Positions 1-57,453 of a stretch of 57,453 nt of DNA are shown here, one piece after another; the stretch's first letter is position 1, and each line of letters begins with the position of its first letter. The position numbers were made by a program, and so were the translations under genes. The notes beneath the pieces are model-generated. The model worked only from the letters and a program-made list of their open reading frames with translations. It did not search any database and was not told where the DNA came from. This DNA is from a virus, in IMG/VR virus record IMGVR_UViG_3300031576_000049, positions 1-57,453 of that record. One strand, given 5' to 3'.

Positions 1-80
1 CTCAAAGCAATATGTCTTTCAACGTCGGCAACCCTCTGGCGGCGAAAGTTGTCCTGATGAACTTGGCGTCGAGCTTCTGA
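1..80 (+). CDS. Tail fibre 3' end (partial; duplicate of the window's right end)
   Basis: These are the last 26 codons of the tail-fibre gene that is complete at 55529-57406. The reading frame enters at base 1 in the middle of an Ala codon and stops at TGA 78-80. The stop overlaps the next start as TGATG, so the following gene is probably translationally coupled. It is not a separate gene. Confidence 0.9.
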   Translation, partial: QSNMSFNVGNPLAAKVVLMNLASSF

Positions 81-127
81 TGAAGCCCGAGATCATCGTC
101 GATCCAGGATGGGCGGGCCGGCACAAC
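1..127. repeat. Direct terminal repeat, left copy (circular overlap)
   Basis: This segment is identical, base for base, to the last 127 bases of the window. It holds the end of the tail-fibre gene and the start of the glycosyltransferase-like gene, so both genes become whole if the ends are joined. The simplest reading is a circular or circularly permuted genome cut open by the assembler. An overlap of 127 equals a commonly used assembly k-mer length, so it need not be a physical terminal repeat. Confidence 0.95.
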
Positions 128-802
128 GCCGACCCTGGGTCGGCGTCGCGCATCCTGCGCGGGCAGACGTACAAGAATCTTTCGACGGTGTGCGTGATCC
201 CGACGCGCGGCCTGATCCCGGCGAAAGTCGTCCAATGCTGGATGGCGATGCTGGCGCCGATGAATCAGAAATTTCTGCGCATCTTCGTCATCGGCATGGA
301 GGTCGGCGCGGCCTATAGCCAAGCCGTCGAGATGATCCTTAACCACCCCGAGTTGAAGGATTGGAAATTCCTGCTGACGCTGGAGGAAGATAATATGCCG
401 CCGCCGGACGGCCTGCTCAAGCTGTACGAATCAATTGACGGTCATGACGTGGTCGGCGGCCTGTACTGGACCAAGGGCGAGGGCGGCCAGCCGATGATCT
501 ACGGCGATCCCAGGGCGATCCCGCTGTCATTCGCGCCGCAGCCGCCGCTGCCCGACAGCGTGCAGCCGGCCAACGGCCTGGGCATGGGATTCACGCTGTT
601 CCGGCTGAAACTGTTCAAGGACGGCCGAATCCCGAAGCCCTGGTTCAAGACGCAACAGGAAGTCGTGCCGGGCGCCGGCGTCCGGGTGTACACCCAGGAT
701 CTCTATTTCTTCGAGAACATCCACCGGCTAGGCTACAAGGCCGCCTGCGACACCCGCGTGAAGGTCGGGCACTACGATGTGGAACGCGATATAATCTGGT
801 GA
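80..802 (+). CDS. Glycosyltransferase-like protein (GT-A type fold)
   Basis: This 240-aa protein looks like a small nucleotide-sugar glycosyltransferase. Residues 36-50 form a beta-strand ending in a PTRG motif, typical of a GT-A nucleotide-binding start. An acidic EEDN patch at 102-105 sits where the DxD metal/nucleotide motif belongs. A VVGGLYW segment follows. No signal peptide or membrane segment is visible. The start overlaps the tail-fibre stop (TGATG), and a methyltransferase follows after one small gene, so the set may modify a surface glycan or a virion protein. The acceptor cannot be told from sequence. Confidence 0.7.
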   Translation: MKPEIIVDPGWAGRHNADPGSASRILRGQTYKNLSTVCVIPTRGLIPAKVVQCWMAMLAPMNQKFLRIFVIGMEVGAAYSQAVEMILNHPELKDWKFLLTLEEDNMPPPDGLLKLYESIDGHDVVGGLYWTKGEGGQPMIYGDPRAIPLSFAPQPPLPDSVQPANGLGMGFTLFRLKLFKDGRIPKPWFKTQQEVVPGAGVRVYTQDLYFFENIHRLGYKAACDTRVKVGHYDVERDIIW

Positions 803-818
803 CGGAGGTGAATAAACA

Positions 819-1085
819 ATGGCGATCAAGGCGTTCGTGACGAATCCTTACACCGATTTGGCGGTGGTTTCCGTGACGGAATTCGACTTGTCCATCGAAT
901 TTCGCGTATTCGACACTGCGACGGGCGCGTCGTACAATTTCACGACCATGGTGCGCCTGGAGTGGGACAACACGCCGGCGCAGATTCGCGTGACGATCGC
1001 CGCGGCGGTTCGGGCGAAAGCCGCGATCGAAGGCTTCACGCTGATGGCGAACGACACGCTGCTTCTGGCCCTGGACAAAGCGTGA
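819..1085 (+). CDS. Hypothetical protein, 88 aa, between the glycosyl- and methyltransferase genes
   Basis: I do not recognise this small protein. It starts with alternating hydrophobic and polar residues that suggest beta-strands, then has an Ala-rich helix near residues 55-70. It has no Cys pair, signal peptide or membrane span. The start is set by a strong ribosome-binding site, GGAGGTG at 804-810, eight bases before ATG. Its stop overlaps the GTG of the next gene (GTGA), so the two are probably co-translated. It may be a small virion or adaptor protein. Confidence 0.75.
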   Translation: MAIKAFVTNPYTDLAVVSVTEFDLSIEFRVFDTATGASYNFTTMVRLEWDNTPAQIRVTIAAAVRAKAAIEGFTLMANDTLLLALDKA

Positions 1086-1732
1086 AGACCGGCATGAAAC
1101 GCGGCTTAAGGGCGAGGCGACGACGGAAACCTCGACCAGCGCCGACGGCGGCCGCGCCGTTGAAGCTGGATTTAGCATGTGGCCAGTCGAAGCAGACCGG
1201 ATTCACCGGCGTGGACATCGCGGCGGTCGCGGGCGTCGATGTCGTCCATGATCTGCTAATCACGCCGTGGCCGTTCGCCGACGAGTCGGTCGAGGAAATC
1301 TTCTGCTCCCACTTCATCGAGCATATACCAATGCCGTGCGCGGCCTGCTCGAACGGTCAGCAGGATCCGTTCTTCCTGTTTTTTGACGAGTTGTGGCGGG
1401 TCTTGAAGGTCGGCAGCAAGGCGTTGATGATCGCGCCGTACTACAAATCGGCGCGGGCCTGGCAGGACCCGACGCACCGCCGGGCGATCAACGAATGGAC
1501 GTTTCTGTATATGAACGAGGAATGGCGCCGGCAGAACAGGCTGGATCACTATAAGGTGCGGGCGAACTTCAACTTCAGCTATGGCTATTCGTTTTCGCCG
1601 GACTGGGCGGCGCGAGCGGAGGAGGCCCGCGGCTTCGCCCTGCGCCACTACATGGATGTGGTGATGGACATCCACACGACGCTCGAAAAAATCCCCCTGC
1701 TGCCGACGGCGGCGCCAACGCCCGAGCCATGA
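1082..1732 (+). CDS. SAM-dependent methyltransferase
   Basis: This is a class I S-adenosylmethionine methyltransferase of about 216 aa. The Rossmann motif I reads LDLACG, followed by a GVDI acidic strand, then an EHIP motif and a DELWRVLK helix typical of the Methyltransf_11 group. A basic, proline-rich N-terminus precedes the fold. I chose GTG at 1082 because it overlaps the upstream stop as GTGA; ATG at 1094 is the alternative. The stop overlaps the next ATG (ATGA). With the nearby glycosyltransferase-like gene it may decorate a glycan or a protein. The substrate is unknown. Confidence 0.75.
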   Translation: MKTGMKRGLRARRRRKPRPAPTAAAPLKLDLACGQSKQTGFTGVDIAAVAGVDVVHDLLITPWPFADESVEEIFCSHFIEHIPMPCAACSNGQQDPFFLFFDELWRVLKVGSKALMIAPYYKSARAWQDPTHRRAINEWTFLYMNEEWRRQNRLDHYKVRANFNFSYGYSFSPDWAARAEEARGFALRHYMDVVMDIHTTLEKIPLLPTAAPTPEP

Positions 1733-4149
1733 AGGCTTCGGTCGCCGCCGTCCTGCTTTTTTCGCTGGCGGCGAATACGGCCCATGGCGCGCCGCCAGTC
1801 CTTTCCATTCCCGTCATCGACGGCATTACCCACGCCAGCGCTAGGCTGTCTTGGACGACTGACCTAAACGCCACCACCTGCCTCGACTGGGGGCCGACCA
1901 CCACCTACGGCTCATCGAGTTGTTCGGCGCAACTCAACGCGGTCCGGAATCACGCCTGGCATATTGGTGGCCTGCCGCCAGCAGCCATTACTCATGCCCG
2001 CGTGCGCTCCCGAACGGCCGGGGGAACAGGAGCGAGCTGCACGGGCGACGAAGCCTGCTCGCCCGACCTGGTCTTCACGACATTGCCGCGGCCGACAGTG
2101 CATCCAGCGTTGCCGACACTGCCGGCGACTTTCTCGACGGCCATGCCCGCCATCAACGGCTCTATATTCACGGTCGCGGCTGGCTGCACTGATCTTCAAG
2201 CGAAGATAAACGCTGCCTCTGGTGGCGACGGGAACCTGAATCACGCTGTCCTGATCCCAGCCGGAGCAATCTGCCATGACCAATATACGCTACCTGCGAA
2301 AACTGGCCCCAATGCGGGCGGGCCTGGAGTCATAATCATCCGCCCTACCTCGCCGGACAACGAACTGCCGCCAGAGGGAACCAGAGTGACCCCGGCCTTC
2401 GCCCCGAAGATGGCGACGATACGGACGAACATGATCGCCGCCCGGATGGCGACGACGGCCCCGAGCACCTGCAATCTCGGGGATTTCTGGTGGGACACCG
2501 ACGCCACCTCTTTCGCGCTCTCGAAGGCCACCGCCACAGGTCCTTGCGTCTGGACGCCCATTCCCGCCGCCGGCTCCGGCACAACGGTACCACCGACCTG
2601 CGCTGACGGTGACTGGTTCTACAAGACCGATACACCGCTCCACGATGACCGTCCGTGGTGGTGTTCACCGCCAAGCGGCTATCAGCAAGTGACCTTCCAC
2701 GACGGCAGTCCCTTCGCCCAGTATGCCGCCGTGCGGGCGGCCCCCAACGCCAAAGGCTACCGACTGATGGGACTTATCATCACTCACATCAAGACGCCCG
2801 ACAGCTATGAGGCCCAGTTTGACGCCGCCCCCTCCGCGCAGTTCGGATCCCGCTTAATGTGCCTGCTGGATGTCCCAGACAGTTCCGCCGACATTACGGT
2901 AGACCGAACACACTTCAAGGGACAGCCGCACCCCAGCCGCGTAGGTCTGGCTATGTGCAGCTTCCAGGGCCGGCGGAACGCCATCATCGACTCGCATTTC
3001 TCTGACATCCACAACTGGGTCAACGCCGCCAGCGTCGAGTACACCCCCTCGGCGATCAACATGGATCGCGGACCGGGCCCCTTCAAGATCGTCAATAATT
3101 ACTTTGAGAATTGCCTCGGCATAACCGTGTACCAGACAAACGACTTGGGTACCAGCGCCACATACTCGGAGGATGTGGAGGTCAGCCGCAATCACTTTTT
3201 CACCTCCGATGCTTTCAATTTCGACTCGCCCGTCTCGAACGGTCGGCGGTACTGGCGGCGGCATCACCTGGAGCTGAAACGTGGCCGGCGGTGGCTGATC
3301 GATGGCAACATCTTCGACGGTGGCTGGACCGTCAATCAGAACGGCGCGGCGATTTTGATGCTCGGTCGGCCAGGCGTGCCGTTTCTCGCAACGAATGATA
3401 TCGCGGTCGCCGATATTACGATCCGCAATAACATTTTCCGCAACACTCCCGAGGCGATCCGGGCCTTCGGGCATAGCGACGGCGCCAACCTGACGGGCGA
3501 CGTAAAGACGTTCGAGCGGCTGTTGGTCGAAAATAACCTCGCACAGAACCTCAGCGACCGACGCTCCGGGTGGGGCTGGTTTGATGGCCCAACCGGGGTG
3601 TTTCTCGTGACGGGCGCCGGCATGGAAGACCTGACCGTGCGGCACAATACGGTGTATCGAAGCGAGGGTGTGGCCTTCCGCGCTAGCTTGATGTGGACGC
3701 CCGGCGCGCAACAACCCGAGAAGAACGAGGGCCTAGTGGTGAACGACAACATTTTAACTACAATGGGGGCGGCCTCGGCATTGGCGGGTGTCTGGTTAGG
3801 CAGCATCGCTGAAGGCACCGCCGCGCTCAACAACATGTGGACGGCCGGGGCGGCGCCGAGCTACGCGATGCGGGCGAACGCCATCCTGCGGGCCACGGCC
3901 CCCGCAAATTACCCGGCGGGGAACTTTTGGCCTGCCTCGGAGGCTATGATTGGATTCACGAACGCGGTGGCCGGGGATTTCCGGTTGGCTGCCTCCAGCC
4001 CCTACAAAGGCGCGGCAACGGATGGAACCGACGTGGGCGTCGACGCGCTGAAACTTCCCGTGATGGGCGGTAGTGGTATACTGGGTTTGCAGTGTTCGCC
4101 GACGGTCTACAAAAGTGCCGGGACGGGGCTTTGCACTGTCGTACAATGA
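1729..4149 (+). CDS. Secreted-type right-handed beta-helix protein (tailspike or depolymerase-like)
   Basis: This 806-aa protein begins with a clear Sec signal peptide (MKAS, hydrophobic AAVLLFSLAA, cleavage after AHG near residue 20). Residues about 22-110 resemble a fibronectin III or purple-acid-phosphatase N-terminal domain. From about 145 to 680 it has the repeated Asn- and Gly-rich short strands (VDRTHF, IVNNYF, VSRNHF, IRNNIF, VRHNTV) of a right-handed parallel beta-helix as in pectate lyases and phage tailspikes. The start overlaps the methyltransferase stop. A signal peptide is unusual for a virion tailspike, so it may instead be exported or be a captured host enzyme. Confidence 0.7.
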   Translation: MKASVAAVLLFSLAANTAHGAPPVLSIPVIDGITHASARLSWTTDLNATTCLDWGPTTTYGSSSCSAQLNAVRNHAWHIGGLPPAAITHARVRSRTAGGTGASCTGDEACSPDLVFTTLPRPTVHPALPTLPATFSTAMPAINGSIFTVAAGCTDLQAKINAASGGDGNLNHAVLIPAGAICHDQYTLPAKTGPNAGGPGVIIIRPTSPDNELPPEGTRVTPAFAPKMATIRTNMIAARMATTAPSTCNLGDFWWDTDATSFALSKATATGPCVWTPIPAAGSGTTVPPTCADGDWFYKTDTPLHDDRPWWCSPPSGYQQVTFHDGSPFAQYAAVRAAPNAKGYRLMGLIITHIKTPDSYEAQFDAAPSAQFGSRLMCLLDVPDSSADITVDRTHFKGQPHPSRVGLAMCSFQGRRNAIIDSHFSDIHNWVNAASVEYTPSAINMDRGPGPFKIVNNYFENCLGITVYQTNDLGTSATYSEDVEVSRNHFFTSDAFNFDSPVSNGRRYWRRHHLELKRGRRWLIDGNIFDGGWTVNQNGAAILMLGRPGVPFLATNDIAVADITIRNNIFRNTPEAIRAFGHSDGANLTGDVKTFERLLVENNLAQNLSDRRSGWGWFDGPTGVFLVTGAGMEDLTVRHNTVYRSEGVAFRASLMWTPGAQQPEKNEGLVVNDNILTTMGAASALAGVWLGSIAEGTAALNNMWTAGAAPSYAMRANAILRATAPANYPAGNFWPASEAMIGFTNAVAGDFRLAASSPYKGAATDGTDVGVDALKLPVMGGSGILGLQCSPTVYKSAGTGLCTVVQ

Positions 4150-4805
4150 AATCTATGAAAACCAAAACCGCGTACGTCCTGTCGAATGGCTCCACTCTGT
4201 GGCAAGGGGAAGGCAAAGAGGCTGCTTGGGGTGGCTGGCCCCGGTTCAGCCGCCGAGTGTGGCGAAATCTCAGGTTGTGCGTGACGCTCGCTGCTTTGGC
4301 CATTGCATTGACGGTATCCGCGGCCGAGGCACAAACGGTGGTGGCGCTCACCTCCGACAACCCGGCGGTCGTCGTGCCGCCGTCAGTCGTGATTCCGGTG
4401 GGGGCAACGACCATGAACTTCCCCATCTCGGTCGGTACAGTCGTTGTTGACCAGGCAGTGGTCATAACGGCGACGGCGGGCGGAGCGACGGCGACCATCA
4501 CGCTACAGCTGGTGGCGGCCCGTAAGCCGACCAGCCTAACCTGCGCGCCGACGACGCTGGGCGAGGGCCAGACCGGCGCTTGTAGCGTGACTTTAAACCT
4601 GCCAGCGGTGGCGGCGACTCCGGTAATCGTGGCCAGTTCCAGTCCAGCCTTGCACGCGCCGGCGGCGGTGACCGTGGCCGGTGGAAGCCAGACGGCGGCC
4701 TTTGGCGTCTTGGCTTCGGGCGTCTTGCGCAATGAAAATGCCACCATCATGGTGATGCTCGGCGGAACGGCCGAAGGGGCGAAAATTCGCCTGAGAAAAC
4801 CATGA
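4146..4805 (+). CDS. Exported Ig-like/adhesin-type protein
   Basis: This 219-aa protein has a long basic N-region, then a hydrophobic helix (residues about 43-58) ending in AEAQ, which resembles a Sec signal with an extended leader. The mature part is rich in Thr, Val and Ala. It has two repeat-like modules (TSDNPAVVVPPSVVIPVG and SSSPALHAPAAVTVAGG) of the kind found in bacterial Ig-like or Calx-beta-type domains. ATG 4146 overlaps the previous stop as ATGA; ATG 4155 is also possible. It probably works with the beta-helix protein before it. Its function is unknown. Confidence 0.65.
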   Translation: MKSMKTKTAYVLSNGSTLWQGEGKEAAWGGWPRFSRRVWRNLRLCVTLAALAIALTVSAAEAQTVVALTSDNPAVVVPPSVVIPVGATTMNFPISVGTVVVDQAVVITATAGGATATITLQLVAARKPTSLTCAPTTLGEGQTGACSVTLNLPAVAATPVIVASSSPALHAPAAVTVAGGSQTAAFGVLASGVLRNENATIMVMLGGTAEGAKIRLRKP

Positions 4806-4823
4806 GGGGCGGGGGCGCTTTGA

Positions 4824-5117
4824 AGCCGGGTTAGTCCGCTAAATCTCGGAGTAGCCAAGGGCGGCAAGGCTAGGGCCAACGTACTCACGTCTGATGAACG
4901 AAAAGAGATCGCCCGGAAGGCGGTGATGGCGCGGTGGGCCAAGGCCGGGAAGAAGCCAGCGAACCCCGCCGAGCAAGTATCGAACGACCTGGCCGAAATC
5001 GTAATCGAAACGGTTCATCTCCACGCTAAAGCACCACTACTATTCGGAGATGCGCTGCAACCACAGGTTCAATTCGTGCTCATGGCCGGCCAGCGGACGC
5101 TCTTGGCTCTCGCCTGA
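4824..5117 (+). pseudogene. Start-less GGKARA/ARWAK-family fragment
   Basis: The open frame after TGA 4821 reads GVAKGGKARANVLT, then SDERKEIARKAVMARWAK. This is the signature of a widespread small basic protein family (GGKARA...LTxxERxxIARKAAxARWAK) of unknown function. No ATG, GTG or TTG precedes the motif; the first possible start, GTG 4923, falls inside it. I read this as a decayed copy. Its 3' end runs convergently into the TIGR04255-like gene, so it may once have been that gene's neighbour. Confidence 0.4.
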
Positions 5118-5624
5118 TCCGGCCCGTTCCGCGTAGAAGCTGACGCCATCGAGGGAATCGACGTAAACCTCAATGTTGATGCCCTTGGTGTGCCACTCGA
5201 ACTGAATTCCTCCCCGTACGGTCGGCACAATAATCGGGGGCGGCGTGGTCGGCTCCAGGAACTCGGCCAATAGTCGGATTGCCCGGATGGCATTCCGCGG
5301 CTCAATCGGCTTCGCGGAGTAGGAGTTCCACCCCGGGGGAAGCCCGAGCACGTCAACGACTCCTTGCACGCTCTTCATGAAGGCCTGGGGCATCGGGCCG
5401 CTGCCCTGAATGTCCAACGAAAACTCCGGCCTGCGGATCATGATCGTGTGCAACGTTGGCGTGGCCTGCTCCACCGCCGCTGTTATAACCTCAGGCCGAG
5501 CCAATACGTCCGGCAACGTTGACGTCGAAACCCAGGGCTCGAACTGAAGCGACAAGACCGCTTCGGCCACCGGCGGCTTCCGGAAATCGGGCAGGTTTGC
5601 GGGCCTAGCCGGCGTCAGGGCCAT
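5040..5624 (-). CDS. Chimeric TIGR04255-like hypothetical protein
   Basis: This 194-aa protein joins two recognisable pieces. Residues about 10-35 (LPDFRKPPVAEAVLSLQFEP) match the usual opening of the TIGR04255 family. Residues about 97-185 (PGWNSYSAKPI, then VPTVRGGIQFEW and INIEVYVDSL) match another common uncharacterised family. Full TIGR04255 proteins are longer, so the first part is likely a truncated domain fused to the second. It stands alone on the minus strand and converges with a decayed small gene. Neither family has a firm function. No good ribosome-binding site precedes the ATG. Confidence 0.65.
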   Translation of the reverse strand: MALTPARPANLPDFRKPPVAEAVLSLQFEPWVSTSTLPDVLARPEVITAAVEQATPTLHTIMIRRPEFSLDIQGSGPMPQAFMKSVQGVVDVLGLPPGWNSYSAKPIEPRNAIRAIRLLAEFLEPTTPPPIIVPTVRGGIQFEWHTKGINIEVYVDSLDGVSFYAERAGSGESQERPLAGHEHELNLWLQRISE

Positions 5625-5824
5625 AGTCCAAACATTCTGTTATCGCTTCTGTTTCAATGTATCATGAAGCCGGCGTCGCAAGCGGGTTGCTGGGCAAATC
5701 TGTGTGGCTGCTGGGTGGCGGGCGGGACCGTTAGCCGGTCAACAAGTGGCGATCGAGAGTATTTACGTATGCGATCCGGCCCGAGTCCATCGAGGAGGTG
5801 CGGCAAGCTTTGAACAGCCACACC

Positions 5825-5864
5825 TGAAAAACGAAAGGGCCGCCTAGTTAAGCGCGGCCCTTTC
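5825..5864 (-). terminator. Rho-independent terminator (minus strand)
   Basis: A perfect 11-bp stem (5833-5843 with 5854-5864) and 10-nt loop is followed, read on the minus strand, by GTTTTTC at 5832-5826. It would end leftward transcripts from the small-gene cluster at 6564-9378. On the plus strand no T-run follows, so it is probably one-way. Confidence 0.75.
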
Positions 5865-5882
5865 AAAGCAATTTGCGCTTCA

Positions 5883-5957
5883 GGGGGTGAACGCGGGTTC
5901 CGGCCAGCCCTAATCAAGCTCACGCCGGGCGGGTTCGATTCCCCGCCGCCTCCACCA
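5883..5957 (+). other. tRNA/tmRNA 3'-end-like sequence (possible relic attachment site)
   Basis: The sequence GGTTCGATTCC followed by CGCCGCCTCCACCA has the T-loop, acceptor strand and CCA of a tmRNA or tRNA 3' end. A GGGGGTG at 5883-5889 could pair with CGCCTCC at 5947-5953 using two G-U pairs. However, the T-loop has one extra base and no anticodon stem forms, so this is not a working tRNA. No tmRNA tag or 5' domain lies upstream. Phages often integrate at the 3' ends of ssrA or tRNA genes and carry that end in attP, so a relic attP is the likeliest reading. No integrase was recognised. The rest of 5625-6118 shows no gene. Confidence 0.45.
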
Positions 5958-6047
5958 CCGAGTGAACCTCTTGCTCAGGGAGGCTCTACGTGTTTTTATA
6001 CCATATCAGGGGACCACCAGTCAAGGGCAAGTTTAGGACACTGCCTG

Positions 6048-6077
6048 TTGACCGGCGGTCCGCGATTGTGGTAACGT
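6048..6077 (+). promoter_or_regulatory. Candidate promoter for the TerS-like gene
   Basis: A -35 TTGACC (6048-6053), an 18-bp spacer and a -10 TAACGT (6072-6077) lie 41 bp upstream of the start at 6119. The -10 is weak, so this is only a moderate candidate. Confidence 0.4.
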
Positions 6078-6118
6078 CTATGTAGCCTTGTCACCTTTAA
6101 GGAACGGGCGGAAACAGT

Positions 6119-6682
6119 ATGTATGGGCCGGAGGTAGTGCCGGGGAAAATCGTCAGCAAATTGAGGCACGTCAAGAAGCGCGTCTTCCTGAAAGCGTTTG
6201 TCGAGGCCGGAACTTTACTGGGCGCCGAGCGATTAAGTAAGATCAGCCGGGACCATCATTACTACGAATGGCGGCATGATCCAGAATATATGGCGGCATT
6301 TGAGGATGCGAAGGAACAGGCGATCCAGCGCCTGGAAACAGCGTTGCGGAAGCGGGCGATCGAGCGGAGTGACACAGCGGCGATCTTTTTATTGAAGGCG
6401 GCGCGGCCGGAAATCTATCGAGATGTGATTTTAGGACAGAACAATATGCCGCCGGTGAACGTAAATGTCGGGCTTTTAATCGGGTTTCCGAAGTCGCCAG
6501 ACGCCAAGCCGAGGGAATTACCGGCAGCGCCCGGCATGTTTCCGGCAAACGTGGCGAGTTCTATCAAAATGGTTGAGAATCCGGCGAATGCCGGTGAATT
6601 ACCGCCAGCCGGGTTGTCGGCGAAGGGGAGGCGGCGTCCGGCGACGCGGAAGGCGCGGCGGAGGCGGAAGCACCCTGCTTGA
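6119..6682 (+). CDS. Terminase small subunit-like protein
   Basis: The 187-aa product has a helical N-terminal region (KKRVFLKAFVEAGTLLGAER) followed by a helix-turn-helix-like stretch with HHYYEW, then DPEYMAAFEDAKEQA, LETALRKRAIE and FLLKAARPEIYRD. This order is typical of phage small terminase subunits, which recognise the packaging site and bring it to the large subunit. The tail from residue 150 is basic and low-complexity. The large subunit lies 12.9 kb away (19532), which is unusual, and the 3' end overlaps a convergent HTH gene by 119 bp. It could instead be another HTH regulator of the same fold. Confidence 0.65.
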   Translation: MYGPEVVPGKIVSKLRHVKKRVFLKAFVEAGTLLGAERLSKISRDHHYYEWRHDPEYMAAFEDAKEQAIQRLETALRKRAIERSDTAAIFLLKAARPEIYRDVILGQNNMPPVNVNVGLLIGFPKSPDAKPRELPAAPGMFPANVASSIKMVENPANAGELPPAGLSAKGRRRPATRKARRRRKHPA

Positions 6683-6827
6683 CGGCGGAATCCACTTCGT
6701 CCTGGTCGAACAGCAGGCGGCGGCCGAGGCGGTGGGTAGGCAGGATGCCCTGATGGCTGAGTCGGCGGAGGGTGGTTTTGGAGGTCTTCAGGTAGACCGC
6801 CAGCTCGCCCAGGGTAAGCCAGGTCAC
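6564..6827 (-). CDS. Excisionase-type helix-turn-helix protein
   Basis: This 87-aa protein opens with TLGELAVYLKTSKTTLRRLS, then GILPTHRLGRRLLFDQDEVD. That is the standard excisionase/MerR-like DNA-binding domain (SinI/XisA 'excisionase family' type). The last 35 residues are Ser/Ala/Pro-rich. It starts at GTG 6827, which overlaps the upstream stop (GTGA), so it is co-translated with the zinc-ribbon gene. Its end overlaps the convergent TerS-like gene. In phages such proteins act as excisionases or small regulators; with no integrase seen, a regulatory role is more likely. Confidence 0.7.
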   Translation of the reverse strand: MTWLTLGELAVYLKTSKTTLRRLSHQGILPTHRLGRRLLFDQDEVDSAVKQGASASAAPSASPDAASPSPTTRLAVIHRHSPDSQPF

Positions 6828-7159
6828 GGCAACAATCCCATGTCTGTGAGGCGTCGGACATCGTAGTCGGCAGCGTCGGCCAGTTCGATTGGCGGATCCT
6901 TGGCCGAGTCCGAGTCGTCGGTGGCTGGTGGCTGGGCCGCAAGCGGCGGCTCGTCGTCGGCCGGCGGATCCAGTTCCTCATGCTCGAAGGGGCCGGCACC
7001 GCAATTCCGGCAACAAAACCCCTCGGCGTAATCGTCCACCTCGTCTTCCTGGGCGAAACCCCAGGGCAGGCGCGCGCGGGCGGCGGCGGCAACGGGCCAC
7101 ATACGCCAGTCCAGGTCCGGGGAACCACATTCGGGACAGGTTCCTTGCTGCTGCGTCAT
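6824..7159 (-). CDS. Zinc-ribbon hypothetical protein
   Basis: This 111-aa acidic protein has two Cys pairs: CPECGSPDLDW near the N-terminus and CCRNCGAGPFE about 35 residues later. They form a classic zinc ribbon. The C-terminal half is rich in Asp, Pro and Ala and is probably disordered. I chose ATG 7159 over the upstream ATG because GGAGGAAA lies just before it. It is the first gene of a pair with the HTH gene. Its role is unknown; it could be a small nucleic-acid or protein-binding adaptor. Confidence 0.65.
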   Translation of the reverse strand: MTQQQGTCPECGSPDLDWRMWPVAAAARARLPWGFAQEDEVDDYAEGFCCRNCGAGPFEHEELDPPADDEPPLAAQPPATDDSDSAKDPPIELADAADYDVRRLTDMGLLP

Positions 7160-7222
7160 GGTATTTTCCTCCACGGGATTTGACACTAGCACAAACTCAC
7201 GGCGAACCGCAGGTGATGCAGG

Positions 7223-7462
7223 TCATGGTTTACCCTCCTTGCCGACGGCACCGACGGTTGGCGCGTCGGGCGCGGCCGCGGTTGGGTCGGCGGGTTCGGC
7301 CGCGGGGATAGGTGATACGCGGGACGCCCAGACCCAGACCACGCCGGAGCCGGCGACGGGCGTGACCTGAAGGCGTCGGCGGCCGTAGGTGGTTTTAACG
7401 GCCAGCACTCGGCAAGCGAAGGTCAACCCGCCGTAGTTCAGGGCGATTCTAAGTTCGGTCAT
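7223..7462 (-). CDS. Hypothetical protein, 79 aa
   Basis: I do not recognise this gene. The first 50 residues suggest a small beta-barrel (LRIALNYGG, CRVLAVKTTYGRRRLQVTPV, VVWVWASRV). The rest is Ala/Pro-rich and probably unstructured. AAGGCAGG lies upstream of the ATG. It sits in the leftward run of small accessory genes and is probably transcribed with them. Confidence 0.5.
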   Translation of the reverse strand: MTELRIALNYGGLTFACRVLAVKTTYGRRRLQVTPVAGSGVVWVWASRVSPIPAAEPADPTAAAPDAPTVGAVGKEGKP

Positions 7463-7486
7463 GGTTCGGCCTGCCTTACCACAAAA

Positions 7487-7882
7487 TTACTCTCCTGTGG
7501 TGATAAGATGCTCAATCCGCAGTACGACCACGCGGGCGAACCCTGGGGTCCCTTCGTCATAGTATGACCCTCGGGTTGCCAAAGGCAACATATGCTGGAA
7601 CCGCTCGGGCCAGGCTGCCACCTCGAACAGCGTTTCGCCCTCATCGACCGTCAGTCCGAGGTTCCTCCGTGCTTGCTCCCGCACCTGAGACAGGTTTGGG
7701 TCCCCCCCGAACAACAGAACAGCCCACCCGGCGATACAGGCTGCCGTGCCGCAAGGCGGAAAATCGTACGACTTAAAACTGGGGACGTTTTCGTCCTTAC
7801 GGACGTAGTACGAGGCCATGATACACCGACGCGGATCCTCCAATATGTGTGTGGTGATCCGCCGCAGTAATTCCACGTTCAT
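7487..7882 (-). CDS. CGTxxCIAGWA-family protein, copy A
   Basis: This 131-aa protein belongs to an uncharacterised family found in phages and environmental bacteria. Its marks are an opening helix (NVELLRRITTHILEDPRR), a central PCGTAACIAGWAVLL segment, then NLGLTVDEGETLF and WPERF. Two paralogues are in this genome (7879-8262 and 44095-44631). The start at 7882 is supported by GGAGGGAAC and by alignment with copy B. It overlaps copy B's stop by 4 bp. The Cys pair with flanking Gly suggests a structural or metal site, but I know of no tested function. Confidence 0.75.
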   Translation of the reverse strand: MNVELLRRITTHILEDPRRCIMASYYVRKDENVPSFKSYDFPPCGTAACIAGWAVLLFGGDPNLSQVREQARRNLGLTVDEGETLFEVAAWPERFQHMLPLATRGSYYDEGTPGFARVVVLRIEHLITTGE

Positions 7883-8262
7883 GTTTGTTCCCTCCTTTCC
7901 CACAACTGCGGAGATTCCAGGGCGTCCAAAACCATACCCGCAACACGCGCCCGTTGCTTTGCGCTCTTCGCCGCGTTCCACATTACGAGGAACTTCTTAG
8001 GCCAGCTGTTTAGGAAACATGCTTTGTCCGCCAAACTGTAATCGATCTGGAGCTCCCGAGCAAACGAAAATACGTTGACCACATCGTGCTTGCTCCCTCC
8101 GGCTAATATGTGTGCCCACCCCGCAAAGCAGCCAATGGTACCACAACTCGGGCGTTGCTCGGGGCGAACATGACGTAAACTGGTAAACCAATTGTGTATG
8201 TCCAGCCGCTTTGGCTCTTCGAGGATGTGGGCCTTGATTCGATTCTTCAATTCTACGTTCAT
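7879..8262 (-). CDS. CGTxxCIAGWA-family protein, copy B
   Basis: This 127-aa paralogue of the gene at 7487-7882 shares the opening NVELKNRIKAHILEEPKR, then SCGTIGCFAGWAHIL and LNSWPKKFLVMW. The start at 8262 follows AAGGAGAAAACC and matches copy A. A TTGACA about 70 bp upstream suggests a promoter. The two copies are adjacent and overlap by 4 bp, which fits a tandem duplication that has since diverged. Function unknown. Confidence 0.75.
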   Translation of the reverse strand: MNVELKNRIKAHILEEPKRLDIHNWFTSLRHVRPEQRPSCGTIGCFAGWAHILAGGSKHDVVNVFSFARELQIDYSLADKACFLNSWPKKFLVMWNAAKSAKQRARVAGMVLDALESPQLWERREQT

Positions 8263-8351
8263 GGGTTTTCTCCTTTTGAACTCAAGAAGTAGTGAACTCG
8301 TACCACCGTGGTCGGTGAGAACCATGTCGGTTGTCAAGTGAAATCGAAACT

Positions 8352-8618
8352 TCATCTTGATTCTTCATGTCTGCTCCTAGCGGCCACAGCGAGATTGCAG
8401 GCGAACCCGGCGAGCGCCCGGACGAACGCTGCCTCTCCGACCTCTCTGGTCTTGTGCCGCAAGCGGGCCGCGCTCTTGATGTGGATCTTTCGATCCGTGG
8501 CGGTGTTGACCCCGCACCAGCCACCGTAGGGTGACTCATAGGTGATTCGGACGCGGGCGAGCTTGCCGCTGACCTTGACGATGTAGGTGGCTCCAATTTC
8601 GACTTGAGATTTCTTCAT
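8352..8618 (-). CDS. [12 protein letters not shown]-family protein, copy A
   Basis: This 88-aa protein opens with [20 protein letters not shown], then VRITYESPYGGWCGVN and KIHIKSAARLRHK. It is a short beta-rich domain. I recall near-identical openings in planctomycete proteins, which is a host hint from memory. It is a paralogue of the gene at 9019-9378. The second Met (8618) was chosen because GGAGAAG precedes it and the paralogue starts there. It probably shares the leftward transcript. Function unknown. Confidence 0.65.
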   Translation of the reverse strand: MKKSQVEIGATYIVKVSGKLARVRITYESPYGGWCGVNTATDRKIHIKSAARLRHKTREVGEAAFVRALAGFACNLAVAARSRHEESR

Positions 8619-8804
8619 TTGGGCTTCTCCATAATCTCGCAGAGTTTTTTGCGCCATAAGTTATGGCTCCGTCCTGGCCAAGACCACCTCCACCTGATCC
8701 CCACTAACGAAAAACGTCTCGCCGGTGGCGGTCTCGATCCGAAGCCGCTGGTTATACTGCCCTCCTCCCGGCCCGCTGCGACGGGCCGAGGCAAGGCAGG
8801 AACC

Positions 8805-8972
8805 CTACGCGGGAACCCGGTAGGTGCGCTCCTTATCCTCGCTGCGGAAAGACTCGACCTTGAGGCCCATCTTCTTGCCCAGGGCGGCGCTTATGAAGCC
8901 CCGGACCGTGTGGGCCTGCCAGCCGGTGCCCTCCATGATCTCGGCTAAGGTAACCCCCTTAGCCCGGCGCAT
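8805..8972 (-). CDS. DUF3489-like HTH domain, probably a frame-split C-terminus
   Basis: The ORF contains KKAAVLKLMRRAKGVTLAEI, then GTGWQAHTVRGFISAALGKK and a YRVPA end. This is a full DUF3489-like winged-helix domain. The only standard start, ATG 8972, would cut off its first helix. The in-frame sequence upstream ([11 protein letters not shown]) begins exactly where the preceding gene (9019-9378) stops, one frame away. So this is probably the second half of a longer protein split by a +1 frame change in a CCC run. If translated alone it is 55 aa. Confidence 0.5.
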   Translation of the reverse strand: MRRAKGVTLAEIMEGTGWQAHTVRGFISAALGKKMGLKVESFRSEDKERTYRVPA

Positions 8973-9018
8973 CAGCTTGAGGACCGCCGCCTTCTTGCTG
9001 CCGTTGCGGGCTTCCTTG

Positions 9019-9378
9019 TTACTGGGCGATCGGCGTCTGGCGACAATCGCTAGTGCGGTGCTGCTGGCTACCGCAGTGGTAGCAGCCGTCCAGCTCCCCT
9101 GCCTGCTCGTAGGCTGCGACGCGCTCGGGGGCGGGCAGCGGGCGCCCCTCGATATCTCGGGCCTCTCCAGCGTATGGCACGTCGGTGACCCACTCGCCAG
9201 GCTTGGCCTGTCGCCGCCGCAACCTCTGAGCGCCACGGATACGGACCTTGCGCCCGGTGGCGATGTTCGTTGCGTCCCACCCGCCGTACGGCGACTCGCG
9301 GGTGATGCGGACCCCGGTTAGCTTGCCGCTGACTTTGACGATGTAAGTGGCTCCTATTTCGACTTGGGATTTCTTCAT
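9019..9378 (-). CDS. [12 protein letters not shown]-family protein, copy B, with zinc-knuckle tail
   Basis: This 119-aa protein shares its first 45 residues with the gene at 8352-8618 ([45 protein letters not shown]). It ends in [14 protein letters not shown], which resembles a CCHC zinc knuckle. It is first in the leftward cluster, with promoter TTGACA-N17-TAATTT at 9443-9415 and GGAGGAACC before ATG. The stop TAA directly precedes a DUF3489-like frame, and adding or removing one C in GCCCAG would fuse the two. Nucleic-acid binding is plausible but unproven. Confidence 0.65.
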
Positions 9379-9414
9379 TGGTTCCTCCGTTTCCTAATAC
9401 AGGCTTCCGGCTTC

Positions 9415-9443
9415 AAATTAACAAATTACACTTCGTTTGTCAA
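9415..9443 (-). promoter_or_regulatory. Leftward promoter of the accessory small-gene cluster
   Basis: On the minus strand, TTGACA (9443-9438), a 17-bp spacer and TAATTT (9420-9415) lie about 37 bp before the ATG at 9378. The block AATTACTTGACAA just upstream also occurs in the transposon-end-like sequence near 12380. It faces away from the rightward promoter at 9487. Confidence 0.65.
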
Positions 9444-9486
9444 GTAATTTCTAATTGCTTTGTTTTGTTCGGTCTGCCAGGTTTCC

Positions 9487-9516
9487 TTGACAAACGGCAC
9501 CAAGTTAGGATAGGAT
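9487..9516 (+). promoter_or_regulatory. Promoter of the 70-aa zinc-ribbon gene (leaderless type)
   Basis: TTGACA at 9487-9492, an 18-bp spacer and TAGGAT at 9511-9516 end 9 nt before the ATG at 9526. The expected transcript start therefore falls at or just before the start codon. The same TTGACAAACGGCACCAAG block recurs at 11615, before a decayed copy of the gene. Confidence 0.65.
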
Positions 9517-9525
9517 TTAAGCCAC

Positions 9526-9738
9526 ATGGATTTAGGCCGAATCACTGACAAGGAGCTGTGGTCCGAGGTGGGCCGGCGCCGGCGCGCTCGGGTGCGCCAC
9601 GCCCGCGGTGGGCGGCCTCCTGTCTATCGTGCCTGTCCGGTGTGTCGGTGCCTGTTCGCAGCGCGTCAATTAATTCGGCACACCCCGACTTGCCGCAGGC
9701 ACCAGAAAAAGCGGAACCGTTCGGCAATTTCGTCCTAA
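9526..9738 (+). CDS. Small zinc-ribbon-like protein with GGRPP motif
   Basis: This 70-aa basic protein reads DLGRITDKELWSEVGRRRRA, then GGRPPVYRACPVCRCLF and RHTPTC. The Cys-x2-Cys pair plus a later His and Cys suggest a zinc-binding unit, and the GGRPP-CPxC arrangement is common in short accessory ORFs. It is probably read from the leaderless promoter at 9487; no ribosome-binding site is visible. A degenerate copy with a deletion and stops lies at 11658-11823 next to transposase remains, so the gene may be a transposon passenger. Confidence 0.55.
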   Translation: MDLGRITDKELWSEVGRRRRARVRHARGGRPPVYRACPVCRCLFAARQLIRHTPTCRRHQKKRNRSAISS

Positions 9739-10614
9739 GCCTTCCTGGTGGTCCCCGATTACCACCCTGGCCTCCCCGACGCGCCCAGCGAAGCCCCTGC
9801 GGCCACTACGCCCTATCCTGATGGCCTTGCGCCACGTCAAATGTGGCGTTCGCCGCGTCGCCAAGTTGACCTAGGCGACCGACCCCCCGGCCACCAAAAT
9901 CCGCCGTGGGTCCCATACGCCCCCTAGCGCTTTAATTCTACGCTTGTGGGCATGAGTCCGGACTCGTTGAGAGCAAAGGCTAATGGCCGATGGCGATGGA
10001 CTAATCCAGTTTGGAGGTGCTGCTCAACTGAAGGAGTAAGCAAAGTGCTTTGGGAAAGGGGGAGGGCCGTTGGGGGCATGGATGCTTGAGGATCACCGAC
10101 GCCGACGCACTGACGGGACCAGACAGGTACATGGTGGTTGCTGTAGGATCCTGCCGTCCGCGCCAAAAGTACCTAGAAAAAAAGCCACCTTTTACGGTTT
10201 GTGAAATCGACTTTCCGGCCCTTTATTTTCAATGACATAAAACCGAAGTGCATACTACTGATAGAGAGTGAGGCCCTTGAAAGGTCGGCATCCTTTGTTA
10301 TGAACGACTTGCAGGCGATGTTTTAGCGAACAGCCAGCGAAGGTTTCACGAATGCGTTTTCGATCCCATCTTGAGGGTAGGACTATATAAATATTTATAT
10401 AAGAATAGCTTGAGTGGATAACAGGATTCCCCTAACAGGCCCTTGCCGGCGCTCAAAAACGCCCCCTATATCACTTCCCCACAAGATGGGATTAATTCTC
10501 GGCCTCCGTCTCGGTCTCCGGCGCTCTGCTTTTGCCTCGCCTTGCAGGGAACCCGCCACAAGCCGCCGGTGCCCGACTTTCACATCGCCTTTTGATCGCC
10601 AGGTAGGCCCGTAA
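9739..10614 (+). other. Gene-poor stretch with AT-rich core
   Basis: I find no convincing gene in these 876 bases. The first about 100 bases continue the sequence duplicated near 11830-11900. From about 10170 to 10420 the base content drops well below the genome's usual GC level, with an 18-bp AT palindrome at 10384-10401. The short frames here lack ribosome-binding sites and recognisable motifs. The stretch looks like eroded acquired DNA, and a replication origin cannot be ruled out. Confidence 0.6.
10384..10401. repeat. Perfect AT-only palindrome
   Basis: TATATAAAT followed by ATTTATATA forms an 18-bp perfect palindrome made only of A and T in a GC-rich genome. It lies in the AT-rich part of a gene-poor stretch. 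It could be a DNA-unwinding element, an insertion target or the stem of a rare hairpin. Confidence 0.7.
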
Positions 10615-10818
10615 AGCCATGAAAACACGCCGGCTATAGATGGCGAAGCCGAGACAGTCATCAAGCGAATCCTGCCGTACTTGGTTCGTCGGGGCTACGA
10701 CGTGGAAAAGGACATGAGCTTTGAGGACCCTGTGGCGATCCTACTGATGAGGGTCGCAATCACTCCAATGGGTGTGTCCAAAAAATCCCGGATTCTTCAG
10801 CAACAGCTAAAAAATTAA
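10615..10818 (+). pseudogene. Start-less fragment resembling a restriction/methylase-associated N-terminus
   Basis: The open frame reads TVIKRILPYLVRRGYDVEKD, then MSFE, and ends QQQLKN. The pattern of a helix followed by LxRRGYD and an acidic stretch is common at the N-terminus of type I restriction-related proteins. No start codon or ribosome-binding site is present, and the frame overlaps the 3' end of a minus-strand gene. I treat it as a remnant. The family call is from pattern memory only. Confidence 0.3.
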
Positions 10819-11485
10819 TCGATACTACCTGCGCCGCCCACGCCGCCTCCGCCGCCCACGCCGCCCGCGCCGCCGCCGCCCGCGCCGCCCCCGCCGCCCG
10901 CGCCGCCCCCACCCCCGCCGCCCCCGCCGCCCACGCCGCCCACACCTCCGCCGCCTCTGCCGCCGCCTCCGCCGACCACGCCGACCACGCCTCCGCCGCC
11001 TCCGCCGACCACGCTGCCGACCACGCCTCCGCCCGCGCCTCCGCCGCCGCCCGCGCCGCCACCGCCACCGCCCGCGCCGCCTCCGCCGTTCTATCTTGCC
11101 CCGTAAGCCAATTGTGTGCCCACAGTTGAAACGCCTTCGATTGAGGCAATTTCGATGCTACGCGGATAGCGAATCCTACTCGCTGTTCCAAAGTAATTCC
11201 GAGTAGAAGGAGCCGCCTAATAGTTTTACAGCGCCTAACCCCTATCTTCAGGCCATCGGCCTTGCCTATCTCATCGGTTTCAGCCAACCATAGAATCGGC
11301 TCGGTGAAAGCTCCATGTATGGGGTTGAACAGTACAGCAAGGACAGGGTGAAGGTAAGCATGAATCCAGCCCGATGTGCAAAACGCACCAGTACCAAGTG
11401 CGGTGTGTTCCACCCCTTCGCCCCACTGGGTATTACCGTGGGTCCGTCCCTCTCGATCGGTTAGCTTGTAAATCTTCAAGGCCAT
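10760..11485 (-). CDS. DUF7666-like protein with long Ala/Trp-rich tail
   Basis: This 241-aa protein opens with KIYKLTDREGRTHGNTQWGE, then HTALGTG, GWIHAYLHPVLAVLFNPIHG and LWLAE, and continues with EQRVGFAIRVASK and HNWLTGQDRTA. This matches an uncharacterised phage/bacterial family I know as DUF7666 (name from memory). Residues about 135-225 are nearly all Ala, with Trp, Arg and Glu in short repeats (AEAWSAAW, AEVWAAWAAG). They are coded by a GCC-rich tract that is itself repetitive, and such tails are usual in the family. A weak promoter (TTTACA-N17-TTAACG) lies at 11593-11565. Function unknown. Confidence 0.65.
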   Translation of the reverse strand: MALKIYKLTDREGRTHGNTQWGEGVEHTALGTGAFCTSGWIHAYLHPVLAVLFNPIHGAFTEPILWLAETDEIGKADGLKIGVRRCKTIRRLLLLGITLEQRVGFAIRVASKLPQSKAFQLWAHNWLTGQDRTAEAARAVAVAARAAAEARAEAWSAAWSAEAAEAWSAWSAEAAAEAAEVWAAWAAGAAGVGAARAAGAARAAAARAAWAAEAAWAAQVVSINFLAVAEESGIFWTHPLE

Positions 11486-11564
11486 TGATCGCCCGCCCTC
11501 GCGGCAGGTGCCGCATACTCGGCCGCAAAAGATGCCTCTGGCGTCCGTGGAGCATTCTGCCCTA

Positions 11565-11593
11565 CGTTAACACAAACTCATGCCGTTTGTAAA
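11565..11593 (-). promoter_or_regulatory. Candidate leftward promoter for the DUF7666-like gene
   Basis: On the minus strand TTTACA (11593-11588), a 17-bp spacer and TTAACG (11570-11565) precede the gene starting at 11485. The ACAAACGGCA block at its -35 also occurs in the diverging element at 11615, so the two promoters look related. The remaining bases of 11486-11650 hold no gene. Confidence 0.4.
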
Positions 11594-11657
11594 GACATTT
11601 CTTCTATGCAGCCTTTGACAAACGGCACCAAGTTAGGGTATCGTTCTAGCGTAAGTG

Positions 11658-11823
11658 GATTTGAGCTTGGTCCCCGACAAGGAGCTGTGGTCTGCGCCCG
11701 TGGCGGACGGCCTCCCGTCTATTCTCCCTGCCCTGTGTGTCATGACCTGTTCGCGGCGCGCTAGTTAATCCGGCACGCCCCGGGCTGCCGCAGGCTTCAG
11801 CGCCGCAAGCTTCAGAAAAAGTA
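11658..11823 (+). pseudogene. Decayed copy of the 70-aa zinc-ribbon gene
   Basis: The sequence repeats the gene at 9526-9738 with loss of about 40 bases after GAGCTGTGGTC and an in-frame TAG at GCGCGCTAG. The tracts GACAAGGAGCTGTGGTC, GGCGGACGGCCTCC and ATCCGGCACGCCCC match the intact gene closely. Its upstream copy of the promoter block (TTGACAAACGGCACCAAG at 11615) is well kept. Transposase remains follow directly. Confidence 0.7.
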
Positions 11824-11903
11824 GACAGGCGGTATCCCGGAAGGTCGCCCTGGGCCATCCGACGCGCTAGGCGCGCCCGTCTTGGTCTATTCTGCTGGCC
11901 GGT

Positions 11904-12046
11904 CCAGCGGTTCCGATACTTGCTCGGCGGGCCGCCGGACCGGACGGTGGGGGCGGTTCAGCCTTGCGGTTTCGCAGGTTGTCGGGAAGCGGCTCACATG
12001 GGATCGGCTCACCGGCAAGGCGGATTGCGAGCACATCAGATTATAA
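11904..12046 (+). pseudogene. IS1595-type transposase 3' remnant
   Basis: The last 22 codons read VGKRLTWDRLTGKADCEHIRL and then a stop. The intact transposase at 14173-15138 ends VGKRLTWNRLTGKEDSERVR. DNA further upstream (TTCCGATACTTGCTCG and TTCAGCCTTGCG) aligns with the intact gene after a deletion. The short frame KALSHQYQQQGRGKR follows, as in the intact element. This is the decayed right part of a second element of the same kind. Confidence 0.75.
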
Positions 12047-12222
12047 AGGCTCTGTCGCACCAATACCAGCAGCAGGGCAGAGGCAAGCGCCCGAAGGGAG
12101 AGGCTAAAAAGCTAAAGGCCGTGGATTCCACGGCCCGGCTCTATGAAGGCATCACCCTGAGTGGATTCTTGGCGGAGTCCTCGGGTGAATAGTCACATGC
12201 AACGTGACAGGAGAAGTGTGTC

Positions 12223-12318
12223 ATGCTGCTGGTCCAAAAGTCAAGATCGAGAAAAGAGGAAGCTAGGCTCAAGAAGGAACGCGAGAGGCGGAGGCAGGCG
12301 AAGCGAATCGCATCCTGA
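12223..12318 (+). CDS. Short Lys/Arg-rich ORF, probable remnant of the cassette's third gene
   Basis: A 31-aa frame starts at ATG 12223 after AGGAGAAG and reads SRKEEARLKKERERRRQAKR. Its composition and spacing resemble the C-terminal half of the 54-aa protein at 16697-16861 (LLKAEAKWKRARQRNKPAKK). It occupies the matching place between the transposase end and the right inverted repeat of the decayed element. It may still be translated or may be a fossil. Confidence 0.4.
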   Translation: MLLVQKSRSRKEEARLKKERERRRQAKRIAS

Positions 12319-12372
12319 GAGCCACGGATCGGCTCAGCCTATCGTTCCACCATGGCCCGCTACCGGGATGAG

Positions 12373-12396
12373 TTGTCAAGTAATTTGTTACCCAAA
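12373..12396 (-). repeat. Right inverted-repeat-like end of the decayed element
   Basis: Read on the minus strand, this 24-mer (TTTGGGTAACAA, then ATTACTTGACAA) matches the left end of the intact transposon (14121-14144) at 20 of 24 positions. The stop codon of the methyltransferase gene (12388-12390) lies inside it. Confidence 0.6.
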
Positions 12397-13668
12397 CATG
12401 GCCAACGGGGGCACACGGCCAAGGGCCATCCGGCAGTAATCGTATTTCAGGTCCATGACTACGGCCTGACGCCCCATCAGGAAGGCGACATCCGCTACGG
12501 TTCCGGACCCGCCAAAGGGGTCAAGGACAAGACCGTGTTCGGGACAACCAGCGGCGATGCAACGGCGGACCAGTTCACGGGGGAAAGTAGCGAAGTGCGC
12601 GCCGTCGAAAGCATCCGTCGGGATGGTCCAGACGGTGCGCGCGTTGCGGGTTAGGCCGAAAGGGGAATCATGGTCGGCTCCAGCCGCCCTGGCATCGTGC
12701 ATATTCTGTAAAAGCCGCCGGCCCGACGACTGGGGATCCTGCCCACTCCATTTGCCAGCGTATCTACCAACCGCGTCTTGCTTGCGAATCTCTCTCTCGC
12801 TCGGATGTTGCGGGTCCCGATCCTGGTGTATTCGGCTGTTGCGCCCCTCGCGCCCGCGCTGCTGCCCGCCGTGTTGCTGTTCCTTTGGCCTCCCGTCCAT
12901 CTCCCAGGCCCCTTGCGAACCGTACAGCCGGCGGGTGTCGGCGGTTACGCACGGCTCGGCAATCGCGTCGGCGTCGAAGTAGTACCGCTCGGACTTCGTC
13001 AGCAGGAACACGTGCTCGTGGCTGCTGGTGGGCCGGTCCTGCACGCTCTCCGGCATCGGGTTCGGCTTCGACCATATAATGTCAGAACGCAAATACCAAC
13101 CGTCCGCTTGTAGCGCAAAGGCCACGCGCCAGGGAATACCGCAGAGATCTTTAGGCTTGAGGCCGGGTGGCGTGCCAGGTCGTAATCCATCCGCGAAGTT
13201 GTCGTCTTTGAACGCGAGGTGAGGTTTTGATTGGCCGGGATCGCGTGTGCTGCGACCACCGCTTGTGTACGAGTCCCCTAGATTCAACCACAATGTTCCG
13301 TCATCCTGCAGCACCCGCCGGACCCCACGGAGCACATCGACGATGTGCGCGACATAAAGTTCCAGAGTCGGCTCCAGGCCGAGCGAACCACGCCAAGCAC
13401 CGCACTTGGGGCAGAATGCGCCTTGCCGTGCAGCTTTGATTTTAGCTGCCGGGTTGCCACCGGTGGCCCATGCGAGTGAATCTCGTCTGCTATCGCGGGG
13501 CTGCCACTTTTCAGCGTCCCATTCGTGCTGGCAGCACCCCGGTTCCCCATCCCAAACCGTCGGCTCGGCCCCATAATCCCGTAGCCCCCAGTACGGCGGC
13601 GAGGTTATGCAGCAATGCATCGACTCGTCCGGAAGCGGAATCGCCCGAGCGTCAGCGTTCAGGATCAT
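12388..13668 (-). CDS. Site-specific DNA methyltransferase (N4/N6 amino type)
   Basis: This 426-aa protein has the catalytic motif IV as TSPPYWGLRDYG near residue 27 and the SAM-binding motif I near the C-terminus as LDPFGGSGTV. That is the circular order of the beta class of N4-cytosine/N6-adenine methyltransferases. The middle holds LWLNLGDSY, DIIWSKPNPMPESVQDRPT, HEHVFLLTKSERYYFD and a Cys cluster (CCQHEW, FCPKCGAW) that may bind zinc. No matching restriction enzyme is nearby, so it is probably an orphan enzyme masking phage DNA. Its stop codon lies in a decayed transposon end. Confidence 0.9.
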   Translation of the reverse strand: MILNADARAIPLPDESMHCCITSPPYWGLRDYGAEPTVWDGEPGCCQHEWDAEKWQPRDSRRDSLAWATGGNPAAKIKAARQGAFCPKCGAWRGSLGLEPTLELYVAHIVDVLRGVRRVLQDDGTLWLNLGDSYTSGGRSTRDPGQSKPHLAFKDDNFADGLRPGTPPGLKPKDLCGIPWRVAFALQADGWYLRSDIIWSKPNPMPESVQDRPTSSHEHVFLLTKSERYYFDADAIAEPCVTADTRRLYGSQGAWEMDGRPKEQQHGGQQRGREGRNSRIHQDRDPQHPSEREIRKQDAVGRYAGKWSGQDPQSSGRRLLQNMHDARAAGADHDSPFGLTRNARTVWTIPTDAFDGAHFATFPRELVRRCIAAGCPEHGLVLDPFGGSGTVADVAFLMGRQAVVMDLKYDYCRMALGRVPPLAMFG

Positions 13669-13721
13669 CGCAAAACCACCGGTCGTCTGGGTCTAGCCAT
13701 CCGCCTGACGGCCCCGCCGAC

Positions 13722-14075
13722 TCATCGCCGGGCGCGGGCCAGGTCCGATTTAATCTCAGTCGCCGTAACGAAGGCGTTCCGCTTCACCAGCCGCGCCTCG
13801 TGGATGCCTTCGTACCCCGGCCCGGCGATCACAAGCTGGTCTGGCTGCCGACCCGGAAACGCTGGCGTCGTGATCCGCACCTCGAACTGCGTCACCGCGA
13901 ACGCCGTTGGATCCAAGCCGACCAGCGGCAGGGCGGCATAGAGCGCCGCCCCCACAGCGCTGTCGGTCGTTACTTGCCGCCAGGCCGCGCCGTGGCCCTC
14001 CAGTTCGCCGTCGTCGGTGCGCTTCAGGCCCGGAAATTTCTGCAACAATATTTCCTCTGCCGATCGTAACGCCAT
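13722..14075 (-). CDS. Hypothetical protein upstream of the DNA methyltransferase
   Basis: This 117-aa protein starts MALRSAEEILLQKFPGLKRT after a GGAGG ribosome-binding site. It has a helical first half and a beta-rich middle (TQFEVRITTPAFP, DQLVIAGPGYEGI), ending in a basic helix. I do not recognise it. It is 53 bp upstream of the DNA methyltransferase in the same direction and probably in one transcript. It may help that enzyme or be a remnant of a restriction module. Confidence 0.55.
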   Translation of the reverse strand: MALRSAEEILLQKFPGLKRTDDGELEGHGAAWRQVTTDSAVGAALYAALPLVGLDPTAFAVTQFEVRITTPAFPGRQPDQLVIAGPGYEGIHEARLVKRNAFVTATEIKSDLARARR

Positions 14076-14137
14076 GGTTTCATCCTCCGCCGTTCTAGAG
14101 TATCATGAATTCGCCCCAAATTAGGGCAATAATTTAC

Positions 14138-14166
14138 TTGACAAATCGAACCAGATCGGCTATGCT
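14138..14166 (+). promoter_or_regulatory. Transposase promoter inside the left inverted repeat
   Basis: TTGACA (14138-14143), exactly 17 bp, then TATGCT (14161-14166). The -10 ends 6 nt before the ATG at 14173, so the transcript should begin at about the start codon. The matching promoter in the right repeat points inward on the other strand. Confidence 0.8.
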
Positions 14167-14172
14167 TGAAGC

Positions 14173-15138
14173 ATGGCACAGGAACCCAACACTCTTCAAG
14201 AAGCGATCCTCTACTTCGCCAATCCCGATAATTGCCGGGACTACTTGGTGCGACGGCGCTGGCCGAACGGCGTCATCTGCCCCCGCTGCGGGAGCCAAAA
14301 AGTAGCTCTCCTAGAGAAGTACAACCGTTGGCAGTGCAGCGCGACCCACGACGCCCGACAGTTCACCGCCAAGACCGGCACCATCTTCGAGGACAGCCCG
14401 ATTGGCTTAGACAAGTGGCTGCTGGCGATGTGGCAGATCGTGAATTGCAAGAACGGCGTCAGCAGCTATGAGATTCACCGGGCCATCGGCGTCACCCAAA
14501 AGACCGCATGGTTCATGGATCACCGCATCCGGCTGGCGCTACAAGGGAAAGAGGGTGGGAAGCTCTCCGGCGAGGTCGAGGTAGACGAGACCTTCATTGG
14601 CGGCAAGGCCCGCAACATGCACTTGAGCAGGCGGCGGAAGAAGATCACCAAGTCAGGCCCGCACGACAAGGTGCCTGTCCTCGGTATCTTGCAGCGGGGC
14701 GGGAAGGTGCGAACCGTGGTGGTGCCCGACCGGAAGAAGAACACTCTCCAGGGCACCGTGAAGGAGCATGTGGAAGCGGGCGCGGCGATCTTCACAGATG
14801 AACTGCTGTCCTACGACGGACTGGAGAGGGACTACGCCCACCAGATCATCGATCATGCGGTAGAATACGTTCGGGGCGCCGTGCACACCAACACCATGGA
14901 GAACTTCTGGAGTCTGGCGAAGCGCGGGCTGCACGGCACATACATCAGTGTGGAGCCGTTCCATCTGTTTCGATACTTCGACGAGCAGGCGTTCCGCTAC
15001 AACAACCGAAAGGACGGAGACGGCGAACTGATGAACGACGGGCAGCGGTTTAGCCTTGCGCTGTCGCAGATTGTCGGGAAGCGCCTGACTTGGAACCGGC
15101 TGACTGGGAAGGAGGATTCCGAGCGGGTCAGGGCATGA
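14173..15138 (+). CDS. IS1595-family transposase
   Basis: This 321-aa DDE transposase has an N-terminal zinc ribbon (CPRCGSQKV at 36-44 with Cys55). A helical region follows, then the ISXO2-like catalytic domain: EVDETFIGG at 136-144 (Asp138), FTDELLSYDG at 207-216 (Asp209) and NTMENFWSLAKRGLHGTYIS at 240-259 (Glu243). The length is normal for the family and no frameshift is seen, so it may be active. It has no visible ribosome-binding site and its promoter is leaderless. The stop overlaps the ATG of a 20-aa frame. It is the likely mobiliser of the downstream PIN cassette. Confidence 0.9.
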   Translation: MAQEPNTLQEAILYFANPDNCRDYLVRRRWPNGVICPRCGSQKVALLEKYNRWQCSATHDARQFTAKTGTIFEDSPIGLDKWLLAMWQIVNCKNGVSSYEIHRAIGVTQKTAWFMDHRIRLALQGKEGGKLSGEVEVDETFIGGKARNMHLSRRRKKITKSGPHDKVPVLGILQRGGKVRTVVVPDRKKNTLQGTVKEHVEAGAAIFTDELLSYDGLERDYAHQIIDHAVEYVRGAVHTNTMENFWSLAKRGLHGTYISVEPFHLFRYFDEQAFRYNNRKDGDGELMNDGQRFSLALSQIVGKRLTWNRLTGKEDSERVRA

Positions 15139-15197
15139 AGGCTCTGCCGCACCAGTTTCAACGGCAGAGCAGAGGAAAGCGTTCCGGCAAGGGTTAA
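15135..15197 (+). CDS. Micro-ORF overlapping the transposase stop
   Basis: A 20-aa basic peptide, MKALPHQFQRQSRGKRSGKG, starts at ATG 15135 in an ATGA overlap with the transposase stop. The decayed element at 12046 keeps the same frame as KALSHQYQQQGRGKR. The changes there are mostly conservative even though the transposase next to it has decayed. It could be a translated peptide or a read-through extension. No function is known. Confidence 0.35.
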   Translation: MKALPHQFQRQSRGKRSGKG

Positions 15198-15322
15198 CAT
15201 TGGTATAATGCGCCGGAAACGTCTGCTAGGAAGGCAGGGGCCGCACGCCCCGCGAAGGCTAGCGGCCCAGAAAATCTTGAACGGATCACGTAGCACGATC
15301 GGCGGTTGCCACGCCGTACGCG

Positions 15323-15342
15323 TACACTCAGTTAGGAGTGTA
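15323..15342 (+). promoter_or_regulatory. Inverted repeat covering the cassette's ribosome-binding site
   Basis: TACACTC (15323-15329), a 6-nt loop and GAGTGTA (15336-15342) form a perfect 7-bp inverted repeat. The AGGAGTG ribosome-binding site (15334-15340) lies mostly in its right arm, 6 nt before ATG 15347. As RNA it would hide the site; as DNA it could be an operator for an autoregulator. Confidence 0.6.
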
Positions 15343-15346
15343 CCAC

Positions 15347-16153
15347 ATGGCTGAGTTGCGCATCCCGGTTCTTTTGAATAAGGGTAGACCTGGAATCCCA
15401 CTACACAAGCTCGCTCGCATCTCTCTAGAACTTCAGCACTTCTTGGAACTGTTAGGCCAAGATGTCCAAATCGATTCTGGACTAGGATGGATCGGGACGG
15501 GGTTCTACGAAGGTTCTGTAGGATTCACGGCGGTTAAGGCGGAGCCGGTCGAGGATCATAAGGCGAAGGCGTTCAAGCAGGCTTTCAGGAATGTTGCGAA
15601 AAGACGACCGGACGCCAGGATTCGCCCATCCACGATCAGGCAGTACACCAGAATCGCTGATCCCATAGAACTAGAGGAAGTCGTTGGATTTGGATTGCCT
15701 CCCGTAGACGGCCCAGAACAAGGACCGGAAGAGTGGCACGACCTCACTAAGCAGGAAGCACTGTTGATCGCTTCCGAAGTGCAAACCGTAGTCCGGTCTC
15801 ATGGTGCGATTCAAGGTGTAGTTCATTCCATTTTCTTTGGGGCGTCCCCGCCGCATTTCCAGTTGAGAGAACTTTCCACTGGCGAACTTGTGAAGTGTAT
15901 TTATAGCAGTCGTAAGCAGTATGATGAACTTGCTCTCGTGCTCCAACAACAAAACGCTGTTGTGCACGTATACGGTTTTATTAAGACCGATCTTGTTAAC
16001 AGGCAGATTGAGGAACTTCGGGTGGACAGAGTCGCATTGGCCGACACATTTTCAAAGGAGGACTTCGAGCGCTTTGTAGGATGCGCTCCAGCTATGCTGG
16101 GCGATCAAAGCCTACAGGATTTCATCGACGAGGTGAGGCAGCGTGCCGACTAA
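15347..16153 (+). CDS. Cassette gene 1: 268-aa protein of unknown function
   Basis: I do not recognise this protein. It opens with ELRIPVLLNKGRPGIPLHKL, then ISLELQHFLELLGQD, and has a basic helix around KAKAFKQAFRNVAKRRPD. A later beta-rich part (GVVHSIFFGASPPHFQLREL, VVHVYGFIKTD) leads to a Leu-rich C-terminus. The fold is unclear; no nuclease, ATPase or HTH motif is visible. It overlaps the PIN gene by 11 bp, the arrangement of toxin-antitoxin pairs, though it is far larger than a normal VapB. It could be an antitoxin, target sensor or partner. The GC content looks lower than in neighbouring genes. Confidence 0.75.
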   Translation: MAELRIPVLLNKGRPGIPLHKLARISLELQHFLELLGQDVQIDSGLGWIGTGFYEGSVGFTAVKAEPVEDHKAKAFKQAFRNVAKRRPDARIRPSTIRQYTRIADPIELEEVVGFGLPPVDGPEQGPEEWHDLTKQEALLIASEVQTVVRSHGAIQGVVHSIFFGASPPHFQLRELSTGELVKCIYSSRKQYDELALVLQQQNAVVHVYGFIKTDLVNRQIEELRVDRVALADTFSKEDFERFVGCAPAMLGDQSLQDFIDEVRQRAD

Positions 16154-16700
16154 GCCCAGGGTCTACATGGACTCCTGCTGCTTCATCGAGCTTGCTCTTC
16201 ATTCCATTGGCGACAACGAACCAGGGCGTGAGAATGACATTTGGCATTTAACACAACTCCTGAATGCCGCTCATGACGGTGAAATTGAGGTGCTCACTTC
16301 GATTCTTTCCGTGGCTGAGTGTACTCATGCCAGAGGCATCGTGACGGAAGACGTCAAAACACTCTTCAAGCGATTCCTGACCTCGGGGCAATATCTGTTC
16401 CTAATCCAGGATACGATCTTGGTGGCTGAAAGAGCCAGGAACTTACGATGGGTTCACAATTTAAGTTTTGGTGGAGCGGATTCCATTCACCTGGCATCCG
16501 CGATGGAATTGAGGTGCGATGAGTTCCTGACTTTCGATGGCAAGCCACACGCTTATGTTCAAGCGCTGGATAGCCTTGCGCTCCGAATCCGTTTCCCACG
16601 CGACACGCAATGCCTCCCTGGTGACTATCGACAGCAACCGCTCATTCCCAGCGAACCACCGCCGCCATCAGAAAATACCGAGACCCGGGAGTCATCATGA
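16143..16700 (+). CDS. Cassette gene 2: PIN-domain ribonuclease (VapC-like)
   Basis: This 185-aa protein has the PIN-domain acidic set: YMDSCCFIE (Asp10), ILSVAECTHA (Glu59), GADSIHLASA (Asp113) and FLTFDGK (Asp132). PIN domains cut RNA with metal ions, and VapC toxins of this type usually target tRNA or rRNA. At 185 aa it is longer than a minimal VapC (about 130 aa); the extra C-terminus is Pro/Ser-rich. It starts at GTG 16143 inside gene 1, and its stop overlaps gene 3 (ATGA), so all three are coupled. Toxicity is inferred from the family only. Confidence 0.85.
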   Translation: MPTKPRVYMDSCCFIELALHSIGDNEPGRENDIWHLTQLLNAAHDGEIEVLTSILSVAECTHARGIVTEDVKTLFKRFLTSGQYLFLIQDTILVAERARNLRWVHNLSFGGADSIHLASAMELRCDEFLTFDGKPHAYVQALDSLALRIRFPRDTQCLPGDYRQQPLIPSEPPPPSENTETRESS

Positions 16701-16861
16701 AACCACTACCGCCACCCCACGTTCCTGGAAGCACGGACGCCGAACGCATGAACAACGCCCTCCGCACGGTCCTGTCCGTCTCCAAGGGAGACTTGCTGAA
16801 GGCCGAAGCGAAGTGGAAGCGGGCGCGGCAACGGAACAAGCCGGCAAAGAAGCCAGTCTGA
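16697..16861 (+). CDS. Cassette gene 3: 54-aa basic protein
   Basis: The frame reads MKPLPPPHVPGSTDAERMNN, then ALRTVLSVSKGDLLKAEAKW and a Lys/Arg-rich end. I recall many short proteins with this VPGxTxAERMxNA...LSVSKxDLLK pattern beside PIN genes, so it is likely a conserved third member, not a random frame. Its start overlaps the PIN stop as ATGA. The first half could form a helix, and the basic tail could bind RNA or DNA. It is a candidate antitoxin or regulator, and it is too short for most gene finders. Confidence 0.65.
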   Translation: MKPLPPPHVPGSTDAERMNNALRTVLSVSKGDLLKAEAKWKRARQRNKPAKKPV

Positions 16862-16886
16862 TCCCAGCCTGCCACGTCAGGCCCCA

Positions 16887-16915
16887 AGCGTAGCGCCGTC
16901 TGGCCTGATTTGTCA
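16887..16915 (-). promoter_or_regulatory. Inward promoter in the right inverted repeat
   Basis: On the minus strand TTGACA (16915-16910), 17 bp, then TACGCT (16892-16887) mirrors the transposase promoter in the left repeat. It would make RNA antisense to the 54-aa and PIN genes. Confidence 0.5.
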
Positions 16916-16920
16916 AATCA
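16906..16920. promoter_or_regulatory. Perfect palindrome TGATTTG-t-CAAATCA
   Basis: This 15-bp palindrome lies in the transposon's right repeat, 22 bp before the sigma-like gene. It covers the -35 of the inward promoter and a possible TTGTCA for the outward gene. It could be an operator site. Confidence 0.5.
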
Positions 16921-16941
16921 GTTATTGCCCAAATTAGGCCC

Positions 16942-17361
16942 ATGCGCAACGGCCTCTACGTCCGGGATAAGCCGAATAATCGAATGCGGTGGACCGTCAA
17001 CTATGTCGATCCAGAGCCACCCGATTTCGAGCGGCCCCTGCGCGAGGTCGAGGAACCGTCGATCGCGCCTGTGGGCGATGACGCTCTGGCGGCGAAGGAG
17101 TTGGTCGAGCGCGCCTTGGCGAGGATACCCGTCCGGTGTGAGCGGATCCTGCGGGCGCGCTACGGAATTGGCGCCCAGTTCCAAACGTTGAGGGGATTGG
17201 CCGAGGCCTTCAGGGTAACCCCCGAACGGGTTCGGCAAATCGAGGCCAAGGCCATGAGGGCCATGATTAGGAAGATTAGGCGGCCCTTGCCGGTACCGCC
17301 GCCGGTCGGCCGTCTCCACCGACGGGTTGCGTCCGCCGGAATGACCGATGGTATTTGCTGA
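16942..17361 (+). CDS. Sigma-70 region 4-like DNA-binding protein
   Basis: This 139-aa protein carries a sigma-factor region 4: residues about 60-110 read RIPVRCERILRARYGIG, then TLRGLAEAFRVTPERVRQIE and AKAMRAM. The VTPERVRQIEAKA recognition helix is nearly the textbook sigma-70 sequence. Regions 1-3 are absent, so it cannot act as a normal sigma factor. It may contact -35 boxes or RNA polymerase as a phage transcription regulator. It begins 8 bp outside the transposon end and overlaps the endolysin start by 14 bp, so it is placed to control lysis or late genes. Confidence 0.75.
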   Translation: MRNGLYVRDKPNNRMRWTVNYVDPEPPDFERPLREVEEPSIAPVGDDALAAKELVERALARIPVRCERILRARYGIGAQFQTLRGLAEAFRVTPERVRQIEAKAMRAMIRKIRRPLPVPPPVGRLHRRVASAGMTDGIC

Positions 17362-17749
17362 CCGCCGACTCGATTCCTTGGATCCGGCCTTCCTGCCTAA
17401 GGCCATGGAATTGATCGCCCGCGCCGCCGAGGCTGGCGTCGCCCTGATGATCGTCAACACTCGGCGGTCCCAGACCGAGCAGGCCCAGGCCATCGCTGAG
17501 GGCGTCTCCTGGACGGCGAAAAGCCGCCACCTCGTTGGGCTAGCCATCGACGTCGCTCCCTATGAGCAGTACGCCCTGCATGGACCGGATAAGCTGACGT
17601 GGGACGAGAAAGATCCTGCTTGGCAGAAAGTCGGCGCCATCGGCCAGGCCCTCGGCCTGAAGTGGGGCGTCGTCGTCAATGGCGTTCGCAAGGACCTTGG
17701 CCACTTCGAGATGCCGGTCGCCCTGGTTGCGCCCACCATCGAGGTATGA
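17348..17749 (+). CDS. M15-family peptidase endolysin
   Basis: This 133-aa enzyme matches the VanY/L-alanyl-D-glutamate endopeptidase group that cuts peptide cross-links in the cell wall. The zinc ligands are visible as SRHLVGLAIDVAP (His61, Asp68) and GHFEM (His119). TRRSQTEQAQAIAEG precedes them, and a LGLKWG motif lies just before the last ligand. It has no signal peptide, so release would need a holin, and a holin-like gene lies 0.8 kb downstream. Start ATG 17348 overlaps the sigma-like gene. Confidence 0.85.
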   Translation: MVFADRRLDSLDPAFLPKAMELIARAAEAGVALMIVNTRRSQTEQAQAIAEGVSWTAKSRHLVGLAIDVAPYEQYALHGPDKLTWDEKDPAWQKVGAIGQALGLKWGVVVNGVRKDLGHFEMPVALVAPTIEV

Positions 17750-17868
17750 TTTAGCCCGCGATGGCCCAGTGCAAATGGGCCGCCTTTGACCTGACGCGGG
17801 TCGGTATTTTCGACGGCCCTTGCACCCGACCCATCAACTGGATTACAATAACCGGCAAGGAGGCCGAT

Positions 17869-18036
17869 GTGCCAGAAAGTCAAGCCCAGGTCCGACTGGC
17901 CCATGCCTCGCTCGCCGGGCGGGCCCGCAACGCTATGCCGACCAAGGTCGCCCGCGAGATTGTCTCCCGGATGCATGGTCGTCGGATGTCGAACCTGCCG
18001 CCGAAGAAGCGCCACCGGCGGTATTCAGAGGCATGA
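17869..18036 (+). CDS. Hypothetical 55-aa phage protein
   Basis: Starting at GTG 17869 (AAGGAGG five bases before), it reads PESQAQVRLAHASLAGRARN, then AREIVSRMHGRRMSNLPPKK. The pattern QVRxAHA...A..IVxxMHGRxMSxLP recurs in small phage proteins near lysis and packaging genes. Its function is unknown. The stop overlaps the next start as ATGA. The preceding gap (17750-17868) holds two hairpins without T-runs. Confidence 0.65.
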   Translation: MPESQAQVRLAHASLAGRARNAMPTKVAREIVSRMHGRRMSNLPPKKRHRRYSEA

Positions 18037-18422
18037 TGGACCCACAGAAACACGCCGACTTCATGGGTAAGGTCGCCAAGGCGCTTGACGACGCCGAAAT
18101 TGCCCATCTGCTCTCGATCCACGCGGCGACCGTCGAGAGCGTCGGCATCTTCGGCCTGGATATTCCGGTCATCGCCTGGGCGTGGCCAACGGTTGACAAC
18201 CTCGTTGATGCGCTCGCCGCCGCTGGCTTTGTCGCCGCCGCCACCGGTGGTGTCTCCGGTGAAGTCCCGCAGATATTCTCTAAAATGGACCTCGAATTGA
18301 CGCTTTATCCGCAGCGCAACGGCAAAACGCATGTCGGCATCCGGTTTCCGGCTACGCCTCAGCCACCGGCTCGGACTCGGACCCGCCTGCGATCGCCAGT
18401 TTTCGCCGGTGGTGAGGGTTGA
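18033..18422 (+). CDS. Hypothetical protein, 129 aa
   Basis: I do not recognise this protein. It begins with an amphipathic helix (DPQKHADFMGKVAKALDDAE). A more hydrophobic middle follows (FGLDIPVIAWAWPTVDNLVD, ALAAAGFVAAATGG), then beta-strands (MDLELTLYPQRNGKTHVGIR) and a basic, Pro-rich end. The start overlaps the gene before by ATGA. It lies between the endolysin and the holin-like gene, so a lysis role is possible. No clear transmembrane helix is present. Confidence 0.6.
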   Translation: MMDPQKHADFMGKVAKALDDAEIAHLLSIHAATVESVGIFGLDIPVIAWAWPTVDNLVDALAAAGFVAAATGGVSGEVPQIFSKMDLELTLYPQRNGKTHVGIRFPATPQPPARTRTRLRSPVFAGGEG

Positions 18423-18427
18423 CAGGA

Positions 18428-18544
18428 ATGGCCGAGAAGGCCCGCGTCCGCGCCGCCGTCCACCGTCGGTACCCCAGCATCGGTCAGGAGTCTCCCGCAC
18501 GGCGTTCCGCGCCGCGGCAGCGGCGCTACGGCAAGGAGGACTGA
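18428..18544 (+). CDS. Small basic protein, 38 aa
   Basis: A short frame from ATG 18428 encodes AEKARVRAAVHRRYPSIGQE, then a run rich in Arg, Ser and Pro ending RRYGKED. It starts 6 bases after the previous stop and ends 3 bases before the holin-like gene. The ribosome-binding site of that gene lies in its last codons. It looks like a genuine small phage protein, but it has no known function. Confidence 0.5.
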   Translation: MAEKARVRAAVHRRYPSIGQESPARRSAPRQRRYGKED

Positions 18545-18547
18545 AAG

Positions 18548-18868
18548 ATGGAATTCCCGGCGGCGCAAGGTGTGGCGGCGCTTGTTCTAGTGACAGCTAT
18601 CCAGGGCCTGAAGAAGTGGCGCCGCTTTCCGTGGCTCGCCGACAACGCTGGCTGGGCCGGGCGTGGAGCCGCCATGATCGGCGCCCTGCTCGCCGGCGCC
18701 GGCATTCACTTCGGCTGGGAGGCTAGCGCCGGCGTGTTCACGATCAGCGGCCTGACTGCCGGTAACCTTGGCAACGCCTTAGGCGATGCTTTCGAGATTT
18801 TTGTGTTCGGCGAGGCCATCTACAAGAATGCCGGCATGAATCGTGTCACCCCGCTGCCACCGCCATGA
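18548..18868 (+). CDS. Holin-like small membrane protein
   Basis: This 106-aa protein has two to three hydrophobic segments: GVAALVLVTAIQGL (8-21), GRGAAMIGALLAGAGIHFGW (38-57) and a weaker GLTAGNLGNALGDAFEIFVF stretch. Basic residues (KKWRR) follow the first. Size, topology and position after the endolysin fit a holin, which makes membrane holes that let the endolysin reach the wall. AAGGAGGA precedes the ATG. Its stop overlaps the next gene. It could also be a non-lytic small membrane protein. Confidence 0.65.
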   Translation: MEFPAAQGVAALVLVTAIQGLKKWRRFPWLADNAGWAGRGAAMIGALLAGAGIHFGWEASAGVFTISGLTAGNLGNALGDAFEIFVFGEAIYKNAGMNRVTPLPPP

Positions 18869-19395
18869 AAACCACCCGTCGCCGCCCGATTGCGCTTTTG
18901 GCAGCCTTTGCCGTCGCGTCCGCCGCTTTTGGGCAATTGCCCGATGCCATCCGCGAGGCCGATCAGGCCGGCTATTACGCCGCCTTCAAGGAGACGGTGT
19001 TGGCGGCCGGGGCCGAGGTCTTGACCATCCAGCAGCCAGTCGGCTCATCCAAAACAGCCTACCTCGATGCAGCTTACATATTTTCGACCGTCGCTGTCGT
19101 CGTCACCCTGGAAAAGAAAGGCACCGCCGCCACCACCACCACCCTCACGCCAGTCGCCCTGAACAATTGGGCTTCCGGGACCGAACCGACGCCGTCGGTC
19201 GCCGCCTTCTCCGCCTCTAACGTCGGTTCCGGCACGACCATCTCCAAGTACAGCCTGACCGCCAATACCTCGGTGACAGTGGATCTGACCGGTGTCGTCC
19301 TGGGGTCTCGCGGCGCCACCACCCGCAACCTCACCCTGCGCACCACCGCGGTGACCGGCACCGTTTATCTGTTGTTCAAATGGAGGGAGCGGTGA
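18865..19395 (+). CDS. Signal-peptide protein in the lysis region
   Basis: This 176-aa protein starts MKTTRRRPIALLAAFAVASA and has a typical Sec cleavage site at AFG|Q near residue 23. The mature part begins with an amphipathic helix (LPDAIREADQAGYYAAFKET). It continues with a Thr/Val-rich beta sandwich ending TGTVYLLFKWRER, similar in style to the phage decoration proteins at 31526 and 54927. Export fits a lysis, spanin-like or surface role. No lipobox Cys is present. The start overlaps the holin-like gene (ATGA). Confidence 0.6.
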   Translation: MKTTRRRPIALLAAFAVASAAFGQLPDAIREADQAGYYAAFKETVLAAGAEVLTIQQPVGSSKTAYLDAAYIFSTVAVVVTLEKKGTAATTTTLTPVALNNWASGTEPTPSVAAFSASNVGSGTTISKYSLTANTSVTVDLTGVVLGSRGATTRNLTLRTTAVTGTVYLLFKWRER

Positions 19396-19399
19396 TTCC

Positions 19400-19528
19400 G
19401 TGAATTTCACGACTGCCGCCGCCATCATCGCGCTGATCGCGGTGTGCGCGGCGTTGCTGGGAAGCATGTTAGTGGCGTTGACGCCTGCGGTGGATGCGAT
19501 CACCGCACTCTTCAATAACCTCCGGTGA
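19400..19528 (+). CDS. Single-span membrane peptide, 42 aa
   Basis: From GTG 19400, preceded by GGAGGGAG, the frame encodes NFTTAAAIIALIAVCAALLG, then SMLVALTPAVDAI and a short polar end. One long hydrophobic helix spans nearly the whole peptide. It sits between the exported protein and the terminase. It may be a second holin, an antiholin or a lysis accessory, and is too short for certainty. Confidence 0.5.
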   Translation: MNFTTAAAIIALIAVCAALLGSMLVALTPAVDAITALFNNLR

Positions 19529-19531
19529 AGG

Positions 19532-21658
19532 ATGCCCGGCAGAACCCCGCACCAGCGCGCCCAGCGTCGGGCGGCTATTGAGCAGCGAGCTGCCCTCGCC
19601 GCCGCCGCCCCAAACCAGCCACGACCACCCGCCACCGCCCTCTCGCTCGCCGAAGTCGGCCTCGCCCGCACCGCCGGCGGTCGGCCCCTTTGGGTGCCTA
19701 TCCCCTGCACCGGCTGTTCGACGCACGAGGAAGTGTTTGCCGGTCTAGAGATCGGCCGCGGCTTCATCCTTCAGGATGGTCCCCGTGTCACCTGCTCCCA
19801 ATGCGGCGGCACCGGCCTTGGCCCCCAGGGTGAGGCGCTGCTGGCCCCGCAGTTTGAGATCTTCCTGGGCGGTGCCAAGGGTGGCGCGAAAACCGATTGC
19901 GGCATCGCCTTCCTGATTGCCGGGGACCGGAACGTGCTGAACTTGGCACTCAGCGGCGTGGCTGATCCTATCTCGATGTCTTACACGAACCATCCGCACT
20001 ACCGCGGCATGGTGTTGCGGAAGAATCAGCGCGATCTGGACGCTTGGATCGATCGCGCCCGCATGATTTACGAACCGTTGGGCGCTGAGTTCGTGCATGG
20101 CCCAGCGCACTTCCGGTTTCCGTCAGGCGCCAAGATCGTCACCGGGCACCTTGGCGATGCGGACGCTTACGAGAAATATTCCGGCGTTGAGACGCATCGC
20201 ATGGTCATTGAGGAGGCGACGCAGATTCCGTCGCTCGAACTCTACATGCGCGTCCGGTCGTGCTGCCGTTCGTCCTGGCCGGAGTTGAAACCGCAGATCC
20301 TTCTGACCGGCAACCCTGACGGGCCAGGCCTGGCCTGGGTCAAAGACCGCTTCGTGCAACCGACCGTCGCTGGTTCTCCGGTCCCGCCTAAGACGCCGGT
20401 CGAAGAGGAATATACCCACCCCTTCACCGGCGAGCGACACAAGATCAGCCGCGTCTTCATTCCGGCCGGTCTCAGCGACAATCCTTACCTGCTGCGGGAT
20501 GAGAGTTATGTAATGAATCTAATGTCGCTTGACGACCGCTTGCGCCGAGCCTACCTCGACGGCGACTGGTCGGTCATGGGCGGAACATATTTCGACGAGT
20601 TCCGCCGGACGCCTTTGGCTGGCGAGCCGCAGAACGCTCGGCACGTCGTCGCCACCGACTCCACCCCGCTTGCCCCCTGGTGGCCGCGCCTGGTTGGCGG
20701 CGACTGGGGCTATACCCACGAGTCGGCCTTCCTGTGGGCCGCCGGTTCGCCGGACGGCGCCATCGATGTTTATCGCGAGAAGGTCTTCAGCCGGGTTTCC
20801 GCCGTTGAGGTTGGCGTCGAGATTGCTCTTGCCACCAGAGACGAGTTGAACGCCCTGCCAGGCCGCGCCGTCATCTTATACTTGTCGCACGACGCCTTCG
20901 GGCCGCGCACCGACGAGCGCTGGATCGCTGAACTGATTGGCCAGGGTATCGGCCAAGTGCTGGGGCCGGACGCCGTCTATCTGCCGGACTTGAAGGTTCG
21001 GCAATTACGGCTTGCCGTGGAGGCTGACCCTGCGGCTATGCGCATCGAGGAGTTTGACGCCGCCTCCCAATCGGTTTACGCCCACCGTCGGGCCGGCATT
21101 ACCATCCGCCGAGCGCCTGCCGCCCGCATTACCGGCTGGCAATATTGTCGGGAAGCCCTGCGGTGGCGATCTTCGACGCCGCCGCCCGGCGAAATCGACT
21201 GGGAATTGGCGTTGCAGGTCTTCCGGCGCGGCGGTCTGAAGCCATATGAAGAGTATCTGCGATCCTTTGAGGCCGCCCGCCGAGTCGAAGTCCTGCCGCG
21301 CCTGCGCATCCGGGACTGTTGCCCCCGGCTGATCGACGCCATCCCCCGGGCGGTGCGCGATCCTGAGAACATCGAGGACGTGTGGAAGAAGCACTTCACC
21401 GGCATGGACTTGCTTGACGCCTGGCGATACCTGATGATGGGATGGAGGGCGGAGTCGGCCATTGTCCGGGATGAGGCGGCGGTCCGGGCCGAGCAACTTG
21501 CCGCCCTTGCCGACGTGGCGGAACGGATTCAGGCGGACCGTTTCCTGGCGGCTAAGGCGGCCGAAAATCGGCCCCGGCCGATCTCGATTCCACGCGCCGC
21601 CCGGGTGTTGCGGTCAGCCACAAGATTGGCCGGGTCGGCCGGCCGGTGGCTGATGTAG
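19532..21658 (+). CDS. terL: Terminase large subunit, with zinc-ribbon insertion
   Basis: This 708-aa packaging motor has a Walker A motif GGAKGGAKT at 113-121, a Walker B HRMVIEEAT, and a coupling motif near ILLTGNP. The nuclease half contains GGDWGYTHESAFLWAA (metal Asp) and YLSHDAFGPRTDERW. It cuts and pumps phage DNA into the head through the portal. Before the ATPase it carries two Cys pairs (CTGC at 59-62, CSQC at 88-91) that form an added zinc ribbon, plus a Pro/Ala-rich N-terminus. The start is only 3 bp after the previous gene. Confidence 0.92.
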   Translation: MPGRTPHQRAQRRAAIEQRAALAAAAPNQPRPPATALSLAEVGLARTAGGRPLWVPIPCTGCSTHEEVFAGLEIGRGFILQDGPRVTCSQCGGTGLGPQGEALLAPQFEIFLGGAKGGAKTDCGIAFLIAGDRNVLNLALSGVADPISMSYTNHPHYRGMVLRKNQRDLDAWIDRARMIYEPLGAEFVHGPAHFRFPSGAKIVTGHLGDADAYEKYSGVETHRMVIEEATQIPSLELYMRVRSCCRSSWPELKPQILLTGNPDGPGLAWVKDRFVQPTVAGSPVPPKTPVEEEYTHPFTGERHKISRVFIPAGLSDNPYLLRDESYVMNLMSLDDRLRRAYLDGDWSVMGGTYFDEFRRTPLAGEPQNARHVVATDSTPLAPWWPRLVGGDWGYTHESAFLWAAGSPDGAIDVYREKVFSRVSAVEVGVEIALATRDELNALPGRAVILYLSHDAFGPRTDERWIAELIGQGIGQVLGPDAVYLPDLKVRQLRLAVEADPAAMRIEEFDAASQSVYAHRRAGITIRRAPAARITGWQYCREALRWRSSTPPPGEIDWELALQVFRRGGLKPYEEYLRSFEAARRVEVLPRLRIRDCCPRLIDAIPRAVRDPENIEDVWKKHFTGMDLLDAWRYLMMGWRAESAIVRDEAAVRAEQLAALADVAERIQADRFLAAKAAENRPRPISIPRAARVLRSATRLAGSAGRWLM

Positions 21659-21677
21659 GTATAATCGGAGGGTTGAG

Positions 21678-22001
21678 ATGGCCGATACTAGTTATTATCT
21701 GTCGAGCGGCCCCCTTGGTTTAGGCCCTCCACCAGTTCGTCGGCCATTGTCGCCGCCGTTCGTGCCGTCACCAGCGCTTGTGCCGTCCGTGCCGTCGGTT
21801 GCGCCAACGGACAGTGGCCCGGCGCTCCTTGAAAAATTCGATCCCATGACAGCCGGTTTCCACGGGCCCGCCGAGCGCTGCGCGAACTGCGTTTACTTCG
21901 ACTCCGCCGCCATCGAGTGCCGGATTGTCGATGTGATCTATGACGACCCGGAGCGGTCGTACTGCCGGCTATGGACCGAGTTGCAGGCGGCAGGGCTATG
22001 A
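21678..22001 (+). CDS. Cys-rich small protein (HiPIP-like spacing)
   Basis: The first half of this 107-aa protein is Pro/Ser-rich and unstructured. The second half reads AERCANCVYFDSAAIECRIV, then SYCRLW. The pattern C-x2-C-x(7-8)-C-x(15)-C before an aromatic resembles the cysteine spacing of high-potential iron-sulfur proteins, which also appear in other phages. It could equally be a zinc site. CGGAGGG precedes the ATG. The stop overlaps the next start. Confidence 0.6.
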   Translation: MADTSYYLSSGPLGLGPPPVRRPLSPPFVPSPALVPSVPSVAPTDSGPALLEKFDPMTAGFHGPAERCANCVYFDSAAIECRIVDVIYDDPERSYCRLWTELQAAGL

Positions 22002-22234
22002 AAAGGGCAGTAGGCTCCTACATGCTTGTCGAGGAGCGTGCGAACTTCTGGACGGTCTGCGCGGCGCATGGCGGCGCGTTGCTTGGTACGATCGTGTTTT
22101 ATAGGCCATGGAGGCGGTGGATCTTCCAGCCCGAGGAGGGAGCGGAATTCTCGGCTGATTGCTTGGCCTTGCTCAGCTCCTTTCTGGCTGAGCGTGATGC
22201 GCAAGGAAAGAGTACCGATGCGGCGGTTGGTTGA
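21998..22234 (+). CDS. Hypothetical protein, 78 aa
   Basis: From ATG 21998 (ATGA overlap) it reads KRAVGSYMLVEERANFWTVC, then GTIVFYRPWRRWIFQPEEGA and FSADCLALLSSFLAE. Short proteins with a WRRWxFxP strand followed by FSxDCL and a helix are frequent between terminase and portal genes in environmental phages. Its role is unknown. It overlaps the coiled-coil gene by 17 bp. Confidence 0.65.
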   Translation: MKRAVGSYMLVEERANFWTVCAAHGGALLGTIVFYRPWRRWIFQPEEGAEFSADCLALLSSFLAERDAQGKSTDAAVG

Positions 22235-22658
22235 ATTCCTACGCGGCTTGTGGTTCGGCTTCCTCTACCGAACGACGGGGCGGGAGGATCGTTATTGTCG
22301 GCAGATTCGGCAATTGTCGGAAGCGGCGGCGCAGTCCGCTGACGCCGCCCGAAAATGGCGGGACCGCGCTGAAAACGCGGAGGCCGACGCGGTCGAAGCG
22401 GAGCGCGCCGCGCGAGTCTCCGCCGAAAAGATCGCCGACTGGCTGGCCCTGCGACAGGCCGGTCGCCAAGTGTTTGGCGTGGCACCGCCGGTCCTGCCAG
22501 AAGGTCCCGAGCCGGAGAATGTCGTCTCCCGTGTGCAGGCCAGGAAACTGGTCAATCGCGCCAACCGGGAGTTCTTTGAGGCTGAATACGGTCGCCTGCG
22601 CTCTTCGCCTCAACCAGACAAGACCGACGACAGCCCCGCCATCGAGGTTGGCGGGTAA
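22218..22658 (+). CDS. Coiled-coil protein with N-terminal membrane-like helix
   Basis: This 146-aa protein starts RRLVEFLRGLWFGFLYRTTG, a short amphipathic or membrane-touching segment. A long Ala/Glu/Arg-rich coiled coil follows (about residues 30-75: AAAQSADAARKWRDRAENAE and on). The end is acidic and polar. AAGGAAAG precedes the ATG. It lies between terminase and portal, so it may assist packaging or head assembly, but there is no direct evidence. Confidence 0.6.
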   Translation: MRRLVEFLRGLWFGFLYRTTGREDRYCRQIRQLSEAAAQSADAARKWRDRAENAEADAVEAERAARVSAEKIADWLALRQAGRQVFGVAPPVLPEGPEPENVVSRVQARKLVNRANREFFEAEYGRLRSSPQPDKTDDSPAIEVGG

Positions 22659-22666
22659 GCTTGCTT

Positions 22667-24355
22667 ATGACGACTTCAGCCCCCCTGGTTGATGCGGAGT
22701 TTGGCCCGGCGGCCGAGACGAAGCACGCCGTCCGGCGGCTGATCCAAGATCACGTGCAGAAGGAGATCGACCGCGAGAAAGTTTACCAGTACGCCGAGGC
22801 CCGGCGCAACGAGCTCTACTACCGCGGCAAACAACACTTGGCGCTGTTCACGACCGAGGGCGGCCTGGCCGACTATCGGCCAGTGACGGCTGGCGGCCTC
22901 TCCGTCAGCTTCCATTCCGGCTCCCAGGTTTATGATTACGTGCTGAACCAGTTTCGCGGCGACATCCGCAAATTCGTCGCCGTGCTGGGCCAGCGCTCGC
23001 CGAACGTCAAGGGCCAGCCCGTTGTCCAGGGCGACGAACAACACGTCCGGCTGGCGCGCATCGCCGATCGCGCCGCGTCTTTCTTGCGGTCGGTCTGGTC
23101 CGTTGATCGGGCGCAACGGCATCTGGCGCTGGCACTCGCCAAAAACGGCACCACGTTTCTCTACACGCCCTGGGTCGCCGACGCCTTCAAATACGGTTCC
23201 ACCAGCGAGCCAGTCTACGCTGAGTCATTGCGCCCGGCGGGCGAGCCCTACTTCGAGTGTCCCTTTTGCGGCGGGGAGACCTCAACCGGGGCCGCCGAGG
23301 GCGGCTGCGCCCAGTGCGGCCAACCATTAAACCCGGCGAACTATCGCGAGCCTGAGTCCTTGCCCTACCTTGAGACGATCGGCCAAAACAACTACGCCAA
23401 CGGCTGTTGCGAACTGCACGTCGCCACCATCTTCACCGTGACCACGCCGTTTTACATTCGGTCGCTCGACGAGGCGCCTTGGCTGTGGTACGAATACGAA
23501 GAGCACAAAGGCCGGTTGCTGCGAACCTATGAAGAATTGCGGCGATTTCGGTCTGAGGTTGGTGCCTTCGATGTGGGCTATTCGGCGGGCTACGGCCGGC
23601 GGGCGCGGGAGACGGCGGAGTCCGCATCGGGGATCGTCACTGGCGAGCGCCGCGATCGTTGGCTCTATTCGCGCTTCTGGCTGCATCCCGACATGTACGA
23701 GTTGATTGAAGGCGATGAGTCTGGCCGACTGCGCGAAGGCGTCGCCGAAACCTATCCCGAGGGCCTGAAAGTCACGATGGTGAATGGTCGGGTTGTGCGC
23801 CTGGAAGAGGAGCGCCTGACCGAGGTGTGGGCCGCCGTCAAGCCGGAGGCATCCGAATATCTGTACGCCGACCCGATTTTCAACGACTACATCCAGATCC
23901 AGGACGCCGTGAATGACGCTTGGAACATCATCATCGAGTTGATGGAGCGCGGCATCCCGCTGACCGTGTTCGACCCGGCCGTCCTCGACCCCGAACGCAT
24001 CAAGGAGTGGGCCAACCTGCCGGGTGAGTTTGTCCCTGCTAAGCTGGGCGCGGGCGGCGATCTATCGCGGGCTTTCTTCCGGGCGCCGTCCTCGTCGCCG
24101 CCGCCGGAGTTTTACAACATCATCGAGATCATGATCGAGAAGGCTCGGGAGATCACCGGCGTGCAGCGGCCCATTTTCGGTGCTCAGGGCCGGACCAAAA
24201 CGGCGCGGGAAGCGGAACTGTTGCGGAACCAGGCGCTGATGCAACTTAATACGACTTGGAACGAGATGCGCGATGGCTGGGCCAGGGCGTATGAAAATGG
24301 CGCTCGCCAACTCGCGAAGTACGCCATCGCCGGGCGACTCTACCATCCACGATGA
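22667..24355 (+). CDS. Portal protein (main part), with zinc ribbon
   Basis: This 562-aa protein is a P22-type portal. Its length, the N-terminal helical domain, the conserved AWNIIIEL-like helix, and the C-terminal REITGVQRPIFGAQGRTKTA (helix gripping DNA) all fit. Portals form the dodecameric channel through which terminase pumps DNA. An inserted zinc ribbon is seen at CPFC (198-201) and CAQC (214-217). The frame stops at TGA just after GRLYHP, and the portal C-terminal region continues in the +1 frame (24363-25028). TTG 22661 is an alternative start. Confidence 0.85.
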   Translation: MTTSAPLVDAEFGPAAETKHAVRRLIQDHVQKEIDREKVYQYAEARRNELYYRGKQHLALFTTEGGLADYRPVTAGGLSVSFHSGSQVYDYVLNQFRGDIRKFVAVLGQRSPNVKGQPVVQGDEQHVRLARIADRAASFLRSVWSVDRAQRHLALALAKNGTTFLYTPWVADAFKYGSTSEPVYAESLRPAGEPYFECPFCGGETSTGAAEGGCAQCGQPLNPANYREPESLPYLETIGQNNYANGCCELHVATIFTVTTPFYIRSLDEAPWLWYEYEEHKGRLLRTYEELRRFRSEVGAFDVGYSAGYGRRARETAESASGIVTGERRDRWLYSRFWLHPDMYELIEGDESGRLREGVAETYPEGLKVTMVNGRVVRLEEERLTEVWAAVKPEASEYLYADPIFNDYIQIQDAVNDAWNIIIELMERGIPLTVFDPAVLDPERIKEWANLPGEFVPAKLGAGGDLSRAFFRAPSSSPPPEFYNIIEIMIEKAREITGVQRPIFGAQGRTKTAREAELLRNQALMQLNTTWNEMRDGWARAYENGARQLAKYAIAGRLYHPR

Positions 24356-24362
24356 TTCCAAC

Positions 24363-25028
24363 ATGGCGCGCGTCTGCGAGATAACGATTCTGGGCCTGGA
24401 AGAGTTGGCTGAGGGCGGCTGGCGGTTTGACGCCGAAGAGTCCATGCCCATGACAGCTGGCCAGCGCCGCGACTGGTTCATGAATATGTTGCAGTCACCG
24501 CCGCAGGTCGCTCAGACCGTCGGCCTGGGCCACCCGGCGAACCTCGCCAAATTCCAGGAAGTGATGGCCACGCCGGATTGGGTGGTGCCGAACTTGGCCG
24601 CCCGAGACCGCCTGTTCGATATCATCCGGCAACTGCTCACCGCTCAGCCAACTGTCGGGCCTGACGGTCGGCCGGTTCCAACGATTCGGGCGAACCCGTT
24701 TCTGTTCAATCCGGGCTTGGCCGTCGAACTTCTCCGGGAATGGCTGCTGTCGGATGCTGGCCGCCAAGCGGAAGAGGAAACCCCTGACGGCTTCGCCAAT
24801 GTTTTGGCCTACGCCATGGAATACTTTAGCTTCCTCCAACAGCCGCCGCCGTCCGCCGGGGCGGGACTGCCGCCGCCCGGTCGGAGGCCCGGCGGACCAC
24901 CGAATAGACCGTCTGGTGGTGAGCTAGGCGTGGCTGCGCCGCCGCCGGAGCCGGGCCTAGAAGGCGCGCCGCCAGGAGCGGAGGGACTGCCGCCGGAATC
25001 CGCCTTGGCTCCGCCGCCGGGCGTGTGA
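24363..25028 (+). CDS. Portal C-terminal part in the +1 frame
   Basis: The protein begins ARVCEITILGLEELAEGGWR, then FDAEESMPMTAGQRRDWFMN. This is the pattern seen in the tail of P22-like portals (GGWRxExEExxPxTxxQRR). A helical part and a Pro/Gly-rich low-complexity end follow. Its ATG is 8 nt after the portal stop, with no ribosome-binding site, so it is probably made by a +1 shift at CGA-TGA or by re-initiation. A single-base assembly error would give the same picture. The true product may be one protein of about 785 aa. Confidence 0.7.
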   Translation: MARVCEITILGLEELAEGGWRFDAEESMPMTAGQRRDWFMNMLQSPPQVAQTVGLGHPANLAKFQEVMATPDWVVPNLAARDRLFDIIRQLLTAQPTVGPDGRPVPTIRANPFLFNPGLAVELLREWLLSDAGRQAEEETPDGFANVLAYAMEYFSFLQQPPPSAGAGLPPPGRRPGGPPNRPSGGELGVAAPPPEPGLEGAPPGAEGLPPESALAPPPGV

Positions 25029-25029
25029 A

Positions 25030-25332
25030 ATGACTTCTTCCATGACCGTTCACACCGAACTTCGGAGGCAGTTGGCTACGACGTTGGACCGGCTCTCCAT
25101 TGGTGTCTCCACCCAGGATGAGCTGCAAAGCTGGCTGCTTTCCTATTTACAGAAAATCTTAGATTCACACGATGAGATCCTGATCGACGTAGCCAACGAG
25201 TTGGATGCTGATCTTTTACAGCCGTCCACTGAAATACACCACTACCCACCCCTTGACACAACCCGTTGTGTGGCTGTAGAATGCGGCCAATGGCTACACA
25301 ACCGGTGCCCTCCGCCAAAGAGCGGGTTTTGA
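25030..25332 (+). CDS. Hypothetical protein, 100 aa
   Basis: The first 65 residues read HTELRRQLATTLDRLSIGVS, then ELQSWLLSYLQKILDSHDEI and VANELDADLL. They form three helices resembling common small phage/bacterial proteins of unknown role. The last third is irregular, and its DNA doubles as the promoter and start of the scaffold-like gene, so its sequence may be set by the promoter. The start is 1 nt after the previous stop. Confidence 0.55.
   Translation: MTSSMTVHTELRRQLATTLDRLSIGVSTQDELQSWLLSYLQKILDSHDEILIDVANELDADLLQPSTEIHHYPPLDTTRCVAVECGQWLHNRCPPPKSGF
25253..25282 (+). promoter_or_regulatory. Leaderless promoter of the scaffold-like gene
   Basis: TTGACA (25253-25258), 18 bp and TAGAAT (25277-25282) end 7 nt before ATG 25290. 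It lies inside the 3' end of the preceding gene and should drive the scaffold and coat genes strongly. Confidence 0.8.
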
Positions 25333-26690
25333 GCCTGCTGAATCTGCCGGAACCTGTCGCTGAGTCGCCGGGAACCCCCGGTCCGGCGCTTAGCGGCTTG
25401 GCCGAACCGCCCGACGTTCCACGTGGAACGCCAGAACCGACGGTGGCAGAACCTCCCCCAGTTGTGATTTTGCCGGCGGCGGAAATCGATGAAGAGTTCC
25501 GCTTTCAGGACGAGCCTGTCGGCGAGCCGCTGCCCGAGTCCCAACCGTTGCCCGACGCGAAAGAGGAATTGTTGGAAGGCTTGACGGGCGATGCGCGAAC
25601 GAAGGTGGAAAACCAGATTAGCGCCCTGCTTTCGATGCCCCGCGGTCGCCGGATGTATGAACACTTCCAGGTCATGCGCCAGCTGGAAGCGCCTGCCGAA
25701 CAAGGCGGCTTCGGTTTCAGGCCTACTGTCGAGCAGATCCGAGAATGGCGTAGTGCCCACACCGATCTGGGGTCCATGGAGTTCGAGTTCGAGAGCGGCG
25801 ACCCTGACAGGCATGGCCGGTTTGGTCGGTTCTGGCTGACCGACGGTGAGGGCCGCGTCCGGCCCGGTGCGCCCGAATTCGCCGCGCGTCTTCCGTACCT
25901 GCTTTATTCAACCGACCCGGCTCTGTATTCCCGCGCTGCTGGGCCTGTCATCCACAATCTGCTGCATGGGCCGAGCGGCCTCTACGCGCGGGCCAAGTCC
26001 GCTGCCAGCGATGAGGACCGGAACCGGATCATGGCCCACGCGCAGTTTGTTGACGACTACGTCTTTGGCAGGGGCGTCTCCTCAGTGGAGCCGCCTGGCG
26101 GCGTTGGCGACGCTTTGAAGGCCGAGCGGGCGGAGATCGGCCGTGAGAAACGACGGATCGCCGACGAACGGGTCGCCCTCCACAGCGCCCGCGTCAACGG
26201 CTTCATGTCGAACGCCTTGGCCGAGGTTGGCGATCATCTGACAGCAGACGTAGCCGCCGCCCTTGACGGTCTGAAAGGCGTACAGACGGATCGAACCCTC
26301 GCCGCCCTCCAGCGGGATTTCGCCGACGAGATGCGCGCTTCGATCGCTCGCGATCCTGAGACTGTCCGCGAGTTGAATATGGCCGAAGAGCGGGCGGCCC
26401 GGTCCCTGCGACCGGAGGACGCAGCCGCCATGGTTCGCGCCTACCGGAATCATTTTCGGCGGGCGATTGAGGCCGGACGAACGAAATTTTTGACCGATGT
26501 CGGCGCTAGCGTAAAGCGCCGGTCTGAAGACCGTCACCGCCAGTTAGCTGCGGCGGCGGCCCGAACCGAGGTGACTGCCTCTGGCGTGCCTGTAGCCCAG
26601 ACCGTCTCGACGATTCCCGGGCGGCTCCAGGGCGAGACCCGCGAGGCGCACATGAAACGGACGGTTCATGGCATGTTGTCAACGCCGTGA
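25290..26690 (+). CDS. Scaffold-like protein upstream of the coat gene
   Basis: This 466-aa protein has the features of a head scaffold. It sits just before the coat gene. It has a Pro/Glu-rich N-terminus and a long charged helical region (about 280-440: GREKRRIADERVALHSARVN, EERAARSLRPEDAAAMVRAY). It also has a basic C-terminal end that could bind coat subunits. Scaffolds guide capsid assembly and then leave. No protease domain is visible. ATG 25290 was chosen because the promoter ends 7 nt before it. Confidence 0.6.
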   Translation: MATQPVPSAKERVLSLLNLPEPVAESPGTPGPALSGLAEPPDVPRGTPEPTVAEPPPVVILPAAEIDEEFRFQDEPVGEPLPESQPLPDAKEELLEGLTGDARTKVENQISALLSMPRGRRMYEHFQVMRQLEAPAEQGGFGFRPTVEQIREWRSAHTDLGSMEFEFESGDPDRHGRFGRFWLTDGEGRVRPGAPEFAARLPYLLYSTDPALYSRAAGPVIHNLLHGPSGLYARAKSAASDEDRNRIMAHAQFVDDYVFGRGVSSVEPPGGVGDALKAERAEIGREKRRIADERVALHSARVNGFMSNALAEVGDHLTADVAAALDGLKGVQTDRTLAALQRDFADEMRASIARDPETVRELNMAEERAARSLRPEDAAAMVRAYRNHFRRAIEAGRTKFLTDVGASVKRRSEDRHRQLAAAAARTEVTASGVPVAQTVSTIPGRLQGETREAHMKRTVHGMLSTP

Positions 26691-26865
26691 CCGTCCATCA
26701 TCGAAAGGCCTGGCCCCAGGTAGTAGGGGCGGGCGGAAAGCGGATCGACCCAGCGTAGGGTCCTCCTGAACCGGGTTTGCCGGATTCCGGCAGGCCTTCT
26801 GTTCGTACCGGCCTGTTTTGTAGGCCGTTCGGTCGCCGTAAAAGCGGCGGTTCTGGGAGGAACCT
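26691..26865 (+). promoter_or_regulatory. Structured leader of the coat gene
   Basis: This 175-base gap holds no gene but several inverted repeats. CAGGCC...GGCCTG followed by TTTT (about 26790-26818) is a possible weak terminator. GGTTC (26849-26853) pairs with GAACC (26860-26864), and its loop holds the GGGAGG ribosome-binding site one base before ATG 26866. It probably adjusts coat protein output. Confidence 0.55.
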
Positions 26866-28230
26866 ATGGCTGACGCACGAGACATCTACGATGCGCAAAT
26901 CGAGAAAGTCCGGGGCAAGTTGGATGTCCTGCTTTATGAGGCGTCTGACCAGATTGCCTCGCTGATAAAGAGAACCGAGGAAGTCGAGCAAATCTCCAAC
27001 TTCCTCTACCGCATCCCCGTCAAGAAAGGCCACGGCGGACAGTACCGCAAGTTTTCCGCCAACGAAGGAACCCTCGGCAAGGGCACTGGCATGGTCATTG
27101 ATGCCCTGACCGCCGGGTATTTCTACTCCGTCTACGCCATGCGGATTCCGCTGGAGGCTCGTGACACCTCCATGACGCGGGAGCAGTCCATCATCAACGT
27201 CTTTGCCGAGCAGCTGGCCGGAGCGATGCAGGAACTCCAGGTGTGGGACGACATCGTTCTGCACACTGACGGCAAAGGCATTCTGACGAACGCCAGTTCC
27301 GCCATCACGGCCGGACCGCCGGCCACCATGACCTTTGCCGGGGCCACCGACAATCTGGGCATCAACAAGTTGCGCGAATACATGACGGTTGATGTATGGA
27401 ACTCGGCCGGCACCACCAAACGGGTGCCGGCGACCGCCGCGCCCCTCATCATCACCGCCATCGATTATGGTGCCAAGCAAATCACCTTCGATCAGGGCGT
27501 CACCGCGCTGGCCGCAACTGACATTATCGCCCTACGTGACATGGACATCTACGGTCCGGCGTCCCTCACCTCGTTTTCCTCGACTTGGCCGTCGCGGGGC
27601 GCGGTCGGCGGGCTGGGCGGCGACTCTTTCCGGCACGGGATCTACTACTCGAACGACAATACGGCGGCGAACTACTATCTGGGATTGCAAAAGTCGGCGG
27701 TTCCCCAGCTTCTGCCGACCCGCGTCAACGGGAATTCCGCCGGCCTGACCTTTGAGCAAATCCTGTTGCTTAGGGACGGTATCCGGCAGCGCCGCACCGA
27801 AGACGCCCTGAACGGCGCCATCCTCATCACGCATATGTCGCAGCGGGCCGCTGCATTCAAGTTGGGAACCTCTATCGCCAATAAGCTGGTGTCTGGCGAG
27901 ACCTTTGGCCGCAACCTCGATCTGATTCCGGCCAACCAACGCTACGACGACACTTTCGAGGCCGCCGGCATGCTGGGCTATGTCAGCAAGCGTCAGGACA
28001 AGTCCAGGGTCGATCTGATTAATCCCGGCAAATGGGGCCGGGCGCAGGTTCGTGACACCTACTTCTTTGGCGACTGGGAGGGTGGTCGGCGCATCTTCGA
28101 GGGCCGCAACGCCTCGGGCGAGGTCACTGCCTACATGGAGGCTTTCCTGGTGCAGGGTTACGATTTCGTCAATTTCGACCCTGGCTGCCAGGGCTACATC
28201 GACGCCCTGCAATTGCCGACTGGCTATTAA
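26866..28230 (+). CDS. Major capsid (coat) protein
   Basis: This 454-aa protein fits a HK97-fold coat protein of the P22/N4-like group by size, position after the scaffold and sequence style. An N-terminal helix (YDAQIEKVRGKLDVLLYEAS) comes first. A GHGGQYRKFSANEGTLGKGT stretch is followed by a spine-helix segment (REQSIINVFAEQLAGAMQEL). Late strands include FFGDWEGGRRIFEGRNASGE and YMEAFLVQGYDFVNFDPGCQ. No delta-domain protease site is evident. It should form the icosahedral shell. Its ribosome-binding site lies in a hairpin loop. Confidence 0.8.
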   Translation: MADARDIYDAQIEKVRGKLDVLLYEASDQIASLIKRTEEVEQISNFLYRIPVKKGHGGQYRKFSANEGTLGKGTGMVIDALTAGYFYSVYAMRIPLEARDTSMTREQSIINVFAEQLAGAMQELQVWDDIVLHTDGKGILTNASSAITAGPPATMTFAGATDNLGINKLREYMTVDVWNSAGTTKRVPATAAPLIITAIDYGAKQITFDQGVTALAATDIIALRDMDIYGPASLTSFSSTWPSRGAVGGLGGDSFRHGIYYSNDNTAANYYLGLQKSAVPQLLPTRVNGNSAGLTFEQILLLRDGIRQRRTEDALNGAILITHMSQRAAAFKLGTSIANKLVSGETFGRNLDLIPANQRYDDTFEAAGMLGYVSKRQDKSRVDLINPGKWGRAQVRDTYFFGDWEGGRRIFEGRNASGEVTAYMEAFLVQGYDFVNFDPGCQGYIDALQLPTGY

Positions 28231-28231
28231 A

Positions 28232-28292
28232 GCGGCGTGGAACGCCGCAGGAAGAGGGGGCTGTTCAGCAGCCCCCAAAGGACGGCAGTCCT
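28232..28292 (+). promoter_or_regulatory. Three tandem hairpins between coat and next gene
   Basis: Perfect stems at 28232-28248 (7 bp), 28256-28276 (8 bp) and 28279-28292 (5 bp) fill the gap. The last, AGGAC-ggca-GTCCT, contains the AGGA ribosome-binding site and ends directly at ATG 28293. No T-run follows, so they are more likely RNA-stability or translation-control elements than terminators. Confidence 0.65.
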
Positions 28293-29054
28293 ATGGCTTA
28301 CAACGATCCCTATCGCTCGACGACTCTTTATCCGCCGAAGACGGCACCGGGCATGGCCTTTGCCCAGCAAAACCTAGCGCCACGCGCGCCGTTCCCTTGG
28401 CAAGATTCGACTGACAGATCGACAGTGGGTTTCGATCCTAACTTCCAGTCTTATACGGAACCCGCCAGAGAAGAAGAATGGTATTCGCCAATTGATCCCA
28501 ATTTTCAGCCTTATACGGGGCCGCCTCGGGAAGAACGGCGGTATCCGCCAGGTGCTCACTTACCATCGAGCCGGCCGCCAGCGGGCTTGCGGTCGTCGAT
28601 GCCCACGTTGTATCCTGGGGGCGGGTTTCCTGAGCGCCGCTACACCTCAGACTACGCTCCGGGCTACGCTGGCCGTTACGGCACGAACTTGCGCTTTCCC
28701 CAATTTTACGGAGGGCCCTCCGTCCTCCGTAACTATCCCGACCGGAATCAATGGCCCGCCCGTCCGGTGGGTTATGCCCCAGGCTACGCTGGCGGCTATG
28801 GCACGAACTTTCGCCAACCTCGGTTTGCCCCGCCAGGCCACCGGCAAAGGGACCTGCCTTACGGATTAGGTTTGCGGCCACCGCCGTACGCACCAGACCG
28901 GCCTGCGGAATATGGTGGTGCCGCGCCAGGCTATCTCGACTTTCTCGACCGCCGGCGGCGGGACCTGCCTTACGGATTGCGGTCGCGACCACCGATACCG
29001 CGTTACCGCTCGCCTGAGATTGGCTATCCAGCCCAGCGGATGTACGATCTTTAA
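28293..29054 (+). CDS. Tyr/Pro/Arg-rich repetitive protein
   Basis: This 253-aa protein consists of paired internal repeats: DPNFQSYTEPAREEEWY and DPNFQPYTGPPREERRY; YAPGYAGRYGTNLRFPQF and YAPGYAGGYGTNFRQPRF; RDLPYGLGLRPPPY and RDLPYGLRSRPP. It is probably disordered and able to phase-separate or form a flexible fibre. I do not recognise a family. Its place directly after the coat gene suggests a head decoration, fibre or minor head protein. Confidence 0.6.
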   Translation: MAYNDPYRSTTLYPPKTAPGMAFAQQNLAPRAPFPWQDSTDRSTVGFDPNFQSYTEPAREEEWYSPIDPNFQPYTGPPREERRYPPGAHLPSSRPPAGLRSSMPTLYPGGGFPERRYTSDYAPGYAGRYGTNLRFPQFYGGPSVLRNYPDRNQWPARPVGYAPGYAGGYGTNFRQPRFAPPGHRQRDLPYGLGLRPPPYAPDRPAEYGGAAPGYLDFLDRRRRDLPYGLRSRPPIPRYRSPEIGYPAQRMYDL

Positions 29055-29078
29055 TGATGCGAGGCGGCGACTGACGCA

Positions 29079-29708
29079 ATGAGCGCAGAACGACGGACAG
29101 AATGGCTGAATCGGATCCTGCTGGCTGAGCTGGGCGAAGACCCACCCTACCAGTGGCGGAATTCTGATGCCTTGGTCTACTGGACGCCGGTCGTCGATGA
29201 CGATGGTCGGCCAGAACATGACTACCTCTGCGCCTGCGGCGTCAATAAAGTGCTGCATGGGCCGAGCTGTCGGTTCACGCGGGCTATCATCCGGCGGCGA
29301 TTCCAGAAGGTGCGGCCCGATTTGACCGATCGCTGGGTGGTAGCTGTCGGTCTGCCGGTTTTGGAGGCGACGGTCCTGGGCCATCGGACTGGCCGGATGT
29401 TTGTGCCGGTAACCTTCCGCCGGCCGTCCGGCGCGTTTGGCACCATCGCCATGATGTCTGGCGAAGGGCCGAGTGAAGAGGCTACTTGGACGGCGGTGCG
29501 GATGATTCGGGAACACCGGCAGCGTGGATTGGCCGAGATCGAGGCGGCGACCGAGGATCGGTTAGGGCCGCCGGACAGTTCCTCGCCAGGACGTCTGGAA
29601 CGACAGGCGCTTGCTGGCAAGCATGACCAGGTCAAGGAGTGGCTGGGCGCATCGTCTGAGCCCGGCAAGAAGCGGGAAAAGAGTTTTCCAGGGATTGAAA
29701 CTACGTGA
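29079..29708 (+). CDS. Hypothetical protein, 209 aa, structural region
   Basis: The protein begins SAERRTEWLNRILLAELGED and has a Cys-x-Cys then Cys motif (CACGVNKVLHGPSCRF) near residue 50. A beta-rich middle (VVAVGLPVLEATVLGHRTGR, MFVPVTFRRP) and a long acidic/basic helix lead to the C-terminus. I do not recognise the family. It lies between coat and adaptor genes and may be a minor head protein. Its stop overlaps the ribosome-binding region of the next gene. Confidence 0.55.
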   Translation: MSAERRTEWLNRILLAELGEDPPYQWRNSDALVYWTPVVDDDGRPEHDYLCACGVNKVLHGPSCRFTRAIIRRRFQKVRPDLTDRWVVAVGLPVLEATVLGHRTGRMFVPVTFRRPSGAFGTIAMMSGEGPSEEATWTAVRMIREHRQRGLAEIEAATEDRLGPPDSSSPGRLERQALAGKHDQVKEWLGASSEPGKKREKSFPGIETT

Positions 29709-29722
29709 TGGAGGTGACGTAT

Positions 29723-30508
29723 ATGCCTGAAACGCAGGTAAGCCCGCCAAGCGAGACGGAACGGATGGCCGCAGCCGAAGTGGCGGCAGTGATGTCGGCG
29801 TCGCCGGGGCCGTGGATTCCTGGCCGCGTCACGATCCTATCGATCTGGCCGCGCCGGATGGTAAAACGCATGACACTGATGACGGCCGCCGAGGATGGCA
29901 CGCCGACCTCCGGCATGGTGGATTTCGCGATCGAGGCCGCCCCGCCCGACGGTTACAGCCTTCTGACGGTGTTTGATTCGTTTCAATCGACTTTGCAGGG
30001 GCGCCGGCCGGTTTTAGCCGAGCAGATTGCACGGGCCTGCGTCGGGGACTGGGCGGCGGATACGACGCTGGCAAAATCCGGCTTCCGGCCGGGTCTCTCG
30101 ATCATCGTAGGCGCCCGGCCAACCGTCGAAGAATTGGCCCGCGAGCGTGAAACGCAGACGGGCTACTGCCAGGCGGCGATCGCAGAGGCTGACGCCCTGC
30201 TGGCGGCTGGCGAGCTTCGGCCGTTACAGGCGCAGATCGCGTTGTTCCGGCTGTGCGCCGAATGGTTGGGCGTCAGAGACCGCGAGTGGTACCGCGAATT
30301 GCGGCGGGCGGACTACAAAAAGAACGGCTGCCCAGCCTGCGGCGCGGTCGAGATTCCCCACCGGGCGCAGGTCTGCCCGCAGTGCAGCAAGGATTTGGTC
30401 GAGTTTTATTCATCGCGCGGCCGGGTGCCGGATGAAGATGAGGACCCGGTCGTCAGGGCGGAGATGCTGCGGATGCGGAAGGCGGGCCGCCCAGTGGCTG
30501 CTGGATGA
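29723..30508 (+). CDS. Zinc-ribbon protein, 261 aa, structural region
   Basis: Starting at ATG 29723 after GGAGGTGA, it has a beta-rich N-terminal domain (GRVTILSIWPRRMVKRMTLM) and a helical middle. A C-terminal zinc ribbon reads CPACGAVEIPHRAQVCPQC near residues 216-234, and a charged tail follows. It is not a family I can name. Zinc ribbons also occur in this phage's terminase and portal. It precedes the head-tail adaptor-like gene by 4 bp. Confidence 0.6.
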   Translation: MPETQVSPPSETERMAAAEVAAVMSASPGPWIPGRVTILSIWPRRMVKRMTLMTAAEDGTPTSGMVDFAIEAAPPDGYSLLTVFDSFQSTLQGRRPVLAEQIARACVGDWAADTTLAKSGFRPGLSIIVGARPTVEELARERETQTGYCQAAIAEADALLAAGELRPLQAQIALFRLCAEWLGVRDREWYRELRRADYKKNGCPACGAVEIPHRAQVCPQCSKDLVEFYSSRGRVPDEDEDPVVRAEMLRMRKAGRPVAAG

Positions 30509-30512
30509 TGGA

Positions 30513-31469
30513 ATGATTCCGACGGTTGCAAACGTGATGGATGCGGCTCGGTCGCATTTGGGCGACACCGAGATCGCCGGCGGCCAGCTCTGGACGAATG
30601 CGGCGCTACAAACATTCCTCAACCAAGCCTATGGCGAGATGCTGCGGGCGTTCGCGCAGAGTTCCATCGCCCGCATCTACCGTCGGTCTTACTATAATCT
30701 GCCGGCGAACACGTCGTACTTGGCGCCCGCAACCGCGTCAATCACGAACTTTGGCGAACCAGCCGTGCATAGCGGCGTCGCCGAGCGCGCTGTTCGTAAT
30801 ACCTCAACGGTTACTGGCGCGGCGCTGGGCGCTGGGTTCGTCGATTTGACCACGGCGGCACCGCATGCCTTCGTCGCCGGGCAGATTGTGGTGGTGTTCG
30901 GCGTAGCCGGTCTGTCGGATGACGTGAACGACCTGTGGTCGGTTGAGGTGCCTGGCGCGACGATTGTTCGGCTGCTGGGATCGGTCGCGACCGGTGCCTG
31001 GACCTCCGGCGGCACTGTCAGCGACTCGGCCGAGGAGTTCGTCGATTTGGACGCGGTGGCGACAATCGATTCCTGGCCGAATGCGCCGGTGGCCGCCCTC
31101 GGCCGGTACGCTTGGCTGGGCGACGCCTTCCGGTTCTGGCCAGCGGCGACTGTGCGGCAGATTCGGCTGACGTACTCTCTGTCGGCGAATGCACCGTCCA
31201 CCGGGTCGCTGGCGGTGGACGATTCGCGGGACTTTCTGGCGGCGCGCGCCGCCGCGCTGGCTGCTGGCTCCGGCGGCGCCCGGGGCCGGGCCGGCGAGCT
31301 GAACATTCTGGCGATGGGCAATCCCGGCGGCCTGGTTGGCGAGGCTTCGGCCGGAGCTATCGGCGAACTAGTGCGTCTCGGCGTCAAGACGATGCAGCGG
31401 AACCGGTTTGTGACCCGGCGCTATCGGCCGAAACGCAATGTTGGACCGTTCTTCCCGTATCAGTATTAG
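30513..31469 (+). CDS. Head-tail adaptor/connector-like protein
   Basis: This 318-aa protein opens with MIPTVANVMDAARSHLGDTE, then LWTNAALQTFLNQAYGEMLR and YRRSYYNLPANTSYLAPATA. That is the helix-then-beta pattern of proteins that dock below the portal in P22-like and related phages. Later parts have Ala-rich helices (DFLAARAAALAAGSGG). It is placed after coat and before tail proteins, as adaptors usually are. The call rests on position and pattern, not on a catalytic signature. Confidence 0.5.
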   Translation: MIPTVANVMDAARSHLGDTEIAGGQLWTNAALQTFLNQAYGEMLRAFAQSSIARIYRRSYYNLPANTSYLAPATASITNFGEPAVHSGVAERAVRNTSTVTGAALGAGFVDLTTAAPHAFVAGQIVVVFGVAGLSDDVNDLWSVEVPGATIVRLLGSVATGAWTSGGTVSDSAEEFVDLDAVATIDSWPNAPVAALGRYAWLGDAFRFWPAATVRQIRLTYSLSANAPSTGSLAVDDSRDFLAARAAALAAGSGGARGRAGELNILAMGNPGGLVGEASAGAIGELVRLGVKTMQRNRFVTRRYRPKRNVGPFFPYQY

Positions 31470-31525
31470 GAAGGCCATAAGCCTTCCCCAGGGCGACGCG
31501 GGCGTCGCCAGGAGGTTGAACTCAG

Positions 31526-31954
31526 ATGCCACTCGGTTATCACTACACGCTGGGACTTTTGAGCGCGCAGTATACGATGCAGGCGAACGCGTCGCTCGCC
31601 GATCAGGTTTTCTTCGGGCCGGTGCCTGACGGGATGCTGCTAGAGGTGCTGGCGATCCAACAGATTCATTCCATCCTGGGCACCGACGCCGGGGCTGTCA
31701 ACCTACAGGTGACCAAGGATACCGGCACGAATGCGCCGGGGGCCGGCACGAATCTGCTGACGAACAACTCCGACGCTGGCTTCGACCTGAAGGCCGCCGT
31801 CAACACGCGCCAGAAAGGTCTGCTGGCAGCCTCACAGGATTCTCTGACGCTGCGCGCCGGCGATCGGCTGGCGGTCGATTTCGCTGGCGTGCTTACCGCC
31901 GTCGCCGGCGTTCAGGTATTCGTCGTTATGGCTGTTCTGCCGACCGGCGCGTGA
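31526..31954 (+). CDS. Small beta-rich virion protein (decoration-like)
   Basis: This 142-aa protein is rich in Ala, Gly, Thr and Leu. It reads SLADQVFFGPVPDGMLLEVL, then VNLQVTKDTGTNAPGAGTNL and KGLLAASQDSLTLRAGDRLA. Such compact beta sandwiches serve as head decoration or tail collar proteins in many phages. AGGAGG precedes the ATG. The gap before it (31470-31525) contains two 7-bp hairpins (GGAAGGC/GCCTTCC and GGCGACG/CGTCGCC). Confidence 0.55.
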   Translation: MPLGYHYTLGLLSAQYTMQANASLADQVFFGPVPDGMLLEVLAIQQIHSILGTDAGAVNLQVTKDTGTNAPGAGTNLLTNNSDAGFDLKAAVNTRQKGLLAASQDSLTLRAGDRLAVDFAGVLTAVAGVQVFVVMAVLPTGA

Positions 31955-32027
31955 TCCCCAATGAACAGGCCGTGCGAAGGCTGGCTTGCGGACGGTTCCG
32001 TGTTGGCCGCGCCCGAGGTGACCTGCC

Positions 32028-34016
32028 ATGAGCCTGATTCCAGACTGGCAGAGCGCTGAACTCAGTGAGTTTCCCGGCCCTAACCTGCTGGTCGATGAGG
32101 AAGACGCCCGCTCGGCGCTTCTCGCCCTGAACACCGAGTACCTGCCAGGCCAGATGCGGACCCGCGCCGGGTTCACTGGCGCCTTCGGATCCATCCTCGA
32201 AGGCGGCCCCGTCACCACCATGTATAACTGGTTGCAGTCGCTGTTCAACCGGCTGCTTACATTGGAGTCTCGATCGACGGTATTCACCATCGATCTGAAT
32301 TCACCCTTTGTGAAGGCGACGGTCGTGCCAGCCATCACCGCCGAAGGCATGGTATGTGCGCCCGCGGGCAGCCGAATCTATATGGCGTTTTTCAAGGCGA
32401 ACGGTTTGGGCGCGACTGAGACGCGCATTTGGGATGGCTTGTTCGACAACGCCGTACCCAGGGTCGAAAAAGCCTTTACCTGCCCGCCGACGGCGGCGGA
32501 ATTCACCGTCGTCGTGACCGAGCCGGTCGCTGGCGTCGTCTCTAAAGGCGTCCATAAGTTCGGCTTCGTGTTCACCACGAAGAATGGCCACCAACTCAGG
32601 CCCGCGCCGAATGCCGGTTCCGTCGGCCTTACAGGCTTTCAGCCTGTATCTTTCACCGCCGCCGGCGCCAAACAGTTGGTGTTGACCCTGACGCCGGTGT
32701 TCGCGACGGGCCAGTGGCCAGCCTACCTCGATAAGGTTGCGCCGATCATGACGACGGTGCAGAATCCGAACCGGTATTTCTTCGTGCCGGGCGCAGAAGT
32801 CACCGTTCCGGCCAACAGCCCGCTGACCGTGCCAATCACGATCAACATCGACGACGTGACCTTAGCTTCGACCGGGACGGATGCGACGCCGTGGTTTTCG
32901 ATTGCTTGCCAGACCGATCTGGGAGCGCAATTCTTCCCGCACTTCGTCTTCGAGTATTCCAACCGCATGGGATACATCGTGGATGTGTTCGATTCGGCGG
33001 TCGTCAACACGATCAGCGAAATCTTCTTCAGCGAGCCCTACAACTACCAGTTCATCACGTCGGACCAGCATAGGGTGCGGCTGCCCGGCGCCCGGCGCTG
33101 CGTGGCCGCTTTCGTTCTGGGCAACGTCGCGTATTTGGTCGGCCCAAACTGGACCTACGCCATGTCAGATAACACGCTGACCCCGGTCGAATGGGTGCCG
33201 CCACAGTTGATTGACGGCTCGATCGGCACGCTCTCGCCGAAGGGCGTCACCGTGAACGCGGCCAAGGGCATCGCCTGGATCTGCGATCAGGCCGGGCTGT
33301 ATTGGTTTGCCGGCGGGGCCTACCCGCGCCTGCCGATTTCCTACAACCAGACGCCGGACTGGCAGCGGATTAATTGGGCGGCCTCGGCCGCCGCCGTGCA
33401 AGTCGTCGATGAGTCCACCCGCAAACGGGTTCGAGTGATGGCGCCGCTGGACGGTGCGACCTCGCCGACCCATATCATGACGTGGGACTACACAGAGGGC
33501 CTGGAAAACGCGAAATATTCGCTCGATAGCATCGCCGCTTCGGTGTTTGCGCCTGGCCCCGGCGCGATTGAGGTTGTGTTGAACCAAACGTCAAAAGAGC
33601 TGGAGCTTTGGGTGTCGCGCGCGGCGACGGGCAAAATCCTGCGCCAGAAACACGAGCCGACCGACGCCGTCGCCACCCTGTATAACGACGACACCGCGGC
33701 GATCGACAACAAGTATAAGACGCCGGCGATCCCGGCGGTCTTTCATGCGCCCGTCCAACACCATGGCGGGCACTTCCGGGTACGCGGTTCCGGCTCCATC
33801 CCGCTTACGGCCTTCTCCTACGACCAGACGCGGTCTCGGGCGATGGCCCCGATCACTGCCTCCGCCGCGCCGGGCCGCGACTACCTCCGCTTTCTGGATA
33901 TGCAGTCAGAAGCCGTCAGGTACCTGGTGACGAACGGGAATGTCGCCGACGCCTATTTTATTCTGAGCCGCATCGTCGGATACTTCTCGCCCTGGATGAC
34001 GCAGAGGGTGGCCTGA
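32028..34016 (+). CDS. Tail tube/nozzle-like structural protein
   Basis: This 662-aa protein starts SLIPDWQSAELSEFPGPNLL, then ALLALNTEYLPGQMRTRAGF. Phage tail nozzle or stabilisation proteins often begin with a similar stretch about parameters and a reference surface. The remainder is beta-strand rich (FTTKNGHQLRPAP, YNYQFITSDQHRVRLPGARR, LVGPNWTYAMSDN), suggesting propeller-like repeats. In short-tailed phages such a protein extends the tail tube below the adaptor. Its stop overlaps the next ATG (TGATG). Confidence 0.55.
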   Translation: MSLIPDWQSAELSEFPGPNLLVDEEDARSALLALNTEYLPGQMRTRAGFTGAFGSILEGGPVTTMYNWLQSLFNRLLTLESRSTVFTIDLNSPFVKATVVPAITAEGMVCAPAGSRIYMAFFKANGLGATETRIWDGLFDNAVPRVEKAFTCPPTAAEFTVVVTEPVAGVVSKGVHKFGFVFTTKNGHQLRPAPNAGSVGLTGFQPVSFTAAGAKQLVLTLTPVFATGQWPAYLDKVAPIMTTVQNPNRYFFVPGAEVTVPANSPLTVPITINIDDVTLASTGTDATPWFSIACQTDLGAQFFPHFVFEYSNRMGYIVDVFDSAVVNTISEIFFSEPYNYQFITSDQHRVRLPGARRCVAAFVLGNVAYLVGPNWTYAMSDNTLTPVEWVPPQLIDGSIGTLSPKGVTVNAAKGIAWICDQAGLYWFAGGAYPRLPISYNQTPDWQRINWAASAAAVQVVDESTRKRVRVMAPLDGATSPTHIMTWDYTEGLENAKYSLDSIAASVFAPGPGAIEVVLNQTSKELELWVSRAATGKILRQKHEPTDAVATLYNDDTAAIDNKYKTPAIPAVFHAPVQHHGGHFRVRGSGSIPLTAFSYDQTRSRAMAPITASAAPGRDYLRFLDMQSEAVRYLVTNGNVADAYFILSRIVGYFSPWMTQRVA

Positions 34017-34309
34017 TGCCGGCCGAGGGGTGGACCGCCGCTGTTGGCGCGCTCTTCGTCGCCCTGCTGGTGCTGGTGCTGAAGTGGCTGGTCGAGGTTC
34101 GTTCCGTGCTGGCCACGCATCGGGCGGAGCTTTCGGCCATTCAGGGATGGATCACGCGGCACGAGGCCACAGTCGAGCGGCAGGTGGCGATCTTCACGGA
34201 ATTTCAGAACCGCTCCGCCGCCATGGACGCCAAGCTCGACGGGTTGCTCGCGCGCGTTGATCGGCTCTCGGAGCGGGTGGCGCGGTCCTTGGCGGACGGC
34301 GACAGGTAA
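34016..34309 (+). CDS. Membrane-anchored coiled-coil protein
   Basis: The 97-aa product has one transmembrane helix (WTAAVGALFVALLVLVLKWL, residues 6-25). A long predicted coiled coil follows (VRSVLATHRAELSAIQGWIT through RLSERVARS). This layout is like spanin or holin-accessory proteins, but here it lies within tail genes. It overlaps the tail protein by TGATG. Confidence 0.6.
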   Translation: MPAEGWTAAVGALFVALLVLVLKWLVEVRSVLATHRAELSAIQGWITRHEATVERQVAIFTEFQNRSAAMDAKLDGLLARVDRLSERVARSLADGDR

Positions 34310-34324
34310 TAATGGCGACGGCGA

Positions 34325-34927
34325 ATGCCGATTTTCGATCCATGCAAGGTACCGAAACTAAATATCCGGCCGCAAATCCAGCGGTTAAAGGCCTCTGGCG
34401 ACAAGCAGCTCGTCGATTCCGGCATCTCCTTCGAGCAGATCAACGATGTAATCGACAAGATGCGGGAGTTGCTGTGTCGATTGGAGGCGGCACCAACCTT
34501 CTTCGACAAGGCTACCTTCGGCATCAAGGGTGCGGTGACCGTCGGCCTGAAGGCGCCGCACTACCACGTTGGGCCGTTCGCGTGGTCGCCCACCTACGCG
34601 ACCATCAACGCGGCTGTTCCGTCCACAGCGGGCGACGTGACGGTCGATGTGCAGTATATCTTGCCAGGCCTGGATCCGGCGGTCTCGACGAATTGGATTT
34701 CGATCTTCAGTACCATCCGGCTGGTGGCACCGGCCAATACGCAGTTATTGCAACGGCAGGATGTTTTTGCGTCCCTGCCGTCGCCGGCCTTCGACGTGGA
34801 AGGCATGATGCGGGTGGAGGTAATCACTGCCGGAACAGGCGCGGCGGACGTCGAGATCAACGTCTACGGGCTGATCGCCGGTCTGGATCTGGGCCCGCCG
34901 GCGCGGTTTACCGGGATCATTCCATGA
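34325..34927 (+). CDS. Structural hypothetical protein, 200 aa
   Basis: A helical N-terminal third (FEQINDVIDKMRELLCRLEA) is followed by a beta sandwich (FGIKGAVTVGLKAPHYHVGP, TVDVQYILPGLD, FDVEGMMRVEVITAGTGAAD). The helix-then-jellyroll layout resembles trimeric tail or head fibres with a short stem. I cannot name the family. It directly precedes two duplicated tail genes. Confidence 0.5.
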   Translation: MPIFDPCKVPKLNIRPQIQRLKASGDKQLVDSGISFEQINDVIDKMRELLCRLEAAPTFFDKATFGIKGAVTVGLKAPHYHVGPFAWSPTYATINAAVPSTAGDVTVDVQYILPGLDPAVSTNWISIFSTIRLVAPANTQLLQRQDVFASLPSPAFDVEGMMRVEVITAGTGAADVEINVYGLIAGLDLGPPARFTGIIP

Positions 34928-34959
34928 GCGCGGTGCGCATCGGCCGTCAAAAGTGATCC

Positions 34960-35835
34960 ATGGGATGGTTTCAGTTTCAGCCGAACCAAATGGACCGGAC
35001 GTACCCGGCGACGACCAAGCAGGAGATTGTCACGGCGTTTGAATCAGCGCTCTCTGGCGTGGGCGGTGCGGGCTGGACGGTCATATCCGGCGTAGGATCG
35101 GCGGACGTGAAAATGCAGTCCCAACTGGGCGCGCCTTCCGGATTGCAATGCCGTGTCCGGGCGCGGGACCCCGGCGTCTCGGCGACCACGCGCATCACGT
35201 TTATGAACACGGGGGAATCGAAGGTTTCGACCGAGTTATTTCTGCTGCCAGGTCTTGCCCAATCAATCCGCATCGTGGCCGGCGGACATCAGTTGTTCGC
35301 GTTCTTTCCAGGCGATCTGTCGGCCCGCAAGTTCGTCTGCGGCGGTGTGCCGTACCTCGATCCTTGGCAGGTGCCGCTCTATAACGAGGCGGTCTGGTGC
35401 CACGGCAACGCCGAATCCGACAGCGATGTAACCCGGCGGAACTCCTTTCGCACTGGGCCGGCCGTCGTCGATAACGCCCAAAACGTCTGGCAACTGTGGA
35501 TGGGCGTCGCCTACACCGGTAGTGGTGTCGCTTACGGCCAGCGACTGATCGCGCCGATGGGCCTGATGACGCAGAACCCAGACAACCACTATGGCCGGTA
35601 TTTTGCTGATGGCTCGGCGTTCAAATCGCCGGCGCAGATCGCCTGGGGCGCCGTTTCGGGTGACACAGACTCGCAGATTCGTGGCTGGCTGTGGGGCGCA
35701 GCTGTCATCGCCAAACTGATTTCTGCGGAGCACATGACCGACTTCGAGGGCCGCCGTTGGGTGAATGTGATGCAGTGGGACGCAGGCGTCGGCGCGAACA
35801 CGCGGATCTCGGGCCTGTATCTGGCGGTCAATTGA
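34960..35835 (+). CDS. Tail protein, tandem paralogue 1
   Basis: This 291-aa protein shares most of its length with the next gene: FQFQPNQMDRTYPATTKQEI, VTAFESALSG, GWTVISGVGSADVKMQSQLG, and QNPDNHYGRYFADGSAFKSP. It is beta-rich with several conserved Trp. The two genes lie side by side in the tail region, so they are probably receptor-facing or tail-tip proteins that arose by duplication. No enzyme motif is visible. Confidence 0.6.
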   Translation: MGWFQFQPNQMDRTYPATTKQEIVTAFESALSGVGGAGWTVISGVGSADVKMQSQLGAPSGLQCRVRARDPGVSATTRITFMNTGESKVSTELFLLPGLAQSIRIVAGGHQLFAFFPGDLSARKFVCGGVPYLDPWQVPLYNEAVWCHGNAESDSDVTRRNSFRTGPAVVDNAQNVWQLWMGVAYTGSGVAYGQRLIAPMGLMTQNPDNHYGRYFADGSAFKSPAQIAWGAVSGDTDSQIRGWLWGAAVIAKLISAEHMTDFEGRRWVNVMQWDAGVGANTRISGLYLAVN

Positions 35836-35859
35836 GTGCGCCCTGAAGAAGGGTGCGTA

Positions 35860-35878
35860 GATCAACCGGAGGTTGATC
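35860..35878 (+). promoter_or_regulatory. Hairpin enclosing the ribosome-binding site
   Basis: GATCAACC (35860-35867), loop GGA, then GGTTGATC (35871-35878) form a perfect 8-bp stem. The GGAGG ribosome-binding site spans the loop and right arm, and ATG 35880 follows after one base. The stem should hold down translation unless melted. Confidence 0.7.
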
Positions 35879-35879
35879 C

Positions 35880-36761
35880 ATGCCAGGCTTCCAATATCAA
35901 CCGAACCAAGTCGACCGAACATTTGCCGCCACCACGCGCCAGGAAATCGTGACCGCCTTCGAGTCGGCGTTGGCGTCAGGCGTACCCAACGCCGGGTGGA
36001 CGATCATCTCGGGCGGCGGCACCGCCGACGTGAAGATGGAGTCGCAGGCCGGCGCGCCGAGCGGTCTGAAAATGCGCCTGCGAGCGCGCGACACTGGTTC
36101 CGGCAATTCCGCGCAGATCAGCGTGATGGACGTGACGGAGACGTATGTGAGCCAAGCGTTCTTTCTGCTGCCGGGCGCGGCGCAGAATATCCGCATCGTG
36201 GCCGGCGGCTACCAGGTGTGCGCATTGTTCCCCGGCGACACCTCAGCCCGCAAGTTCTTCATGTGTGGTGTGCCCTATCTCGAACCCTTCCTGGTGACGT
36301 ATGGGATTACCCAATCCATCTGGGCGCACGCCAACTCGAATAGCGATACTGACGTGACAACGCGCAACTCCTTCCGAACGTTGCCGTCGTTGACCGACGG
36401 TGGAACGACGACCGCTTGGCAACTCTTCATGGGCAACGCTTGGGGCGGGAATGGTGCCGCTATCGGCCAGCGACTGATCGCGCCCGCCGGCCTATTTACA
36501 CAGAACCCGAACAACAGCTATGGCCGGTTCTTCGTCGATGGCAGCGCCATGAAGACGCCGCCTTACATCGCTTGGGCGCGGGTCACCGGCGAGGATGACT
36601 CCTACATCATGGGGCTGCTGTGGGGCGCAGCGCTGATCAGCGACACCGCACCCGCTGAGGATCCCTCCAGCTTTGACGGCCACACCTGGATCAATGTCAT
36701 GGTGTACCAGACCGCAAGCACGACGAACCGGCGCTCATCGCTGTACTTGGCAACGAACTGA
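35880..36761 (+). CDS. Tail protein, tandem paralogue 2
   Basis: The 293-aa product is a paralogue of 34960-35835: FQYQPNQVDRTFAATTRQEI, VTAFESALAS, GWTIISGGGTADVKMESQAG, QNPNNSYGRFFVDGSAMKTP. The two differ most in loop regions, as expected for surface-exposed tail parts. Having two copies may allow a mixed ring or two receptors. The upstream hairpin suggests separate control of the second copy. Confidence 0.6.
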   Translation: MPGFQYQPNQVDRTFAATTRQEIVTAFESALASGVPNAGWTIISGGGTADVKMESQAGAPSGLKMRLRARDTGSGNSAQISVMDVTETYVSQAFFLLPGAAQNIRIVAGGYQVCALFPGDTSARKFFMCGVPYLEPFLVTYGITQSIWAHANSNSDTDVTTRNSFRTLPSLTDGGTTTAWQLFMGNAWGGNGAAIGQRLIAPAGLFTQNPNNSYGRFFVDGSAMKTPPYIAWARVTGEDDSYIMGLLWGAALISDTAPAEDPSSFDGHTWINVMVYQTASTTNRRSSLYLATN

Positions 36762-37057
36762 TGGCCATAACCACGAGGAAGGTTGTAATCAACGAGGCGA
36801 ACCGGGACTTTACGCCCGCGCCAAAGGTCAAGATTGAGCTCTACCGCCTGGACGGCGATCTGCGGGGGATTGACCCGGCCATCACGGCGACTTATGATAC
36901 AACCAAGACGGCCAGAGGCTGGGGCGACTATGGCCGCTGGCTCCAGAGGGAAGCGTTGAACTTTGACGCCATTGTCGGAACGCTGCGCGTGAAGTCCGAC
37001 GCCGTTGAGGATGAGTGCTTGGCGGCGGCGGCCGGGGAGTTCTTCTATGCCTATTGA
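36761..37057 (+). CDS. Hypothetical protein, 98 aa
   Basis: This small protein reads AITTRKVVINEANRDFTPAP, then KVKIELYRLDGDLRGIDPAI and GDYGRWLQREALNFDAIVGT. It has a beta-strand N-terminus and a helical end. It starts on the last base of the previous gene's stop. I do not recognise it. It may be a tail assembly factor. Confidence 0.55.
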   Translation: MAITTRKVVINEANRDFTPAPKVKIELYRLDGDLRGIDPAITATYDTTKTARGWGDYGRWLQREALNFDAIVGTLRVKSDAVEDECLAAAAGEFFYAY

Positions 37058-37069
37058 GGGGCGGCAGCC

Positions 37070-37420
37070 ATGTTCGGCCCCATAGTGGCGGCCCTGCTGC
37101 CGGCTGTTCCAGGCCTGATCAATCTGGTCGAGGGCCTGTTCCGGTCCAAGGACAACGCGAAAACGGGCGACACCAAGATGGATGCTGTGGTGCTGGCCCT
37201 GCGCGGCGTTCTTGAGAAAATGGTCGCCACCGGTCAGATCGTTGGCCAGCCCTCTGATGATGCTCTACGCGCTTTGACCGAGACTGTCCTTACGCAGATG
37301 CGGGCCTCTGGTCAGTTGGGGGCTTCGCTGCCTGCGTCGATTGGTGGGGTGGCGGCCCGCCCTGGCCCGCACTTGTATTTGGTGCGAGGCGACGTGACCG
37401 AGTTGGCGGCGGTAGAATAG
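37070..37420 (+). CDS. Hypothetical protein with N-terminal hydrophobic helix
   Basis: The 116-aa protein opens with FGPIVAALLPAVPGLINLVE, a hydrophobic helix that could touch a membrane. A helical bundle follows (DAVVLALRGVLEKMVATGQI, ALRALTETVLTQMRASGQ) and ends in a beta turn. GAGGGGCGG precedes the ATG. It resembles small proteins around tail and holin genes but has no diagnostic motif. Confidence 0.5.
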   Translation: MFGPIVAALLPAVPGLINLVEGLFRSKDNAKTGDTKMDAVVLALRGVLEKMVATGQIVGQPSDDALRALTETVLTQMRASGQLGASLPASIGGVAARPGPHLYLVRGDVTELAAVE

Positions 37421-37448
37421 AGGCGATGCATCGGAAGATGAGGCTGAA

Positions 37449-39593
37449 ATGGCCGCGCCCTTGACCTACCGGCCGGCGGATCCTCACCCCGGCCATGGAC
37501 TGGCGAGGCTGCCTCCGTCACGCGCCGTTGAAGCGTCGCCTGCCGGTCCGCCGTCGGGTGTTGGCCCGCCTTTGAGTTTCGATCCCAAGGATCCTCGCGC
37601 CATGATCGCCGGCGAGTACGGCCGCGCCGTTGATTGGTTCAACCGCTGGGACGCGTCGCTCGCCGACCTGCCCTACCAGGAATTGGAGGAAATGTACCGG
37701 GCCGGATCTGATGCGGCTTGGCAGGAACTCCAGCGCCGGGGCTTCGGTTATACGCCGGAGGAATTCGAGAACATCGTTCGCGAGCAGGAAATCCGCGATC
37801 TCCAACTTACGCCCGAGGAAGCCGGCGCCGCCTACCTGACGCCGGAAGAGTGGGCGGCCATCGAGGGCGATCCAGCCAGGGCGTGGGAATACTATCAGCC
37901 TGAAGTCCTCCGCAGTCTGGACACGGAATCACAGGAACGCCTGCGCCAGATTTTGGGCGTCAGCCGCGAATCCATGGACGAAGTTCTTTCGACCATGACG
38001 GGCCGGTATTATGGCGCCATCCCGGTTGACAAATTAGGCTTGACCGCCCGCTTTCAGGAGAAGTTCCCAGTCACCGACGAAGAAGTCGCCAAAATGGTCG
38101 AAGGTGCCGCCCGCGACGTGCGGATGCGCTACCAGACGGCGATCGACGATATGGTGCGCCGGGCGGCCGCGGCTGGCAATGTCTCGCCAATGGCGGTTGC
38201 CGCCGGCCGGGCGCGACTGGAATCGCAGGCCGCCGCCGACGCCGCCGACGCCATGAATTCAGCCTTAGTTCGCGCCCGCCGGGAGCAGCGTATGGCCGAA
38301 GCTGGGTTGGAGGAAATGCGACTCGGTACCGAACGCGACATCTCCGGCCGGTTGATTGGCGCTGCCCGCGAGTTGGGCGAGGCCGGATTAGGCACAGAAC
38401 GGTTTTTGACGGGCGCCGGCCTGGGGACGGAAGAGAATATCGCCAACCGATCGATGCGGTTAGGTGAATTCTTGCAAACCACCGGCATGGAGCAGGCGCG
38501 CTGGCAGGATGAAACCGAAGTCCGCCGCGCCATGATGTTGGGCATGAACCGCCAGGAAGCCGAGCGGTACGTCCAGGGCCAGCGCTATGGCCGGGGCCTA
38601 CAGGCCACCGAACTCTTGAGCCGCCGGTACCAGACGGCAGCCGACGCCCGCCGACAGGAGGAGACCGCTTTCCGCCAATACCTTCAGCAGCAGGAGCAGT
38701 ATTATGGCAAGCAGTTCGACCAGGCAACCCAGAACCGGCTGCGGGGCGCGGGAATCAGTTTCGACGCCGCCGGCAAGATGGTCGATTCCGCCGCCAACTA
38801 CGATCTGATGCGCCGGTATTTCCCGCAACTTTGGGAACGCATCGCTGGGGCCGTCATCGGGGCCTTGCCGTCGGCCGTGGATCTGATTCGGCGGCGTCGG
38901 CGACGGCCACCGCGTGGAGCGCCGCCTGAAGATGGCGGGACTCAGCCGACAGGGCGAGCGCCAGCGCCGTCAGGCGGTCAGACCCCACCATCAACAACCC
39001 TAGAGGAACCACCTCCATACTTTGATCCCTATGACTACGAGCCGGCACCCTACGAGTTTCCAGAAGGGCCTACCGACATCGACGTAGGCGGCCATCAAGG
39101 GCCGGATGCTTATGAGTTGCCCGGGTATGAACAGCCGGAAATGCCGCCGTATGAGGACGTTACCAGCACGTGGGAGCCTTTGCCGCCAGGTTCGCCCGAC
39201 CCTTGGGAAGGGCCATCCATAGAGCCGGACAACGAGTTCGACTATGAAATACCGTGGAACTACGACTTTGGAACTTCCGAGGGACCCTCATGGACGGGCG
39301 GGGATTACGGCTATTGGGGACCATATGACGGCAATAACCAGCCGCCTGACGAACTTCCCTATGGTTGGTTTGCGCATGGTGGCATCATTACCCGACCGAC
39401 CCTTGCCGTCGTGGGCGAAGCTGGGCCGGAGGCCATTATTCCCCTGGCTAATCCCAGGATAAGCACAGATGATAGTTACGTTGCAGCCCAGCGTGAGCGG
39501 GTTCGGCGACAACCACGGCGGCGGAGGCGGTTTTTTGACGTGAGCGACCGGGTGAATCCAACCTCCGAATCGACCACGCGGTATCTGGATTAG
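37449..39593 (+). CDS. Virion protein with tape-measure-type C-terminal motif
   Basis: This 714-aa protein has a long helical middle (about residues 150-460, rich in Ala, Arg, Glu, Gln) with a repeat-like LGTERDISGRL / LGTERFLTGAGLGTE region. A Pro/Tyr/Asp low-complexity part follows. Near residue 640 is GGIITRPTLAVVGEAGPEAI, a motif commonly found at the end of phage tape-measure proteins. It is followed by a basic tail. The motif suggests a tape-measure or internal tail role. The length is short for a long-tail ruler, so the tail type stays open. Confidence 0.55.
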   Translation: MAAPLTYRPADPHPGHGLARLPPSRAVEASPAGPPSGVGPPLSFDPKDPRAMIAGEYGRAVDWFNRWDASLADLPYQELEEMYRAGSDAAWQELQRRGFGYTPEEFENIVREQEIRDLQLTPEEAGAAYLTPEEWAAIEGDPARAWEYYQPEVLRSLDTESQERLRQILGVSRESMDEVLSTMTGRYYGAIPVDKLGLTARFQEKFPVTDEEVAKMVEGAARDVRMRYQTAIDDMVRRAAAAGNVSPMAVAAGRARLESQAAADAADAMNSALVRARREQRMAEAGLEEMRLGTERDISGRLIGAARELGEAGLGTERFLTGAGLGTEENIANRSMRLGEFLQTTGMEQARWQDETEVRRAMMLGMNRQEAERYVQGQRYGRGLQATELLSRRYQTAADARRQEETAFRQYLQQQEQYYGKQFDQATQNRLRGAGISFDAAGKMVDSAANYDLMRRYFPQLWERIAGAVIGALPSAVDLIRRRRRRPPRGAPPEDGGTQPTGRAPAPSGGQTPPSTTLEEPPPYFDPYDYEPAPYEFPEGPTDIDVGGHQGPDAYELPGYEQPEMPPYEDVTSTWEPLPPGSPDPWEGPSIEPDNEFDYEIPWNYDFGTSEGPSWTGGDYGYWGPYDGNNQPPDELPYGWFAHGGIITRPTLAVVGEAGPEAIIPLANPRISTDDSYVAAQRERVRRQPRRRRRFFDVSDRVNPTSESTTRYLD

Positions 39594-39734
39594 GCAGGCC
39601 GCGCCAGAATGCCTGATGAAGGCCTCCAACGCCACGCAGGAACGCATTCCAGGGGCTTGCCTATGGTTTGGGCTGGCGATCTGGGGCGCGGACGCTTCCA
39701 AGGCTAATGGCGGTGACATGATGGTGGTGACACG

Positions 39735-41267
39735 ATGGCGGTGATGCGATTTCGGCCGCCTTACCAGCGGCGGCGCGGCTACGGCGTCGCCTCCCCAGCT
39801 GCCTACGCCCTAGACCGCTTTGGTCTTGAGATTCCCGAGGAAGAGCCGGTCCCGATTTCGCCGGAATCGTCCCTGGAAGAGTCCATCGAACTGGAGCCGG
39901 GCTACGCCACCACAGCGTCGGCCCTGGGCGTCGAGGCTCTGCCGTCCGAGCAGTGGGAACGTGAATTGGGCCTGCCGCCAGGCTCGTTGGCCACGACCGG
40001 AGCCTACCGTCAGGCTCTTCGGCGTCCGCCTCAACCACCGGATCCTTCCCTGGGCCGTCGGCTGGCGGCCTTAGGCGTCGGTGCCCTGGGCGGATTTATG
40101 GCCAGCGGCCCGGGGGCCTTGCCGCCTGAAGCCTTGGCCCGCGCCGAAGAGGGTATTCTCTATGGCGACTACCCGGCTGAGGTCAGCCGGTATGAACGTG
40201 GGCTGGAAGCGGCGCGTCAGGGCGCGCAACTGGAATCCGGCATGGCCCAGGATGTATTGCGGGCTAAGGAGGCCCAGGAACGTCGGGCGGAAACCGAGCG
40301 CTGGCATAAAACGCAAGAAGAATTGCGGCGACAGACGTTGGAAGACGCCGAACGCACTAGACGGGAACGCGCATTGGCGGAAGTGACGCGTCTCGGCGGC
40401 GAGCCCGCCCGATTCGACCGCGTCCTTCAGCCAGCGGCGCCATCTGAACTGGGCCGACCAACCTTCCGGCTTGGCGTCGAGCCATATATGCCGGAGGGCT
40501 CACGCCTTCAGACGGTCCCTGGCGTGGCGGGCGAAGAGGCACAGGCCTTCCGCATTCCGTCGGAAGAGGAACTGGCAAGCCGCAAGGAAGAACGCGAAAA
40601 AATCGACGTGCCTCTGGCGATGCAGAAGGAATACGGGCTGCCGCCACGGGCCTATCCGGCGATCGTCCAGGCGGCGACCGCCGGAGGACGCGCCGAAAAG
40701 GGTTTGGACTACTGGATCGCGCGGTGGACTGCAAATCCGGCCGATCCTGAAGCGAAACGCGCCTTGGCGAAGCATATTGAGGTGCGCCGAGCCGAGCGCG
40801 GAGAATCGCCGGCGACACGCGAGCGGCGATTGGATTCGATCATCAAGGCCAAGAATCTCGCCTTCCGCCAAGCCGTTTCCGCGGCGCAAAAAGAGTTGCG
40901 CGCGCCGTTGGGTAAGACCGCGGATGAGACGCGCGCCGCTCTGCTCTGGCAGTTTCAGGGCGCGCAAAACGAATTCGAGCAACGCCTGCAAGAGGCTGTG
41001 GATCATCCGGTGCCGCACTTTGAGTGGCGGTTGGAGGACTTACCGATCAACGCTGAGGGCAAGTTCGTTTCAACGCCCGCCGCCGAAGGTCAGATGCCGG
41101 CAACGGGAGTCGCCGCGCCGCCGTCGCCGGGGATTTCGGCCCCGGCTGCTCGGCCAGCCCTCCGCCCGGTTGCGGGTGGAAAGTCGCTGGCCGGCTACGA
41201 GCGTAGCCTTGGCCGCAAGATGACACCCGAGGAAGAGCGCAACGCGCGAGCTCGTGGGTTGCGCTAA
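39735..41267 (+). CDS. Charged coiled-coil virion protein
   Basis: The 510-aa product is rich in Glu, Arg and Ala. It has a Gly-rich hydrophobic patch (LAALGVGALGGFMASGPGAL) and long coiled coils (KEAQERRAETERWHKTQEEL, RQTLEDAERTRRERALAE). Such proteins next to a large internal protein are often ejected into the cell with the DNA. The stop overlaps the next ATG. The gap before it (39594-39734) has short direct repeats of GGTGACA-type sequence but no gene. Confidence 0.5.
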   Translation: MAVMRFRPPYQRRRGYGVASPAAYALDRFGLEIPEEEPVPISPESSLEESIELEPGYATTASALGVEALPSEQWERELGLPPGSLATTGAYRQALRRPPQPPDPSLGRRLAALGVGALGGFMASGPGALPPEALARAEEGILYGDYPAEVSRYERGLEAARQGAQLESGMAQDVLRAKEAQERRAETERWHKTQEELRRQTLEDAERTRRERALAEVTRLGGEPARFDRVLQPAAPSELGRPTFRLGVEPYMPEGSRLQTVPGVAGEEAQAFRIPSEEELASRKEEREKIDVPLAMQKEYGLPPRAYPAIVQAATAGGRAEKGLDYWIARWTANPADPEAKRALAKHIEVRRAERGESPATRERRLDSIIKAKNLAFRQAVSAAQKELRAPLGKTADETRAALLWQFQGAQNEFEQRLQEAVDHPVPHFEWRLEDLPINAEGKFVSTPAAEGQMPATGVAAPPSPGISAPAARPALRPVAGGKSLAGYERSLGRKMTPEEERNARARGLR

Positions 41268-44155
41268 TGGCTGCCGTCGCGCCTGGCCACGATTCGCTCG
41301 AAGCGTACCTTCAATCGCCAGAACCATCAGAGCCAGCCGATTTACTCGAAGCGTACCTAAACACGCCCGAGCCGGCGGAGTCGCCATCAATCTGGACGGC
41401 CCCCGGCCGGACGGCGGTCCCTGGCTTCGGCGGCTTGGCCCCGCCGCCCGCCGCTTCTGAGCGGCTACTTGAGGAATTTACTCCTATCGGCGGCGTGCCG
41501 CAGATGTGGCGAGGCGTGACCGAGCCGGGGCTGAGCCTGCCACGCCGGATTACCGAAGTTGGTACAGGCTTGGCCAAATCCCTGACGCCGTTGGCTCTGC
41601 CAGCCCTCGCCGTTGCACCCCTGGCGACGGCCACCGGTCTGGGCGTAGGCGCGGCCGCCATGTGGGGGACCAAGAAGGCGCTCGAAATGGCCGGCGCCAC
41701 GCCAGAGTGGGCCGAGGCTGGCGGCGTCTTGGCTGGTTTCGGTCTGCCAGCCGCTGGCGGCATGGCCCTACGGACCGGCGCTGGCCAGCGTGCCCTGGGC
41801 GGGTTGCGCTCGATCTTCCGGCGGCCGCCGCCGGTTGAGGAGGCGCCGTTCTTCGACCTGCCGGAACCATCACCGGAACCGCCGCCGCCGTCTCGTTACG
41901 AAGTACTGACGACCGCCCGCAGGCAGCTAGGACCGGTGGCTGAGACTATTCCGGCCCGCGTATTGGGCGTGGAGACGCCGGAATCCTTGGCCGCCGAACA
42001 ACTAGGGCCGCTCGGCCTGACTGTGTCGCGCCGCCTGTTGCCGCCAGACCGCCGGCCGTCGGCTATGCCTGAACGACCGTTGGCGGTGGAACTGCCGACG
42101 CGGCTGCCGGAGGCTACCCCACCAGCCGCGCCCATCTCGGCGGCGTTGGGCAAAGACCTGTCGCCGGAAATGCTGGCGAAGCTGGCGCCAACCGAGCGCG
42201 AGGGCATCATGGAGCGGCTGGCCATGTCGATCGAGAGCGATCCTGGCGAAATACCGCACCTGCCGACCATGCTCGATCAGTACGGTCTGACGAATGTAGA
42301 GATGGCGCGGTGGCTCCGGCAAAAACGCACCGACTCCGCACGGTTCATCGGTTATTGGGGCCACATCAGTCGCCGGGTGATGCGGTTGAAGGAATTCCGC
42401 GAGCCGGCGGTCATGGAAGTCTTGGGCGAGCCGGGGACGGAGGCCGCCGCCGCCGCCGACAGCTTCTGGTGGACGAATTGGGACCGGGCGCTTTGGGCGT
42501 TGCAATTCCGCAAGACCCATTTGGTCGCCCAGTGGACGACGATGGCGCGAAACTCCATTGACGCCGCCGGCTACCAAGGGCTGCATCTGATCGAGGATGC
42601 GTTGGACGGCATAGTTAAGACGGGCCGGGGAATGCCGCGGGAGGCCGCCTTCGCCCGCGCCCACGACGATGTGATGGCAATTGGCCGGGCCCTGCGCCTC
42701 CGAAACCTGGAGCAGGCACACCAGATTCTCGCCGACATGCCGCTTGAGCAGCGTCGGCTGTTCGGAACGCCCATGGCCGATTTAGTGACGCTGACAGGCG
42801 AGGGTGCGTCTGCTGGCCAAAAGGCGTTGCGCCAGTATGTGCGCGTCCTGCAAATGTGGAACCGACCGGCGGAGGAAATGTTCCGACGGCTCTCCTTCGA
42901 CTCCGAACTGCGATCCCTCCTGGGCGAGGCTGGCTACAAGACCGAAGGTCTGATGCCGCAGGATTGGAACATACCGAAAGATGTGTTGGCCGAGATGACG
43001 CCGAAAGCCGTCGATCACGCCTTGACGATGACGCGGGCGGCTGACCCCGCCGGACGATTCTCCAAGGCTATCGTTCAACTCTTTCGCCGGTTTCCTTTGT
43101 TCGAGATGGTCCAGCCTTTCCCTCGCTATTATTACGGCAACGCCTGGAAATTCATGTTCGATTACTCCCCAGCTGGCTTCCTTAACAAAGCGGCGCAGCA
43201 GGCCTTTCGCACCGGCAAGGACCATCGGCCGATCATCCGCGCCATGGAGGGCACCGCCGCCCTGATATGGGCGACTGCCTACCGTTACCAGGACGGTGCG
43301 CCTGCTGACTGGTATAAAGTCAGGCTGCCTGGCGCTCTGCCTTTGGTCGGTGGCAAGGAAGTAGACATACGGCCCTTCGCGCCGGTTCCGGCGGCGTACC
43401 TGTTTCTGGGCGAGGCGCTTGCCGGCGTCATCCGAGGCGAACAGCGCCTTACCTCACGAGACGTTCTGATGGCGGCCCTGGGCATGAACCGCCTTGCCGG
43501 GTCCGGCCTGGCCATTGTAGACGCCATGCTGGATGCACAGAACGACGAGCGCCGCCTGTGGAATACCATCAAATACGTTGGCGGCAGCCTAGTCGGCGGT
43601 TTCACCGTGCCGTTCCGCCAGATCAAGGATCTGGTCGCGGCCGGCGCGCCGGAAGAACGGATCTATCGTGACGTGCGCGGCCGGGAATTCCTCGGCCCGT
43701 CGATGCAGAATATCCCGTTTGTCAGCCAGATTCTTCCGCCAAAGCCAGCCGTGGTGGCCCCGGGCATGATTGGCGAACACACGCCGGCGTGGCAGCCGCT
43801 GGTCGGGCAATTGACCGGCTTCCGGTTCCGGGAGCCGCCGTCTACGCCAGCCGAGGAAGAATTTCGCCGGTTGAATGTGCCGTTCGGCTCCATCAAACCG
43901 CCGTCGAGCGGGCGGCCGGAGATCGACCGTCGGGCCGAGGAAATGCTTGGCGAATACTTAGGACCGCAGATCGCTGAGATCATCAGCCGTCCGGCCTATC
44001 AGGAGATGGACGATGCCGGTCGTAAGGACTGGCTGCTCAAGATTCTTGGCCGGATGCGTTCGGCGGCAGCCCAGCAGGCGCTAGCCGAGGCTGGTCAACG
44101 CCGGGCGACGCGGCTGGAGCGGCTGCGTACTGACGAACGCCTTTTTCCTCGTTGA
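41267..44155 (+). CDS. Large internal virion/ejection-type protein
   Basis: This is the longest gene (962 aa). The N-terminus is Pro-rich with a duplicated short motif (LEAYLQSPEPSEPADLLEAY). Gly/Ala hydrophobic segments follow (LALPALAVAPLATATGLGVG). The large helical second half contains RRFPLFEMVQPFPRYYYGNA, TAALIWATAYRY, and GGFTVPFRQIKDL. Similar stretches occur in phage polyvalent or internal virion proteins that enter the host with the genome. No peptidoglycan-cutting motif was recognised. It is the last + strand structural gene. Confidence 0.55.
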   Translation: MAAVAPGHDSLEAYLQSPEPSEPADLLEAYLNTPEPAESPSIWTAPGRTAVPGFGGLAPPPAASERLLEEFTPIGGVPQMWRGVTEPGLSLPRRITEVGTGLAKSLTPLALPALAVAPLATATGLGVGAAAMWGTKKALEMAGATPEWAEAGGVLAGFGLPAAGGMALRTGAGQRALGGLRSIFRRPPPVEEAPFFDLPEPSPEPPPPSRYEVLTTARRQLGPVAETIPARVLGVETPESLAAEQLGPLGLTVSRRLLPPDRRPSAMPERPLAVELPTRLPEATPPAAPISAALGKDLSPEMLAKLAPTEREGIMERLAMSIESDPGEIPHLPTMLDQYGLTNVEMARWLRQKRTDSARFIGYWGHISRRVMRLKEFREPAVMEVLGEPGTEAAAAADSFWWTNWDRALWALQFRKTHLVAQWTTMARNSIDAAGYQGLHLIEDALDGIVKTGRGMPREAAFARAHDDVMAIGRALRLRNLEQAHQILADMPLEQRRLFGTPMADLVTLTGEGASAGQKALRQYVRVLQMWNRPAEEMFRRLSFDSELRSLLGEAGYKTEGLMPQDWNIPKDVLAEMTPKAVDHALTMTRAADPAGRFSKAIVQLFRRFPLFEMVQPFPRYYYGNAWKFMFDYSPAGFLNKAAQQAFRTGKDHRPIIRAMEGTAALIWATAYRYQDGAPADWYKVRLPGALPLVGGKEVDIRPFAPVPAAYLFLGEALAGVIRGEQRLTSRDVLMAALGMNRLAGSGLAIVDAMLDAQNDERRLWNTIKYVGGSLVGGFTVPFRQIKDLVAAGAPEERIYRDVRGREFLGPSMQNIPFVSQILPPKPAVVAPGMIGEHTPAWQPLVGQLTGFRFREPPSTPAEEEFRRLNVPFGSIKPPSSGRPEIDRRAEEMLGEYLGPQIAEIISRPAYQEMDDAGRKDWLLKILGRMRSAAAQQALAEAGQRRATRLERLRTDERLFPR

Positions 44156-44631
44156 CGGCTGGCGCGTCGCTTGTCTGTCCCCTCCGTCGCGATGAAGAAG
44201 TTGATTCTGCGGACCGCGTTTTCTGCATACCTTTTGGTTCCCGGCCGCGCCATTGATTGAAACTTCGTAGGCCAAAGCGGCTTAAGAAATAGCCTCTGGC
44301 TTTGTTCAGGGGCAAGACCCAAAATCCGCTCCGCCTCCCTCGCGAAATTTCCATATACCGGTGCCGATGCCGCTACCGCTGGCTCCAGAAGGACCATGTG
44401 CCCTGCAATGCAAGCGGCTACGCCGCACGGGGGGAATCTTCGCGGTAATCCGTGTTCTGCAAGCGTCGAAACGGGAGTGGAATCGGCGAGGAGCCACACT
44501 TTTCTGTTTTCTATCCTGCCGATCTTTACAAACCAAAATTTCATTTCAAAGGATGCAGGCTCCTTTAAAATACTCTTGCTAACCCTCCGCAGAATTTGTT
44601 TGGCTTCGATGGACAGCGATTGTTTTTCCAC
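44095..44631 (-). CDS. CGTxxCIAGxA-family protein, copy C
   Basis: This 178-aa protein is the third paralogue of the family at 7487-8262. It keeps PCGVAACIAGHMVLLEPAVA, ILGLAPEQSQRLF and WPTKFQ, with a longer N-terminus and a basic tail. It starts at GTG 44631 after GGAGGG, while its 3' end overlaps the convergent 962-aa gene by 61 bp. It follows the polymerase gene and could be read with the replication operon. Function unknown. Confidence 0.7.
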   Translation of the reverse strand: MEKQSLSIEAKQILRRVSKSILKEPASFEMKFWFVKIGRIENRKVWLLADSTPVSTLAEHGLPRRFPPCGVAACIAGHMVLLEPAVAASAPVYGNFAREAERILGLAPEQSQRLFLKPLWPTKFQSMARPGTKRYAENAVRRINFFIATEGTDKRRASRQRGKRRSSVRSRSSRVARR

Positions 44632-44651
44632 AGACTTTCCCTCCGTTAAAC

Positions 44652-47414
44652 TTATCGTACTGCGCTCATCTCGGCCCAGTTTGACCCGGTCTTCACGCCC
44701 ACGGCGCACCATAAACCACCAGGCGCGATCACCGGGTCAATAAGCGTTGGGTTCGGTGCTTCCATCGCCGCCTTGATCGTCGATGCCGCCTCTTCCGCCA
44801 GGGGTGCTAGGCACTCGAAAACCAAACTGTCGTGAACGTCGTTAATCAGGCTGGCGCGCTCGGTCCACCCCTCGGCCGCCAGCTTCAGCATGGCGTCCTT
44901 CTTGATGCCGAAGGCGTCATTCGCCGGCAGAAACGCGATCGCCGCCTCGGAGTCGTCGCCAAACTCGGTTCGGCCCGACGCCGGTTCGTGGTGAATCACG
45001 TCCCAGAACCAGCGGATGTACCCGAAGCGCGAGGTCAGATAACCTTGCCGATGAGCGACGCGCCGGATCTGGTCGCGCCACGCCGCTGTTCGTGGAAACA
45101 GGCCGTCCAACATGTCGATGGTCGCTTTAGCTTCTTTCGGCGAGCTGAAAGACTCGCGGTTCATGTCATAGAGCTTTCGAGCGCCCATGCCAAAGCCATA
45201 GCCGAGAACGGCGCGCTTCGCCCGGTAGTCGCGGATGAATCCCCAGCACCGACCCTCGTGTTTCTCCGCGTTTGAGTGCCTGCAATCTCCGCCGCACGAG
45301 CGGATCCACTCCAGGCGGTCGCCCAAATCGTCGTCCCCGAGGTCGAGCGCGACCGGCTGGCCGATGAGGTGCGCCGTCAGAAAGCTATGGATGTCGAGCC
45401 TCGCTAGGCGCATGTAGTCGGCGTCCTGCGCCTCGAAGCCCAGGGTCAGCGCGTGGAAGCTTTTGTAGTCAAACTCCAATAGAATATAACCAGGCCGAGC
45501 CTCGATTATCCGCCGGAAGGAGCTGGCCAACCGAGTGTGGTGCGGCGCGTTCTGGACGTTGGGATCGCGCGAGGAAAACTGGCCGGTGCCAGGCGCAAAG
45601 TAGAAAGTCGAATGCACGCGGCCGTCACGCCCTGGGCGCCAGCCCTCTAGAAACGTGCCCTTCATCGTGCCGAATTCGCGGTCTTCTAGGATCAGGCCGT
45701 AAAACGGATCGCTGGTCTTGCGCGCGAGACGTTCTAACTCAGTTTTCGCCGTGGTGACGGTGCCGTCCCGCATCCTGGGCGTCGGGTGGCCACGGTGGCT
45801 GATGTAGGCCAAAACCTGCTGCCAACTCTCGGGGTTGAATGGCTCCAAACGCACCCAACGCCGACGGTTGCCGAGATCAGCGAGGAGATCCATATTTGTC
45901 GCTGGCCTTGGAAAATTCCGCAACTTGTAGACCACCCCAGCGGGCGATTCTATGCGTTCGACCGCCGGGTTGGCGATCACAGCCTGGCGGACGATGGCCG
46001 GCGGCCGGTCGTAGCCTTCCGGCTTGTGAACATGGCGGCACTCGTCAGGCGCGCAGGCCGTAATCTCCGCCCTGACGACGGCCTGGCGCTCGTCGATTTC
46101 ACCGGCGAAAATTGTGTGGCGCTCAATGCTGACGGGAATGCCTCGCACCGACATGCGGTCCAGTTCCGGCGCCAATCCGACGATGTGCCGCTCGTATGCG
46201 GCGTACAAGCCCCGCCGCCGGAGATCGTCGAAGATCCGGCGGGCGATCCAGTGCAGCACATCCACATCGCAGATCCCATACCGCTCGGGGTAGGATCCGC
46301 GCCAATGCTTCCACGGGAACGGAAAGCCGTAGAAGGATGCGGCGAACTGCAAGCGCGCCGGAATGTCTGGCTGGAGGTGGTGGAAGGCCTCCCAGAGATC
46401 GTCGGAACGCCCGACGATGTCAAAGCCCTGGACGCGCAGCCGGGGATTGTCATTCCGGCGGCCGAACCAGGTGTATTTCGGGTTGGGCAGGGCTAGAATC
46501 CGTCGCGCAATCTCAATATACTCGCCAGACCAAGGCAGGTAGATGCCGGTGCAGGGACGGAGCGAGAATTGAATGCTATAGATCACATCCTCCGTCAGGA
46601 CGCTTTGAACGACGGTGTCATCATCCGGCGTCTCCGTCGCCCGAGGATGCTCTAGGTCGAAGGCGAGCGGCGTCTCCGGCGCGGCCTCGACCTCCCTGAG
46701 GAATGAACGAGCATCGTCGAGCGATGGGCGCTCCACGCAGTTGGTGAAGTACGTGCTGCCTTCAGGGTGTAGAATATAATCGGCGGCGGTTCCGGCGGCG
46801 ACCTGCACGGCGAATTGCAGATCCCGAATCATCACGCCCAGCAGGCTCATGCCGCCTCCCCCTGCTGCCGACGGCGTCTTGGCACCGGTCTCAGCGTCTT
46901 TCCGACGCGACCCCCGGCGCAGGTAGGAGGGATGGAACGTCGGTATGATCGGGCCAAACTCGCTGGGCAATACGTAGCCGCGCAGGTCGCTGACCTTGCG
47001 GTCGGGCCCACTCATGCCGGTGAGCGCCTTTAGCGCCACGTTGCCCAGGGCGAGGATCGCTTTCGGCTTGAACTCTTCGACAACTCGGCGGAAGTGGACA
47101 CGGCAATGCCAGATCGCTTCCTCCTCGTAGGATTCGCCCTCTAATTGATTGCCCGGCGGCTGACAGGCGACCACATTCCAGAGACGGAAGTGGTCACGGC
47201 CGAACCCGGCCCGCCGGAAGGCTCGCTCCAACACCGATCCAGCCTCGGCGTAGGGCCTGAAGGGCAGGCCGTCGCGACGCTCGTTCAGGCCTAACGCTTC
47301 GCCGACCACCAGCACCCCAGTGGTGCCTAAGCCATCAGGCTGGCTGAACCCATTGGGATCGAGGTCGAATAGGGGACAACCATAACATTCAGCTGGTTTG
47401 GGCAAGACCGCCAT
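44652..47414 (-). CDS. Uracil-DNA glycosylase / family A DNA polymerase fusion
   Basis: This 920-aa protein joins three modules. Residues 1-170 are a family 4/5-type uracil-DNA glycosylase: Cys10, Cys13, Cys84 and Cys104 for an iron-sulfur cluster, a GEALG motif at 38-42, and HPSYL at 161-165. Around 247 is FDLEHP, a 3'-5' exonuclease Exo I site. The C-terminal half is polymerase A: motif A LLEFDYKSFHALTLGFEAQD, motif B RAKRAVLGYGFGMGARKLYD, motif C INDVHDSLVFE. A Cys/His cluster (CGGDCRHSNAEKHEGRC) is inserted between A and B. It is the replicative polymerase; the glycosylase could remove uracil during copying. Confidence 0.9.
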   Translation of the reverse strand: MAVLPKPAECYGCPLFDLDPNGFSQPDGLGTTGVLVVGEALGLNERRDGLPFRPYAEAGSVLERAFRRAGFGRDHFRLWNVVACQPPGNQLEGESYEEEAIWHCRVHFRRVVEEFKPKAILALGNVALKALTGMSGPDRKVSDLRGYVLPSEFGPIIPTFHPSYLRRGSRRKDAETGAKTPSAAGGGGMSLLGVMIRDLQFAVQVAAGTAADYILHPEGSTYFTNCVERPSLDDARSFLREVEAAPETPLAFDLEHPRATETPDDDTVVQSVLTEDVIYSIQFSLRPCTGIYLPWSGEYIEIARRILALPNPKYTWFGRRNDNPRLRVQGFDIVGRSDDLWEAFHHLQPDIPARLQFAASFYGFPFPWKHWRGSYPERYGICDVDVLHWIARRIFDDLRRRGLYAAYERHIVGLAPELDRMSVRGIPVSIERHTIFAGEIDERQAVVRAEITACAPDECRHVHKPEGYDRPPAIVRQAVIANPAVERIESPAGVVYKLRNFPRPATNMDLLADLGNRRRWVRLEPFNPESWQQVLAYISHRGHPTPRMRDGTVTTAKTELERLARKTSDPFYGLILEDREFGTMKGTFLEGWRPGRDGRVHSTFYFAPGTGQFSSRDPNVQNAPHHTRLASSFRRIIEARPGYILLEFDYKSFHALTLGFEAQDADYMRLARLDIHSFLTAHLIGQPVALDLGDDDLGDRLEWIRSCGGDCRHSNAEKHEGRCWGFIRDYRAKRAVLGYGFGMGARKLYDMNRESFSSPKEAKATIDMLDGLFPRTAAWRDQIRRVAHRQGYLTSRFGYIRWFWDVIHHEPASGRTEFGDDSEAAIAFLPANDAFGIKKDAMLKLAAEGWTERASLINDVHDSLVFECLAPLAEEAASTIKAAMEAPNPTLIDPVIAPGGLWCAVGVKTGSNWAEMSAVR

Positions 47415-47595
47415 CGTCCTGTTCTCCGCGGACTTTGGTCAGTGGTCGGTCACGTGGTCGGTCAGGTGGGCTTGGGCCTGCACGGCGGGCGGCCATCTCG
47501 GCCTTCACGACATTTAACATAGCCTCGGCCACCGGCAGGTCCACTGCGCGGAAGTAAGCCAAGACCCTTCCTTCCTCCGTTCTGCGTTTTGCCAC
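47389..47595 (-). CDS. Small hypothetical protein before the polymerase
   Basis: The frame starts at GTG 47595 and reads AKRRTEEGRVLAYFRAVDLP, then VAEAMLNVVKAEMAARRAG. The basic start and helical middle suggest a small accessory protein. It overlaps the polymerase start by 26 bp. The ribosome-binding site (GAGGTG) is near the 3' end of the SSB-like gene's trailer. I do not recognise it. Confidence 0.55.
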   Translation of the reverse strand: MAKRRTEEGRVLAYFRAVDLPVAEAMLNVVKAEMAARRAGPSPPDRPRDRPLTKVRGEQDDGGLAQTS

Positions 47596-47610
47596 AGATC
47601 ACCTCGCCCG

Positions 47611-48249
47611 TCAGAATGGTACATCATCGAACGACGCCGCCGAAGATGCGCCGCCTGGCGTGATGCCGGCGTTGCTGGGCTTGTAGGCGACGATGCGGGC
47701 CTGCGCCGCTACCTCGCCCTTGCAGGTCGGGCATTCGCCGACCGCCCGGTGGCCGCCATCGGCGGTGGCTGGAAACTGCCGAGCGCCCTTCATGGTTTCT
47801 CCGCCGCAGTTCTGGCAATAGCCCCGCCACTTCACTGTGATTGAGACCTGGGACTGGCTGAGCAAGGCCGCATGCAGGGCGCGCGCCAACTCAAGGGCTT
47901 TGGTACGAGCCTCGACCGTACGCCCCAAAGCCTTCAAGACGCCGACCATCCGGCAGGTGCCGGAGAACGGCGAGATCAGGGTGTCCACGAAGTTATCGAA
48001 CACAGGACGGTCATCCCACCGCTCGCCGGGTGCCTGAATGCGCGCTTCGATGTAGGCGGTAATGAACGGTCGGCCGTCCTTGGCGGTGCCGCGTTTGAAT
48101 CCCTGGGGACCGAGCAGGAGCACGGCTAGGTGATCGCCCTCCGGCGGCGGTGGCGGAAAGGCGAAGGCTTCGGCCTGTGGGTCGAACTCGACCTCCTCAG
48201 AAGTAAGCGAGAGGTCATTGATGTCAATTGCTTCTAGCTGTTGAGGCAT
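47611..48249 (-). CDS. SSB-like single-strand DNA-binding protein with zinc ribbon
   Basis: This 212-aa protein has an OB-like beta-rich core (HLAVLLLGPQGFKRGTAKDG, RPFITAYIEARIQ, RMVGVLKALGRT). A Cys-based zinc ribbon follows (CQNCGGETMKG ... GECPTCKGE). The C-terminal tip, FDDVPF, is like the DDDIPF tail of bacterial SSB. That tail normally recruits repair and replication proteins, so this is very likely the phage's single-strand binding protein. AAGGAGAAAACC precedes ATG. It lies between polymerase and the RecA/Sak4-like ATPase. Confidence 0.75.
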   Translation of the reverse strand: MPQQLEAIDINDLSLTSEEVEFDPQAEAFAFPPPPPEGDHLAVLLLGPQGFKRGTAKDGRPFITAYIEARIQAPGERWDDRPVFDNFVDTLISPFSGTCRMVGVLKALGRTVEARTKALELARALHAALLSQSQVSITVKWRGYCQNCGGETMKGARQFPATADGGHRAVGECPTCKGEVAAQARIVAYKPSNAGITPGGASSAASFDDVPF

Positions 48250-48267
48250 GGTTTTCTCCTTAAATTA

Positions 48268-49206
48268 TTAACCGCTTGGTGTTGGTGGCTTCACGCCGAG
48301 TCGGCCGGCGGCTTCGACGGCCAAGTCGTCTTCAAACGCCAAGAATGCGTCTAACCCGTTCTGCATCTCGCTGCCCACGATGCGCGGCGTCAGGAACCCG
48401 CCAGGCCAGCGTTTCAAGAGCTCGCCGTGCATCTCCGCCGGCACCCGCGCTTTTGCGCTGTAGAAAACGCCAGTTATGGGGTCCGGATGCCGGACGAAAT
48501 ACATGCGGCCGAAACTCACCGGTACGCCTTTCTCCGCCGTCACGGGATCGACCGATTCGCCAACCCTTACCGTGAACGCATCGAAATGCAGCACGTCGCC
48601 AAACCATTTGTGGGCCCGGCCAATCGCTTTACGTCCAGGAATGTCGGGGCCATAGATCGGTTTTCGCTGATTGTCCTCGCCCGCGGCCTCATGCGCCGTC
48701 CACAGCACACGCTCCACAGGCAGGCGACTGAAGTTTATTACCAGATCGTGGCACTCCTCCTGAACAAAGCCGAAGTACGACATGTTGGAACCGTAAAACG
48801 TCTCCTCCCGCTCAACGAAGGTGTAGTTTGGATCCTGCGAGAGGCTGATGCCTTTGGCTCGCAAGCCAGCCAACAGCAGTTCGCCGTTTGAGGTCAGCCC
48901 TTCGATAGCGTAACCGCCGACGCCGCGCAATACATCGCCCGGGGAAGGCGCCAGCCTGCCATCGAAAATCCAGTCGCCACGACTCAGCTTCCGGAGCAGT
49001 CCGATAGGTTCTTTGGCACCGACGATTGACAAAACCTGGATGATTCCGGCATCGATGTAATGCTGGATCGGATCGGTCCCGCCGGGGTCGGCCGTAATAA
49101 GTCTGGTCGGTTTGCCGGTTTTCTCATGGATGTACCGGGCGAACCGTCCGACCTGGGTGGTCTTGCCGACGCCCGATTCGCCAAACAGCATGGTGGTGCG
49201 GTTCAT
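48268..49206 (-). CDS. RecA/Sak4-like ATPase (AAA_24 type)
   Basis: This 312-aa protein starts with a P-loop GESGVGKTT at residues 9-17. ITADPGGTDPIQHYIDAGII and a Walker B-like LVINFSRLPVERVLWTAHEA follow. This is the layout of phage Sak4/AAA_24 recombinases, single-domain RecA relatives that load onto single strands with SSB. The neighbours (SSB-like, Cas4-like nuclease) support a recombination-dependent replication role. It has no separate N- or C-terminal DNA-binding domain. Confidence 0.75.
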   Translation of the reverse strand: MNRTTMLFGESGVGKTTQVGRFARYIHEKTGKPTRLITADPGGTDPIQHYIDAGIIQVLSIVGAKEPIGLLRKLSRGDWIFDGRLAPSPGDVLRGVGGYAIEGLTSNGELLLAGLRAKGISLSQDPNYTFVEREETFYGSNMSYFGFVQEECHDLVINFSRLPVERVLWTAHEAAGEDNQRKPIYGPDIPGRKAIGRAHKWFGDVLHFDAFTVRVGESVDPVTAEKGVPVSFGRMYFVRHPDPITGVFYSAKARVPAEMHGELLKRWPGGFLTPRIVGSEMQNGLDAFLAFEDDLAVEAAGRLGVKPPTPSG

Positions 49207-49243
49207 AACTCTTGAGGCTCCGTCGGGTCCTTCATCAGTTCTT

Positions 49244-50686
49244 TTATCCTAAACAGCCATGTCCGGTGATTTCGTGTTCCGGTTGGTGGTGCGGTTCCCG
49301 CCATCGCCAGGCTTCGGCGTCATCCTCCGGCCGTACTTGATAATCGGGGACTGGCCCCCAGCATAGCGTTTCATAGTACGGGCATCGCGAGGGCCACAGA
49401 CAGGATTGACGATGCTGCGCGAACAGATTGTTGAGATCATACCGAACGCGGGAACTGTTGCCATCGTGGATGGCTTGGTTGAGAATGCTGGAGGAATCGG
49501 CGATGGCGTTTTCCTGCGCTCTGGCCTGCGCCCACCAGTCCTGGACTTCATCGGCGACGCGAAAATACGGTGCTGGCCGGACAATCTGCCGGCTAAGACA
49601 CGGGCCGGCATCGGGCTGCACCACACCGGCTTCGAGCATATCGAGCCACCCTTTGACGCCGCCAACCTCAGCCGATTGCCAGACCGAAAACGGCTCCCAC
49701 CCTTTGCCCAGGCGATGACCGACGCCCCCAGGGCAACGTCGGCCTTGCCCGTTGATGTGTTGGGCAACGCATTCCCAGCGGTAGGACCAGGCGTATTCCC
49801 AGGCGCTTTCGCTCCCGACGGCGGCGATGGGCCGACGCCAGCCGCGCACCAGAGGCGACCATTGCACCCATTGACCGGAATCCTCGGGCCATTCCCGGCG
49901 ATCGCCTTTCAGCAGATAAATCATCTGGACGCCCATTACTACGTCGGTGGGCGTAAGGGCCAAGGCGCGGCAGTGTTTTTCGCTGTCGAGCAATTCGGTG
50001 AATTTCGCCTGAAGGACGGTCAAGTCAGGATCGGGCTGCCGCAAAATGTCTTGAAAATTCTCCCGCTGTCGGAGGGCAACTGATTTGGCCGAAGTCCGTC
50101 GCTCCAGCAGATCGTTTTCAAAGGCAAGCAGTTCGGCGATGCCTTGGTCGTCGTGTCGCGCTTCGGCCTCCATACGTGCTGACCAGTGACTGCCTGTCGT
50201 CTTCCAAGAGCCGATATAATAATCCCCGGTTGAACGTTGGCGCAGCCCGGCGTCGGGGCGCGACATCAACCTGAGATCCAGGCTGTCTCCGGCGACCGTA
50301 AGAGGCAGCGCCAGTTCGCGTTCGGTTTCCAGGATCTCAAACTCGTCGGTAAGTCCAGGCAGCACTTCCAGGGCGAAAAGCCGGACCAGCCCTTCGACCA
50401 TCGCAACCTGTTCCTCGATGTCGAGCACGCCGCCCTCGGTGTGGATGCCTCGGTTTTCGGCCTGGCGCTGGAAGAATTCGGTTGCGAAACGGACGGCCAT
50501 ATCGGTGGGTGACAAGACGAGCAATTGGTGAATGCCCTCATGAACGGCGAGGCCGACGGTCAGGGCGAGATCGGTCGAGCGCGGTACGACACCACGACCC
50601 TTGTACTCGTACTCCCACCAGCGGCGGCGCGGGCACCGCCGGTAAGTTACGATTCGGGAGCGATCGGTTAGGCGCAAATTAATCAC
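49244..50686 (-). CDS. Cas4/RecB-like PD-(D/E)XK exonuclease
   Basis: This 480-aa nuclease opens TDRSRIVTYRRCPRRRWWEY, with the first iron-sulfur Cys (Cys18), and ends with CLWPSRCPYYETLCWG, giving three more cysteines, as in Cas4 and AddB. The active site resembles PD-(D/E)XK: RPDAGLRQRSTGDYYIGSWK with the Lys at the end. It probably makes 3' single-strand ends for the Sak4-like protein. I chose GTG 50686; ATG 50767 would overlap the preceding gene by 89 bp. Confidence 0.8.
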   Translation of the reverse strand: MINLRLTDRSRIVTYRRCPRRRWWEYEYKGRGVVPRSTDLALTVGLAVHEGIHQLLVLSPTDMAVRFATEFFQRQAENRGIHTEGGVLDIEEQVAMVEGLVRLFALEVLPGLTDEFEILETERELALPLTVAGDSLDLRLMSRPDAGLRQRSTGDYYIGSWKTTGSHWSARMEAEARHDDQGIAELLAFENDLLERRTSAKSVALRQRENFQDILRQPDPDLTVLQAKFTELLDSEKHCRALALTPTDVVMGVQMIYLLKGDRREWPEDSGQWVQWSPLVRGWRRPIAAVGSESAWEYAWSYRWECVAQHINGQGRRCPGGVGHRLGKGWEPFSVWQSAEVGGVKGWLDMLEAGVVQPDAGPCLSRQIVRPAPYFRVADEVQDWWAQARAQENAIADSSSILNQAIHDGNSSRVRYDLNNLFAQHRQSCLWPSRCPYYETLCWGPVPDYQVRPEDDAEAWRWREPHHQPEHEITGHGCLG

Positions 50687-50948
50687 CCTGCTTGGCGCCA
50701 CTGGTCTTCCACTTAATATAGGCTTCGACCTGTTGTCTAGATCCGAAACAGGCAACGGGAGCCTCATTGCATAAAAATGAGACGATCTCGCCCATTCGTT
50801 CCCTGTTCTCGGAATTCGCCCAGTTGAAAGCCCCTATAAAATTGTTCTCTAAGACGCAGTACAGAAAATAGCCGGGCCGGATCCCATTCTCGATGTACTG
50901 TCGCATACCGCTGCGCAAACCAACTGGCAGCAGATTGTAATTTAACAC
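50679..50948 (-). CDS. Conserved phage protein, 89 aa
   Basis: Starting at GTG 50948 after AAAGGAAT it reads LNYNLLPVGLRSGMRQYIEN, then GIRPGYFLYCVLENNFIGAF and ENRERMGEIVSFLCNEAPVA. The pattern LP.GLR.G...YIE.GI.PG.FL.AVL.N.L..A is common in phage small proteins near replication genes. The function is unknown. It overlaps both neighbours by a few bases, so the run is tightly coupled. Confidence 0.65.
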   Translation of the reverse strand: MLNYNLLPVGLRSGMRQYIENGIRPGYFLYCVLENNFIGAFNWANSENRERMGEIVSFLCNEAPVACFGSRQQVEAYIKWKTSGAKQGD

Positions 50949-51208
50949 GACGATTCCTTTTTTGGCCCGCGCGACCGGGGGCGCTCGACGATCAGCCGCT
51001 GGCTGATCGCCTGGTAGTCCTCGCGGAAGTGGTATAACCACCAGCCGGTGGCCCGCCCGGCGGCCAGCAGCACGGCGCCGAGGAACGTCAGAAAACGGCC
51101 GACCAGGAAGAACGGCAGTTCCAACGGGTGCAGCCAGGGCTGGTCGGTCCCAGATGGCTCTACCGACAAGCCCGCCAAGAGCTGGATCGCGGGGGGTTTA
51201 GAGTCCAT
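50942..51208 (-). CDS. Small membrane protein with its own leaderless promoter
   Basis: This 88-aa protein has a Pro-rich start, a long hydrophobic stretch (FFLVGRFLTFLGAVLLAAG, residues about 33-51, then WWLYHF) and a charged C-terminus. It is probably one or two membrane spans. Its promoter, TTGACA-N18-TAATAT at 51246-51217, lies within the end of the HTH gene and shares an element with that gene's promoter, so the HTH protein may control it. Possible roles are superinfection exclusion or lysis timing; neither is shown. Confidence 0.6.
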   Translation of the reverse strand: MDSKPPAIQLLAGLSVEPSGTDQPWLHPLELPFFLVGRFLTFLGAVLLAAGRATGWWLYHFREDYQAISQRLIVERPRSRGPKKESSC

Positions 51209-51216
51209 GGCCTGCT

Positions 51217-51246
51217 ATATTACGCCACGGCGAAACCAGATGTCAA
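51217..51246 (-). promoter_or_regulatory. Promoter P2 (membrane protein gene), leaderless
   Basis: TTGACA (51246-51241), 18 bp, then TAATAT (51222-51217), ending 8 nt before ATG 51208. The spacer element GGTTTCGCCGTGGCGTA nearly matches that of promoter P1. Confidence 0.8.
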
Positions 51247-51413
51247 GAGCTATTTTTCTGGGCGGCGAGTTGCATCGCGGCCCGCCGAGGAATCACGAAC
51301 ACTGGCCCGCGCGTTTCCTTGACGACACGCGCCTTCAGCCGGCCGGCCCTCACCATCTGCTGGATGCGGCGGGCGGATAAGCCGGTCAGTTGGGCGACCT
51401 CGCGGGTGGTCAT
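51243..51413 (-). CDS. Small helix-turn-helix regulator, 56 aa
   Basis: The protein reads TTREVAQLTGLSARRIQQMV, then RAGRLKARVVKETRGPVFVI and PRRAAMQLAAQKNSS. It is an excisionase/MerR-type HTH with wing, at the lower size limit. Its promoter (P1) and the next gene's promoter (P2) carry the same spacer element, so it could be an autoregulator. Its stop codon overlaps the -35 of P2. It is too short for usual gene finders. Confidence 0.7.
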   Translation of the reverse strand: MTTREVAQLTGLSARRIQQMVRAGRLKARVVKETRGPVFVIPRRAAMQLAAQKNSS

Positions 51414-51421
51414 GGCCCTTG

Positions 51422-51450
51422 ATTATACGGCGTGGCGAAACCGTCGTCAA
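51422..51450 (-). promoter_or_regulatory. Promoter P1 (HTH gene), leaderless
   Basis: TTGACG (51450-51445), 17 bp, then TATAAT (51427-51422), ending 8 nt before ATG 51413. The spacer contains GGTTTCGCCACGCCGTA, a near copy of the P2 element. Confidence 0.85.
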
Positions 51451-51479
51451 GCCGCCCGTGACTGACGTGCGGAAGCTGG

Positions 51480-51575
51480 TTAAGCCGGGGCAGGCAGTAA
51501 AGACGACTTCGCCCATCTGGCTTGCGCCGCTTTATATGCGATCCGGCTTCGCTGTTTTCCTGTCAGATTCTTCAT
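51480..51575 (-). CDS. Tiny ARWAK-family ORF, 31 aa
   Basis: The frame reads KNLTGKQRSRIAYKAAQARW, then AKSSLLPAPA. It matches the core of the LTxxxRxxIAxKAAxARWAK family also seen, decayed, at 4824-5117. It follows the AAA+ gene in the same direction without a clear ribosome-binding site. It may be a genuine mini-protein or a fossil. Confidence 0.4.
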   Translation of the reverse strand: MKNLTGKQRSRIAYKAAQARWAKSSLLPAPA

Positions 51576-51611
51576 TCGACGGGCCGCGCTAATCTTTCCG
51601 AGCGGTCATAT

Positions 51612-52784
51612 TCAGGGCGGGCCGAGGGCCGTCGCCTTTAGGCTGGCGAACCTTGACCCGAACCGGTAAATAGCCTCCGCCCGATCCTGCTGGTCCACTA
51701 CCTGCATCAATACCAGCTCTTCCAAGCGCCGGGTGACGGTGGCTGGCGGCAGGCCGGTCATCCGCAGGATCTCGCCCCGGGAAGTTTCCGAACCGTCCGG
51801 GATGGCTCCGATGATGGCCGCCGTCGAACGTGGGATGGAATCCAGGGCCACCCGCCGGGCCAAGGCAAAATCCTCTATCGCGACCATCGGCCGACGGTTG
51901 ATGGCGGCGTGGGCGCGGGCGATCTGCCAGAGCACGCTGGCGATGCGGCTGGGCGTTTCCGCCTCCGGCACTTCCTCAATGGTTCGCCGGGCATCATTCT
52001 CGCGGTGGGCGCGCACGCGCAGCCAAGCTATCAGCTCAGCGAGGGCAGAAAGCTGGTCGCTTGCAGGCGTTGATTGGCGGGGAACCTCAACCAGACCCGC
52101 CGGCCGGACCCAATCAACCACCAGTCGGCGTAACTCTGAGCGGATTTTCCGTTCTTCGCCCAACTGCCCAATGGCCATGCGCCCAGCATCCTGCGGCGGC
52201 GGACTGCGCCAGTGGACGGCCACGAAGCGGTCGCCCAGGCTGCGGACGGCGGCCCAGTATCGCTCATAATCTGGCGTGGTGGCGGCGATCAGCGTGATCT
52301 TGCCCTGCCACAATAGCTTCCGCGACGCGCCCGTGTCCCTGGGCAGTTCGCCGTCATAGATTTCCCGGAGATTCGCCAGGATCTGCTGTCGGTCATGGGG
52401 ATGTGCGCTAAGCAGGGTGCCGAAATCCTTCATCAACCAGATTCGACTCGGCCCCGAGCGATGGAGCAGGCTATATTTGTTTTTGCCCTGGTCAAAGGCC
52501 GACAGGAAGGCCCGAGGAGTCAGAACGGAGACTGGCTCGGTGTCCGGCAGGCTGCGGAGGCCGCCGATGGCAATCTCGCTCTTGCCAGATCCGGGCGTAC
52601 CAACCACCAAGAGCCAGACAGGCTTCTCAGCCAGCCAATAGTGGCCGACGGTGGCGGCGATCACGACCCTAAGGCCTTCCAGATCGGGTCGGGCAAACCA
52701 CCGCGTCAGGTGATTCTCCAGGGCTTGCCAGCGCTCGGCGGCGGCGATCTCAGCCCCCGTTACGACGGTGGTGGAAGGTGACAT
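51612..52784 (-). CDS. AAA+ ATPase with C-terminal winged helix
   Basis: This protein of about 390 aa has Walker A GTPGSGKSE (62-70), a Walker B-like region at RIWLMKDF, and sensor 1 in TLIAATTPDYERY. The last 70 residues look like a winged helix (TSRGEILRMTGLPPATVTRR LEEL). It probably acts at the replication origin or as helicase/loader, as no other helicase or primase was recognised. It has a strong upstream promoter. The start may be ATG 52784 or TTG 52799. Confidence 0.7.
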   Translation of the reverse strand: MSPSTTVVTGAEIAAAERWQALENHLTRWFARPDLEGLRVVIAATVGHYWLAEKPVWLLVVGTPGSGKSEIAIGGLRSLPDTEPVSVLTPRAFLSAFDQGKNKYSLLHRSGPSRIWLMKDFGTLLSAHPHDRQQILANLREIYDGELPRDTGASRKLLWQGKITLIAATTPDYERYWAAVRSLGDRFVAVHWRSPPPQDAGRMAIGQLGEERKIRSELRRLVVDWVRPAGLVEVPRQSTPASDQLSALAELIAWLRVRAHRENDARRTIEEVPEAETPSRIASVLWQIARAHAAINRRPMVAIEDFALARRVALDSIPRSTAAIIGAIPDGSETSRGEILRMTGLPPATVTRRLEELVLMQVVDQQDRAEAIYRFGSRFASLKATALGPP

Positions 52785-52815
52785 GGAGGCGTGGATCAAC
52801 TCGACGACTTTTCAG

Positions 52816-52844
52816 AATATACGCGACTTCCACCAGGTTTTCAA
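52816..52844 (-). promoter_or_regulatory. Main promoter of the leftward replication operon
   Basis: TTGAAA (52844-52839), 17 bp, then TATATT (52821-52816). The expected start is near 52809, giving a short leader of 10-25 nt to the AAA+ gene. Confidence 0.8.
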
Positions 52845-52886
52845 GGGCTGTTTTCGGTCGCCGGAAAACATTTTGGCGGTGGCAAA

Positions 52887-54170
52887 TCAGTTCAGAACTT
52901 CGACGGCAAACTGGCGGATCGACCAGGTGTGGCCGGCGACGGCGGCCGACCACTGAATGGTGACTTCCAGCAGCCGGCTGACGGTGGTATCAAGCGATTC
53001 GACGGCGGTGTTAGGATCGGTCTTGAAGACGGAATTGATGAAAGCGTGCGGCAACTGCGATTCGGCGTCGCCAGTCGCGGAAATCGTTTTGGCGATGACC
53101 AGCCACTCTGCGGACCACTGCACGTTGGTGACGGCGGCCGCCGTCGAGACAACCGAATGCCAAGTGACGCCGGCCACTTTAAACCGCAACGTGGCCGTGT
53201 CGGTGCCGTTGGCCGTCGAATAGACGCCGGTGGCGGTGACACGGAAGGCACGATTCGCAGCCAGAGTGTTGGCCGGCACGGTATAAGAGTTCAGGGCCGT
53301 CTCGGTCACGGTGTTGGCGACCGTTGTCACTGTGTAGTCGGCCTTGGCCGTGCCGTGCAGGGGAACGTTGTCGGTCAAGCGTTTGCCCTTCGGTATGCCG
53401 GCGGAAGACACAGAGCCGACGACGACGGCGGCCGAATCGGTCCACTGCTGGAGATCGCCGGTCTGGGACGCCAAGCCCTGGACGGTAGCGGCGACCGAGG
53501 CGGCGGTGGCGGGCTTGGCCGTCAACCCGCCGGTCGTGGTGGCGGCGCCGGCGGCCGTCACCAGGAATTTCGCGGCGCCAACCTCCAGACTGTTGGTGCA
53601 GGTGTTTCCCAGTAGGCACAGCCGCTTGTTGGAGTTGTCCCAGAAGAAATTGGTGTTGTCCTGGAGGTAGACGCCGGAAGAACCAGTGACGAACGGGACG
53701 GAACCCGCCGTGAAGACTGTGGTTGTCCCGGTTCCACCCTCACCGGCGCGCACCGGAAAGCCTTGGCCTGGCAGGTAGCCGCGGTAGTTGGCGCTGAGAT
53801 TTGGCGAGACGCCGCCAGTGAGCGCCGTCAGATTTGCGGTTAGAAATAAATGATTGGCGTCAGCCACTGAGAATGTCCCGGAGGATGTGCAGGTTTGCGT
53901 CGATTCGGTGGACCAACTCACCGCGTCGTTGGACTTCTCGATCAGCAAGGTGCAAGTGGCGGGCGCGCCGACCGTCGTCCACTGGAACACATGGTTGGTG
54001 ATGCCGATGTTGCGAACGTCGGCGAAGATCAGGCTACGGCCGGTCGCGGTCTGCTGCTTGAAGAGTTGAGCGTAGATGGCGGACGTGCCGGAGACGGCCG
54101 AGGTCTGCGCCAGGCAGGCGGCGGCGAAGGCCCCGATCAGCGCAAGGATACAGAAGAGGCGGCGGATCAT
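52887..54170 (-). CDS. Signal-peptide fibre-like protein
   Basis: This 427-aa protein starts RRLFCILALIGAFAAACLAQ, a Sec signal cut near ACLA|Q. Its mature part resembles phage tail fibres: Thr/Ala/Gly-rich strands, FFWDNSNKRLCLLGNTCTNS, and a C-terminal region of regular strands (VTIQWSAAVAGHTWSIRQFA). It lies alone in the leftward module, far from the tail genes. Export suggests a surface-exposed or periplasmic role such as a decoy or exclusion protein, though misfolding as a fibre is also possible. No lipobox beyond the Cys in the signal region was seen. Confidence 0.65.
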   Translation of the reverse strand: MIRRLFCILALIGAFAAACLAQTSAVSGTSAIYAQLFKQQTATGRSLIFADVRNIGITNHVFQWTTVGAPATCTLLIEKSNDAVSWSTESTQTCTSSGTFSVADANHLFLTANLTALTGGVSPNLSANYRGYLPGQGFPVRAGEGGTGTTTVFTAGSVPFVTGSSGVYLQDNTNFFWDNSNKRLCLLGNTCTNSLEVGAAKFLVTAAGAATTTGGLTAKPATAASVAATVQGLASQTGDLQQWTDSAAVVVGSVSSAGIPKGKRLTDNVPLHGTAKADYTVTTVANTVTETALNSYTVPANTLAANRAFRVTATGVYSTANGTDTATLRFKVAGVTWHSVVSTAAAVTNVQWSAEWLVIAKTISATGDAESQLPHAFINSVFKTDPNTAVESLDTTVSRLLEVTIQWSAAVAGHTWSIRQFAVEVLN

Positions 54171-54190
54171 TTGGATTTTCCTCCCTCTTG

Positions 54191-54460
54191 TCAGGGTATC
54201 AAATTGGCGGCGGATTTGGCGGCGGCGGCGTGGTTCTCAAGTAATTGGCGAGTAGCGTCCTCAAGGGTGGGGCCCTCGGCGTGGAGCGCTTGAACCTGCC
54301 GGCGGGTGTCGTAGGCGTCGATGACGGTTAGGATGGCTGAGTGCTGGCGGACGGTGATGTGGAGGCCGCCGGTCGCCGCCTCCAGCCGCCGGATGATGGC
54401 GGCGATCTTCGACTCCTCGGCGGTAGCCGCGGCGGTGGCGGGACGTTTCGGGCTAGGCAT
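54191..54460 (-). CDS. Hypothetical protein, 89 aa
   Basis: The frame reads SPKRPATAAATAEESKIAAI, then IRRLEAATGGLHITVRQHSA and TRRQVQALHAEGPTLEDATR QLLEN. It has Ala-rich helical ends and no Cys or membrane span. Its promoter, TTTACA-N17-TAAAAT, ends 8 nt before the ATG. It precedes the exported fibre-like gene. Function unknown. Confidence 0.6.
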   Translation of the reverse strand: MPSPKRPATAAATAEESKIAAIIRRLEAATGGLHITVRQHSAILTVIDAYDTRRQVQALHAEGPTLEDATRQLLENHAAAAKSAANLIP

Positions 54461-54468
54461 CTTCCTTC

Positions 54469-54497
54469 ATTTTAAGAAGGAATACGGTATTTGTAAA
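54469..54497 (-). promoter_or_regulatory. Leaderless promoter of the 89-aa gene
   Basis: TTTACA (54497-54492), 17 bp, TAAAAT (54474-54469); 8 nt later comes ATG 54460. Confidence 0.75.
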
Positions 54498-54685
54498 CCT
54501 TTTGTATGCCTGGGGATTGATCCAACATCTTGCGAAGGCCAACTTGCAGTCTTGTGGCGCCTGCCAGTAGACAGTCTATGGCGTCCAATCGGCGTCGGCG
54601 TTCACGTTTCATCAAGGTCGTCCGTCTTGCCGCCGGAGGCAGGCCGTGAGGTCCCCGGCCCGCCCCTTTGCGGCTTCCGCGTGCG

Positions 54686-54726
54686 CGCCGCCGGCAAGGA
54701 GAAGAGAACCCGGCGGCGATCTTTTT
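54686..54726 (+). terminator. Plus-strand terminator-like hairpin with no upstream gene
   Basis: CGCCGCCGG (54686-54694) and CCGGCGGCG (54710-54718) pair perfectly and are followed by ATCTTTTTGTT. It would end rightward transcription, but the genes to its left point left. It may close an unannotated RNA or stop antisense transcription. 54498-54783 otherwise holds no convincing gene. Confidence 0.6.
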
Positions 54727-54783
54727 GTTAAGTTGGCCCATTCTGCCACAAGCTGCCCTGGACCGCAAGCCGTATTTTCAGTC

Positions 54784-54873
54784 TGGCGGAGGAAGGGGGA
54801 TTCGAACCCCCGAGGGCCTTTCGACCCTATCAGTTTTCGGGACTGCCGCCTTCAACCGCTCGGCCATTCCTCC
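54784..54873 (-). tRNA. tRNA-Ser (anticodon CGA), with noncanonical C33
   Basis: The 90-nt sequence folds with a perfect 7-bp acceptor stem (GGAGGAA/TTCCTCC), discriminator G and encoded CCA. It has a GCC/GGC D-stem, a 6-bp variable arm with GAAA loop, and a GGGGG/CCCCC T-stem with loop TTCGAAT. The long variable arm and G73 identify a serine tRNA. The anticodon loop is CCCGAAA, so the anticodon is CGA (reads UCG), but position 33 is C instead of the near-universal U, and 27-43 is a G-A mismatch. It may aid translation of Ser codons or replace a cleaved host tRNA. Confidence 0.9.
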
Positions 54874-54891
54874 GCGTTCTATTTTACGGCA

Positions 54892-54920
54892 GTGACGGCG
54901 GGCGATTCCCGGCTTATAAT
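54892..54920 (+). promoter_or_regulatory. Leaderless promoter of the tail-fibre operon
   Basis: GTGACG (54892-54897), 17 bp, TATAAT (54915-54920), then 6 nt to ATG 54927. The -10 is perfect, the -35 partial. It begins the rightward run through the genome join. Confidence 0.7.
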
Positions 54921-54926
54921 AGGCCG

Positions 54927-55214
54927 ATGGACCTGCGCTCCCCGGTGGCCACGGCGGCCGTCACGGTCGTCACAGCGTCAATCACGGTGGTGACGCTGGC
55001 GGCTGCGAACGCCGCCCGAACCGGCTTGTCGGTGTACAACGATTCGACTGCGCAACTCTATCTGAAGGAAGGCCTTGGCGCGTCGTTGACGAACTTCACG
55101 GTCATCATGCCCGGCAAAGCGCTGTATGAAACGCCGTTCCCGGCCTATCCCGGAATCGTGACAGGTATCTGGGATTCGGCGACCGGCAGCGCCAAGGTCA
55201 CGGAGCGCGCGTGA
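54927..55214 (+). CDS. Small virion-type protein, 95 aa
   Basis: This protein reads DLRSPVATAAVTVVTASITV, then GLSVYNDSTAQLYLKEGLGA and NFTVIMPGKALYETPFPAYP. Beta-rich and Thr/Ala/Val-heavy, it is like small decoration or tail-fibre chaperone-like proteins that precede fibres in environmental phages. Its GxxVYNDS...LYLKxG pattern is common in such proteins. The stop overlaps the next ATG. Confidence 0.6.
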   Translation: MDLRSPVATAAVTVVTASITVVTLAAANAARTGLSVYNDSTAQLYLKEGLGASLTNFTVIMPGKALYETPFPAYPGIVTGIWDSATGSAKVTERA

Positions 55215-55525
55215 TGACAACAACTCCGGTGGAGACGGTCGGGCTGGCGCTGCTGGCGGCGATCCTGATCTGCGAACTGGGGCAGTGGGCGCCTTGGCGG
55301 CGGCTGGCCCGAACTGAGACTCCGGCCGCGCCGCCCGGCAAGGACGTAAGCGCGGAGATGGCCGAACTACTGGAGCCGCCCGGTGCCGACGTGCATATCT
55401 ACGATGTGGTGACCGGATGCTGCACCAGGCGTCTGCCGATGGGCCACGCCGAGATCGAGAACTACCTGCGGACGCCTGGCTTCTTGGTGCATTATCCCGA
55501 CGGCCGTGTCCGCACAGCACGCTGA
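55211..55525 (+). CDS. Hypothetical membrane-anchored protein, 104 aa
   Basis: One N-terminal hydrophobic segment (VETVGLALLAAILICELGQW, residues 7-26) is followed by a basic, then acidic, region (ADVHIYDVVTGCCTRRLPMG). An HYPDGRVR end closes it. It is coupled to both neighbours. It may anchor a tail-fibre assembly factor. No family recognised. Confidence 0.55.
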   Translation: MMTTTPVETVGLALLAAILICELGQWAPWRRLARTETPAAPPGKDVSAEMAELLEPPGADVHIYDVVTGCCTRRLPMGHAEIENYLRTPGFLVHYPDGRVRTAR

Positions 55526-55528
55526 AAG

Positions 55529-57406
55529 ATGCCGCTTTACCTGCCGCACCACGATGTCTCGCTTGGCGGCAACACCGCCGGCGTTTTGGCGCTAATTTCC
55601 TCCGGCACGCTCTTTCTGGCCGGCGGAAATAATATTACGCTCAGCCAGGCCGGGAATTCCGTCACCATCTCCGGCGGGGCAGGCGGAGGCGGCGGCGGAT
55701 CATTCTCGGCGGGTATCTCGACCGGCGGGAATACCAGCGGCACGTCTGGAACCGTTTCTGGGCAGCTTGTCTTCGCCGGCGGCAACAACATCACCCTCAG
55801 CCAGTCGGTGGCTGGCGCATCGGCCACCATCACGGTTTCAGCCTTTAATCAGACCGCGCCGGTGGTGTCAAACGCGATCCAGGCGGTGGCCTCCGCGACT
55901 GGTTCAGGCACGAATACTAGCCGATTTGCCGCCGATGACCACGCGCATGAGGGCATTTTCTCGGCCGGCGTCTCGACCGGGGGGAACACCATCGGCAACA
56001 CCTCGGTAGGCCCTGGCCAGATCGTATTGGCCGGCGGCAACAACATCACGTTGTCGCAAGCGACGGCGGCCGGCAAGCTGATGTCGGTCACCATTTCCGC
56101 GTTCAACCAGACGGCGCCCGTGGTCGGCGCCGCCATCCAGGATGTGGCGACGGCGACGGCGTCGGGCACGGCCACCTCGCAGTTCGCCGCGCACGATCAC
56201 GCCCATCGCGGGCAGTTTGGGTGGGACGTAAATGGCGTGGCCTCAACCTTTGTGGGAACGCAACAATTGAGTGCCGGCAACCTCATGTCGATCGCGACCG
56301 GCGGCGGAACGACGCGGGGGACGGCGCAATTCATCAACCTGCTGTCGTCGGCGACCACCGCGTCGGCGGTGACCAGCGCCAACGTGGTCGGCGCCATGGC
56401 CTCCCGATTCGCCCTGGAGGCCCACCAGCACGCCGGGGTCGGCTTGGCCGGCGTATCGACCGGGGGAAACACGTCGGGCTCGACGGCAGTCTTGGCTGGC
56501 AGGCTGGTCCTGGCGGGCGGCGCCAACATCACGCTGTCGCAATCGACAGCGGCCGACAACGCCATGACCGTCACCATTTCTGGCGGTGCCGGCGGCGGCG
56601 GCGCGTTTTCGGCGGGGGTCTCGACCGGCGGCAACACCAGCGGCACAACCGGCACGGTCAGCCAGCAGCTTGTGCTGGTCGGCGGCAATAACATCACGCT
56701 GTCGCAGTCGGTCAACGGCGGCTCAGCGACGGTGACGATTTCCGGCGCGGCGGAGGCGGCGAATCCGAATTTCTGGATGAACCTAGACGATTGGGCCGTC
56801 ACCCGAGCCACGTCCAACGCGTCCCTCTACATCTTTCCGCTGGCCCCACAAGGGCCAATGCCCTTCAACATCACGGCCTCCACGCTGATGATGGAAATGT
56901 CTGGATCCATCACGGCGACCGCTAACTCCTCGTCTCACAGCTTCACGGTGTCGCTCGGAATCTATACGGCGAACAACTCGACGCAATTGGGCCTGTTGAA
57001 CAGCGCGTCGTCGAGCTGGGCATTCGGGGCGGCCACCTCAAACAGCGCCCTCTACCACGGCGTGCGCTTCCTGACATTTCATTCCAGCCTGTTCTCCGCG
57101 CCAGTCTCCTTCGTCAAGGGCAGCAATTACTGGTTCGCGTACTGGGTCCAGTCATCGAACTACGCGGTGTCCTGGGTCTTCGCGCACGGCACGAATCTGG
57201 CGCCGGGCCAAGCCCGGTCAGGCACCCTCGGGTCGAGTATAGTGACCAGCAGCCGCATGAACATGCTGCCGTTCGGTCCATGCCTCTATTCGGCGAGCTT
57301 CACGACGGCGCTACCGACGGCGCTGGCTCAAAGCAATATGTCTTTCAACGTCGGCAACCCTCTGGCGGCGAAAGTTGTCCTGATGAACTTGGCGTCGAGC
57401 TTCTGA
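55529..57406 (+). CDS. Tail fibre with repeated STGGNTxG modules
   Basis: This 625-aa protein contains about five copies of a 35-45-residue module such as AGVSTGGNTSGTTGTVSQQL then VLVGGNNITLSQ. Two are followed by AFNQTAPVV...IQ segments with HDHAH-type turns. These repeats build the shaft of trimeric fibres in environmental phages. The C-terminal 200 residues (NFWMNLDDWAVTRATSNASL onward) form the head domain, which probably binds the host. The stop overlaps the glycosyltransferase start across the circular join. Confidence 0.75.
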   Translation: MPLYLPHHDVSLGGNTAGVLALISSGTLFLAGGNNITLSQAGNSVTISGGAGGGGGGSFSAGISTGGNTSGTSGTVSGQLVFAGGNNITLSQSVAGASATITVSAFNQTAPVVSNAIQAVASATGSGTNTSRFAADDHAHEGIFSAGVSTGGNTIGNTSVGPGQIVLAGGNNITLSQATAAGKLMSVTISAFNQTAPVVGAAIQDVATATASGTATSQFAAHDHAHRGQFGWDVNGVASTFVGTQQLSAGNLMSIATGGGTTRGTAQFINLLSSATTASAVTSANVVGAMASRFALEAHQHAGVGLAGVSTGGNTSGSTAVLAGRLVLAGGANITLSQSTAADNAMTVTISGGAGGGGAFSAGVSTGGNTSGTTGTVSQQLVLVGGNNITLSQSVNGGSATVTISGAAEAANPNFWMNLDDWAVTRATSNASLYIFPLAPQGPMPFNITASTLMMEMSGSITATANSSSHSFTVSLGIYTANNSTQLGLLNSASSSWAFGAATSNSALYHGVRFLTFHSSLFSAPVSFVKGSNYWFAYWVQSSNYAVSWVFAHGTNLAPGQARSGTLGSSIVTSSRMNMLPFGPCLYSASFTTALPTALAQSNMSFNVGNPLAAKVVLMNLASSF

Positions 57407-57453
57407 TGAAGCCCGAGATCATCGTCGATCCAGGATGGGCGGGCCGGCACAAC
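57327..57453. repeat. Direct terminal repeat, right copy (circular overlap)
   Basis: Identical to bases 1-127; see the left copy. Joining the ends gives a 57,326-bp circle. Confidence 0.95.
57406..57453 (+). CDS. Glycosyltransferase-like gene, 5' end (partial; duplicate of 80-127)
   Basis: The first 16 codons of the gene that is complete at 80-802. It is not a separate gene. Confidence 0.9.
   Translation, partial: MKPEIIVDPGWAGRHN

Follow-up and report, generated by a model that had tools for sequence, protein, structure and literature searches.

A probable IS1595-type transporter element with exchangeable cargo and a conserved small protein in a phage-like viral record

Background

Members of the IS1595 family that carry passenger genes are described as transporter IS (tIS) in the passages of PMC11891212 and PMC3129680 that cite Siguier 2009. 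The transposases of all IS1595 groups except IS1016 have an N-terminal zinc ribbon (PMC8101967). Two other groups of transposons invite comparison. Defence genes of many different kinds are among the cargo of Tn7-like transposons (PMC8649781), and toxin-antitoxin pairs inside Tn3-family transposons are proposed to be integral to the transposition module (PMC7157771).

The transposon described here lies in a viral record of 57,453 bp (IMG/VR IMGVR_UViG_3300031576_000049), the whole of which is referred to as the window. It resembles the tIS of those passages in its zinc-ribbon IS1595 transposase, its 8-bp target duplication, and the presence of passengers inside one pair of ends. It differs in that every delimited element of the lineage has passengers, the named ones being mostly defence- or toxin-like, and in a fixed small protein, s54. 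Unlike the Tn7-like transposons of PMC8649781, which have a different transposase and different ends, these are single-transposase elements with a median length of about 2.8 kb. Whereas the Tn3 pairs are proposed in PMC7157771 to be integral, the PIN pair found here appears to be a single example among many exchangeable cargoes; it is s54 that would be the additional integral gene.

In our judgement the locus is probably an IS1595 transporter IS residing in an acidobacterial-type phage, with an exchangeable cargo bay, occupied here by gene1 and a PIN-domain gene, and with s54 as an accessory of transposition. None of the papers searched describes an IS1595 lineage that combines a fixed small partner protein with exchangeable cargo of the defence type, or either feature by itself. 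While passengers of IS1595 elements are known, this combination appears to be new.

Ends and transposase of the window element

The transposon occupies positions 14125-16929 (2,805 bp), and its ends and transposase are as follows:

14117-14124, no strand: left 8-bp target-site duplication CAAATTAG, an exact repeat of 16930-16937 that fits the family target consensus
14125-14155, plus strand: left terminal inverted repeat, one of an inverted-repeat pair, with the tip GGCAATAA (family consensus GGcAATaATATACTTGAC)
14173-15138, plus strand: IS1595-family transposase, 321 aa, intact, with zinc ribbon and DDE domain (Pfam and NCBIfam)
16899-16929, minus strand: right terminal inverted repeat of the same pair, with its tip at 16929
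16930-16937, no strand: right 8-bp target-site duplication CAAATTAG, a perfect match to the left copy

The two ends match at 20 of their first 26 bases. In a search of every pair of ends bounded by an 8/8 duplication, 19 of 22 terminal bases matched; in 200 shuffles the mean was 8.8 and the highest value 13. The inverted repeats that the original prediction placed around the transposon are present, with a perfect 8-bp duplication directly outside them. The boundaries given earlier, 14121-16933, overshot the true tips by 4 bp at either end and included half of each duplication, because the near-palindromic target extends the repeat. Target duplications and empty sites had been suggested as features to look for. 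The former are perfect here, and many close relatives likewise have matching ends and an 8-bp duplication; an empty site for the window insertion, sought by way of the flanking phage genes, was not found.

The transposase is intact and of the IS1595 type, as had been predicted. The DDE domain matches PF12762 (9.8e-44), the N-terminal zinc ribbon matches PF12760 (1.7e-10, residues 19-57), and the whole protein matches NCBIfam NF033547 with 186.6 bits (5.5e-55), above the cut-off of 75. The acidic catalytic residues are kept, with D138, D209, E243 and K250 invariant in eight transposases. A DDE domain, a zinc ribbon, an 8-bp duplication and acidic catalytic residues together place the element in the IS1595 family.

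A family of 84 delimited elements and its cargo

Relatives were collected by scanning with the transposase and then with an alignment of eight, which yielded 80 loci from public genomes, nearly all metagenome-assembled genomes (MAGs) of Acidobacteriota, and 80 from viral contigs. One locus, L063, belongs to Acidicapsa, which can be cultivated. An element was regarded as delimited if at least 16 of 22 terminal bases matched and the duplication was 8/8, or if at least 20 of 22 matched and the duplication was 7/8. By this rule, 84 distinct elements, the window's included, were delimited in Acidobacteriota MAGs and viral contigs; the relatives are mostly from MAG or metagenome contigs, and the requirement for ends and a duplication favours intact copies. 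Perfect 8-bp duplications lie exactly outside the repeats in nearly all of them, in different contexts and with mostly different duplicated sequences, the consensus target being CWAATTWG. Among the matches listed in a plasmid search for close DNA copies, there were only short transposase matches. Two different elements of this lineage (L097 and L100) lie on one 141-kb viral contig, and the cargo of one of them includes a Panacea-domain gene and an HNH-like gene along with one for a DNA adenine methyltransferase.

The elements are 1,731-5,904 bp long (median 2,755), with 0.7-4.9 kb of cargo beyond the transposase and a minimum of 741 bp past its stop codon. No bare IS lacking cargo was found among the 84, although one would have passed the search criteria. 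Mechanically called ORFs with a minimum length of 120 aa were scanned from all elements together. The Pfam families recovered include DUF3800 (13), AIPR (4), SocA/Panacea (3), PIN (3) and RelA/SpoT (2), along with adenine and cytosine DNA methyltransferases, Mrr, PD-(D/E)XK, GmrSD, AAA_15/AbiEii-like proteins and a type I specificity subunit. PADLOC added matches to AbiU, MADS mad2 and PD-Lambda-5 B, which denote similarity only. Among an equal number of ORFs (134) taken from the flanks of these loci, the families were of housekeeping or phage structural type and hardly any recurred. The majority of cargo ORFs have no family match, and it is from the minority with named families that the cargo appears to be mostly defence- or toxin-like, unlike the flanks. 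In the window, gene1 and the PIN gene lie inside the ends, as is typical of a transporter IS, and would be dispensable for transposition.

The small protein s54

The last gene before the right end of the window element encodes a 54-aa protein:

16697-16861, plus strand: s54, a transposon-associated small-protein family, with an ATGA overlap with the PIN gene

Members of the s54 family are found inside 78 of the 84 elements, and matches are about 124-fold denser in cargo (81 per 157 kb) than in flanks (3 per 722 kb). It falls outside the families of Pfam, NCBIfam and PHROG, apart from one stray weak Pfam match to one member; a sequence search gave nothing below E 0.6, and a fold search in the PDB gave no match. 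The AlphaFold model consists of two helices (pLDDT 86), with a basic tail. The family is under purifying selection, with dN well below dS in all 15 pairs examined.

The distribution of s54 in genomes largely follows that of the transposon. In ten genomes chosen through transposase loci, and so a biased sample, 17 of 20 s54 matches have a close transposase no more than about 2 kb away, while the remaining three have a matching terminal repeat 0.3-2.1 kb away, one of them also lying 0.3 kb from a contig end. The search was repeated in 99 genomes sampled evenly across the phylum, without selection for the transposase. Here s54 was present in only four genomes, all four of which also match the transposase profile; in G083, the transposase-profile matches are only truncated or more distant. 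Eight of the 11 s54 matches lie beside a transposase and one is at a contig end, with two, both in G094, having none nearby; G094 is rich in these transposons. Four of the 99 genomes (G046, G059, G065 and G104) have a close transposase and no s54 match at the same threshold. Transposase and s54 distances are correlated (Spearman 0.26, a value reached in none of 2000 permutations), and a cargo family is common to only two of the 25 closest transposase pairs. Since s54 tracks the elements and their transposase and the cargo does not, s54 therefore belongs to the transposon lineage, with cargo exchanged around it.

The position of s54 within the elements would also be compatible with a link to the cargo. 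In 60 of 77 elements it shares its strand with the largest cargo ORF, a bias that counts against the accessory reading and also fits a role in the cargo operon, and its commonest spacing is a 4-nt overlap with the upstream ORF, as with the PIN gene in the window. Such an arrangement, in which s54 mostly comes last among the genes of the cargo strand and an ATGA overlap is the commonest spacing, would fit if s54 were a generic antitoxin or regulator of cargo, a small downstream partner shared by diverse toxins and defence genes, whose pairs the transposon collects. We consider this unlikely, as s54 follows the divergence of the transposase and not the cargo family, adjoins unrelated cargo including methyltransferases and DUF3800 genes, and is largely confined, genome-wide, to these elements. 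Moreover, in several divergent elements (L109, L112, L136, L153 and L157), s54 directly follows the transposase on the plus strand, with the cargo on the opposite strand.

Less probable still is an ordinary transporter IS with accidental passengers, in which the cargo is random host DNA and s54 a functionless conserved stub. Passenger genes of the IS1595 family are already known (Siguier 2009, as cited in passages of PMC11891212 and PMC3129680), which is in keeping with this possibility; the cargo, however, is sharply unlike the flanking genes in composition, s54 is under purifying selection, and none of the 84 elements is free of cargo.

The gene1 and PIN pair

The cargo of the window element consists of two overlapping genes:

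15347-16153, plus strand: gene1, 268 aa, first of the PIN pair, with its ATG at 15347 (ORF; no family match)
16143-16700, plus strand: PIN-domain protein, 185 aa, with an 11-nt overlap with gene1 (PF01850, 8.8e-4, below the gathering threshold; D10, E59 and D113)

All three of the passenger ORFs predicted originally are present and overlapping, gene1 and PIN by 11 nt, and PIN and s54 by 4 nt (ATGA). They do not make up the three-gene PIN cassette that had been proposed, as s54 is present with nearly every cargo and belongs to the transposon lineage. The 54-aa gene is accordingly rejected as the third cassette gene; gene1 and PIN form a separate pair, a similar one being found free in an acidobacterial chromosome with no transposase nearby (L177). 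Similar pairs also occur in three other elements (L098, L117 and L149), where a gene of 262-277 aa overlaps the PIN gene in the same order as in the window. One of the three is fully delimited (L098), one has both repeats and no duplication found (L149), and one has a right-end match only (L117). In L149, a gene for a 100-aa zinc-ribbon membrane-like protein (8424-8726) follows s54. Judged from sequence, gene1 and PIN are an independent two-gene module, and the cassette proper.

Gene1 itself has no match in Pfam, PADLOC, NCBIfam or the PDB, and the absence of a Pfam, NCBIfam or PADLOC match means that it falls in no known antitoxin family in those collections. A search with gene1 alone of viral contigs, genome contigs, plasmids and phages found no relative. 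A looser genome search gave one relative of its N-terminal half, 38% identical over 147 aa, the N-terminal part of a 462-aa acidobacterial protein (L174, 1501-2889); this gene adjoins a TPR-like gene, with no PIN gene or transposase nearby. The C-terminal half weakly resembles the gene1-like proteins of L098, L117, L149 and L177 (hhalign P 0.0012, probability 19%), and common ancestry of the window gene1 with the other PIN partners is suggested, partly by gene order. The structure model of gene1 is too poor to use (pLDDT 39); a predicted order of strand-strand-strand-helix-strand-strand in the C-terminal half hints at an OB-like fold.

The PIN active-site acids D10, E59 and D113 are invariant in four PIN proteins. 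In VapBC-type pairs, an upstream partner overlaps a PIN-domain gene with an acidic active site, and the antitoxin is small and DNA-binding. The window pair is similar in that gene1 lies upstream of, and overlaps, a PIN gene with such an active site, but differs in that the partner is 260-280 aa, has no antitoxin family match, and is not a small DNA-binding antitoxin. Given the complete PIN active site and the kinds of genes with which the pair is associated, toxin or defence activity is plausible, and the role of the pair is most likely of the toxin-antitoxin or abortive type.

Promoters and expression

Three promoter-like sites were identified in the window element:

14138-14166, plus strand: left-end promoter TTGACA-N17-TATGCT, reading into the transposase and kept across the family
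15201-15209, plus strand: extended -10 TGGTATAAT, a likely promoter for the cargo, located within the 208 nt that precede gene1, with a weak -35
16887-16916, minus strand: right-end promoter-like site TTGACA-N18-TACGCT, inward and antisense to the window cargo

Of the left ends of the 84 elements, 74 contain TTGAC and 74 a -10 that agrees at four or more of six positions, a degree of conservation that marks the left end as a built-in promoter for the transposase. The right-end -35, which belongs to the repeat and for that reason is largely retained, is accompanied by a -10 that is weaker in the family (36 of 84). The inward TTGACA-N17-TAyGCT promoter predicted for both repeats holds for the left end, while the spacer of the right end is N18. 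Since the right-end site is antisense to the window cargo, and the cargo has a -10 of its own, the idea that the element controls the cassette from its own ends is upheld for the transposase only. The TGGTATAAT sequence is likely the better candidate for a cargo promoter.

Right-end promoters may have a role in other elements. The right-end TTGAC is kept in 39 of 65 elements with a reverse-strand neighbour, versus 6 of 19 otherwise (Fisher P 0.04); for the full right-end promoter, the association is not significant (P 0.14), such that transcription of reverse-strand cargo from the right end is only suggestive. Each repeat contains the -35 hexamer, but the notion that the repeats are shared promoters around a gene cassette, with no transposon boundary, is refuted beyond reasonable doubt, since a perfect 8-bp duplication directly borders the repeats in this element and in almost every other delimited one.

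Phage context

The window encodes proteins with PHROG matches to a terminase large subunit, a DNA polymerase, a tape-measure-like protein and an exonuclease, and the record does look like a phage. The original prediction of a mobile element carrying a PIN module inside a phage is upheld, in the form of a complete unit transposon in a phage-like record. The only match in an Rfam scan of the window is a tRNA outside the transposon, a tRNA-Ser (CGA) gene at 54784-54873 on the minus strand. A long, low-complexity GCC/CCG-rich tract is present at 10825-11095. Upstream of the intact element is a second, decayed one:

11953-12392, plus strand: decayed older transposon copy of the same kind, with a transposase 3' end, a relic of the s54 C-terminus, and a right-end repeat at 12392

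This copy is 79% identical over 137 nt, with 16 of 23 bases matching at its right end, and its relic ORF (12223-12318) is a weak match to the s54 profile. The decayed copy and the intact element together indicate that the phage lineage was hit at least twice. An end-like sequence at 9456 on the minus strand, AATTAGAAATTACTTGACAAACG, matches the end consensus at 14 of 23 positions, and is possibly a solo end or a chance match.

Model and implications

In the mechanism that we propose, the transposase would be made from the left-end promoter, and would bind the ends and move the whole 2,805-bp unit. The bay between the transposase and the right end would be exchangeable, holding gene1 and PIN in this case. 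Gene1 is most likely an antitoxin or regulator and PIN an RNase, in a pair of the toxin-antitoxin or abortive type that would benefit the element, the phage or the host by stabilisation or defence. The s54 protein is most likely a basic, helical accessory of the transposition module that binds DNA or the transposase, and its production would usually be coupled to the end of the cargo operon.

A bolder extension, which we regard as rather improbable, is that s54 founds a new family of transposition partners whose translational coupling to the end of the cargo operon makes mobility depend on an intact, translated cargo. If true, such a cargo-integrity checkpoint would favour loaded elements, and would help to explain why no empty element was found.

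These observations suggest that genes of defence and toxin type are spread within Acidobacteriota and their phages by a compact vehicle of wide distribution. Since each cargo is exactly delimited by the ends and duplication, the elements offer a clean way to search a little-studied phylum for new defence genes, and the conserved partner s54, which has no family name, has a role that is directly testable.
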